Below, piece by piece: positions 1 through 39,016 of a DNA stretch of 39,016 nt (position 1 is its first letter; every line of letters begins with the position of its first letter). The notes beneath the pieces were generated by a model that did not search any database, was not told the origin of the DNA, and saw only the letters and a list, made by a program, of their open reading frames with translations. Origin of the DNA: Prevotella sp. Lineage in GTDB: Bacteria; Bacteroidota; Bacteroidia; Bacteroidales; Bacteroidaceae. The translations under genes and the position numbers were made by a program. The DNA is taken from assembly GCA_022778905.1 (NCBI GenBank), contig JALFRV010000156.1, forward strand, positions 1 through 39,016, written 5' to 3'.

Positions 1-866
1 GCCAGCTCTTCTCGGCCGTCGGGCAGGTGAAGCTGCTGAACCGCTACTACGATCTCTTCAACGAATACGGCATCGTCTGCGGGCAGGTGCTCACCACCAA
101 GGAGAGCCTCTCCACGCGGCGCCAGTACCTCAACCAGCGCAACTGCATGGAGGCGATGCTCGCCGCGGGTGTCGTCCCGATCGTCAACGAGAACGACACC
201 ATCTCGGTCACCGAACTGATGTTCACCGACAACGATGAGCTTGCCGGATTAGTGGCATCGATGATGGATGCCGACACACTGGTGATCCTCAGCAATGTCG
301 ACGGCATCTTCAACGGTCACCCGGACGATCCTCACACGCACGTCATACCGACGGTCAGCTACGATGTCGACTTGAGTGCGTATGTCCAGGACGTCAAGAG
401 CGGATTCGGCAGAGGAGGCATGATCACCAAGACCAACATAGCCCGGAAGGTGGCGGAGGAAGGCATTCGCGTGATCATTGCCAACGGCAAGAAGCCGGGC
501 ATACTGCCCGACCTGTTCTCGAAGCCGCAGGAAACGACCCATACCGCGTTTCTCCCGAACCCCAATCCGACCTCTCCCGTGAAGAAATGGATAGCCCATA
601 GCGAGAGCTTCGCGAAGGGTTTGGTGCGCATCAACGACAAGGCCGAGGAAGCGTTACGCGGCAAACGGGCCACAAGCCTGCTGTTGGTGGGTGTGACGGA
701 GATCGAAGGTGACTTCGAGGAAAACGACATCATCAGCATCTTAGGCAACCAAGGGCAGGTCATAGGGGTGGGCCGCAGTGCCTATTCCGCTGACGAGGCG
801 CGCCGGCAGATCGGCGCCCACGACGTGAAACCGCTCATCCATTACGATTACTTATACATGGAATAA
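1..866 (+). CDS. proB: Glutamate 5-kinase, 5'-truncated by the window edge
   Basis: This enzyme phosphorylates L-glutamate to gamma-glutamyl phosphate, the first step of proline synthesis, in the cytoplasm. The frame stays open to the left edge (QLFSAVGQV precedes the GTG that the ORF track used as a start), so the true start is outside the window and the GTG at 27 is an internal valine. Visible family features are the amino-acid-kinase stretch VPIVNENDTIS, the acidic segment FTDNDELAGLVA and ILSNVDGIF. The last roughly 75 residues (from RINDKAEEAL) look like the C-terminal PUA domain of long ProB proteins. The stop codon directly abuts the proA start, so the two are surely co-transcribed and probably translationally coupled. 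Identification is secure; only the N-terminal part is missing. Confidence 0.95.
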   Translation, partial: QLFSAVGQVKLLNRYYDLFNEYGIVCGQVLTTKESLSTRRQYLNQRNCMEAMLAAGVVPIVNENDTISVTELMFTDNDELAGLVASMMDADTLVILSNVDGIFNGHPDDPHTHVIPTVSYDVDLSAYVQDVKSGFGRGGMITKTNIARKVAEEGIRVIIANGKKPGILPDLFSKPQETTHTAFLPNPNPTSPVKKWIAHSESFAKGLVRINDKAEEALRGKRATSLLLVGVTEIEGDFEENDIISILGNQGQVIGVGRSAYSADEARRQIGAHDVKPLIHYDYLYME

Positions 867-2120
867 ATGGAATTGGAACAGACTTTCAAGGCGGCGAAGG
901 CGGCTTCCCGACAGCTCGCTTTCATGGACAGGGAGACCTGTGACAAGGTTCTGGAGGCTGTGGCGGATGCCATCAGGCAGAACGCTGACCGGATCCTCGA
1001 TGCCAACAGGCAGGATCTGGCGCGGATGGAAGCATCAAATCCGCTCTACGACAGGCTCTGCCTGAACGCCGAACGACTGAAGAGCATCGCCGACGACATG
1101 CGTCACGTGGCCACACTGCCCTCCCCGCTCGGGAAGATACAGCAGGAACGGACGCTCCGCAACGGGCTTCGGCTGTGCCGGGTGTCGGTACCTTTCGGCG
1201 TCATCGGCATCGTCTATGAGGCGCGTCCGAATGTGACGTTCGATGTTTTTTCCCTCTGTCTGAAGAGCGGAAACGCCTGCATCCTGAAAGGCGGCAAAGA
1301 TGCGGACACGACAAACCGCACGTCCGTCTCGCTGATCCGGGAAGTCCTGCGCCGCTTCGGACTGCCCGAGGACGCCGTGACCCTGCTCCCTGCCACCCGT
1401 GAAGCAACGTCTGCGCTGCTCCAGGCGGTCGGTTATGTCGATTTAGTGATACCGCGCGGCAGCAAAAGACTGATCACCTTCGTCCGCGATACGGCACGTG
1501 TGCCGGTCATAGAAACCGGTGCGGGCGTCGTGAGTACCTACTTGGACAAAGCCGCAGACATGAAGATCGCGCCGCAGATCATCTGTAACGGCAAGACACG
1601 GCGCGTGAGTGTGTGCAACGCACTTGACTGCCTGATCGTCCATCAGGACCGTCTGCCCGATCTCTACCGTGTCTGCCAACCGTTGGAAGCATACCACGTG
1701 ACGATCTATGCGGATCAACCGGCATGGTCAGCCCTGTCGGGCAAGTATCCCGAAGCGTTGCTCCAACCTGCCGACAGCGATACTTTCGGCACGGAATTCA
1801 TGGACTATAAACTGGCCGTCAAGACCGTCGGCAGCTGCATGGAAGCCATTGACCACATCGCCCGCTACGACTCCGGCCACAGCGAAGCCATCATCACGGA
1901 TGACCGCCACACGGCCCAGCTGTTCCAAAAGATGGTCGATGCGGCCTGCGTTTACTGGAATGCGCCGACCTCATTCACCGATGGAGCTCAGTTCGGAATG
2001 GGTGCGGAGATCGGCATCAGCACACAGAAGCTCGGCGCACGAGGCCCAATGGCACTCGAGGAAATCACCACTTACAAGTGGCTGATTGAAGGGGAAGGAC
2101 AGATCAGAGAAAGGAGTTGA
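867..2120 (+). CDS. proA: Gamma-glutamyl phosphate reductase
   Basis: ProA reduces gamma-glutamyl phosphate with NADPH to glutamate semialdehyde, the second step of proline synthesis. The 417-residue length is normal for the family. It is an aldehyde-dehydrogenase-fold protein: [18 protein letters not shown] and the following [10 protein letters not shown] belong to the cofactor domain, and the catalytic cysteine is the one in SVCNALDCL. The C-terminal block [20 protein letters not shown] is typical. The ATG follows the proB TAA with no spacer. Cytoplasmic ProA normally works with ProB, whose product is labile, and the adjacency fits that. The gene is intact. Confidence 0.97.
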
Positions 2121-2140
2121 GGCGGGAGAGAGCGCATTTT

Positions 2141-2289
2141 GAGGAGTTCGGGAGTTAAAGAAGTTACGGGAGTTCGGACAAATGTAACACATAAGATATA
2201 GCGAACGATTGTCCGAACGCCTGAACGAGCGAAGCAAGTGAAAGCTCCCGTAACTCCCGAACTCCTGAAATAAAACTCCTGAACTCCTG
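2141..2289. repeat. Long hairpin repeat, copy A (GAGTT microrepeat arms)
   Basis: A large imperfect palindrome fills the gap between proA and the carbamoyltransferase gene. The outer arms are built of short GGAGTT-like words: AGGAGTTCGGGAGTT then ACGGGAG on the left (split by a 9-nt insert) pairs with CTCCCGTAACTCCCGAACTCC on the right. An inner stem GTTCGGACAA (2172-2181) pairs perfectly with TTGTCCGAAC (2209-2218). The core words GACAAATG, TATAGCG, ATTGTC and GCGAAGC recur in the same order in the hairpin at 28506-28706, although the arm sequences differ. It could affect transcription readthrough or be a mobile palindromic element; no function is shown. Confidence 0.8.
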
Positions 2290-2309
2290 AAAAAAACAAC
2301 CAACAGATT

Positions 2310-3272
2310 ATGAATACATTTTTCAACGTACAAGACATCGGCGACCTGAACAAGGCGCTGGCCGAGGCAGAGGAGGTGAAAGCCAACCGCTATGCCTATC
2401 AGTCATTGGGCAAGAACAAGACGCTGCTCATGATATTCTTCAACAACAGTCTGCGCACACGTCTCAGCACGCAGAAGGCCGCCACCAATTTAGGCATGAA
2501 TGTGATCGTCTTAGACGTCAACGCAGGTGCCTGGAAACTTGAGACCGAGCGTGGGGTGATCATGGACGGAGACAAGAGTGAGCATCTCTTGGAGGCCATC
2601 CCCGTCATGGGGAGCTACTGTGACGTGATCGCCGTGCGCTCCTTTGCCGGCCTGACAGACCGTGAGTTCGACTACGCCGAGACCATTGTCAATCAGTTTG
2701 TGCGCCACTCCGGCCGTCCCGTCATCGCCATGGAGACCGCCACGGTGCACCCTCTGCAGGCCTTTGCCGACCTCATCACGATCACGGAACATGCCAAAAG
2801 CAAGCGTCCTCGTGTGGTCTTGACCTGGGCCCCACACTGCAGGGCGCTGCCCCAGGCGGTGCCTGACTCGTTCGCGCAGTGGATGAACGCAGCCGACGTA
2901 GACTTCATCATCACGCACCCCGAGGGCTATGAGCTCGACCCGCAGTTTGCCGGCGGCGCACGCGTAGAATACGATCAGCGCAAGGCCTTGGAAGGAGCGG
3001 ACTTCGTATATGCCAAAAACTGGAGCTGCCCGGGCGTGACACAGCCGGCCGACTACGGCAAAATCCTTTCGCGGGACATGAGCTGGACCATCGACGCGGA
3101 GCACATGAGCTGGACCAACGACGGCTATTTCATGCACTGTCTGCCCGTCCGACGCGGCCTCATCGTCACCGACGACGTGATCGAGGGACCGCATTCGCTC
3201 GTCATCCCCGAGGCTGCCAACCGTGAGATCAGTGCCGAGGTGGTGCTGAAAAGGGTGTTGGAGAGCCTGTGA
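2310..3272 (+). CDS. argF': N-succinyl/N-acetyl-L-ornithine carbamoyltransferase
   Basis: A transcarbamylase of arginine synthesis that carbamoylates an N-acylated ornithine rather than free ornithine, as in Bacteroides. The carbamoyl-phosphate site is NSLRTRLSTQKAA, and HPLQAFADL and HCLPVRRG are the other typical blocks. The sequence closely follows the Bacteroides fragilis N-succinylornithine enzyme as I remember it, and the length of 320 residues fits. Residue 90 (MDGDKSEHLL) is serine. In the succinylornithine enzyme this position is, from memory, proline, and in acetylornithine enzymes the equivalent is glutamate. Serine would still favour succinylornithine. It follows proBA in the same direction, so glutamate-derived amino acid synthesis is clustered here, although the hairpin in between may partly uncouple expression. 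Confidence 0.9.
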   Translation: MNTFFNVQDIGDLNKALAEAEEVKANRYAYQSLGKNKTLLMIFFNNSLRTRLSTQKAATNLGMNVIVLDVNAGAWKLETERGVIMDGDKSEHLLEAIPVMGSYCDVIAVRSFAGLTDREFDYAETIVNQFVRHSGRPVIAMETATVHPLQAFADLITITEHAKSKRPRVVLTWAPHCRALPQAVPDSFAQWMNAADVDFIITHPEGYELDPQFAGGARVEYDQRKALEGADFVYAKNWSCPGVTQPADYGKILSRDMSWTIDAEHMSWTNDGYFMHCLPVRRGLIVTDDVIEGPHSLVIPEAANREISAEVVLKRVLESL

Positions 3273-3341
3273 CGGACGATCTCCCCCGCCTCCGTCTAAA
3301 GGCGGAGCGAACAACGAAACACATCTTAATCATATACAGAC

Positions 3342-4583
3342 ATGAAAAAAATCGGGCTAACCATGATGCTATGGACCATCGCATGGATAGTTCAGGCACA
3401 GTCGATCACAGGCTCCTGGCATGGCAAATTGGATGTCGGAGGGCAGCAGTTGAGTGTCGTCTTCAACCTCTCCACCGACTCCGAGGGCAAGGCACAATGC
3501 ACGATGGACGTGCCCCAGCAGGGCGCGCAGGGCATTCCCGTGACCTTGACCCATCTCTCAGCCGACTCCCTCAACCTTGAGGTGCCGCAGATCGGCCTGT
3601 CGTATGCCGGCCGGCGCGACGGCGATGCGATCAAAGGCACGTTCCGGCAGGGTCCGGTCACGCTGCCATTGGAACTGAAACCAGGTCAGACGGCAGCCCC
3701 CAACCGGCCTCAGGAGCCCAAGGCGCCGTTCCCCTACCAGTCGGAAGAGGTGTCGTTCAGCAATCCGCAGGCCGGCGCCACGCTGTCCGGGACGCTCACC
3801 TATCCCGTCGGTTACAAGCCCGGACGGCGCGTGCCCGTGGTGCTGATGGTGACGGGAAGCGGCGCGCAGACCCGCAACGAGGGCGTCTTCGATCACAAAC
3901 CGTTCCTCGTCCTCGCCGATTACTTCGCCCGAAACGGCATCGCTTCGCTGCGCTATGACGACCGCGGTACAGGCCGTTCGACCGGTCAGTTCAAGGGAGC
4001 CACGTCGGCAGACTTCGCCGAAGACGCGAAATGCGGCCTCGACTGGCTGAAGAAGAGCGGCCGGTTCGGCCCCATCGGACTGCTCGGACACAGCGAGGGC
4101 GGCCTCATCGCATTCATGATCGGCGCCCGGAAAGCGGCGGATTTCATCGTCAGCATGGCCGGACCGGGCATCAAGGGCGACACGCTGATTGCCGAACAGG
4201 CCAATGCCAACCTGCAGATATACGGCCAACAGCCCAAGCAGACGGTCGTCAACCTGCGCCGCGAGTTAGCTGCCCTGCCGCAAGACCCATGGATGAACTA
4301 TTTCATCGACTGCGACCCGGCATCCTATATCCGCCAAGTGAAGATCCCGGTAATGGCCATCAACGGCAGCAAAGACCATCAGGTGCTGCCCGGGACCAAT
4401 CTGACGGCGATCCGGGAACTGCTGAAAGACGCCAACCGGAAGAACCTCATCCGCGAGTATCCGGGCCTGAACCACCTGTTTCAGCACTGCACAACGGGCG
4501 GCGCCAACGAGTATTACCAGATCGAGGAGACCATGTCGCCCGAGGTGATGAAGGACATCGCCGACTGGATCCGGCAGCTGTAG
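3342..4583 (+). CDS. Secreted alpha/beta hydrolase (serine hydrolase)
   Basis: The 413-residue protein starts with a signal peptide (MKKIGLTMMLWTIAWIVQAQ), so it is exported to the periplasm or beyond. Residues about 20-125 form a small beta-rich domain often found ahead of the hydrolase in Bacteroidetes proteins. The alpha/beta hydrolase domain follows, with LRYDDRGTGRS, the nucleophile elbow GHSEGG, a probable acid in NGSKDHQV and the catalytic histidine in GLNHLFQ. The triad is complete. It resembles dienelactone-hydrolase or S9-like esterases; the substrate cannot be told from sequence. The 69-nt gap after the carbamoyltransferase gene would allow co-transcription, but the functions are unrelated. 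An early ORF at 3269 in another frame is a shadow. Confidence 0.85.
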   Translation: MKKIGLTMMLWTIAWIVQAQSITGSWHGKLDVGGQQLSVVFNLSTDSEGKAQCTMDVPQQGAQGIPVTLTHLSADSLNLEVPQIGLSYAGRRDGDAIKGTFRQGPVTLPLELKPGQTAAPNRPQEPKAPFPYQSEEVSFSNPQAGATLSGTLTYPVGYKPGRRVPVVLMVTGSGAQTRNEGVFDHKPFLVLADYFARNGIASLRYDDRGTGRSTGQFKGATSADFAEDAKCGLDWLKKSGRFGPIGLLGHSEGGLIAFMIGARKAADFIVSMAGPGIKGDTLIAEQANANLQIYGQQPKQTVVNLRRELAALPQDPWMNYFIDCDPASYIRQVKIPVMAINGSKDHQVLPGTNLTAIRELLKDANRKNLIREYPGLNHLFQHCTTGGANEYYQIEETMSPEVMKDIADWIRQL

Positions 4584-4605
4584 TCCGTCCATAAGGCGCC
4601 GCGCC

Positions 4606-4698
4606 ACCGCTGATGACGCTCATGACGCAGACAGCCATGAACCAAACGCACGTTCAAATCATGGCCAACGGAGCTGCGTCATGAGCGTCATCTGCGGT
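4606..4698. repeat. Hairpin repeat D (ATGACGC microrepeat arms)
   Basis: A 25-nt arm ACCGCTGATGACGCTCATG... (4606-4630) pairs with 4674-4698 with one mismatch. An inner stem GCCATGA/TCATGGC lies in the loop. Each arm holds the word ATGACGC or its near copy twice. It lies just after the hydrolase stop and could act as a terminator-like hairpin, although no long T-run follows. Its build (outer microrepeat arms plus an inner stem) resembles repeat A, but the core words of A and B are not clearly present. Confidence 0.75.
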
Positions 4699-4784
4699 TG
4701 AAAAAAGAGCGATCCGCGGTAAATGTATGCTCGATCCGAGACGGAAGCATGCACTGTCAGCGGCACAGAAACATGGCGGCCGCG

Positions 4785-4804
4785 GTGATAATAATTGTTA
4801 TCAC
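4785..4804. promoter_or_regulatory. 20-bp near-perfect palindrome upstream of the aldolase gene, possible operator
   Basis: GTGATAATAATTGTTATCAC is symmetric except for one base pair of its half-sites. It lies about 50 bp upstream of the -7 box of the threonine aldolase gene. The length and symmetry suit a dimeric transcription factor. The regulator is unknown and no second copy was noticed in the window. Confidence 0.45.
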
Positions 4805-4851
4805 TGATGGATAAATCAGGTATCGGATGCCCTGCTTTATCCTTTTTTTAT

Positions 4852-4859
4852 TACTTTTG
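4852..4859 (+). promoter_or_regulatory. -7 promoter box of the threonine aldolase gene
   Basis: TACTTTTG fits the Bacteroidetes TAnnTTTG -7 consensus. It lies 24 nt before the ATG chosen at 4884, and inside the longer ORF that starts at 4827, which argues against that longer start. No convincing -33 element is visible. Confidence 0.5.
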
Positions 4860-4883
4860 CAGCGTATCAAAACGGCAAAAGAC

Positions 4884-5912
4884 ATGATTTCCTTTGAATG
4901 TGACTATAACAACGGCGCCCATCCGAAAGTTTTGGAACGCCTGATCGAGACCAACGACCGCCAGAGTCTTACCTACGGCTTCGACGAGTGGAGTGACGCG
5001 GCGCGCCAGAAGATCCGCGAAGCCTGTCAGACACCTGGCGCCCAGATCTTCTTCCTCAGTGGTGGCACGCAGACGAACATGACGGTCATCGACGGCATGG
5101 CAGCCCCTTACCAGGCCGTGATCACCGCTGAGACGGGTCATATCAACGTCCATGAGGCCGGCGCCATCGAGTTCACGGGGCACAAGGTGATCGCCTTGCC
5201 CTCGCACGACGGCAAGATGGACGCGGCGGAGCTGCAGCATTACATGGACTGGTTTGTCCATGACGAGAGCACGGAGCATCTTGCGCAGCCCGGACTGGTC
5301 TACATCACGTTCCCCACCGAATACGGCACCCTCTACAGCGCGGACGAGATCGACCGCATCCACGCCGTGTGCCTGCGCTACGGACTGAAGCTCTTCATCG
5401 ACGGCGCGCGTCTCGGCTACGGCTTGGAGGCCATCGGCAGCGATGTCGACCTGCCCTTCCTGTCTGCCCACTGCGAAGCTTTCTATATCGGAGGGACCAA
5501 GGTCGGCGCGCTCTGTGGTGAGGCCGTGGTCTTCCCAAGGGCAGCCGACATGCCGGCCCACTTCTTCTCCATCATCAAGCAACACGGTGCCCTGATGGCC
5601 AAGGGACGCCTCATCGGACTCCAGTTTGACGCCCTTTTCACCGACGGGCTCTACTTCCGCATCGCCCGCCACGCCATCGAGATGGCTGCGAAGATGAAAC
5701 GTCTCTTCGCCGAACGCGGCTACCGGTTTTCGATCGACTCTCCTACCAACCAGCAGTTTGTCATCATTCCCAACGACAAGGTGAAGGAACTGGAGCAGCA
5801 GGTGCTGTTCACCCACTGGGCACCCTATGGCAGTGACGCCACCGAATGCCGGTTTGTCACGAGCTGGGCCACCACGGACGAAGACCTGCAGACGTTGAGC
5901 ACGGTCATCTGA
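4884..5912 (+). CDS. ltaE: Low-specificity L-threonine aldolase, PLP-dependent
   Basis: This PLP enzyme of fold type I cleaves threonine or allo-threonine to glycine and acetaldehyde in the cytoplasm. The start at 4884 (MISFECDYN) is preferred over the track start at 4827 because a -7 promoter box lies in between and the family starts at this point; this gives 342 residues, a normal length. Visible features are FFLSGGTQTN (PLP phosphate region), FIDGARLGYG with the cofactor-pairing aspartate (Asp173), and the Schiff-base lysine in YIGGTKVG (Lys206). A palindrome upstream may be an operator. The convergent ABC ATPase gene ends 24 nt away. A threonine dehydrogenase-like gene sits at the far right of the window but is not linked. 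Confidence 0.9.
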   Translation: MISFECDYNNGAHPKVLERLIETNDRQSLTYGFDEWSDAARQKIREACQTPGAQIFFLSGGTQTNMTVIDGMAAPYQAVITAETGHINVHEAGAIEFTGHKVIALPSHDGKMDAAELQHYMDWFVHDESTEHLAQPGLVYITFPTEYGTLYSADEIDRIHAVCLRYGLKLFIDGARLGYGLEAIGSDVDLPFLSAHCEAFYIGGTKVGALCGEAVVFPRAADMPAHFFSIIKQHGALMAKGRLIGLQFDALFTDGLYFRIARHAIEMAAKMKRLFAERGYRFSIDSPTNQQFVIIPNDKVKELEQQVLFTHWAPYGSDATECRFVTSWATTDEDLQTLSTVI

Positions 5913-5936
5913 TGCCGTGGCGGCCTGTGGCGGAGC

Positions 5937-6599
5937 CTATCCGACGATCTCGCCGTCGAACAGTCTGATCACGCGATGAGCCAGCGAAGCGTCGTGCTCA
6001 TTGTGGGTTACCATGACGATGGTGGTCCCTTCCTGGTTCAGTTCGGTCAACAATCTCATCACCTCGGCGCCGTTCTTGGAGTCGAGATTACCCGTCGGCT
6101 CGTCGGCGAGGATCAGTTTCGGCCCGAAGACCACGGCCCGCGCGATGGCCACACGCTGCTGCTGTCCGCCCGAGAGCTGGTGGGGGAAGTGCTTGGCACG
6201 GTGCGTAATGCCCATGCGCTTCATGATGTCGCGCACCTTCTGCTTGCGTTCGGCCTTCGGTATGTTGAGGTAAGTCAGCGGCAGTTCGATGTTTTCCTCC
6301 ACGTTCAGCTCGTCGATGAGGTTGAAACTCTGGAATACGAAGCCGATCTTTCCCTTCCGCACGTCCGTGCGGTCTTTCTCCTTGAGCTCGTCGACCTTTG
6401 CTCCGTCGAGCCAATAGGCGCCTGACGTGGGATTGTCAAGCAGTCCGAGGATGTTCAACAGGGTAGACTTGCCGCATCCTGACGGTCCCATGATGGCCAC
6501 GAACTCCTTGTCTTCTACTTCAAAACTCACTTTGTTCAGTGCAATGGTCTCCACTTCTTCCGTGCGGAACGACTTGCTCAGATTTTCTACTTTGATCAT
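5937..6599 (-). CDS. ABC exporter ATPase, MacB/LolD type
   Basis: The 220-residue protein is a complete nucleotide-binding subunit of the MacB/LolD/FtsE group: Walker [10 protein letters not shown] (38-46), Q-loop [11 protein letters not shown], signature [14 protein letters not shown], Walker [14 protein letters not shown] and H-loop MVTHNEHDA. It powers mechanotransmission through FtsX-type permeases rather than moving substrate through its own pore. It is the last gene of the minus-strand exporter unit, 253 bp after the third permease, and is the only ATPase for three permease genes. The long gap could hold its own promoter, but no TAnnTTTG box was seen there. Part of that gap (GACCCCTCC region) matches an intergenic repeat found elsewhere in the window. 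Confidence 0.92.
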
Positions 6600-6852
6600 T
6601 TCTTTCTCCCCCGACCCCTCCTTGCGGAAGGGAGTACCTGTCAGTCACAGGGGGATGTCACAGGCTTGCTAATGGTTATTATTATGTTTGTGAATCTTTT
6701 TTTTCATCTGTCTTAAATCCTCCCCCCATCAATCGTCCCCCTTTAGTCCCTCCTCCCCCTTCGGAGAAGGCCGGGGCGGGCTTGGCGGAGAGCCGGGATG
6801 AGGTCTGAAAGGCTTGGCGGTGGGCTTGACGGGGCGCCGACGTGGGGCTGTC

Positions 6853-9318
6853 CTATTCCGTCTTCAGATAATCCACCGGATTGCTTCGGGCCACCCGCAT
6901 GCAGTTGGCCGCCACGAGGAGCACCACAATGAGGAGCACGAGGACGACCGTCACGGCGAACGGCCACACCGTCAACGTGATCCGGTTCTCATAGAGCTGG
7001 AGCCAATAGCCGGCCACCCAATAGGCGCCGAAAGCCCCCACCAGCACTGCCGGAACAGCCGTCCGGAGGATGCCCGTCAGAAAGATGCGCATCACATCCG
7101 CCATCCGCGCCCCGTTGACCTTGCGGATAGCGATCTCGCGATGACGGCGGTTGACCTCGTCGCTCACGTAGCCCACTAATCCCATCAGGGCGATGAAGAG
7201 GATGATCAGACTCTCTGCGGTCACGCCGTCGCGGAAATGCAGCATGCTCTGATATTGCAGATTCTTTTCATTCTCCATACTTTTGACGACGACGGTCTTG
7301 TCGGGGAAGAAGCGCTGGAGCCGCGTCTGGATCTCGGCCTGGCGGCCGGCGCTGAAGTCGGTCAGCTGGATCAGCAGGTTCTTGTTTGCCCCGTGCGACA
7401 CGCGCCCGTAGAACATGACCGACGGACGATTATACGCATTGTTCTCCGCACCGCCGATATGGATGTCGCGATAGACGCCTACGATGGTCAGCAAGTCTTT
7501 GTTTTCGGGTCCGCTGTGCTCGCTGATGATCACCTTCCGGCCCACGACGTCGTTCCATCCGCGCAGTCGCTTCATCATGGAAGCAAAGCTTTCGCTGACC
7601 ATCACCTGCTGCAGGCTGTCGCTGTTGTGCGCAAAGACACGTCCGGCAATGACCGGAATCCGCATCATATCGAAGTAGTGGTCGGCCACGGTGTAGAAGT
7701 CGGAGATGTTGAAGAGCTGTTCATTCTCGCCCGGCACCGTCACGTTGTTGCCGCTGGCGCCGTAGAACGGAATGCTGTTGCAGGCCGACACCCGTCTGAC
7801 ACCGCCCATCCGGGCCACCTCGTCGGCCGCCGTCTGCCGCTCATTGGGCGTCAGCGCGGTGACATCGACGACCGCTATGCCGCGGCACTGATAGCCTAAG
7901 TCGTAGCCGATCGTGTGCTGATATTGCATGCTGATGATCCACAGCAGACCGAGAAAGAAGCTGACCATCGCAAACTCAAGCGCCAGCAGCGCCGCTTTCC
8001 AGCGGCGGCGGGCTTCCACATAGCCCTGAAAGGCGATGGCCACCGGCATGCGGTTGTAGAGCCATCCGGGCACAATGCCGCCCACGAAGAGCACCGTCAG
8101 GATGATGACGGCCAATATCCATGCACCCCGATTGAAGACCAGCACCGAGAGCGGAGCCGACAGCAGCTGTTCGACGGTGCCGTGACAGGCCCAGAGAAGC
8201 AGGCCGCCCAAGAGGAGCGCCAGCACGAGATGGAGCAGCGCCTCGCCGAAGGTGATGGCGTAAACGGCCGCCGGTCCGGCTCCGTAACACTTCCTCACGG
8301 CCATCTCGCGGGCCCGGGTGACCAAGTTGCCCACCACGATCAGCACGTAGTTGAGCACCGAGGCCGACAGCATGACGAATGCCAAGAGCGACAGGATCCA
8401 CGCCATCTGACGGATCTGATCCATGCCCGTGAAATAGCGCGATATGGGCGTGAGCTTGTAAGTCAGCTCCACGCCGGCCTGCCTGAGCTCGTTCACGGGG
8501 TAGTGGGTCTGCATCATGCGCCTGATCGACGGCGCCATCGCCTCCGGGTCCGTGCCCTCGCGGAGGCGCACGAAACTGTAATAGCGGTCGTTGCCCACGA
8601 GGTTATCCTGCCCGTCATAGCTGAAATTCCGCTGCGTGCTGAGCGATCCGATGACGTCAAAGTCATGGAAGGTCGAGTTGTGGGGATAGTCCTCGTAGAC
8701 GGCCATGACGGTCATCTTCAGTCCGGGCATCTCGTCCGACTCGATGCGACGCCCGATGACGTTGCCGCCCAAGCGTTCGGCCGTGGTGCGATTGACGGCG
8801 CAGCAGAACGGTTCCGTGAGCGCCTTGTCGGCGTTGCCCGCAAGGATGCGGGCCGGAAATAGGCGGAAGAAGCAGCTGTCAGCCAAGTAGATGTCGGCGC
8901 GGACACGTGTACGGTCATCGGTCTCCACCTCTCCGTCAACCATGATCGGATTGATGCGCGTGGCCAATTCCACCTGCGGGATGGTGCGTTTCATCAACGG
9001 CGCCACGCCGCCTGACGTGCGGCTGCCCTCGGTGAATTCCTGTGCCTTCATCTTGAAGCCCTCGGTCACGCGGCAGATACGCCCGTAGTCGGGGTAACAC
9101 TGGTCGAAGGTCTGTTCATAATAGATTTCGGCAATGATGACCGCACTCACGCTCAGGCCGAGCGCCAGACAGAGTATCTTCACCGCATTGTGCTGCCCCC
9201 GGCGGAAGAGATTGCGCACGGCGAGCCCGAGCGAGCGGTTGGCAGTCAGTCCGAAGGTCCTGCGTCGCGAAGATGCAGACGCAGTCCCGGAGTCCGATTG
9301 ATGGAAAGTTGTTCTCAT
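6853..9318 (-). CDS. Fused FtsX/MacB-type ABC permease (1)
   Basis: An 821-residue inner membrane permease made of two MacB-like halves: a TM helix near residues 45-65, a periplasmic domain, a three-helix FtsX block around 310-440, a further TM near 450, a second periplasmic domain and a C-terminal FtsX block. HREIAIRKVNGA in the second half is the conserved cytoplasmic coupling segment that contacts the ATPase. The first about 30 residues (rich in Ser, Arg and Thr) precede the usual family start, so a later start near RSLGLAVRNLF is possible but no clear internal ATG supports it. It is the most divergent of the three permeases here; the other two start with MKQ and share longer identity. Confidence 0.88.
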   Translation of the reverse strand: MRTTFHQSDSGTASASSRRRTFGLTANRSLGLAVRNLFRRGQHNAVKILCLALGLSVSAVIIAEIYYEQTFDQCYPDYGRICRVTEGFKMKAQEFTEGSRTSGGVAPLMKRTIPQVELATRINPIMVDGEVETDDRTRVRADIYLADSCFFRLFPARILAGNADKALTEPFCCAVNRTTAERLGGNVIGRRIESDEMPGLKMTVMAVYEDYPHNSTFHDFDVIGSLSTQRNFSYDGQDNLVGNDRYYSFVRLREGTDPEAMAPSIRRMMQTHYPVNELRQAGVELTYKLTPISRYFTGMDQIRQMAWILSLLAFVMLSASVLNYVLIVVGNLVTRAREMAVRKCYGAGPAAVYAITFGEALLHLVLALLLGGLLLWACHGTVEQLLSAPLSVLVFNRGAWILAVIILTVLFVGGIVPGWLYNRMPVAIAFQGYVEARRRWKAALLALEFAMVSFFLGLLWIISMQYQHTIGYDLGYQCRGIAVVDVTALTPNERQTAADEVARMGGVRRVSACNSIPFYGASGNNVTVPGENEQLFNISDFYTVADHYFDMMRIPVIAGRVFAHNSDSLQQVMVSESFASMMKRLRGWNDVVGRKVIISEHSGPENKDLLTIVGVYRDIHIGGAENNAYNRPSVMFYGRVSHGANKNLLIQLTDFSAGRQAEIQTRLQRFFPDKTVVVKSMENEKNLQYQSMLHFRDGVTAESLIILFIALMGLVGYVSDEVNRRHREIAIRKVNGARMADVMRIFLTGILRTAVPAVLVGAFGAYWVAGYWLQLYENRITLTVWPFAVTVVLVLLIVVLLVAANCMRVARSNPVDYLKTE

Positions 9319-9369
9319 TGTGATATGTTTTTTGCTTCTTTGTTACTGTTTGGGGTTGCGGGGCAGCAT

Positions 9370-9445
9370 AGCTGCACGCGATGTGCAGGATAGCTGCACG
9401 CGATGTGCGGGATGGCTGCACGCGATGTGCGGGATAGCTGCACGC
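9370..9445. repeat. 22-bp tandem repeat between two permease genes
   Basis: Three copies of AGCTGCACGCGATGTGCGGGAT, plus 10 nt of a fourth, are nearly identical (A/G changes at two places). They fill the gap between permease 1 and permease 2. Each unit holds GTGC and GCAC words that can pair between neighbours, so the transcript may fold here. Copy number may vary between strains. Confidence 0.85.
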
Positions 9446-9475
9446 CGCCCGAACGACCGCTTCCCGCCCGGCAGA

Positions 9476-9561
9476 CGGTTGCCTCACTCCTGCCTGATGT
9501 TGCGCACGGGATTCTCATTCGAGGCCACCCAGCTCTGCACGGCTACCGCGCCGAACGAGAA
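9476..9561. repeat. 86-bp exact repeat, copy 1 (3' end of permease 2)
   Basis: The last codons, stop codon and a few bases downstream of permease 2 are identical to 11936-12021 at the end of permease 3. Outside this block the two genes differ widely. This suggests recent gene conversion or duplication between neighbouring paralogues. Confidence 0.9.
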
Positions 9562-11865
9562 GAGCAGCACAAGGACTCCGGCGGCAGGGATCCACGGCCA
9601 CCACAGAATGCGATAACCGAACTGCGAGATCCAGTCCGCCATGAAATGGTACACGACGGGCGCGGCGATGACAAACGCAATGCCGACATAGGAGAGGAAC
9701 GACCGGATGAGCCGACTGCGGACCTGATTGACCGTCGAACCGAACACCTTGCGGATGGCGATCTCGCGTCGGCGCTGCTGGATGAAATAGGTTGACATGG
9801 CCACTAAACCGAGCATCGAGATGAGGATGGCCATGAAGGCAAACATCGAGACGATGTGCGACGTGCGCAGCTGGTCAGCAAAGGCCTCCTGAACTTGCTG
9901 GTCGACATAGCTGGCATCCCGTTCGGTCATCGCGGAGCGGAACACCCGGCGGTAGACACGCGCCACCTCATTGTAGCCCTCGACAAGGTCGCCTTCCATG
10001 CGGAGCGTGATCGTCCAGACGTATTTCGGCATCCGGCTGATGTAGATGATCATCGGATGGGCTTCGTTCTCGATGTTGCAGATGTGGAAATCGGCAAACT
10101 CGCCGCCATACTGGGCCGTATTAGGCACGCCATAGAACTCGAAGTCGGTGAAAAAAGTGCGCGGTGTCTTCGAGTGAGGGCTCATCCTGATGTCGCGGAG
10201 CGCCTGTGCGTTGAGATAAAACTTGCCGGCTTCCGCCTTCCCCCCATTCTTGAGGCGCAGCCCGAAGATATCGAAGAACTGCTCATCCGCGCAGAATATC
10301 TGGAAGCTGATCCCCTTCCCGCCGAAGAAGAAGGTGTTGTTGTTGCCGCCATCCGCCGGTGTTCCCATGGCAAAAGTCATGTTCCGGACAAAAGGCAGCC
10401 GGCTGACCTGCTGGGCGAAAGCAGCCATCGTGGCACTGTCACTTGATCCGTCGGGACTGATAGAGAGCAGCCGGTCGGTGGTGAACCCCATCGGCGCATG
10501 CACCAAGTGGCGGGTCTGATGGAGCATGATGCAGGCACAGGCGAGCATGGTGATGGTGATCACGTTCTGCAGGATGATGAAAACCTTGCTCAGCCGCATC
10601 TTCGTGATGCGTGCGAATGTGCCCCGCACCACCTCGACCGGCTTGGCCCGGGAGATGATCACGGCCGGGATGGCGCCCGAGAGGAGGCCTATGAGCACGA
10701 TGCCTGCCACCAACGCGAAGGCCGTCGACGGGCGCAGCAGCACCTGAAGATCAATCTTCGTGCCGAGCATCGTGCCGAATGCGGGTGCCAGAGCAGCAGT
10801 CATGCCGCAGCTTAGGATGAAGGAGAGCAGGCAGAGCACCACACTCTCGAGCATCAGCCGCACACGGACGGTCCACCGCTGTGCACCGAAGAGGCGCCGG
10901 GTGGCCATTTCGCGGGCCCGGCGGGATGAGAGTGCCACGGTGAGATTGATGTAGTTGATCACCGCAAAGAGCAGGATGACAAGCGCGACGGCCCCCAGTA
11001 TGTTGACCAAGAGGGCATCTCCACGGCGCGTGTTGCCCTGAGTCGACGGCACGCGGCTCAGATACAGACGGCTCAGCGGGGTGACACTGGCCTGGCAGGG
11101 CCATTCCTTGTTGTTGAAAGAGTCCCAGAACGAATGGAAGAAAGCGGTGAGCTCCTTCTCCCGTCCCTTGAAGGTGTGGCCCTCGCGCAGGAGCAGGAAG
11201 ACGCTCGAACCGGTGAAGTTGATGCTCCCGTGACGGAATCCCTCATCCGTGTTGGCATAGTTTCCGTAACGCTCGTTGTAGAAATTGACGATCGCGTCGG
11301 GCCGCTTGAAGATGCTGTTGTCGAAGTCAGCCACCACGGCAGTGACACGGAAGCGCAGCGTGTCACGGCAGACCACGGTCTGTCCCAACGCTTTGCGCCC
11401 GCCAAAGAGCTGACGCGCCAAACTCTCAGACAGCACGATGCCGCCCCGATCGTCAAGACAGGTGGCCGGATCGCCCTCTACAAACGGTGTCTCGAACATG
11501 TCGAAGAAAGTGGAGTCGGCCAGCATGAGATCGCATTTCAGGAACTCCGTGCCGTGATGGACGCGCACCCGGTCGAAGCAGAGACCGCATGAGTTCTCTA
11601 TCTCGGGATATCTCTGGCGCAGGTAGGTTTGCACAATGTGATGGATTCCTTCTACGGGCGCCTCTCCCTCAAACTGCACCCCCAAGGCCTCAATGCGGTC
11701 TGCATGACGGTAATGACGGTCGACCGCACGCTCCTGCCAGATGTAGACGCCGATCAGCAGCACGAACATCAGCGAGACCGAGAGCCCGAACACGTTGATC
11801 GCCGTATAGGCCCGGTTGCGCGAGAGGAATGTAAAGTAAGCCCTGAAATCAAACTGTTGCTTCAT
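9484..11865 (-). CDS. Fused FtsX/MacB-type ABC permease (2)
   Basis: An inner membrane permease of the exporter with two MacB-like halves. The start is placed at the MKQQFDFRAYF methionine (11865) and not at 11892, because the neighbouring paralogue starts at the matching MKQLFNLKSYF; this gives 793 residues. The first TM is near residues 20-40 (INVFGLSVSLMFVLL), a three-TM block around 285-415 with the SRRAREMATRRLFGA coupling segment, and a second block at the C-terminus with QQRRREIAIRKVFGST. Its C-terminal SWVASNENPVRNIRQE is identical to that of permease 3. It is one of three candidates to pair with the single ATPase. Confidence 0.9.
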   Translation of the reverse strand: MKQQFDFRAYFTFLSRNRAYTAINVFGLSVSLMFVLLIGVYIWQERAVDRHYRHADRIEALGVQFEGEAPVEGIHHIVQTYLRQRYPEIENSCGLCFDRVRVHHGTEFLKCDLMLADSTFFDMFETPFVEGDPATCLDDRGGIVLSESLARQLFGGRKALGQTVVCRDTLRFRVTAVVADFDNSIFKRPDAIVNFYNERYGNYANTDEGFRHGSINFTGSSVFLLLREGHTFKGREKELTAFFHSFWDSFNNKEWPCQASVTPLSRLYLSRVPSTQGNTRRGDALLVNILGAVALVILLFAVINYINLTVALSSRRAREMATRRLFGAQRWTVRVRLMLESVVLCLLSFILSCGMTAALAPAFGTMLGTKIDLQVLLRPSTAFALVAGIVLIGLLSGAIPAVIISRAKPVEVVRGTFARITKMRLSKVFIILQNVITITMLACACIMLHQTRHLVHAPMGFTTDRLLSISPDGSSDSATMAAFAQQVSRLPFVRNMTFAMGTPADGGNNNTFFFGGKGISFQIFCADEQFFDIFGLRLKNGGKAEAGKFYLNAQALRDIRMSPHSKTPRTFFTDFEFYGVPNTAQYGGEFADFHICNIENEAHPMIIYISRMPKYVWTITLRMEGDLVEGYNEVARVYRRVFRSAMTERDASYVDQQVQEAFADQLRTSHIVSMFAFMAILISMLGLVAMSTYFIQQRRREIAIRKVFGSTVNQVRSRLIRSFLSYVGIAFVIAAPVVYHFMADWISQFGYRILWWPWIPAAGVLVLLFSFGAVAVQSWVASNENPVRNIRQE

Positions 11866-11935
11866 ATCTGTATGTTTTTTGTCGTTATTCATGATCGGTT
11901 CCGGCCGGCCGGAGACATTTTCCCGGCTGCCCGGC

Positions 11936-12021
11936 CGGTTGCCTCACTCCTGCCTGATGTTGCGCACGGGATTCTCATTCGAGGCCACCCAGCTCTGCAC
12001 GGCTACCGCGCCGAACGAGAA
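11936..12021. repeat. 86-bp exact repeat, copy 2 (3' end of permease 3)
   Basis: Identical to 9476-9561, covering the C-terminal codons and stop of permease 3 and five or more bases beyond. The identity crosses the stop codon, which selection on protein sequence alone would not explain. Confidence 0.9.
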
Positions 12022-14289
12022 AAGCAGCACCAAGGCACCCGCCACAAGGACCCACGGCCACCATGAGATGCGGTAAGCGTAAGCCGTGATCCACCGGTTC
12101 ACCAAGTACCAGATGACAGGTAAGCTGATGACAAAGGCGACGGCCACATAGGCAAGGAACGAACGGACGAGGCGCCTCCGGACCTGATCGCCGGTCGAAC
12201 CGAACACCTTGCGGATGGCGATCTCGCGCCGGCGCTGCTGGATGAAGTAGGTGGACATGGCCACAAGGCCCAGCATCGAGATGAGGACGGCGACGAAGGA
12301 GAAGATGGTGAGGATGCGGATGATGCGCGTCTTTTCCTTATACACCGCTGCGATCTGCTGCGTCAGGTAGGGCGACTCCTGTGTCAGGTCCTCCTGATAG
12401 ACCTTTCTGTAGGCGTCCTGTACCTGCCTGTAGGCTTCCTCCTCATCGCCCTCGACCCTGATGAGCACGCTTCCGATCATGTCATTGGAAAACAGTTGGT
12501 CTAACTGATAGACCACGGTGACCTGCGGGGCACCGCTTTCCATGTCGATGGTGTAGAGGTGGAAGTCATCCACAACGCCGCTGATGGGCGTCAGGTCATA
12601 GTTCTCGTTGTAGCGGAAGGAGCGCACTCCGGGCTGCAGCTGCATGGTGGAGAAGAAGTTGGGGGAAACGTAGACTTCGACAGAGTCGCCCTGCGAGAAC
12701 TGCTTCCGCACGTTGATGCCCAACAAGGAGAGGTAATCCTTGTCGGCATAGAACCGCTGACAGCGCACCGCTTTCTGGCCGATGTAGGCCATCTGGTTGA
12801 ATCCGCCGCGCAGCGGGGAGCACAGACAGAGCGACACTTGCCTGACGGGGGTGAGCTGGAGCAATGTCTGCTTGAAGAGATTGGCCTTGCGCGCGTCGCG
12901 CGGCACATCGATCTCCATGACGTGCTCCGTGTCGTAGCCTAACGGAGCCGTGACGAGATGGCGGATCTGGCGGCTGCCGATCATGGCCAGGGCGATGAAG
13001 ACGATGGTGATGATGTTCTGCACCACGATGAAGACCTTGCTGAAACGCATCTTCGTCTGATGGTGGAAGGTGCCCCTGACGACATCGATCGGCTTCACCC
13101 GCGACTGTATGGCGGCCGGCAGGAGGCCTGCAAGCAGACCCACGAAGAGCACGAAGAGCACCAACAGGAGCAGGTTGACAGGACCGGCCAAGGAGCCGAT
13201 CGTGATCTCCGTATCCAACAAGCGGCAGGCATAGGGGATGAATGCCCAGGCCAAGAAGACGGAAATGAGCACCGAGCAGAAGCACAGGATGACGCTCTCG
13301 ATGACCAGCCGCAGGACGATGTCACGCTTCTGGCTGCCCATCAGTCTGCGTGTGGCCATTTCCTTGGAACGGCTCCCTGAGAGCGCCACCGTGAGATTGA
13401 TGTAGTTCATCACGGAGAATATGAGGATGACAATGCCTGCCAGAAAGGCGAGAAAAACCAATCCCGGACGGCCGCGCTTGCAGACATTCGAATTGTAAGA
13501 GGAGAAATAGGTCTCGCTGAAAGGAATGAGCCGGAACGTGCAGTCCATGTGGAAAGTTTCGTGATAGATCTTCTGCAGGATGCCGTTGATATTGGCTTCC
13601 AAAGACCGGATATCCGTTCCGGGCTTCAAGCGCAGCACCACATCGGGATCGCCGAAATTGCCTCCGATGTCGAAAAACCATGGAATGCGGTCGCGCAAGA
13701 GCTCGTATCGGCCGATGATATCACAGTCGGGGAGCGACGTGTCGCGCATTTCGTCGAAGACGCCCTTCACATACACTTTCTTGTTTTCACACGTCAGCAC
13801 CTTCCCCATGGCCTCTCCGTCATGGAATAACTGCCGGGCTAAGCGGCGCGAGATGACCACGTCGGTCAGGCTGTTCAATGCCGTCGAAGCGTCGCCTTCG
13901 ATGAGCTGTCGGCCGAAGATGGCATGGAAGGTGGAGTCGGTGTACAGCATCGTGACCTTGACATTCTCCTCATCGGCGGTCGTCACGTGTTGTTCGCGGT
14001 TGACATGCAAGGCACATCCTTCCCCGATCTGCGGCAACTGTTTCTGCAACACCTTGATGATCTCGCGCGAAGATCCGCTGATCCGATCGGACGAAACATC
14101 GCAGCCAAGCACATACAGGCGTTCAACGCCGGGGATATCCTTGTCGATTCCGGTCTCCCGAAGATAGTAAAGGGCGATCAGGATGACAAAGGCGAAGCTG
14201 ACCGAGAGGCCGAACACGTTGATAGCCGCATAGGCCTTGTTGCGCGAGAGGAACGTGAAATAAGACTTTAAGTTGAACAGTTGTTTCAT
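11944..14289 (-). CDS. Fused FtsX/MacB-type ABC permease (3)
   Basis: A 781-residue inner membrane permease, the first of the three to be translated. It has TM segments near 20-40, 285-305, 335-355, 375-400 and 425, then a C-terminal block of three. Coupling segments SRSKEMATRRLMGS and RREIAIRKVFGST are present in the two halves. Its ATG overlaps the TGA of the adaptor gene as ATGA, so translation is coupled to the adaptor. It is a closer paralogue of permease 2 than of permease 1. Since each chain already holds two FtsX blocks, it could act as a pseudo-dimer, and the three chains may give alternative or mixed exporters; that is inference. Confidence 0.91.
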   Translation of the reverse strand: MKQLFNLKSYFTFLSRNKAYAAINVFGLSVSFAFVILIALYYLRETGIDKDIPGVERLYVLGCDVSSDRISGSSREIIKVLQKQLPQIGEGCALHVNREQHVTTADEENVKVTMLYTDSTFHAIFGRQLIEGDASTALNSLTDVVISRRLARQLFHDGEAMGKVLTCENKKVYVKGVFDEMRDTSLPDCDIIGRYELLRDRIPWFFDIGGNFGDPDVVLRLKPGTDIRSLEANINGILQKIYHETFHMDCTFRLIPFSETYFSSYNSNVCKRGRPGLVFLAFLAGIVILIFSVMNYINLTVALSGSRSKEMATRRLMGSQKRDIVLRLVIESVILCFCSVLISVFLAWAFIPYACRLLDTEITIGSLAGPVNLLLLVLFVLFVGLLAGLLPAAIQSRVKPIDVVRGTFHHQTKMRFSKVFIVVQNIITIVFIALAMIGSRQIRHLVTAPLGYDTEHVMEIDVPRDARKANLFKQTLLQLTPVRQVSLCLCSPLRGGFNQMAYIGQKAVRCQRFYADKDYLSLLGINVRKQFSQGDSVEVYVSPNFFSTMQLQPGVRSFRYNENYDLTPISGVVDDFHLYTIDMESGAPQVTVVYQLDQLFSNDMIGSVLIRVEGDEEEAYRQVQDAYRKVYQEDLTQESPYLTQQIAAVYKEKTRIIRILTIFSFVAVLISMLGLVAMSTYFIQQRRREIAIRKVFGSTGDQVRRRLVRSFLAYVAVAFVISLPVIWYLVNRWITAYAYRISWWPWVLVAGALVLLFSFGAVAVQSWVASNENPVRNIRQE

Positions 14290-15539
14290 TGCAATACCAA
14301 TATTTCGTTGTCTTTATAGCTTTCATAACCGCTCACGATGACCTTCTCGCCAGGCTGGAGACCCTCGAGGACCTCGTAATACTGCGGGTTCTGGCGACCG
14401 ATGCGGATGCGGCGGCGATAGGCCTTGTCACCTTTCTTGTCGAGAACGAATATCCATTGACCGCCCGTGACGCTGTAGAACGTGCCCTTGGGGATGATGA
14501 CGGCCTGCTTGGCCTCGCCCAATTGCAGATCGACATAATAGGTCTGTCCGGTCCGGATGTTGCGCGGACGCGCACCGCGGAACACGAAATCGATCTTGAA
14601 ACGGCCGTCGCGCACCTCCGGATAGACCTTGCGGACGGTGAGACTGTACTTCTTTCCGTTCTGCTCAAACGTCGCGCTGAGACCGGAATGGACACGGTCG
14701 ATGTAGTGTTCGTCGACCTGCGCCTGGACCTTATAGTCGCTCAGGTCGTTGATGACACCGATTTTCTGTCCGGGCGCGATGTTCTGTCCGAGTTCGACAT
14801 CCAACAGCCCGACCTCGCCCTCGATCGCCGAGCGCACCTCGAGGCGGGCTTTCCGCTCGCGTACAAGCATCACATTGCGCTGCATGGACTGCAGGTTGTC
14901 GGCCATCTGATCCATCTGCGCGCGCCGCAGTTGGGCATCTTTCTTCAGCCGCTGCTGTATGAGGACGTTCTTCTTCACAGCCAGCTCATAGTCTTCCTTG
15001 GCCTTCAGATACTCCTCCCGGCTGTTGAGCTGCTCGCGCTGCAGCGATTCCTGATGGCCGAAGCTGCGCTTCTTGGCCTGGACATCCATCTCCAGCTGGG
15101 CCGCTTCGTTGCGGTTGTTGAGCTGATCCTGCTCCATGGAGATCTGCGTATTGCGCAGCATGTTCTGCTTCTCGGCCAGTTCGCTTTCGGCATTGAGTAT
15201 CTCTAAGTCGAGATTACTGTTGCTCAGGCGGATCAGGACGTCCCCTTTGTGCACGTGAGCGCCTTCTTCCACGACCTTCTGCATGACCACTCCACCCTCC
15301 TCCGGGCTGATCTGGACCACGGAGATGGGCACTACGCTGCCGTCAACCGACACATAATCGTCAAACTGGGCACGACTGACGTCGCCGATGCTCAATCCTC
15401 TGCGCTCCACTTTCAGCGTCGACGAGAAATTGGAAAGAGCCAGCCACAGCAGGGCCGCGATGATGACGGCGGCGCCTGCGATCCACAACCAATACTTCCG
15501 GGGTATCCAATACTTTTTCTGTTTTATTTCAATGTCCAT
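14286..15539 (-). CDS. Periplasmic adaptor of the exporter, HlyD/MacA-like
   Basis: A membrane fusion protein that links the inner membrane permeases with the outer membrane channel. The 417 residues hold a cytoplasmic tail, one TM helix (about 19-37, WLWIAGAAVIIAALLWLAL), a split lipoyl/barrel-sandwich domain (EEGGVVMQKVVEEGAHVHKG), a long alpha-helical hairpin (about 115-225, rich in Glu, Gln and Lys, typical coiled coil) and beta-barrel domains to the C-terminus (PGEKVIVSGYESY). It starts inside the end of the TolC-like gene (16-nt overlap) and ends in an ATGA overlap with permease 3, which fixes the order channel, adaptor, permease in one transcript. The helical hairpin length fits docking to a TolC-type protein. 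Confidence 0.92.
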   Translation of the reverse strand: MDIEIKQKKYWIPRKYWLWIAGAAVIIAALLWLALSNFSSTLKVERRGLSIGDVSRAQFDDYVSVDGSVVPISVVQISPEEGGVVMQKVVEEGAHVHKGDVLIRLSNSNLDLEILNAESELAEKQNMLRNTQISMEQDQLNNRNEAAQLEMDVQAKKRSFGHQESLQREQLNSREEYLKAKEDYELAVKKNVLIQQRLKKDAQLRRAQMDQMADNLQSMQRNVMLVRERKARLEVRSAIEGEVGLLDVELGQNIAPGQKIGVINDLSDYKVQAQVDEHYIDRVHSGLSATFEQNGKKYSLTVRKVYPEVRDGRFKIDFVFRGARPRNIRTGQTYYVDLQLGEAKQAVIIPKGTFYSVTGGQWIFVLDKKGDKAYRRRIRIGRQNPQYYEVLEGLQPGEKVIVSGYESYKDNEILVLQ

Positions 15540-16855
15540 AGCGGTTCACCTTTATAATAGTTCACAAGTTTCTGTTTCAACACGAGCAACATCTGCATCT
15601 GGAGCAGCCGGATGCGGCTCTCGAGGAGCGTGCGGGCAGCAGCGTGGAGGTCGAAGGTCGAGAGCATTCCCTCCTCATACTTGCGGCGGCTGAGGTGCCA
15701 GGCCAGCGAGTCGGCCTCGGTCTTGCGCTCCATCTGCACCAGCTCGCGCGCATAGCCGTCACGGTCCATCACCGCCTGCGCAATATCGTCATGCAACCGG
15801 CGGCGCGTCTCTTCCACACGGACCTGCGCCAGCTCATAGTCGGCCTTCGCACGGCGTGCCTTCCGATAGGCCGAAGGCGTGAAGACGGGGATGGAAAGGG
15901 CAAGGTAGACGTATTCACCCCTGTTGTTCCTGAACTGGGAAGCAAATGACGACACCTCGCCCTGCATAGAGAGATTCTTATAGAAATTGGTTGCCACGCC
16001 GGCTCCGACGGAGAGTCGCGGCAGCAGACCGGCCCGCTGGATATGCCAGTTGAGCCGGGCGTTGGCTTCATTGTATTCGTCCGCCTTGACCGCAGGCGAC
16101 AGTTGGCAGAACGACTGATAGATACTGCCGGCCACATCGACCGCTTCCGTCGCCTCCACTGCGTCAAATGCAGCCGCGTCGAGACACAGCGAGTCGGCCG
16201 AGGGATAGTTCATGGCCGACTTGAGAGCCAGCAACGCCTGCCGCGCCTGATTCTGTTGGTGGAGCAGGTTGTAGTCATCCTCGGCCACCTGGCTCTCCAA
16301 TTGGGCCACGTCGGGACGGCTCTTCTCGCCCAGTTCGAACAGTCGCTGCGTCTTATGGAGCAGTGCCCGCGAGTCGGCCAGCTTCTGCTCGGCCAGCGAG
16401 ATGCTGCGTTGGGCATAGACGGCATCGACATACTTGCCCATCACCTCGATGGCCTTGTCATCCTGCACCTTCTGCATGGCGTTGGCGGAGTTGGCCTTTG
16501 CAATCCTCGCCTGACGGAACGCGTTGATCGTCTGGCCCCCGTCGAAAAGCGGCAGCGATGCGTTGAGCTGATAATAGTTATTGAACGTCGTCACGTTGTT
16601 GTACGTGTTCGTCTCCGGATCGATGTTTCGGCCCCAGTTGTACTGGGCACTCACCTGCGCCTCCACGGTGGGGAGGAAGTTCAGGACGGCCGTCCGGTAG
16701 TCGCTGTTGGCCTGCCGCGACTCGATCCGCTGACGCCGGACGTCGGCCGAGTGGACTACGGCGTACTGCATGCACTGCTCCATCGTCCATCGCGTCTGGG
16801 CGGAAAGGGAAGCCCCGGCCATGCAAATCAGAATGAGATTGATTGTTCGTTTCAT
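15524..16855 (-). CDS. TolC-family outer membrane efflux protein
   Basis: The outer membrane channel of the tripartite exporter. The start is placed at MKRTINLILICMAGASLSAQ (16855), a clear signal peptide; the track start at 16957 adds 34 residues that run through the regulatory gap and are rejected. The mature protein of about 424 residues has the two repeated helical domains of the family, with WTMEQCMQYAVVHSADVRRQ at the start of the first. This is the first gene of the exporter unit. A -24/-12 promoter ends about 15 nt upstream of the ATG, leaving a leader of only a few nucleotides if the usual spacing holds, and a dyad lies further upstream. Confidence 0.9.
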   Translation of the reverse strand: MKRTINLILICMAGASLSAQTRWTMEQCMQYAVVHSADVRRQRIESRQANSDYRTAVLNFLPTVEAQVSAQYNWGRNIDPETNTYNNVTTFNNYYQLNASLPLFDGGQTINAFRQARIAKANSANAMQKVQDDKAIEVMGKYVDAVYAQRSISLAEQKLADSRALLHKTQRLFELGEKSRPDVAQLESQVAEDDYNLLHQQNQARQALLALKSAMNYPSADSLCLDAAAFDAVEATEAVDVAGSIYQSFCQLSPAVKADEYNEANARLNWHIQRAGLLPRLSVGAGVATNFYKNLSMQGEVSSFASQFRNNRGEYVYLALSIPVFTPSAYRKARRAKADYELAQVRVEETRRRLHDDIAQAVMDRDGYARELVQMERKTEADSLAWHLSRRKYEEGMLSTFDLHAAARTLLESRIRLLQMQMLLVLKQKLVNYYKGEPLWTLK

Positions 16856-16870
16856 ATACTCAGGATGCTT

Positions 16871-16885
16871 GCCAAACCCGTGCCA
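16871..16885 (-). promoter_or_regulatory. Sigma-54 (-24/-12) promoter of the exporter unit
   Basis: On the minus strand the sequence TTGGCACGGGTTTGGCAAGC carries the invariant GG and GC separated by exactly 10 nt, close to the TGGCACGnnnnTTGCA consensus (one mismatch in the -12 part). An NtrC-type activator gene starts about 200 bp away and is divergently transcribed. The predicted start of transcription is only about 4-5 nt before the TolC-like ATG, which is odd and could mean an almost leaderless transcript. Confidence 0.7.
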
Positions 16886-16938
16886 AAACCATAACTTGCA
16901 CGCATTCAACACCTTACGACAAAAGGCCCCTCGCATGA

Positions 16939-16957
16939 GTGTCCAAAAAGTGGACAC
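16939..16957. promoter_or_regulatory. 19-bp dyad, likely upstream activator site
   Basis: GTGTCCAAAAAGTGGACAC has perfect 7-bp arms around 5 nt. It lies about 55-70 bp upstream of the -24 box, where enhancer sites of NtrC-type activators are found. A further matching half-site, TTGGACACTC, is at 16971-16980. Two sites would suit binding of activator dimers that assemble on DNA. Confidence 0.6.
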
Positions 16958-16970
16958 CCCCGCCTAAATA

Positions 16971-16980
16971 TTGGACACTC
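16971..16980. promoter_or_regulatory. Second half-site of the activator motif
   Basis: TTGGACACTC is the inverted copy of GAGTGTCCAA at 16937-16946, the left half of the neighbouring dyad. The opposite half is not well conserved. It also lies upstream of the activator gene, so it could serve autoregulation. Confidence 0.4.
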
Positions 16981-17063
16981 GAGGCAGAGGCTGAAACATT
17001 TCGTCTCTCCCGCATTTTCAGCAAAAACAAGGGGCAGGGTTAGGTCATTCAATTGAAAATCAT

Positions 17064-17071
17064 TATTTTTG
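17064..17071 (+). promoter_or_regulatory. -7 promoter box of the sigma-54 activator gene
   Basis: TATTTTTG followed by CAG fits the TAnnTTTG consensus. It lies 17 nt before the ATG at 17089 and after the codon the ORF track uses as start (17053), so the later ATG is favoured. The -33 element is weak. Confidence 0.5.
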
Positions 17072-17088
17072 CAGACAAAGAAAAAACC

Positions 17089-18414
17089 ATGACCAAACAA
17101 GGAACCCTGCTCGTCGTCGACGATAACCGTAACATCCTGACCACCGTCAAGATGCTCATGGAACCGCATTTTGCCAAGATCGTCACCATTGCCAATCCGA
17201 ACAACATCCCCGCCCGGCTGCGGGAGGACAAGCCCGACGTCGTTCTGCTCGACATGAACTTCCAAAGCGGCACCAACAATGGCAACGAGGGGCTCTACTG
17301 GCTGCGTGAGATCCGGCAGCAACAGCCACAGACACAGGTGGTCTTGTTCACCGCCTACGCCGACATCGAGCTTGCCGTGACGGGCATCAAGGATGGGGCC
17401 GCCGACTTCATCGTCAAGCCCTTCGACAACCAGAAGATGACGGAGACGCTGCTCAACGCCTCTCACAAAGTGACGAAACGCACGCCGGCGAAAGACCAGG
17501 GCAACATGGTCTGGGGCGAAAGTGCGGTGATGGACGATCTGAAAGTGATGGTCGAGAAGGTGGCCGGCACGGATGCGAACATCCTGATCACAGGCGAAAA
17601 CGGCACCGGAAAGGAAGTGCTGGCCAACGAGATCCATCGCCTCTCCAACCGACGGCAGGCAAGGATGATGCCCATAGACATGGGGGCGATTACGGAGACG
17701 CTGTTCGAGAGCGAGCTGTTCGGCCACATGAAAGGGGCCTTCACGGACGCGAAGGCCGACAAGCCGGGCAAGTTCGAGCTTGCAGAGGGCGGCACGCTCT
17801 TCCTCGACGAGATCGGAAACCTTTCCTACAACCTGCAGGCGAAACTGCTGACAGCCCTCCAACGGCGCACCATCGTGCGCGTGGGCGGATCCCGCCCCAT
17901 TCCGATCGACGTCCGACTGATCTGCGCCACCAACCGCGACCTGCAGCAGATGGTCCGCGAGGGGACATTCCGCGAGGACCTGCTCTATCGCATCAACACC
18001 ATCCACCTGCATCTCCCCGCCCTCCGCGAGCGGCCCGGCGACGCCATACGCTTAGCCCGCATCTTCCTCGACCGATACGCCGGCATCTACAACAAGACGG
18101 ACATGCACTTCTCGACGGACGCCGAACAGAAGATCGGCGCAATGCCCTGGTATGGCAACATCCGCGAACTGCAGCACGCCGTGGAGAAAGCCGTCATCCT
18201 CAGCGACGGCCTCACGATCCGACCCGATGACATTGACGGCGACATGCAGGTCCGCCCCAAACCGCTCGAAGCCGTGCAGACGCTCGACGAGATGGAGCAG
18301 CAGCTCATCGCGAAGACCATCCGCGACTGCGACGGAAACCTCTCACAGGTGGCGTCGACCTTAGGGATCTCGCGCCAGACACTATACAACAAGATCAAAC
18401 GCTACGGACTCTGA
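17089..18414 (+). CDS. NtrC-family sigma-54-dependent response regulator
   Basis: A cytoplasmic activator of 441 residues from the start MTKQGTLLVVDD. The receiver domain (about 1-125) has the acidic pair Asp11/Asp12, phospho-acceptor Asp55 (VVLLDMNF) and the KPF lysine at 110. The AAA+ domain has Walker A GENGTGKE (169-176), Walker B GTLFLDEIG (235-243) and an R-finger region in the ALRERPGDAIRLA area. The sigma-54 contact loop reads GAFTDA (216-221) in place of the textbook GAFTGA. The C-terminus is a Fis-type helix-turn-helix (NLSQVASTLGISRQTLYNKI). The kinase gene follows at 34 nt. The -24/-12 promoter and dyad next door make the exporter unit its obvious target. Confidence 0.93.
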   Translation: MTKQGTLLVVDDNRNILTTVKMLMEPHFAKIVTIANPNNIPARLREDKPDVVLLDMNFQSGTNNGNEGLYWLREIRQQQPQTQVVLFTAYADIELAVTGIKDGAADFIVKPFDNQKMTETLLNASHKVTKRTPAKDQGNMVWGESAVMDDLKVMVEKVAGTDANILITGENGTGKEVLANEIHRLSNRRQARMMPIDMGAITETLFESELFGHMKGAFTDAKADKPGKFELAEGGTLFLDEIGNLSYNLQAKLLTALQRRTIVRVGGSRPIPIDVRLICATNRDLQQMVREGTFREDLLYRINTIHLHLPALRERPGDAIRLARIFLDRYAGIYNKTDMHFSTDAEQKIGAMPWYGNIRELQHAVEKAVILSDGLTIRPDDIDGDMQVRPKPLEAVQTLDEMEQQLIAKTIRDCDGNLSQVASTLGISRQTLYNKIKRYGL

Positions 18415-18448
18415 CACCCGCAGACCTCACCGCTCACAACGCCTGCCC

Positions 18449-19579
18449 ATGACCATCGCGCTCGCACTCATCAGCATCCTGCTCCTGATCCTCTACATCA
18501 GTCTCTGGCGGAGATACCACCGCAACATCCGGAAAGTGGCCTTCCTCTTCGACGCACTCGACAGCGGCGACTACTCCTTCCGCTTTCCGGAATACAAAGG
18601 ACTGCAGGATGACCGCCTCCTCAACGCCGCCCTCAACCGCGTGAAGGAGATCCTGCAGCACGCAAGGGACGAGCAGAAGGAGCGCGAAAAATACTACGAG
18701 CTGATCCTGAACTCGGTCGACACGGGCATACTCGTCGTCGACGAGGAGCGCGGCATCGTGCTCCAGCACAACTCCTCGGCGCTGAAGCTGCTCGGGCGGG
18801 AGGCAGTCAGCCACGTCAGCCAGATCAAGGAGCAGCTCAAGGAGTTCTCGATCCGAGAGTCGCATGCCGTCCTCAAGGACCGCCGGGTACGCATCCTCGG
18901 CTTCAGCAACATCAAGGGCGAGCTCGCCAATCAGGAAATCGACAGCTGGGTGAAGCTCATCCGCGTGCTCACCCATGAGATCATGAACAGCGTGACGCCG
19001 ATCATCTCGCTCAGCGACACCCTCCTCGGCCATGCCGAAGGAGAGCAGCACGAAGGCCTGCAGGTCATCAGCCACACCGGAAAGGAGCTGATCGCCTTCG
19101 TCGAAAACTACCGCAAGTTCACCGCCGTGCCCGTTCCCCAGCCGGCACTCTTCTATGTCCGGCCGTTCATAGAGCGCATGGAGCAGCTCGTCAGGCAGAC
19201 CATGCCCGCCGCGGCCACGACGTCCGTGCGCGTCGAACCGGCCGACCTGCTGGTCTATGCGGACGAAGCGCTCATCGCGCGCGTGGTCACCAACCTGCTG
19301 AAAAACGCGTGCCAGGCCATCCCCGACGATGGTCATGTCGACATACATGCCTATGCCAACGAGCAGGAACAGGTGATCATCGACGTGACCAACGACGGTC
19401 CGCCGATCCCGGAGGATGTCGCCGCGCATATCTTCGTGCCCTTCTTCACCACCAAGAAGGACGGAAGCGGCATCGGACTCTCCATTTCGCGACAGATCAT
19501 GCGCCTATCCGGAGGCTCCATCAATCTCGTCTCCACGCCCGGGACCGCACCGACCACCTTCCAACTCACGTTCAACTGA
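18449..19579 (+). CDS. Histidine kinase partner of the sigma-54 activator
   Basis: A 376-residue sensor kinase with one N-terminal TM (about 2-20, IALALISILLLILYISLW) and no periplasmic domain. A HAMP/PAS-like region follows (VDTGILVVDEERGIVLQHN is a PAS-type stretch near 90-110). The phospho-acceptor is in the H-box VLTHEIMNSVTPI, and the ATPase domain has N-box NLLKNACQAI, NDGPPIPE, FFTTKKDGSGIGLS and a G2-type end. The kinase probably senses an intracellular or membrane signal. It lies between the activator and the radical SAM gene with short gaps (34 and 14 nt), so the three are an operon. The end of the gene overlaps a spurious extension of the next ORF in the track. Confidence 0.92.
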   Translation: MTIALALISILLLILYISLWRRYHRNIRKVAFLFDALDSGDYSFRFPEYKGLQDDRLLNAALNRVKEILQHARDEQKEREKYYELILNSVDTGILVVDEERGIVLQHNSSALKLLGREAVSHVSQIKEQLKEFSIRESHAVLKDRRVRILGFSNIKGELANQEIDSWVKLIRVLTHEIMNSVTPIISLSDTLLGHAEGEQHEGLQVISHTGKELIAFVENYRKFTAVPVPQPALFYVRPFIERMEQLVRQTMPAAATTSVRVEPADLLVYADEALIARVVTNLLKNACQAIPDDGHVDIHAYANEQEQVIIDVTNDGPPIPEDVAAHIFVPFFTTKKDGSGIGLSISRQIMRLSGGSINLVSTPGTAPTTFQLTFN

Positions 19580-19593
19580 CCCGCCACAGCCGC

Positions 19594-20949
19594 ATGAAAG
19601 TCAAGATGATCCTGCCGTCTCTGGCAGAAGCAGACAGCCCCTTTTTCCGTCCGATCAAGTATGCGCTCTTCCCGCCCTTGGGACTTGCCACGCTGGCAGC
19701 CTACTGCTCCCCCGACGACGAGGTGCAGATCGTGGACCAGCACGTGGAACGACTGCAGCTCGATGACCGTCCCGACCTGATCTGTCTGCAGGTTTACATC
19801 ACCAATGCCTATCGCGCTTACGCCATCGCCGACCACTACCGCCGGCAGGGCATCCACGTGCTCATGGGCGGACTCCACGTCACCGCACTGCCCGAGGAGG
19901 CGCTCCGCCATGCCGACACCGTCATCATCGGACCCGGCGAGGAAGCCTTCCCGCGATTCCTGGCCGACTTCCGGGCCCGATGCCCGCAACGCATATACAC
20001 CGCAAAGGAGCGCCAGATTGACGACATACCACCCGTCAGGCGCGACCTCATCAAGCGGAGCCGCTACTTCGTGCCCAATTCGCTCGTCGTGAGCCGCGGC
20101 TGTCCCCACCACTGCGACTTCTGCTACAAGGACGCCTTCTATCAAGGCGGGAAGAGCTATTATACCTCCCGCGTCGACAGCGCATTGAAGGAGATCGACG
20201 ACATGCCCGGGCGGCACCTCTATTTCTTGGACGATCACCTGCTGGGCAATCCGTCCTTTGCCCGCGGACTGTTTGAGGGCATGCGCGGCATGAACCGTGT
20301 CTTCCAGGGAGCAGCCACCGTCAAGTCGATCCTGGAGGGCGACTTGATCGAGCGCGCACGCGATGCGGGCCTGCGAAGCATCTTCGTCGGATTCGAGACA
20401 TTCTCGCAGGAGAACCTCCGCAGCGAACATAAGTACCAGAATCTGGCACGCGATTACGCCGCCTGCGTGCATCGGCTGCACGAACTCGGCATCATGATCA
20501 ACGGCAGTTTCGTGTTCGGCATGGACCACGATGATGCCGACACCTTCCGCCGGACAGTCGACTGGGGGCTCGAGCACGCCATCACCACCGCCACCTTCCA
20601 CGTCCTCACGCCCTATCCCGGCACCCGCCTCTTCGAGCGGATGGATGCCGCCGGGCGCATCGTCAGCCGCGACTGGAGCCGCTATGACACCCGGACAGTC
20701 GTCTTTCAGCCCGTCGGCCTCAGCCCCGAAGCGCTCAGGCAAGGCTACGAATGGGCCTACGAGGAGTTCTACCGGTGGGCAAACATCTTCCGTTCATGCG
20801 CCCATGACGACACCCTTGAGCACCGCCTCGCCCATCTGCTCTACACCGGCGGATGGAAGAAAATGGAACCCTTCTGGAACATCCTCATCCGTACGCGCGT
20901 GCTCAACGCCACCCTCCCCCTCCTCGAATCCATCCTCTCCCACGGATGA
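19594..20949 (+). CDS. B12-binding-type radical SAM enzyme
   Basis: A 451-residue protein from MKVKMILPSLAEAD; the track start at 19309 runs through the kinase gene in another frame and is rejected. The N-terminal half (1-150) has the fold signature of a cobalamin-binding domain: PPLGLATLAAY, VQIVDQHVERL and VLMGGLHVTALPEEAL. DxH is present but the glycine of DxHxxG is absent. The radical SAM domain has the cluster motif SRGCPHHCDFCYK (CxxxCxxC), and the C-terminal part with PYPGTRLFERM matches the BchE/HpnP-like group (often with a DUF4070-type tail). These enzymes carry out methylation or other rearrangements on tetrapyrroles, lipids or peptides. The substrate is unknown. It is the third gene of the regulator operon and thus tied to the exporter. 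Confidence 0.87.
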   Translation: MKVKMILPSLAEADSPFFRPIKYALFPPLGLATLAAYCSPDDEVQIVDQHVERLQLDDRPDLICLQVYITNAYRAYAIADHYRRQGIHVLMGGLHVTALPEEALRHADTVIIGPGEEAFPRFLADFRARCPQRIYTAKERQIDDIPPVRRDLIKRSRYFVPNSLVVSRGCPHHCDFCYKDAFYQGGKSYYTSRVDSALKEIDDMPGRHLYFLDDHLLGNPSFARGLFEGMRGMNRVFQGAATVKSILEGDLIERARDAGLRSIFVGFETFSQENLRSEHKYQNLARDYAACVHRLHELGIMINGSFVFGMDHDDADTFRRTVDWGLEHAITTATFHVLTPYPGTRLFERMDAAGRIVSRDWSRYDTRTVVFQPVGLSPEALRQGYEWAYEEFYRWANIFRSCAHDDTLEHRLAHLLYTGGWKKMEPFWNILIRTRVLNATLPLLESILSHG

Positions 20950-21275
20950 AGCCTGCGCCCCAAACCGCCGGCACACCGCCCGACGGGCACCATACGTCAT
21001 CAGCACAGCACGACAGATTGTCGCATCGACAGCCAACGACCCACCTCTTTCCACATTATTATATATATGTAAAGCCCGATGGACGGTCCTGCCCATGAGC
21101 CGTAACCCACATCCTCGAACTTCATACGTCATGAAGGGCGAATGAGCAATGGCATGATTCAAAAGCCATCGCACACCTCTTGACAACTGATAAATGATGG
21201 TTTGAAAATGGTGAAATATGGATTGGGAATGACGCACGAAAGGCATTGGTTTTGCATATCATTCCTCCGCCTTCC

Positions 21276-21358
21276 GCAGAGCTATGCTTTCGGGCGCCGA
21301 AAGCTATCATATGGACGGCCGAAAGCTATGCTCTTGGCGGCCGAAAGCATAGCTCTGC
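21276..21358. repeat. Palindromic microrepeat, copy E1 (CGAAAGC...AGCTCT units)
   Basis: Perfect 18-bp arms: GCAGAGCTATGCTTTCGG at 21276-21293 and its reverse complement at 21341-21358. The middle carries further copies of the unit GGCCGAAAGCTAT(C/G). The same structure lies at 32420-32506, with the NdeI-like CATATG core in both. Confidence 0.85.
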
Positions 21359-21458
21359 CAACAACTTGATTATCAATCGGATACGAGACACACGTTGTAT
21401 CCCCTGCCCGCATGGTCGAAACGGCATGCCGGAGAAGCCTTCCCGCCCATTGGAAAGG

Positions 21459-21567
21459 ACAAAGGTGCCCGTAGGGGCGGATCCGCGTATCCGTCCGCAA
21501 TGAACGGCGTCCCCATTCGATCGTTGCGTCCCTCGCCTCGGAGGGGTCGGGGGAGGCTCCCGCGGCC
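21459..21567. repeat. Dispersed intergenic repeat F, copy 1
   Basis: Contains AAGGTGCCCGTAGGGGCGG, then CCGTCCGCAATGAACGGCG... through TCGTTGCGTCCC, then a GGAGGGGTCGGGGGAGGCTC block. Parts recur in inverted orientation at 32083-32201 (one 42-bp stretch, 21491-21532 against 32160-32201, is exact). The repeat gives long open frames that are easily misread as genes. Confidence 0.85.
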
Positions 21568-21616
21568 GGCTACGCTGCTCTGCCATTATGGTATTCGGGC
21601 AATTTGCGGACAAATG

Positions 21617-21648
21617 TTTCGCACATTCCGCAGAATTGATTATCTTTG
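21617..21648 (+). promoter_or_regulatory. Promoter of radC
   Basis: A TATCTTTG -7 box at 21641-21648, followed by CA, with TTTC (near TTTG) 20 nt upstream at 21617-21620. The transcript would start near 21655, which rules out the upstream start of the long ORF in the track and supports the ATG at 21707. Confidence 0.65.
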
Positions 21649-21706
21649 CACGAAAAGCAGGAGGAGACACACGTTACGCCACAGAAAGGCTAACGGAAAG
21701 AACAAG

Positions 21707-22420
21707 ATGAAAGGGCAGAACGAAAAGGATCAACCAACGAAAAGAGCCATCAGCCACTGGTCAGAGGCCGACAGGCCACGCGAAAAGATGGAACGTTTGG
21801 GAGCTGCGGCTCTCTCCGATGCCGAACTGCTGGCCATTCTCATCGGATCAGGAGCGGAAGGCGAGAGCGCCGTAGAACTGATGAAGCGCCTCCTCATCGA
21901 CTGTAATAACAATCTGAACACGTTGGGGAAGCGCAGCATCCGAGAGCTGCAGCGCTACCGAGGCATCGGTCCCGCCAAGGCCATCACCATTCTTGCCGCC
22001 TCCGAGTTGGGCAAACGGCGACAGGCCACACCGCCCGAGGAGAAGCCCGACTTAGGCTCCGCCACCGCCATCTATGCATACATGCACCCGCGGATGCAGG
22101 ACCTCAACATCGAGGAAGCATGGATCCTGCTGCTCAACAACAGATACCGTCTCATACGGGACATGCGCATCAGCAGCGGAGGAATCAGCGAGACGGCCGT
22201 CGACCTGCGCATCATCCTCAAGGAAGCACTGCTCGCCGAGGCCACCGTCATCGCGCTCTGCCACAACCATCCCAGCAATAACGCGGCGCCAAGCCGCAAC
22301 GACGACCAGCTCACAGAACGCGTGCGCAAGGCCTGCGACATCATGCGCATCCACTTCCTCGATCATCTGATCATCACCGACGGCAGCTATTACAGCTACC
22401 GGGAGCAGGGAAGGATCTGA
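21707..22420 (+). CDS. radC: RadC family JAMM/MPN+ protein
   Basis: A 237-residue protein. The start is set at MKGQNEKDQPTKRA because the promoter box lies at 21641-21648 and upstream codons are part of a dispersed repeat. The N-terminal UPF0758 domain has WSEADRPREKMERLGAAALSDAELLAIL and a helix-hairpin-helix-like part (QRYRGIGPAKAITILA). The C-terminal JAMM domain has the metal-binding motif CHNHPSNNAAPSRND (HxH...D). RadC was once tied to DNA repair, but no activity is firmly assigned. The downstream response regulator starts 30 nt later and could be co-transcribed. Confidence 0.92.
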   Translation: MKGQNEKDQPTKRAISHWSEADRPREKMERLGAAALSDAELLAILIGSGAEGESAVELMKRLLIDCNNNLNTLGKRSIRELQRYRGIGPAKAITILAASELGKRRQATPPEEKPDLGSATAIYAYMHPRMQDLNIEEAWILLLNNRYRLIRDMRISSGGISETAVDLRIILKEALLAEATVIALCHNHPSNNAAPSRNDDQLTERVRKACDIMRIHFLDHLIITDGSYYSYREQGRI

Positions 22421-22450
22421 AAAGACAATGATTTAAAACAAACATAGACA

Positions 22451-23140
22451 ATGGCTGACCATCACTACCGCATCCTCGTCGTGGACGACGAACCGGATAT
22501 CTGTGAAATACTCAAGTTCAATCTCGAGACCGAAGGCTACGAAGTCGAGACCGCCCGATCAGCTGAGGACGCCTTGGAGCGCGGCGTCGCCACCTCCGAT
22601 CTCATCCTGCTCGACGTCATGATGGGCGGAATGTCGGGCTTTTCCATGGCCAAAAGGCTCAAGGCAAAAGACGCCACAAAAGACATACCCATCATTTTCC
22701 TCACCGCGCGCGATACAGAAAACGACACCATCACGGGCTTCAACATCGGCGCCGACGACTATATCGCCAAGCCATTCTCCATCCGGGAGGTCATGATGCG
22801 TGTCAGGGCCGTCCTCAACAGGACCGCTGACAGCGCGCCGGCCAGATCAAGCACCGTAGGCTTCGAAGGCCTTCGGATCAACCTCGACAGCAAGACCGTC
22901 GCCGTGGACGGAGAGGAAGTGGCCTTCACCAAGACCGAGTTCGAGATCCTCCGCCTCATGCTCGAAGAGCGGGGACGCGTCTTCTCACGCCAGGACTTCA
23001 TCGACCGGGTATGGCCGCGCGACGTTTTCGTCCTCGAACATACGGTCGACGTCAACATCACCCGCCTGCGAAAGAAGATCGGCCCCTATGCCAAGTACAT
23101 CGCGACCCGCATCGGTTTCGGCTACTACTTCAACGCCTGA
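22451..23140 (+). CDS. OmpR/PhoB-family response regulator
   Basis: A 229-residue DNA-binding regulator. The receiver domain (1-125) has acidic Asp12-Asp13 (VVDDEPD), phospho-acceptor Asp55 (LILLDVMMGG) and lysine in DYIAKPFS. The winged-helix output domain (about 135-229) has FTKTEFEILRLMLEERGRVFSR and VDVNITRLRKKIG. The kinase gene follows after 49 nt. The pair faces a convergent phosphate permease gene, which makes a PhoB-like role possible, but the regulator group also includes RprY-type envelope sensors in Bacteroidetes; sequence alone does not choose between these. Confidence 0.92.
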   Translation: MADHHYRILVVDDEPDICEILKFNLETEGYEVETARSAEDALERGVATSDLILLDVMMGGMSGFSMAKRLKAKDATKDIPIIFLTARDTENDTITGFNIGADDYIAKPFSIREVMMRVRAVLNRTADSAPARSSTVGFEGLRINLDSKTVAVDGEEVAFTKTEFEILRLMLEERGRVFSRQDFIDRVWPRDVFVLEHTVDVNITRLRKKIGPYAKYIATRIGFGYYFNA

Positions 23141-23189
23141 CGCTCACGCAACATTCCCCCCGACCATCCGGACACCCCATCCATAGACT

Positions 23190-24596
23190 ATGAAGAAAAA
23201 CAGTTTCGGACACAAACTTTATTTAAGCGTACTCGGCATCTTCCTCATCTTCGCCGCAGCATTCATCTTCTTCCAGCGCACAAGGGAGAAACAGTTCAAG
23301 ATCGAGACACTCGAACTGAAACTGCAGGACTTCAACAGCTATCTGGCAGAACTGCTCCCGGCCGACAGCCTCTATGAAGAGAAGCTCGAAGGCTATGTCT
23401 GCCGGCACGCCACCCACAACATGCGCGTCACGCTGATCAGGCCCGACGGCACGGTGGTCTATGACAACAAGTACAAGAATTATGCCTCCTTGGCCAACCA
23501 TTCCAATCGGAAGGAAGTCAGAGAGGCATTGAAGAAAGGCGCCGGATCGACCGTCGACCGCAGAAGCAAGACACTCAAGACCGACTTTTTTTATTCAGCC
23601 ACCTACTTCCCGGACCATCACATCATCGTCCGTTCGGCACTTCCCTACAACAGTGACCTGACAAAGTCGCTCCAGACAGACCGCCAGTACATCTGGTTCG
23701 CGCTCGCTGCGATCATCGTACTGACCATCGTTCTCTACCGCTTTACAAACAGACTGGGCGAGAATATCAACAAACTGAGCATCTTCGCCTCACGTGCCAG
23801 CCACAACGAAAGCCTCGAGACCGAAGACCTCGCCGTCTTTCCCGATGACGAACTCGGCGAGATCGCCGAGCGCATCATCAAGATCTACAAGCAGCTCCAG
23901 TCGACCCGGCAGGAACAGGACGTGCTCAAGCGGGAGCTCACACAGAACATCTCCCACGAGCTCAAGACACCGGTGGCCTCCATACAAGGCTATATCGAGA
24001 CCATACTTGACAACCCCCAGATCAGCGAAGAAACCAGACACCAGTTCCTCGAAAACTGTTACGCCCAGACAAAGCGGCTCACCGCCCTGCTCCTCGACAT
24101 CTCCACGCTCAACCGGATGGATCATGCGCCCGAGCCGGCCGACAAGGAAATGATCGACATCAACAAGCTCACGACAGACATCCTTGCCGAAACGGCACTC
24201 CAACTCCAGCAGCATTCCATGACCTTCCGCAACCTCCTGCCAGAAGGCATACAGGTGGAAGGCGTCAGAAGCCTCATCTACAGCATCTTCAGAAACCTCA
24301 CCGACAACGCCATCGCCTATGCAGGCGAAGGCACGGCCGTCACACTCAGCGCCACCAAAGACAAGACCCACTGGCACTTCACCTTCATGGACAACGGCGT
24401 AGGCGTGGGACATGAGCATCTCGCACGCCTCTTCGAGCGGTTCTACAGAGTTGACAAGGGACGCAGCCGGAAGCTCGGAGGGACCGGATTAGGACTCGCT
24501 ATCGTAAAAAACGCCGTGCTCAAGCACGGCGGTACAATATCAGTCAGAAATAACGAAGGAGGTGGACTGCGGTTCGATTTCAGCCTCAGAGCCTGA
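23190..24596 (+). CDS. Membrane histidine kinase, PhoR-like architecture
   Basis: A 468-residue sensor kinase. TM1 lies at about 10-28 (YLSVLGIFLIFAAAFIFF), a periplasmic domain of about 140 residues follows (VTLIRPDGTVVYDN is typical of the PhoR/WalK-type extracellular PAS), and TM2 is at about 170-187 (YIWFALAAIIVLTIVL). A HAMP-like stretch leads to H-box NISHELKTPVASI, N-box FRNLTDNAIAY, G1 FMDNGVGV, F-box FERFYRVDKGRSR and G2 GGTGLGLAIV. All kinase boxes are intact. It is in one operon with the preceding regulator. The last codons contain the left arm of a 10-bp hairpin shared with the convergent permease gene. Confidence 0.93.
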   Translation: MKKNSFGHKLYLSVLGIFLIFAAAFIFFQRTREKQFKIETLELKLQDFNSYLAELLPADSLYEEKLEGYVCRHATHNMRVTLIRPDGTVVYDNKYKNYASLANHSNRKEVREALKKGAGSTVDRRSKTLKTDFFYSATYFPDHHIIVRSALPYNSDLTKSLQTDRQYIWFALAAIIVLTIVLYRFTNRLGENINKLSIFASRASHNESLETEDLAVFPDDELGEIAERIIKIYKQLQSTRQEQDVLKRELTQNISHELKTPVASIQGYIETILDNPQISEETRHQFLENCYAQTKRLTALLLDISTLNRMDHAPEPADKEMIDINKLTTDILAETALQLQQHSMTFRNLLPEGIQVEGVRSLIYSIFRNLTDNAIAYAGEGTAVTLSATKDKTHWHFTFMDNGVGVGHEHLARLFERFYRVDKGRSRKLGGTGLGLAIVKNAVLKHGGTISVRNNEGGGLRFDFSLRA

Positions 24597-24607
24597 CCGA
24601 ACCGCAG
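24567..24607. terminator. Perfect 10-bp inverted repeat between convergent genes
   Basis: CTGCGGTTCG (24567-24576) and CGAACCGCAG (24598-24607) form a hairpin with a 21-nt loop. It sits over the kinase stop and just before the stop of the convergent permease gene. There is no T-run, so termination is only a guess from position. Confidence 0.35.
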
Positions 24608-24613
24608 CGCAGC

Positions 24614-26857
24614 CTATTCCATAAACTTCTTCGAGGCACGCAACAGATGCCGCATCGCACTCAGGAACTGCTGACTTTCCTGCAGCAGATTGAGGTATAC
24701 GACTGACACCTGGAACTCTCCCGTGCCGTCCGCACGCTGTATCCGGTCGAGGTGGCGCTTACGGACGACGGACAGATCATCCTTCAGTCGGTCGGCCTCA
24801 GCCAGTATATCCCGGTAGGTCTCATAATGTCCGGTCGAGATAACATCGGCACATTTCTTCATCATGTCATTCACCTTGTGGCGGATGTCGGTATATTCCT
24901 CGATGAAAGTTGATGGAACCGGATTGAAGTTATTTTCCACATGCTCCTTGATGGGCTCCAACATACGGCGCAGACTGTAGATGATCTGCTGGTTGCTGTT
25001 GGCCCCGAGGTGGAACCAGGTATTGCGTTCGAGGGCGACATCCGGCGGACAACGCTTCAACGCAAGCATCTCCTGCCGGCGGTATTTCTTCAGTTCGTCG
25101 GTCTCTTCCTTCAGTTCTCGGTTACACCGGCGCAGCTCCTTCACGCTGTCTTTCTCAAATCCGTCGACGATGCGGTTGAACTCTTCCAAGGCAAAACGGC
25201 ACACATAGGCCTGCGTCCGCGTCACCTGGCGCTGCAACATGTCCCATACGAGATCCGGATCATGCGTACGCATCATCAGCTGGAAGCTGCTGCCGCGGGT
25301 GCTCTCCTCTGATTTCTTGTTGTATTGACGCTGAGACCGGATGAGCATATAGACCACCAAGGCCATGAAAATGACCTTCAGCGGCATACCGCCGAAATAC
25401 ATCACGACACAGACAAGGGCGGCGGCGATGAACGCAACGCCAGCCGTGATGAACCAACCACCGATCACCGACATCACGCCCGTTACGCGGAAGACAGCGC
25501 TCTCACGCCCCCAGGCACGGTCAGCAAGGCTGGATCCCATGGCCACCATGAACGTCACGTAGGTCGTAGACAACGGTAAGTGATAGTTGGTACCGATGGT
25601 TATGAGCATCGAAGCAAGCACGAGGTTGACGGCCGCACGCACTACGTCAAAGGCAGCCTTGTTGTCCATCTCAACCTCTTTTCTGTCGAAGCGGCGGTCT
25701 AACCATCTCATGAAACGGTCGGGGGCGACATCCGTCACAACCCCGTTCATGTCCTGGGCTGACCGGACCAATGCGCGGGCCGCCCGGGAGCTGCCGAACA
25801 TCTCGTCGCCTTCATCTTGTCGGCTCAGGTCAACACTGGTCTTGATCACGTTCTGCGCTTTCTTCGACGTCGCCATGGCAATTATCATGATCGCTCCGGC
25901 CAAGGCCAAGTAGACCACAGGGGTCTTGGCGCTCTCCATGAGCGATGTCATCATGAACGAATGCGGATCGGCTCCGTTGGCGTGAGCGACAAAATCCTGG
26001 TAGGAGTCGAGGCCTGCGAGCGGCACACCGATGAAGTTCACAAGGTCGTTACCGGCAAAGGCCATGGCCAAGGCGAATGTTCCCATCAGCACGACAAAGC
26101 TGAATACGTTGACCCGAAGCAGATGGAGCACCTCCATGATGACCGTTGAGACGAGGAAAGTCCACAGGAGCAGTATCGACGTATGCTCCTTGATGTAGGC
26201 AGACACCTCTGCCGGGATGTAAGGACTCTTGCCGATTCCCTGGAGGAAAATGAAGTAGGCCAACGTCGTGAAGGCAATTCCGCCGAAGATAGCTACCGAA
26301 TATCGCAGATGCTTCTCATAGTTGAACGTGAACACGATACGTGAGATCCACATCACGATGAGACCGAATATAAACGCGACAGCTACCGAGACGAAGATCG
26401 CGAGGATCACGCTCAGCGCCTTGTCCGTATTCAGCAGGTCGGAGAAAGCGAGCGTATGGTCGCCGAACATCTTCACGCAGGCCAGCGCGAACGTACCGCC
26501 GAGAAGTTCGAAGACAAGCGAGACGGTCGTCGAAGTGGGCATGCCCAACGTGTTGAACATGTCGAGAATGACGACATCCGTCACCATCACTGCCAAGAAG
26601 ACCGTCATCACCTCGCTGAAAGAATACTGCGACGGCACCATGATTGCATGTCTCGCCACATCCATCATGCCCGATGACATGACCGCACCGAAGATCACTC
26701 CGGCCGACGCAATGATGATCACCGTCCGGTACTTGGCCACCCTGGCACCCACGGCCGACTGCAGAAAGTTGACTGCATCATTACTCACGCCCACAAACAG
26801 GTCGAAAACGGCCAGGCTAAGCAGGAAGAGCACGATGATAAGATACATTGTTTCCAT
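24614..26857 (-). CDS. Inorganic phosphate permease (PiT family) with PhoU-like C-terminal domain
   Basis: A 747-residue inner membrane transporter. The PiT core (about 1-515) has ten or so TM segments and both family signatures, including FVGVSNDAVNFLQSAVG near the start and IGTNYHLPLSTTYVTFMVAMG in the second half. Residues about 535-747 are soluble and helical (coiled stretches with many Glu, Lys and Arg), a PhoU-like tail expected to act in the cytoplasm. This fusion is known from Bacteroidetes PiT proteins. It is convergent with the OmpR-type pair, so any link is by neighbourhood only. The initiator ATG lies about 20 nt before a promoterless AT-rich leader; two -7 boxes are 150-190 bp upstream. 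Confidence 0.9.
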   Translation of the reverse strand: METMYLIIVLFLLSLAVFDLFVGVSNDAVNFLQSAVGARVAKYRTVIIIASAGVIFGAVMSSGMMDVARHAIMVPSQYSFSEVMTVFLAVMVTDVVILDMFNTLGMPTSTTVSLVFELLGGTFALACVKMFGDHTLAFSDLLNTDKALSVILAIFVSVAVAFIFGLIVMWISRIVFTFNYEKHLRYSVAIFGGIAFTTLAYFIFLQGIGKSPYIPAEVSAYIKEHTSILLLWTFLVSTVIMEVLHLLRVNVFSFVVLMGTFALAMAFAGNDLVNFIGVPLAGLDSYQDFVAHANGADPHSFMMTSLMESAKTPVVYLALAGAIMIIAMATSKKAQNVIKTSVDLSRQDEGDEMFGSSRAARALVRSAQDMNGVVTDVAPDRFMRWLDRRFDRKEVEMDNKAAFDVVRAAVNLVLASMLITIGTNYHLPLSTTYVTFMVAMGSSLADRAWGRESAVFRVTGVMSVIGGWFITAGVAFIAAALVCVVMYFGGMPLKVIFMALVVYMLIRSQRQYNKKSEESTRGSSFQLMMRTHDPDLVWDMLQRQVTRTQAYVCRFALEEFNRIVDGFEKDSVKELRRCNRELKEETDELKKYRRQEMLALKRCPPDVALERNTWFHLGANSNQQIIYSLRRMLEPIKEHVENNFNPVPSTFIEEYTDIRHKVNDMMKKCADVISTGHYETYRDILAEADRLKDDLSVVRKRHLDRIQRADGTGEFQVSVVYLNLLQESQQFLSAMRHLLRASKKFME

Positions 26858-27015
26858 TGATTAATTTATGTTTGATTGATTCTTATACCAAGATTCAGTC
26901 GCGCCGTCAAGCAGGGTTCGGGATCTCCGTTGCGGCCCCGGCGGATGTCAGCCCAGTACCGGTGCTACACCCGGAAAATATCTCCGGAAGACGCAGATCC
27001 CACGCTTTCACGCCA

Positions 27016-27045
27016 CAAAGTTACCACCCCCATGTTTCAAAGTTA
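27016..27045 (-). promoter_or_regulatory. Two TAACTTTG boxes facing the phosphate permease gene
   Basis: CAAAGTTA occurs at 27016-27023 and 27038-27045, each giving TAACTTTG on the minus strand, a match to the -7 consensus. They are 22 bp apart, so only one is likely to be the real -7 box, or there are two starts. The leader would be about 150 nt long. Confidence 0.4.
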
Positions 27046-27169
27046 TAAAACACATATTACAATCGTGTTACAGCCGTTTGGCAGACCTATTCCCCCGCTT
27101 CTCCAAAACTGTCATCCGGCTCGCTCAAAGGATAGTTCCGGGCGCCCCGGGTGACAGCTTCAGACTGTC

Positions 27170-27248
27170 GGGAGGAGGGCTCAAGGCAATCAATATGATG
27201 GCTCAAGGCAGCCGGGAGGAGGGCTTCAGGCAATCAATATGATGGCTC
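27170..27248. repeat. 35-bp direct repeat
   Basis: GGGAGGAGGGCT..., followed by AGGCAATCAATATGATGGCTC, occurs at 27170-27204 and 27214-27248 with two mismatches; the period is 44 bp. It lies in the gap upstream of the Fe-S assembly gene. No function is visible. Confidence 0.8.
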
Positions 27249-27341
27249 CGGCCAGGGCGGAAGACAGCTATGGCCTCACCGTCGAGCTGTTTCGGCCGCA
27301 GCGAAAAATAATCCCGCGCTTCCAATTCGGATCCCAAAAAC

Positions 27342-27372
27342 TTGGCGGATTGGAAATATTTGGCTATATTCG
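27342..27372 (+). promoter_or_regulatory. Promoter of the Fe-S assembly/lpxH pair
   Basis: A TATATTCG box at 27365-27372 with TTGG 19 nt upstream (27342-27345) matches the Bacteroidetes -33/-7 pattern with one deviation in each element. The ATG follows 24 nt after the box. Confidence 0.55.
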
Positions 27373-27396
27373 CAGCACAATCGAAACGTAAAAAAG

Positions 27397-27717
27397 ATGA
27401 CACAGGAAGAGAAAACAAAAATAGAAGAGCGCATTGTTGATGTGCTCAAGACCGTCTATGACCCCGAGATCCCGGTCGACATCTGGAATCTCGGCATGAT
27501 ATACAAGATCGATGTGAAGCCTGACCACAGCGTGGACGTCGACATGACATTCACTTCGCCATCGTGTCCGGCTGCAGATTTTATCCTCGAAGATGTCCGG
27601 ACCAAGATCGAAAGCGTGGAAGGCGTCACCTCATCCAACGTGAATCTCGTCTTCGAACCGATCTGGGACCAGAGCATGATGTCTGAAGAAGCACGTGTAG
27701 AATTAGGATTCGCCTGA
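27397..27717 (+). CDS. MIP18/DUF59-family Fe-S cluster assembly factor
   Basis: A 106-residue cytoplasmic protein of the MIP18 (DUF59) family, related to SufT and PaaD. Typical segments are VLKTVYDPEIPVDIWNLGMIY, VDVDMTFTSPSCPAAD (the conserved cysteine is in PSCP) and VNLVFEPIWDQSMMSEEARVELG. The family helps deliver Fe-S clusters to target proteins. It overlaps the next gene, lpxH, by one base (TGATG), so translation is coupled. Why an Fe-S factor is coupled to lipid A synthesis is not clear from sequence. Confidence 0.9.
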   Translation: MTQEEKTKIEERIVDVLKTVYDPEIPVDIWNLGMIYKIDVKPDHSVDVDMTFTSPSCPAADFILEDVRTKIESVEGVTSSNVNLVFEPIWDQSMMSEEARVELGFA

Positions 27718-28481
27718 TGCCAAACGTCTATTTCCTCTCCGATGCCCATCTGGGTTCGCTGGCCATCCGGCATCGCCGGACGCACGAGCGGCGGTTAGTC
27801 AACTTCCTTGACAGCATCAAGGAGAAGGCCTCGGCTATCTACCTGCTGGGCGACATGTTCGACTTCTGGGACGAATACAAATACGTTGTCCCCAAGGGAT
27901 ACACGCGCTTCCTCGGCAAGATCTCCGAACTGACGGACCGGGGTGTGGAGGTTCACTTCTTCACAGGCAACCATGACGTGTGGACCTACGGCTATTTAGA
28001 GCAGGAATGCGGCATGATCGTCCATCGCAAACCCATCACCACCGAGATCTACGGCAAGGTTTTCTACCTCGCACATGGTGACGGACTCGGTGATCCAGAC
28101 CATCAATTCAAGCTCCTCCGCAAGGTGTTCCACAACCGGACGTGCCAGATACTCCTCAATGCCATACATCCCCGATGGGGCATGTGGTTAGGATTGACCT
28201 GGGCCAAGAACAGCAGGCTCAAGCGAGAGGGCGAAAAGGAGCCTCCCTATATGGGCGAGGACAAGGAGTTTCTCGTGCGTTTCACGAAAGAATACCTGAA
28301 GACTCACGACGACATCGACTTCTTCCTCTACGGCCACCGGCATATCGAGCTTGACCTGATGCTTAGCCGCAAGACCCGCATGATGATCCTCGGTGACTGG
28401 ATCTGGCAGTTTACCTACGCCGTATATGACGGTGAACACATGTTCTTGGAGCAGTATATCGAGGGCGAGAGTAAGCCGTAG
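27717..28481 (+). CDS. lpxH: UDP-2,3-diacylglucosamine diphosphatase, LpxH type
   Basis: A calcineurin-like metallophosphoesterase that releases UMP to form lipid X in lipid A synthesis, at the cytoplasmic face of the inner membrane. The metal-binding motifs are in order: SDAHLGS, GDMFDFWDE, GNHDVW, HGDGLGDPD and the C-terminal GHRHIEL. The WGMWLGLTWAKNSR stretch in the middle is the hydrophobic helical cap. The length of 254 residues is normal. The gene starts inside the stop codon of the Fe-S factor gene and ends just before hairpin repeat B. Confidence 0.87.
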   Translation: MPNVYFLSDAHLGSLAIRHRRTHERRLVNFLDSIKEKASAIYLLGDMFDFWDEYKYVVPKGYTRFLGKISELTDRGVEVHFFTGNHDVWTYGYLEQECGMIVHRKPITTEIYGKVFYLAHGDGLGDPDHQFKLLRKVFHNRTCQILLNAIHPRWGMWLGLTWAKNSRLKREGEKEPPYMGEDKEFLVRFTKEYLKTHDDIDFFLYGHRHIELDLMLSRKTRMMILGDWIWQFTYAVYDGEHMFLEQYIEGESKP

Positions 28482-28505
28482 GCGGGTGAGGAGCAGAAAA
28501 AGAAG

Positions 28506-28706
28506 AAGAAAGGAGTACAGAAACCGAATTGTAAGTGTGCAGAAGTTGAAGGAGTAAAAAGGAGTTACAGACAAATGCTTTATAGCGTTTCATTGCCATT
28601 GTCTGTAATTGATTGTTGCTATTGTTTGTAACTCCTGACGGGCGAAGCCAATGCCAACTCCCTATTACTCCTGCACTCTTACAATTCGGTTTCTGTACTC
28701 CTTTCT
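28506..28706. repeat. Long hairpin repeat, copy B
   Basis: Outer arms of about 35 nt (28506-28541 with 28671-28706) pair with one mismatch, starting AGGAGTACAGAAACCGAATT. The inner stem TTACAGACAA (28565-28574) pairs with TTGTCTGTAA (28599-28608), and a near copy (TTGTTTGTAACTCC) offers a second partner. The core words GACAAATG, TATAGCG, ATTGTC and GCGAAGCC occur in the same order as in repeat A. It separates convergent genes lpxH and the DUF4450-like gene and could terminate both. Confidence 0.85.
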
Positions 28707-28729
28707 CACCAATCCTATTTTCCCAACTC

Positions 28730-31700
28730 TCATTCTTCCTCCAACGTGATGCCCATCAGGCCGATCACGACGTCGTTGGAGAGTGTGCGGAGGGTCAGAC
28801 TTTTCAGTTTCTTATTCGCGTCGAGCGGCATGCAGAGCATCTGGGCGGCACCATCGGGGATCACATTGCCGAAGGATCCGTCGGCGTCAGCGGCCGTCCG
28901 GAGGTAGCCCGAGACCTTGATCTGGCTGCTGAGCCGGCGTGAGACGATGCCAGAACCGAGGTGTATGCGATAAGGACGCAGCGGGGAGGTGTGGAAGGCG
29001 AACTCATCGACGTAGTAATCCTGCTCGATCGGGCACCAGTTGATCGGATTCTTCAGCGGCATCACGCTTGTTGTGCCGTCCGTGTAGGTCACGGTCACAA
29101 GGCCGTTATCAATGCGGCTCTGCATGTTGTTGGTGCTTCCGGCGAGCATGAGCCACGCATGTGCCGCACGCCCACGCAACGGCACGGTGACGCTGTCGGG
29201 ATAGTTGTCCCACAGGGAGGTATAGACGATGTTGGGCCCTTCATGCGGCTGGATGAAGCGGATGCCGTTTACGCCGGTGTCAAACTGTCCTTCCAGCACC
29301 TTCGAACGCAGTCCGTCGTCCTCGATCGTGGCTGTCCGCTCGGGATGGCACCATTGTCCGATACCCTGCTTGGGTATCTGCAGCGTGGTGAAAGGAGGCC
29401 GGGGCGAGAGGTATTCGTTGCGGAAGATGTCGTCAACGTTGCTGTTGAAGAGCTTCCGCAGGCTGACCTGGCGGCGTCGGCCGTTCTTTTCGGGGACCGC
29501 AAGTCCCATCTTCGCCATGTAGGCGTGACTGCTGATGTCCTCGGGCTGGCGCAGGATGGGCTGGGCTGCGACCTGCTTCAGCTTGGTCCGGTCAACGATG
29601 ATCGTCTGCCGTTCGTCTGCCGTTCCCTCGAAATCCATGAACGATCCTTCGCCCTGCTTGGCCCTGACGACCATCCGGAGGGGCCGGGCGAAATACTGTT
29701 CGATCTCATAGATGTCCTGCTGACCTGCGCGGCGGAAGCGGTAGGTGAGGTATGGGGTCTTGAAAGTGACGCTGTCCCAGCTTTCGGGCCACGCCGGCTT
29801 GATCACGCACCGGCCTTCCAAGGCTTCGGGAAGAACGCCGAACAGACCGTTGACCACGGCTCTGGCCGATATGCCCACATTGTCTCCGAAGTCGCGGTAG
29901 GCCTCGCTCCGCACTTTGTCATAATAGCTGATCTGCCCGAAGTTGCCCGGACTCTGCCCGAGGAACTGCCCGTCCAAGAGGTCGCTCATGAGCAGATTGA
30001 AGCCCGAGTCGCTGCGTCCGGCCTCGAAATAGGCCAGTGCCATGTTCATCACTTCTTCGTGGGCGACGTTGTTCGTGCTCCAGTCGTAGGGCATCCAGTC
30101 GGTCGTCGAGAGTGTGTAAAGGGGCTTGCGAAGCATGTCGAAGGCCGGTCCGGCCGTGGCCTGCCGATACTTTTCGGGTATCACGAGCCGCACGGGGATG
30201 TGGGGGATGGATCGGTCGACGTAGCGTGTCGACAGGTCTGCCTGCTCCGGAGTGCCCACGCCGCAGTCGATGGGCGTGTAGATGCTCCACAGGGCGGCAT
30301 CCTTATGGACGCGCTTCAGTCCCATATAGTCTTTGTATTCGGCCCAGTGGCCCTCGTCCTTGACCCATAAGTGGGTGTTCATGGCCTGCAGTATGGCCTC
30401 CGCCTCGCGCCGATAGGGTTCGGGATCCTCTCCGATGAGCTCCGCGATGCGTGCCGCCAAGCGGTTGCCACGGTAGTTGTAGGCCGAACTGTGGGTTGCT
30501 CCGCCGCCGTTATAGTAGAGCGCATCGCTCGCCCAGATGCAGCAGTAGCCGTCGTAGAGGTGGTCACCGTCGGCATCCCAGTTGCGTTTCTCCCATTCGA
30601 GATGGCGCTTGAGCAGGGGCCACATGCGCCGCATGTAGGCCGTGTCGGCATCATACTGGAAGTGCCAGAGCAGCTCATCGACGTAGTTGAGATTCATGTC
30701 GTAGTGGTTCATGACGTCATTCCGATGGGGCAACCGGCAGATGTATCCGGTGCTGTACATGGATGTGCCCCATTTCTTTTCGGCCCGCGCCAAGTTCATG
30801 AGCGTGTCCTGGGCCGGCTGCGGGAAGCGGACGGGCACGTCGGTGACCTGACTTGCCGCATAGGCATCAAAGTGGGAGACGGCCCGGTCGCGCCAGCCGA
30901 AGGCGTCAGCGAGATAAGCCGCGCGCCATCCAGCTAACGGGGTGCGCCAGCCCACGCATCCATGGAGCCACGTGGACCCGTCCCACAGGCCGTCGGCAGC
31001 TGCCATGAAGTTGGCGCCGAGCGTGTTGATGAAAGGATCGGGGGTGGTGAATTCGACCTGCGAAGTAAGCCTCTCGAGGGCCGACAGCTCCTTGTCCATC
31101 ACAGGGCGGCCCATTTTGGCATCCTGGCTCATGAGCTGATCGGGATTGGCAAACACGAGATACGACTCGCTGCCGGCCCGCCAGCGGATGCGGCGTTCCT
31201 GCTTCGGGTCGTCCAAGGCTTCGTAACTGCTGCGCGGTTCGAGGCCTAAGTCGCCGTCGCGCTCCATCTTCCATTTGACCACGGGGCTCAGACGGCATTC
31301 GAGCTGCACGTCTGGGCCGAATCCCTTGAGCAGGAATTGCCAGACGGCTCCTTCGCCGAACTGCGATGCCAGGGCGACGATGCGCAGCTCGGAACTGCCG
31401 CCCCAGGAGGCGTCGCGCACCACATACGAACGCAATCCACCACGGTAGCGGGCTTCGCAGAAGTCGGTCGAGTCGAGCCGAAGAGACTTCCCATTACTAA
31501 TAAGGTATAATCGGATGTTGCGACTCTGCTCCTTGTCATAAGTTGCAAACACGGGCCGGTCGCTTGTCTCAAGGCGGAAGCGTGTGTGGGTGCCATAGAG
31601 CGCACGTGTGTAACGGTTGTTGCCGTTGATGCAGACGATGTCGCGGCCGTCTGGATAGTATTGCATCACGCGTGCCGGCTTTTCGTCCGCGCGCACCGGA

Positions 31701-31747
31701 AGCGTAGCCATGGCGGCCATAAGCAGCAGGATCAGGATTGTTTTCAT
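28730..31747 (-). CDS. Secreted DUF4450-like putative glycoside hydrolase
   Basis: A 1005-residue exported protein with a signal peptide (MKTILILLLMAAMATLPVRA). The first 250 residues are beta-rich, followed by an (alpha/alpha)-barrel-like part of about 250-650 with many aromatic and acidic residues (WDGSTWLHGCVGWRTPLAGW, WDADGDHLYDGYCCIWASDA, THSSAYNYRGNRLAARI). This pattern is that of rhamnosidase- or debranching-type barrels; the closest family I can name is DUF4450 of gut Bacteroidetes. A C-terminal beta-sandwich region follows. Substrate unknown; no SusC/SusD pair lies next to it, which is unusual for a polysaccharide locus. The TATATTTG box at 31774-31781 is its likely promoter. Confidence 0.75.
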   Translation of the reverse strand: MKTILILLLMAAMATLPVRADEKPARVMQYYPDGRDIVCINGNNRYTRALYGTHTRFRLETSDRPVFATYDKEQSRNIRLYLISNGKSLRLDSTDFCEARYRGGLRSYVVRDASWGGSSELRIVALASQFGEGAVWQFLLKGFGPDVQLECRLSPVVKWKMERDGDLGLEPRSSYEALDDPKQERRIRWRAGSESYLVFANPDQLMSQDAKMGRPVMDKELSALERLTSQVEFTTPDPFINTLGANFMAAADGLWDGSTWLHGCVGWRTPLAGWRAAYLADAFGWRDRAVSHFDAYAASQVTDVPVRFPQPAQDTLMNLARAEKKWGTSMYSTGYICRLPHRNDVMNHYDMNLNYVDELLWHFQYDADTAYMRRMWPLLKRHLEWEKRNWDADGDHLYDGYCCIWASDALYYNGGGATHSSAYNYRGNRLAARIAELIGEDPEPYRREAEAILQAMNTHLWVKDEGHWAEYKDYMGLKRVHKDAALWSIYTPIDCGVGTPEQADLSTRYVDRSIPHIPVRLVIPEKYRQATAGPAFDMLRKPLYTLSTTDWMPYDWSTNNVAHEEVMNMALAYFEAGRSDSGFNLLMSDLLDGQFLGQSPGNFGQISYYDKVRSEAYRDFGDNVGISARAVVNGLFGVLPEALEGRCVIKPAWPESWDSVTFKTPYLTYRFRRAGQQDIYEIEQYFARPLRMVVRAKQGEGSFMDFEGTADERQTIIVDRTKLKQVAAQPILRQPEDISSHAYMAKMGLAVPEKNGRRRQVSLRKLFNSNVDDIFRNEYLSPRPPFTTLQIPKQGIGQWCHPERTATIEDDGLRSKVLEGQFDTGVNGIRFIQPHEGPNIVYTSLWDNYPDSVTVPLRGRAAHAWLMLAGSTNNMQSRIDNGLVTVTYTDGTTSVMPLKNPINWCPIEQDYYVDEFAFHTSPLRPYRIHLGSGIVSRRLSSQIKVSGYLRTAADADGSFGNVIPDGAAQMLCMPLDANKKLKSLTLRTLSNDVVIGLMGITLEEE

Positions 31748-31773
31748 TCGATCAGTTAGTTTGTAATCGCCTG

Positions 31774-31781
31774 CAAATATA
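31774..31781 (-). promoter_or_regulatory. -7 promoter box of the DUF4450-like gene
   Basis: CAAATATA on the plus strand is TATATTTG on the minus strand and is followed by CAGG. It lies about 27 nt before the ATG. No clear -33 element. Confidence 0.5.
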
Positions 31782-31901
31782 GCACAAAATATTGATAAAC
31801 CCGTTATAAACGCCTGAAATTATTGCTCAAGGGCCTGAATGAACAGGCGCCGCCAGCGCCCTTTCCAAGGGGAGCGGGGCCGATGCTGCGGACACCCAGC
31901 T

Positions 31902-31934
31902 GCCGTAGGGGCGGATCTGCGTATCTGCCCGCAA
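31902..31934. repeat. Dispersed repeat F, short copy
   Basis: GTAGGGGCGGATCTGCGTATCTGCCCGCAA (31905-31934) is the reverse complement, with one mismatch, of 32082-32111. Together they form a long-range inverted repeat about 150 bp apart. Confidence 0.85.
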
Positions 31935-32079
31935 GGGGCAAAACCGATGTGCAAGCCATGCGGCGGAATGGTATTAACGGCTGATTACGCTGACGGCGCA
32001 GCTGAATATGATCGGAATGATGATCGCATGAATAATGAGTGCCATTTGCGGGTGACAGATTGCGGAATGGCATACGGCT

Positions 32080-32230
32080 CATTGCGGGCGGATACGCAGA
32101 TCCGCCCCTACGTGCACTTTTGTCTTTTCCTGCGGGCTCCTCTGTCTTTTCCGACGGGAGGGACGCAACGATCGAATGGGGACGCCGTTCATTGCGGACG
32201 GGCACAAGCCCCGCCCCTGCATTTCGTTGA
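32080..32230. repeat. Dispersed repeat F, inverted copy
   Basis: Carries the reverse complement of the TAGGGGCGGAT part (32082-32111) and the exact 42-bp reverse complement of 21491-21532 at 32160-32201. Between them lies GTCTTTTCCTGCGGG, which matches the CCATTGGAAAGGACAAAG side of copy 1. The order of blocks differs from copy 1, so the element has been rearranged or duplicated in part. Confidence 0.85.
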
Positions 32231-32419
32231 GGTGGTGTCATGAATAAATACCGCATCATTCAGCACTCAACATTTCTCATTTCAGATTGCCGAAATGTCC
32301 ATTCGGGCATGCCTCCCTTCCCTCGGAGGGGCCGGAGGAGGCTCCTGCCTGCATTCCGGTGAGCGTGTATGTTTGGGGCGTAAAAATCATGCGGTTTTGA
32401 CGGATGATAGATGCGGGCT

Positions 32420-32506
32420 GCGCAGAGCTATGCTTTCGGCGGCCGAAAGCTATCATATGGGCGGCCGAAAGCATAGCTCTTGAGGCTCGAAAGCATAGCT
32501 CTGCGC
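32420..32506. repeat. Palindromic microrepeat, copy E2
   Basis: Perfect 19-bp arms: GCGCAGAGCTATGCTTTCG at 32420-32438 and its reverse complement at 32488-32506. The middle repeats GGCCGAAAGCTATCATATGG and a further GCGGCCGAAAGCATAGCTCT unit. It matches copy E1 at 21276-21358. Confidence 0.85.
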
Positions 32507-32553
32507 GGGCCTGACGAAGCGTCTGATTTTCAAAGACTTACAAAGCGGGCTTT

Positions 32554-33603
32554 TCACTTGTAGAAGTTGTGCTCGTAAGCGGCGAACTCATCCTTGCCCT
32601 GCACGCATCGCTTCCACCACGCCTCGATGAATCCGCAGCCGTAGCCGATGAGCTGCGTGAAGGCGGCACGTACGGCGAGGAGCCCGATCTTCTCGCTATT
32701 GTTCTTGATGGTTGCGTCAAAAAAGAGGATGGCGGCATAGAGGAGGATGGGGCAGAGCGAGAAGATGCTTACCGCGATGCCCAATGCTTGCTGCATGCCG
32801 GCAGGCAGGAGGAAGAAGAGCACGATGCCCGTGAGGAAGCCGGTCAGCAGCAGGGCCACCCCGACGGTGAACACCATCGGGAGCAGGTGGACTGCCTTGA
32901 GGCTGCCGGGATGGCGCTTGTGGAGGTTGATGCGGGCGATGCCCGAGTTGTAGACCTGCCGCCAGAACTTGCGGAAGTCGGTTCGCCGCTTGTGCCAAAC
33001 CCATGCCTCGGGGAACAGGCGGCATCGGCAGCCGGCCTGGTAGAGGCGGATCGAGAAGTCGATGTCTTCGCCGAAGCGCATCCGGGAGAATCCGCCGAGA
33101 CGCAGGTAGACATCGCGCCGGATGCCCATGTTGAAGGACCGGGGGTAGAACTTGTCGAGCTTCTTCTTCCCTCCCCGTATGCCTCCGGTGGTGAAGAAGG
33201 ATGTCATCGAGTAGGAGATGGCCTTCTGCACGTCGGTGAAGGAAGCGTGCGCACGGTCCGGACCGCCGAATGCGTCGGCCGGTTCGCGCTGAAGTTCGGC
33301 GTCAATCGCAGCCATATAGCCTTCGGGCAGCACCACGTCGCTGTCGAGGATGAGCAGGTATTCGCCCTGTGCACGCTCCGCGCCGTAGTTGCGGCTTTGC
33401 CCCGGACCGCTGTTGGACTTCATGAAATAGTGGAGGTCAAGTTTGTTCCGGTAGTGGTCGCAGACTGTCCGGCAAGGCTGCTGTGATCCGTCTTCGACAA
33501 CGATCACTTCAAAATCGCGGTACGACTGCTCCGTGAGGCTCGACAAGAGTTCGTCTATCTCTTCGGGGCGGTTGTAAACTGGAACGATGATGGAATATTT
33601 CAT
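32554..33603 (-). CDS. Family 2 glycosyltransferase with C-terminal membrane segments
   Basis: A 349-residue GT-A enzyme. The nucleotide-sugar site is at the N-terminus (IIVPVYNRPEEID, VVEDGS), the DxD-type motif is DSD (87-89, LLILDSDVVLP), and a catalytic-type ED is in FGEDIDFSIRLYQAG with a following histidine in WVWHKRRTDFRKF. About four hydrophobic segments lie at 245-330 (VFTVGVALLLTGFLTGIVLF), anchoring the enzyme on the inner membrane with the catalytic domain in the cytoplasm. It could act on cell-surface glycans or glycolipids. It stands alone between a repeat-rich gap and efp, so context gives no acceptor. Confidence 0.88.
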   Translation of the reverse strand: MKYSIIVPVYNRPEEIDELLSSLTEQSYRDFEVIVVEDGSQQPCRTVCDHYRNKLDLHYFMKSNSGPGQSRNYGAERAQGEYLLILDSDVVLPEGYMAAIDAELQREPADAFGGPDRAHASFTDVQKAISYSMTSFFTTGGIRGGKKKLDKFYPRSFNMGIRRDVYLRLGGFSRMRFGEDIDFSIRLYQAGCRCRLFPEAWVWHKRRTDFRKFWRQVYNSGIARINLHKRHPGSLKAVHLLPMVFTVGVALLLTGFLTGIVLFFLLPAGMQQALGIAVSIFSLCPILLYAAILFFDATIKNNSEKIGLLAVRAAFTQLIGYGCGFIEAWWKRCVQGKDEFAAYEHNFYK

Positions 33604-33628
33604 GGACAGGCAGAGCTAATGGGGAAAG

Positions 33629-33787
33629 GTGAAAAAGTAAAAGCGTAAAAAGGCAAGAAGCGCGTTGCCGATGGGCTGCACCCATGGAGAGGGAGCGGGA
33701 ACGACAAAATGTAAAAAGGTAAAAGGGTAAAAAAGTAAAACAGACAGATCTGCCGCCCGCTTTACATTTACCCTTTTACCTTTTTCC
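33629..33787. repeat. Hairpin repeat C (GTAAAA microrepeat arms)
   Basis: A 19-bp perfect inverted repeat, AAAAAGGTAAAAGGGTAAA (33713-33731) and its complement at 33767-33785, with a 35-nt loop. A degenerate further copy of the GTAAAA words lies at 33629-33652, and a small hairpin ATGGG/CCCAT (33671-33685) is between. It is directly downstream of efp on the minus strand and may act as its terminator. Confidence 0.75.
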
Positions 33788-33794
33788 GTTTCCG

Positions 33795-34361
33795 TTATGC
33801 GTTCACGCGGCCTACGTAGCTTCCGTCACGCGTATCAACGGTGATGGTCTCGCCCTCGTTGATGAAGAGAGGCACGCGCACCTCTGCTCCGGTCTCGAGC
33901 GTAGCGGGCTTCGTGGCGTTGGTGGCCGTGTTGCCCTTCACGCCCGGCTCGCTATGGGTGATGAGCAGGTTGGTCTTGATCGGCATTTCGGCAGAGAGGA
34001 TGGTGCCGTCGGAGGTGTCAGTCACCACGTCGACGATGTCGCCTTCCTTCATGAATTCCGCTCCGGTGATCATATCCTTGGCGATCGGAATCTGCTCGAA
34101 AGTCTCCTGGTTCATGAAGATGCAACCCGTGCTGTCTTCATAGAGATACTGATAGGGGCGGTGCTCTACGCGGACGTCATCGAGCTTGAACCCAACCTGG
34201 AAGGTGCGTTCCAGCACTCGGCCGTCTGCCACATTCTTCAGCTTGGTGTTCATCACCGTGTTTCCCTTTCCGGGCTTCCTGTGTTGGAAGTCGATACATT
34301 TCCAGATGCCTCCATCCAAGCGGATGCAGGTACCGATTTTGATTTCTTGTGAATTGATCAT
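33795..34361 (-). CDS. efp: Translation elongation factor P
   Basis: A 188-residue tRNA-like protein that rescues ribosomes stalled at polyproline. The three beta-barrel domains are present: N-terminal KOW-like (IKIGTCIRLDGG), the middle domain (RTFQVGFKLDDVRVEHRPYQYLYEDS) and the C-terminal domain ending TVDTRDGSYVGRVNA. The tip of the first domain reads HRKPGKGNTV with Lys32, the usual modification site (Lys34 in E. coli). No epmA or epmB-like gene lies in the window. The gene is divergent from rpmH, a common order in Bacteroidales, with a promoter box at 34405-34412. Confidence 0.96.
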   Translation of the reverse strand: MINSQEIKIGTCIRLDGGIWKCIDFQHRKPGKGNTVMNTKLKNVADGRVLERTFQVGFKLDDVRVEHRPYQYLYEDSTGCIFMNQETFEQIPIAKDMITGAEFMKEGDIVDVVTDTSDGTILSAEMPIKTNLLITHSEPGVKGNTATNATKPATLETGAEVRVPLFINEGETITVDTRDGSYVGRVNA

Positions 34362-34404
34362 TGCAAATATCTGTAATTTCTTGTTATTATCTCTTTTGCG
34401 GGTG

Positions 34405-34412
34405 CAAAGTTA
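34405..34412 (-). promoter_or_regulatory. -7 promoter box of efp
   Basis: CAAAGTTA (plus strand) is TAACTTTG on the minus strand, followed by CA, 44 nt before the efp ATG. No clear -33 element. The box lies in the short divergent gap shared with rpmH. Confidence 0.55.
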
Positions 34413-34463
34413 CAAAGAAATAATAAAAAAAGGCTTCTTTTAAGGCGAAAAATCGAATAAATC

Positions 34464-34494
34464 TTTGTCATTTCGAAAATTATGCGTAATTTTG
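34464..34494 (+). promoter_or_regulatory. Promoter of rpmH
   Basis: TTTG at 34464-34467 and TAATTTTG at 34487-34494 are 19 nt apart, a full match to the Bacteroidetes -33/-7 pattern. The ATG is 56 nt downstream of the box. Confidence 0.75.
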
Positions 34495-34550
34495 CAGCCC
34501 AAACGGGAGTATTCCAGCATTGATCAAAATCATAAAAATATAATAAAACA

Positions 34551-34706
34551 ATGAAAAGAACATTTCAGCCGCACAATCGCCGTCGCGTCAACAAGCATGG
34601 TTTCCGTGAGAGAATGGCGACAAAGAACGGCCGTCGCGTACTGGCATCCCGCCGTGCTCACGGACGTAAAAAGTTAACCGTTTCGGACGAGAATCACGGT
34701 AAGTAA
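34551..34706 (+). CDS. rpmH: 50S ribosomal protein L34
   Basis: A 51-residue protein not listed in the ORF track because it is short. It reads [20 protein letters not shown] and goes on with [20 protein letters not shown], the full L34 signature, with a short C-terminal tail (TVSDENHGK). A consensus promoter and a strong rho-independent terminator frame it, so it is a single-gene transcript. A minus-strand ORF over it (34588-34908) is a shadow. Confidence 0.98.
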
Positions 34707-34741
34707 TTCGCTCGCGATCCGATTGGAACGACCAGAAGGAA

Positions 34742-34786
34742 ACAGAAAGATGCCAAGCTGACGGCTTGCGTCTTTCTGTTTTTTTT
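34742..34786 (+). terminator. Rho-independent terminator of rpmH
   Basis: ACAGAAAGA...CAAGC pairs with GCTTG...TCTTTCTGT around a short loop, followed by a run of eight or more T. It lies 36 nt after the rpmH stop. Confidence 0.9.
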
Positions 34787-34860
34787 GTCCTCTCAGGCCG
34801 GAAGCGCCTTCCGGATCCCGCGTCCGGATCCTGCGGTGGCGAAGAAAAGCAGCGCTTTTC

Positions 34861-34891
34861 TTTGTCGTTCATCCTTTTTGTACTATCTTTG
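34861..34891 (+). promoter_or_regulatory. Promoter of the PASTA/rluD/ddl unit
   Basis: TTTG (34861-34864) and TATCTTTG (34884-34891), 19 nt apart and followed by CAG, match the Bacteroidetes promoter pattern fully. The ATG at 34911 is 20 nt downstream of the box. It probably drives the PASTA gene, rluD and ddl. Confidence 0.75.
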
Positions 34892-34910
34892 CAGCATAAA
34901 CGGATCATGA

Positions 34911-35645
34911 ATGAAATCTTCTGAGTTCGCCGGAAAATTCAAGAGCAGATACCTCTGGGGCAATCTGGCTGCGATGGCTGCCGTGGTTGTCTTGTTGTGC
35001 ATAGGCATCAAGTACGGCCTTGATCTATATACCCACCACGGAGAGTCCATCCCCATCCCCAACATCGTACATCGCTCGTATGCCGACGCCGAACGTATCC
35101 TCGACGATGCAGGCCTTCAGATACAGGTCACAGATACCGGATACGTCAAGTCGCTGCCACCCGACTGCATCCTGGCACAGTCGCCCGATGCAGGCGAAAG
35201 GGTGAAGGCCGGCCGCATCGTCTATGTCACGATCAACTCGCCCCATACGCCTACGCTCGTCCTGCCTGACATCATCGACAACAGTTCGCTGCGTGAGGCG
35301 ATGGCGAAGCTGACAGCCATGGGCTTCAAGTTGGGTCAGCCACAATACATCACCGGTGAGAAAGACTGGGTGTACGGCGTGCTCGTGCGCGGCAGACACG
35401 TCGTCACCGGCGACCGGATCTCCGTGGAGGATCAGGTGATCATACAGGTCGGAAACGGCTTGCGTGACGCATCGGATTCCGTGAACTACGTTGATCCCGT
35501 CTATCCCGAATCACATGGCGACCAGTCAGATATGATGGAGGACTTTGAGGAAGTCACGGCGCCGCCCTCAGAGCCTGCTCCGCAGGTCGCGCCGCCGTCA
35601 TCCGTCAAACCCGCAGCGCCCGTGAAGGAGAAAAAGACCGAATAG
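34911..35645 (+). CDS. PASTA-domain membrane protein
   Basis: A 244-residue protein with one TM (about 17-38, MAAVVVLLCIGIKYGLDLY) and at least two PASTA repeats outside the membrane (IPNIVHRSYADAERILDDAG with AQSPDAGERVKAGRIVYVTI, then LPDIIDNSSLREAMAKLTAM with VLVRGRHVVTGDRIS). The tail is rich in Pro, Glu and Val (about 205-244). PASTA domains usually bind muropeptides or beta-lactams. No kinase domain is attached. The stop lies one base before the RluD-type gene. Confidence 0.85.
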   Translation: MKSSEFAGKFKSRYLWGNLAAMAAVVVLLCIGIKYGLDLYTHHGESIPIPNIVHRSYADAERILDDAGLQIQVTDTGYVKSLPPDCILAQSPDAGERVKAGRIVYVTINSPHTPTLVLPDIIDNSSLREAMAKLTAMGFKLGQPQYITGEKDWVYGVLVRGRHVVTGDRISVEDQVIIQVGNGLRDASDSVNYVDPVYPESHGDQSDMMEDFEEVTAPPSEPAPQVAPPSSVKPAAPVKEKKTE

Positions 35646-35646
35646 C

Positions 35647-36711
35647 ATGGCAGAAGACATCGAAGAGATAGAAGGACTGGAAGACGAGGACCAGCAGCTC
35701 TATGAGCATTTCCGGTTCGTGGTCGACAAGGGGCAGGAGCCGCTGCGGATAGACAAATACATGCAGGAAAAGCTCCAGCACTCGAGCCGCAACCGCATCC
35801 AGAAAGCCGCGGATGCAGGCTTCGTCCATGTCAATGACCGCCCCGTGAAGAGCAATTACAAAGTTCGGCCGGGCGATGTCATCACCTTAATGCTCGACAC
35901 ACCGCGTCATGACAGCACCATCGTAGCTGAAGACATCCCGATAGACATCATCTACGAGGATGCCGAACTGATGGTCATCAACAAGCCCGCCGGACTTGTC
36001 GTCCATCCGGGAGCAGGCAATTTCCACGGCACACTGATCAATGCCATCGCCTGGCACATGCGTGAGGTGCCCGCATTCGATCCCAATGACCCGGAGGTAG
36101 GGCTGGTCCACCGCATCGACAAGGACACGAGCGGACTGATAGTCATAGCCAAGACGCCCGAAGCAAAGACCAAATTAGGCCTCCAATTCTTCAACAAGAC
36201 CACCCATCGCAGCTATAACGCCGTCGTATGGGGCAACTTCACAGAAGACGAAGGACGCATCGAGGGCAACATCGGGCGCGATCCGAAAGACCGGCTGCGC
36301 ATGGCCGTCTTCCCCGCAGACAGCGAGACGGGCAAGCCCGCCGTCACTCACTATCGCGTGATCGAGCGGTTCGGCTACGTCACCTTGGTGGAATGCGTTC
36401 TCGAGACGGGCCGTACGCACCAGATACGTGCCCACATGAAGCACATCGGACATCCCCTCTTCGGCGACGAGCGCTATGGCGGGACCGAGATACTGCGTGG
36501 CAACCGGAGCTCCACCTACAAGGCCTTCATCCAGAACTGCCTCACGCTTTGTCCCCGGCAGGCACTCCATGCGCGGACCATAGGATTCGTCCATCCCGTG
36601 ACCGGCAGGCAAATGGACTTCACGTCTGACCTTCCGGATGATATGAAACAATTGGTGTCCAAGTGGCAGACCTATGTAAAAGGTACCACGAACGATACAT
36701 TCGAAGAATAA
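35647..36711 (+). CDS. rluD: 23S rRNA pseudouridine synthase, RluD family
   Basis: A 354-residue enzyme of the RluA/RluD group that isomerises uridines in 23S rRNA. The S4 RNA-binding domain is at about 32-80 (RIDKYMQEKLQHSSRNRIQ). The catalytic domain has INKPAGLVVHPGAG, then the active-site motif HRIDKDTSG with catalytic Asp158, and the C-terminal RTHQIRAHMKHIGHPLFGDERYGG. It ends 17 nt before the ddl ATG. The specific target uridines (as for RluD) are inferred from the family. Confidence 0.9.
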   Translation: MAEDIEEIEGLEDEDQQLYEHFRFVVDKGQEPLRIDKYMQEKLQHSSRNRIQKAADAGFVHVNDRPVKSNYKVRPGDVITLMLDTPRHDSTIVAEDIPIDIIYEDAELMVINKPAGLVVHPGAGNFHGTLINAIAWHMREVPAFDPNDPEVGLVHRIDKDTSGLIVIAKTPEAKTKLGLQFFNKTTHRSYNAVVWGNFTEDEGRIEGNIGRDPKDRLRMAVFPADSETGKPAVTHYRVIERFGYVTLVECVLETGRTHQIRAHMKHIGHPLFGDERYGGTEILRGNRSSTYKAFIQNCLTLCPRQALHARTIGFVHPVTGRQMDFTSDLPDDMKQLVSKWQTYVKGTTNDTFEE

Positions 36712-36728
36712 ATAATACATTTCAAGCG

Positions 36729-37724
36729 ATGAAAGATTTGAAAAGAAATATCGCCATTGTGTGTGGTGGTGACTCGTCCGAGCATGATGTGTCCATGCGA
36801 TCCGCACAGGGACTCTACAGCTTCTTTGACAAGGAGCGCTACAATGTCTATATCGTCGATGTCAAAGGACTGGACTGGCAGGTGCACACAGATAACGGAC
36901 AGACTTCCCGGATCGACCGTAACGACTTCTCGTTCGTCAAGGACGGCAAGGCCGTCATATTCGATTACGCCTACATCACCATCCATGGCCAGCCCGGCGA
37001 GAATGGTCCGCTGCAGGGATATTTCGACTTACTGCGCATCCCTTACTCCACGAGCGGCGTGCTGGTCGAAGCAATGACCTTCGATAAGTATGTCCTCAAC
37101 AACTACCTGCGTGGCTTCGGCATCCGCGTGGCCGACAGTATGCTGCTCCGACGTGGCGACAGTTACGACGAGCAGGCTATCGAACGCCGGCTCGGCATGC
37201 CGTGTTTCGTCAAGCCGGCAGCCGACGGAAGCAGCTTCGGAGTCAGCAAGGTGAAGAACGCCGATCAGCTTTCGCCGGCCCTGCGTGTGGCTTTCATGGA
37301 AAGCAATGAGGTGATGATCGAGCGCTTCCTCGATGGTGTGGAGATCTCGCAGGGTGTCTACAAGACGCGCGAAAAGAGCGTCGTCTTCCCCGCAACGGAA
37401 GTTGTGACGAGCAATGAGTTCTTCGATTACGATGCCAAATACAACGGACAGGTCCAGGAGATCACCCCTGCCCGCATCGCTCCCGAGACCGCCGAGCGCG
37501 TCTCGGCATTGACCAGCCGCATCTATGACATACTCCACTGCAACGGGATCATACGCATTGACTATATCATCTCTAAGGACAAGGACGGCCAGGATCAGAT
37601 TAACATGCTCGAGATCAACACCACTCCGGGCATGACAGTCACCAGCTTCATTCCCCAGCAGGTCCGTGCGGCCGGTCTGGACATCAAGGATGTGCTGACC
37701 GACATCGTGGAGAACCAGTTCTGA
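36729..37724 (+). CDS. ddl: D-alanine-D-alanine ligase
   Basis: An ATP-grasp enzyme that makes D-Ala-D-Ala for peptidoglycan, in the cytoplasm. The start is placed at MKDLKRNIAIVCGG (36729), which gives 331 residues; the track start at 36663 lies inside the rluD gene. Motifs are GGDSSEHDVSMRSA, HGQPGENGPLQG, FVKPAADGSSFGVSKV and the metal-binding end LEINTTPGMT. The TPGMT end has Thr where most Ddl proteins have Leu or Met before Pro. The next reading frame is the collapsed acyltransferase 73 nt downstream. Confidence 0.94.
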   Translation: MKDLKRNIAIVCGGDSSEHDVSMRSAQGLYSFFDKERYNVYIVDVKGLDWQVHTDNGQTSRIDRNDFSFVKDGKAVIFDYAYITIHGQPGENGPLQGYFDLLRIPYSTSGVLVEAMTFDKYVLNNYLRGFGIRVADSMLLRRGDSYDEQAIERRLGMPCFVKPAADGSSFGVSKVKNADQLSPALRVAFMESNEVMIERFLDGVEISQGVYKTREKSVVFPATEVVTSNEFFDYDAKYNGQVQEITPARIAPETAERVSALTSRIYDILHCNGIIRIDYIISKDKDGQDQINMLEINTTPGMTVTSFIPQQVRAAGLDIKDVLTDIVENQF

Positions 37725-37797
37725 ACCTGTCCTTCGCATTGCCCGTTCCTATGAGGAGGCGGAAACATATACCATCAACCTATTAAACAGCGTGCTT

Positions 37798-37956
37798 ATG
37801 AAGATTCCTGAGATTTTTGATCCGATCCGTCCGTTCGAACCGGATGGATTGCCGGCAGCACACGACCGGACGCCGGGGAAGGACGAACCGTTCCTTCGGG
37901 AGCGGATCCTCACAAGGTACGCCAACCCGGCTATCAACTCCCTGAGCGCCCTATGA
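37798..37956 (+). pseudogene. Remnant of a 1-acyl-sn-glycerol-3-phosphate acyltransferase-like gene
   Basis: A 52-codon frame, too short for the ORF track. Its first about 24 residues (MKIPEIFDPIRPFEPDGLPA) match, from memory, the N-terminus of the Bacteroidetes lysophosphatidate acyltransferase that normally follows ddl. Residues about 27-49 (KDEPFLRERILTRYANPA) match the C-terminal end of the same protein. The middle of roughly 300 or more residues with the HX4D motif is missing, and the frame is kept. The stop overlaps the next gene as ATGA, as expected for the intact gene order. It could still be translated as a leader coupling ddl to the lipoprotein gene. It may be an in-frame deletion, or an assembly collapse. 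Confidence 0.6.
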
Positions 37957-38615
37957 GCCGGAGCCCGATCCTCCTCTGCCTGCTTCTGATCATGGCTGCA
38001 TGTACGGCGGATCAGTATGACACGGGCGACGGACGATACTCCTATCTGTCCGCCGACTTTGTCCGGGCGCACACGAGCATGGCCGGCGCGGTCGATTATG
38101 CCGTCACTGACGACGGCGACTCGCTGATCCTGAATCCGGAGGGCAAGGCTTCGTGGGCGACAAAGGCCGATTCTGTCTATCGCGCACTGCTATATTATAA
38201 TAAGGTGAAAGGTGGGGCTGAACCGGTGGTGATCACCCGGGTGCCGGTCATCATCCCCCTGGCGACCTCCCGTCCGGACACGCTGCGCACCGATCCCGTG
38301 ACTTTCGAGAGTGCCTGGGTGAGCAAGGACGGCCGCTATCTGAATGTGGGCTATGCCGTGAAGACCGGCCGGAGTGATCAGGCTGACACGCAATACCAGA
38401 CGCTCGGCATCCGTCTCGACTCGGCGGTGGCCGACACCGAGGGGCGGAGAAGAATATCGCTGACCATGTACCACGACCAGCATGGCGTGCCGGAATATTA
38501 CTCTGTGCGCGGTTATGTGAGCATCCCGTTGGACAAGGTGCAGCGTCCGTGCACATTGGAGCTGACGGTCAACACTTATTCCGGCGTGGTCCGCCGGGAG
38601 TTCCGGTGTGAATAG
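37953..38615 (+). CDS. NigD-like lipoprotein
   Basis: A 220-residue protein with a lipoprotein signal peptide: MSRSPILLCLLLIMAACTAD, with the lipobox cysteine at about 17 (MAAC). The body is beta-rich, with VPVIIPLATSRPDTLRTDPV, FESAWVSKDGRYLNVGYAVKTG and MYHDQHGVPEYYSVRGYVSIPL. This is the pattern of NigD-like proteins, common in Bacteroidales and of unknown function. It starts inside the stop of the preceding remnant (ATGA). It is followed by a strong hairpin terminator. Confidence 0.8.
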   Translation: MSRSPILLCLLLIMAACTADQYDTGDGRYSYLSADFVRAHTSMAGAVDYAVTDDGDSLILNPEGKASWATKADSVYRALLYYNKVKGGAEPVVITRVPVIIPLATSRPDTLRTDPVTFESAWVSKDGRYLNVGYAVKTGRSDQADTQYQTLGIRLDSAVADTEGRRRISLTMYHDQHGVPEYYSVRGYVSIPLDKVQRPCTLELTVNTYSGVVRREFRCE

Positions 38616-38645
38616 GCAGACGGTCCATTGCCGGATCCGAAAGGC

Positions 38646-38683
38646 AAAAGTGCATAGCCCGATTGCGGCTATGCACTTTTTTC
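38646..38683. terminator. Bidirectional rho-independent terminator
   Basis: AAAAGTGCATAGCC (38646-38659) pairs with GGCTATGCACTTTT (38667-38680), and T-runs follow on the plus strand (A-run at the start gives T on the minus strand). It sits between the lipoprotein gene and the convergent dehydrogenase gene and can serve both. Confidence 0.88.
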
Positions 38684-38689
38684 TGCTCT

Positions 38690-39016
38690 TTATCGTCCGA
38701 GTTTGACAGCTAACTTGTCCAGCATGTCGGCCGTCATGGCACTCAAGTCGTAGTCGGGCGTCCATCCCCACTCTTCGCGTGCACAGCTGTCGTCCATCCG
38801 GTCGGGCCAGCTGTCGGCGATACATTGCTTGAGCGGGTCGATCTCGTAGTCCATCTCGAAGGCCGGTTTGTGCTTTCTGATTTCCTCGAAGATGGTCTCC
38901 GGTCCGAAGCTCATGGAGGTGATGTTGAAGCTGTTGCGGTGGATGAGCTTGTCGGGATCGGCTTCCATGAGCATCATGGTGGCCTTGAGGGCATCGGGCA
39001 TGTAGATCATGTCCAT
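38690..39016 (-). CDS. Threonine 3-dehydrogenase-like SDR enzyme, C-terminal part
   Basis: The frame is open to the right edge, so only the last 108 residues are seen. MDMIYMPDALKATMMLMEAD, FNITSMSFGPETIFEEI and REEWGWTPDYDLSAMTADML are the conserved end of extended SDR enzymes of the Bacteroidetes threonine dehydrogenase/NAD-dependent epimerase group. Such enzymes oxidise threonine to 2-amino-3-ketobutyrate with NAD. A UDP-sugar epimerase is the alternative, but the end motifs favour threonine dehydrogenase. The catalytic Tyr-Lys part lies outside the window. Confidence 0.75.
   Translation of the reverse strand: MDMIYMPDALKATMMLMEADPDKLIHRNSFNITSMSFGPETIFEEIRKHKPAFEMDYEIDPLKQCIADSWPDRMDDSCAREEWGWTPDYDLSAMTADMLDKLAVKLGR

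Follow-up and report, generated by a model that had tools for sequence, protein, structure and literature searches.

Gene decay after duplication and xenologous gene displacement are a general evolutionary process, in which a redundant resident gene is deleted while a copy of other ancestry persists. The gene that concerns us here normally lies between ddl and nigD in Prevotella, and the closest described enzymes are those of the GPAT/PlsC superfamily. The intact protein of a sister genome, modelled by AlphaFold2 with a pLDDT of 93.5, has the acyltransferase fold, and its structural matches were human GPAT1 (8e4y, E 9e-10, the best), squash GPAT (1k30, 1e-4) and Thermotoga PlsC (5kym, 6e-4). 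The predicted fold is like that of these enzymes, at an identity of 10–13%, and by its fold, on this model, the ddl-linked family belongs among the GPAT/PlsC glycerophosphate acyltransferases. The first-pass annotation had named a lysophosphatidate acyltransferase; an acyltransferase agrees with the predicted fold, but the name itself was too specific, human GPAT1 being the closest match and Pfam PF01553 remaining below its cut-off on intact relatives (19–20 bits vs 23). NCBIfam holds no name for the intact enzyme, and a sequence search of solved structures with it yielded nothing useful. The ddl-linked gene was also tried as a member of PF19576, but this assignment was discarded, since what the family detects in almost every genome is another, unlinked acyltransferase.

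In relatives within the genus, the interval from ddl to nigD mostly holds an acyltransferase of 381–420 aa. Among 114 distinct copies of the family, 86 lie behind ddl and 20 behind glpR. A homologue was present in all 18 genomes that were checked individually (mostly genomes where the ddl-linked homologue had not been found, together with one locus cut by a contig end, one split copy and one copy 694 nt downstream), and a match to the family was obtained in 85 of 85 high-quality genomes of the genus. In three loci (L007 of genome G010, L157 and L185) nigD follows ddl after a few tens of nucleotides and the acyltransferase is gone entirely, apparently through independent losses at the same spot. 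The picture that emerges is that the gene is relocated or replaced and the old copy is then lost, with the locus described below as an intermediate stage; no literature on the replacement of an acyltransferase next to ddl in Bacteroidota was found. Two further arrangements were seen along the way. In L202 (G107), glpR, the acyltransferase and nigD come about 1.2 kb after ddl, i.e., both contexts stand side by side, which is a possible intermediate of relocation. In L177 (P. disiens JCM 6334) and L259 (G232:C139), the ddl-linked acyltransferase is in two overlapping pieces, indicating a frameshift or a sequencing error.

The window analysed here, i.e., the whole stretch of 39,016 nucleotides, is contig C305 of the rumen-type Prevotella MAG G000, which is 87% complete and consists of 318 contigs. 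On its forward strand, a rluD-like gene (35647..36711), named by resemblance and synteny rather than by a family search and conserved as a neighbour in relatives, lies upstream of ddl (36729..37724; Pfam PF07478/PF01820), which encodes a D-alanine–D-alanine ligase of 331 aa with 98% amino acid identity to that of the uncultured Prevotella sp. RUG301. The downstream neighbour is a nigD-like lipoprotein gene of 220 aa (37953..38615; Pfam PF17415 and PF12667, NigD_N/NigD_C). Between the two, at the location expected of the ddl-linked acyltransferase family, there is an open reading frame of 52 codons (37798..37956), which translates as MKIPEIFDPIRPFEPDGLPAAHDR-T-PGKDEPFLRERILTRYANPAINSLSAL followed by the stop and whose product has no Pfam match. 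In RUG301, a sister species (genome G176, contig ONHE01000097.1), the same place between ddl and nigD is occupied by an intact acyltransferase gene of 382 codons. The locus, the ends and the neighbours (rluD–ddl–acyltransferase–nigD) of such intact genes (RUG301, loci L102/L115) are the same as in the window; the window copy differs in having lost codons 25–354. Translation and alignment with the sister gene thus identify the short frame as an in-frame remnant, and the combined reading, that it is the deletion scar (a pseudogene) of the acyltransferase gene normally found here and that a glpR-linked copy has replaced it, is considered likely.

The extent of the deletion was measured against the sister. 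The retained 5′ end, acyltransferase codons 1–24 (37798..37869), aligns without gaps with 21 of 24 residues identical, and the retained 3′ end (37872..37956) comprises the last 27 codons and the stop. Where they meet, the two bases AC (37870..37871) stand for 992 nt of the sister gene (its bases 4700–5691, L102 reversed), a net loss of 990 nt or 330 codons that keeps the reading frame. Upstream of the junction, window positions 33171–37869 align with RUG301 without gaps at 96.7% identity, and downstream of it, positions 37872–39016 align with two gaps at 90.8%. The ends match far better than chance would allow, at 90% identity over 145 nt and at 93% over 329 nt, and the DNA alignment on either side makes both ends homologous to the ddl-linked family. 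The first-pass annotation, which had read this frame as an in-frame internal deletion whose two ends resemble the acyltransferase downstream of ddl, was borne out on both points, since the sister has the intact gene and the 381–420 aa proteins of relatives share both ends; its statement that the ATGA overlap with nigD (37953–37956) was kept also held, the overlap being present in the window and in the sister. A DNA-level search of 398 genomes of the genus found this scar in one of them and no other of such kind. The breakpoints in the sister gene have no repeat of at least 8 nt in common, the longest common words being 7 nt and off the junction, so that neither repeat recombination nor a k-mer collapse during assembly explains the join. 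A direct-repeat mechanism was accordingly ruled out, and illegitimate end-joining would, from the sequence, explain the join at 37869/37872.

The part that was lost contains the core of the enzyme. The SNHRDIVLD, IGDNLL and QREGR-type (QR-GR) motifs are all missing from the scar, and of 92 columns conserved at ≥97% among 112 intact homologues, 82 fall inside the deleted part. The claim that the catalytic middle was gone is thereby confirmed, and the 52-aa product cannot be the enzyme, given that the HRDIVLD core and these near-invariant positions are deleted. Structurally, all that is left is the C-terminal helix and a portion of one helix at the N-terminus, and the conserved His/Asp core (SNHRDIVLD) with the following motifs, by which GPAT/PlsC enzymes are recognized, is absent; the remnant keeps nothing of the core of 8e4y, 1k30 or 5kym.

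The remaining ends appear to have drifted. Between scar and sister, 8 differences are nonsynonymous and 6 synonymous, a ratio of rates of 0.41. The ratio is 0.09–0.12 for rluD, ddl and the gene that precedes them, 0.41 for nigD, and 0.00–0.23 when the corresponding ends of intact homologues are compared in 30 close pairs. The counts of 8:6 stand against about 53:150 in the ends of the intact pairs (Fisher p 0.027). Four of the eight amino acid changes (E17G, Y22H, M370R and Y378S in the numbering of the sister) bring in residues that no aligned intact homologue has, and only one of the 112 intact homologues likewise has four unique residues in those columns. Three of the eight differences look like changes in the sister lineage, the window keeping the common residue of the family, and the decay signal is therefore modest; within that limit it is real, and constraint on the scar looks relaxed. 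These data bear on the suspicion, raised in the first-pass annotation, of an assembly artefact, in which the gene (or that of one strain in a mixture) would be intact and the assembler would have joined its two ends. The source is a fragmented MAG, which lends the idea some weight. However, no word of 8 nt or more is common to the breakpoints, so that there was no k-mer through which the ends could collapse, the middle of the native gene occurs nowhere else in the assembly, and the four residues unseen in the aligned homologues argue for real decay, being unexpected in a functional gene that was cut only in silico. An artefact is accordingly quite unlikely, and the internal deletion of the ddl-linked gene is very probably real.

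If so, another enzyme might be expected, and the prediction of a second acyltransferase was followed by the finding, in a search of the same assembly, of an intact homologue of 386 aa at C87:1438-2595. Its identity to the intact ddl-linked copy in the sister is 59%, and the other matches to the family in G000 were confined to the remnant on C305 and a 33% identical paralogue on C308, which has a counterpart in the sister (C50). The gene order on C87 is the start of a glpD-like gene (on the opposite strand), glpR, the acyltransferase, an IS relic and gnd (6-phosphogluconate dehydrogenase), with glpD, glpR and the transposase named by resemblance and gnd by PF00393. A tree of 114 homologues places the C87 copy with those of P. 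dentasini (78% identity) and RUG759 (SH-aLRT 98), near that of G179 and apart from the ddl-linked copy of the sister; the members of its P. dentasini/RUG759 group are all glpR-linked. That it arose from the lost gene by recent duplication was rejected on the 59% identity to the gene of the sister and the different clade. The glpR-linked acyltransferases of P. dentasini, RUG759, G179 and G010 are full-length members of the same family, 67–78% identical to the C87 copy, and neither their position in the tree nor their place on the chromosome is that of the ddl-linked gene in the sister. Between the acyltransferase and gnd lies a relic similar to a DDE transposase gene (C87:2600-3470), 68% identical at the DNA level to an intact copy in G179 (L112); the relic may mark how the acyltransferase block moved.

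The hypothesis that the glpR-linked copy took over the function of the collapsed gene requires that C87 belong to this organism, as we infer that it does, and that its product replace the lost function; on balance, this replacement is probable. The main doubt is misbinning. C87 is 4.4 kb long with 46% GC, vs a mean of 53% in sampled chunks of which 4 of 49 are lower, a composition that neither proves nor excludes its membership in this MAG. The contig has no counterpart in RUG301, and its gnd (3474-4416) is absent from the sister and from 23 other genomes of the same genus that were tested, and would, by this distribution, be either a recent gain or a sign of misbinning. C87 may thus have a foreign origin, whether it entered the genome or only the bin. 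Were the deletion real and C87 misbinned, the function might be covered by the C308 paralogue or by another enzyme, such as the PF19576 acyltransferase on C190, both being present in the genome, or it might have been lost. This course, to which the atypical composition and gnd of C87 give some support, is improbable, though less so than an artefact of assembly: the sister also has the C308-type paralogue yet keeps its ddl-linked gene, G220–G224 and others have such a paralogue plus a full-length copy of the family, and with all 85 high-quality genomes matching the family, a genome with the paralogue alone would be exceptional.

The first-pass annotation had also proposed that the short frame might now serve as a translation-coupling leader. 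The idea, in which the 52 codons (or a micro-protein encoded by them) would be retained because they deliver ribosomes to nigD, draws on the kept frame and the kept overlap, and an overlap of −4 nt is more frequent than any other spacing in intact loci, being present in 27 of the 68 where a downstream ORF was found. Furthermore, there is no −7-like element (TAnnTTTG) between ddl and nigD, so that nigD probably depends on the operon transcript, and an in-frame loss would spare it from polarity. The nearest such element upstream, TATCTTTG (34884..34891, forward strand), is a candidate promoter for 34911-38615, proposed by its match to the Bacteroidota −7 consensus. Against this, the overlap was inherited, since the sister has the same one, the frame survives one random deletion in three and may have been kept by chance, and G010, L157 and L185, with nigD directly after ddl, do without any leader. 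The short ORF is, moreover, unique to one of the 398 genomes, and its substitution ratio is that of relaxed constraint, with no conservation or purifying selection detected. The retention of the ORF as a leader is therefore unsupported and unlikely, and its stricter form, a dead enzyme gene under selection solely for carrying ribosomes to nigD, is slightly less probable again. For annotation, this means that the short ORF after ddl should not be taken for a new small protein. Scans for sigma-70 promoters and terminators found nothing; in the whole window, TAnnTTTG occurs 17 times vs 5.7 expected, as for Bacteroidota promoters.

Returning to replacement by the glpR-linked copy, the events could have run as follows. 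A second acyltransferase of the same family, either acquired by the lineage or retained in it as an old paralogue, would have been present in the glpR–acyltransferase block now on C87 and would have made the ddl-linked gene dispensable. A single illegitimate end-joining deletion, with no end repeat and 2 nt of filler, would then have removed the 330 codons. With a length divisible by three, this loss disturbed neither the reading frame nor the stop/start overlap with nigD, and ribosomes on the operon transcript would still reach nigD. The order, gain before loss, is presumed, and the kept frame would be due either to luck or to weak selection against a polar effect on nigD. Seen in this way, the locus would cleanly capture a core lipid gene as it moves to another place on the chromosome, with the sister intact, the genome of the window scarred and a second copy present. 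It fits the pattern across the genus, where the acyltransferase lies behind ddl or behind glpR and genomes that lack the ddl copy have one elsewhere. The scar looks like ordinary gene decay after replacement and leaves general ideas unchanged; it does not differ in kind from the process described at the outset, and the kept frame and gene overlap are its neat detail. Synonymous divergence between the window (33171-37869) and RUG301 (L102) was 0.09–0.13 around ddl, vs 0.51 for the C308/C50 paralogue pair, and judging by the lower value, a recent exchange between the two lineages may have affected the ddl region.
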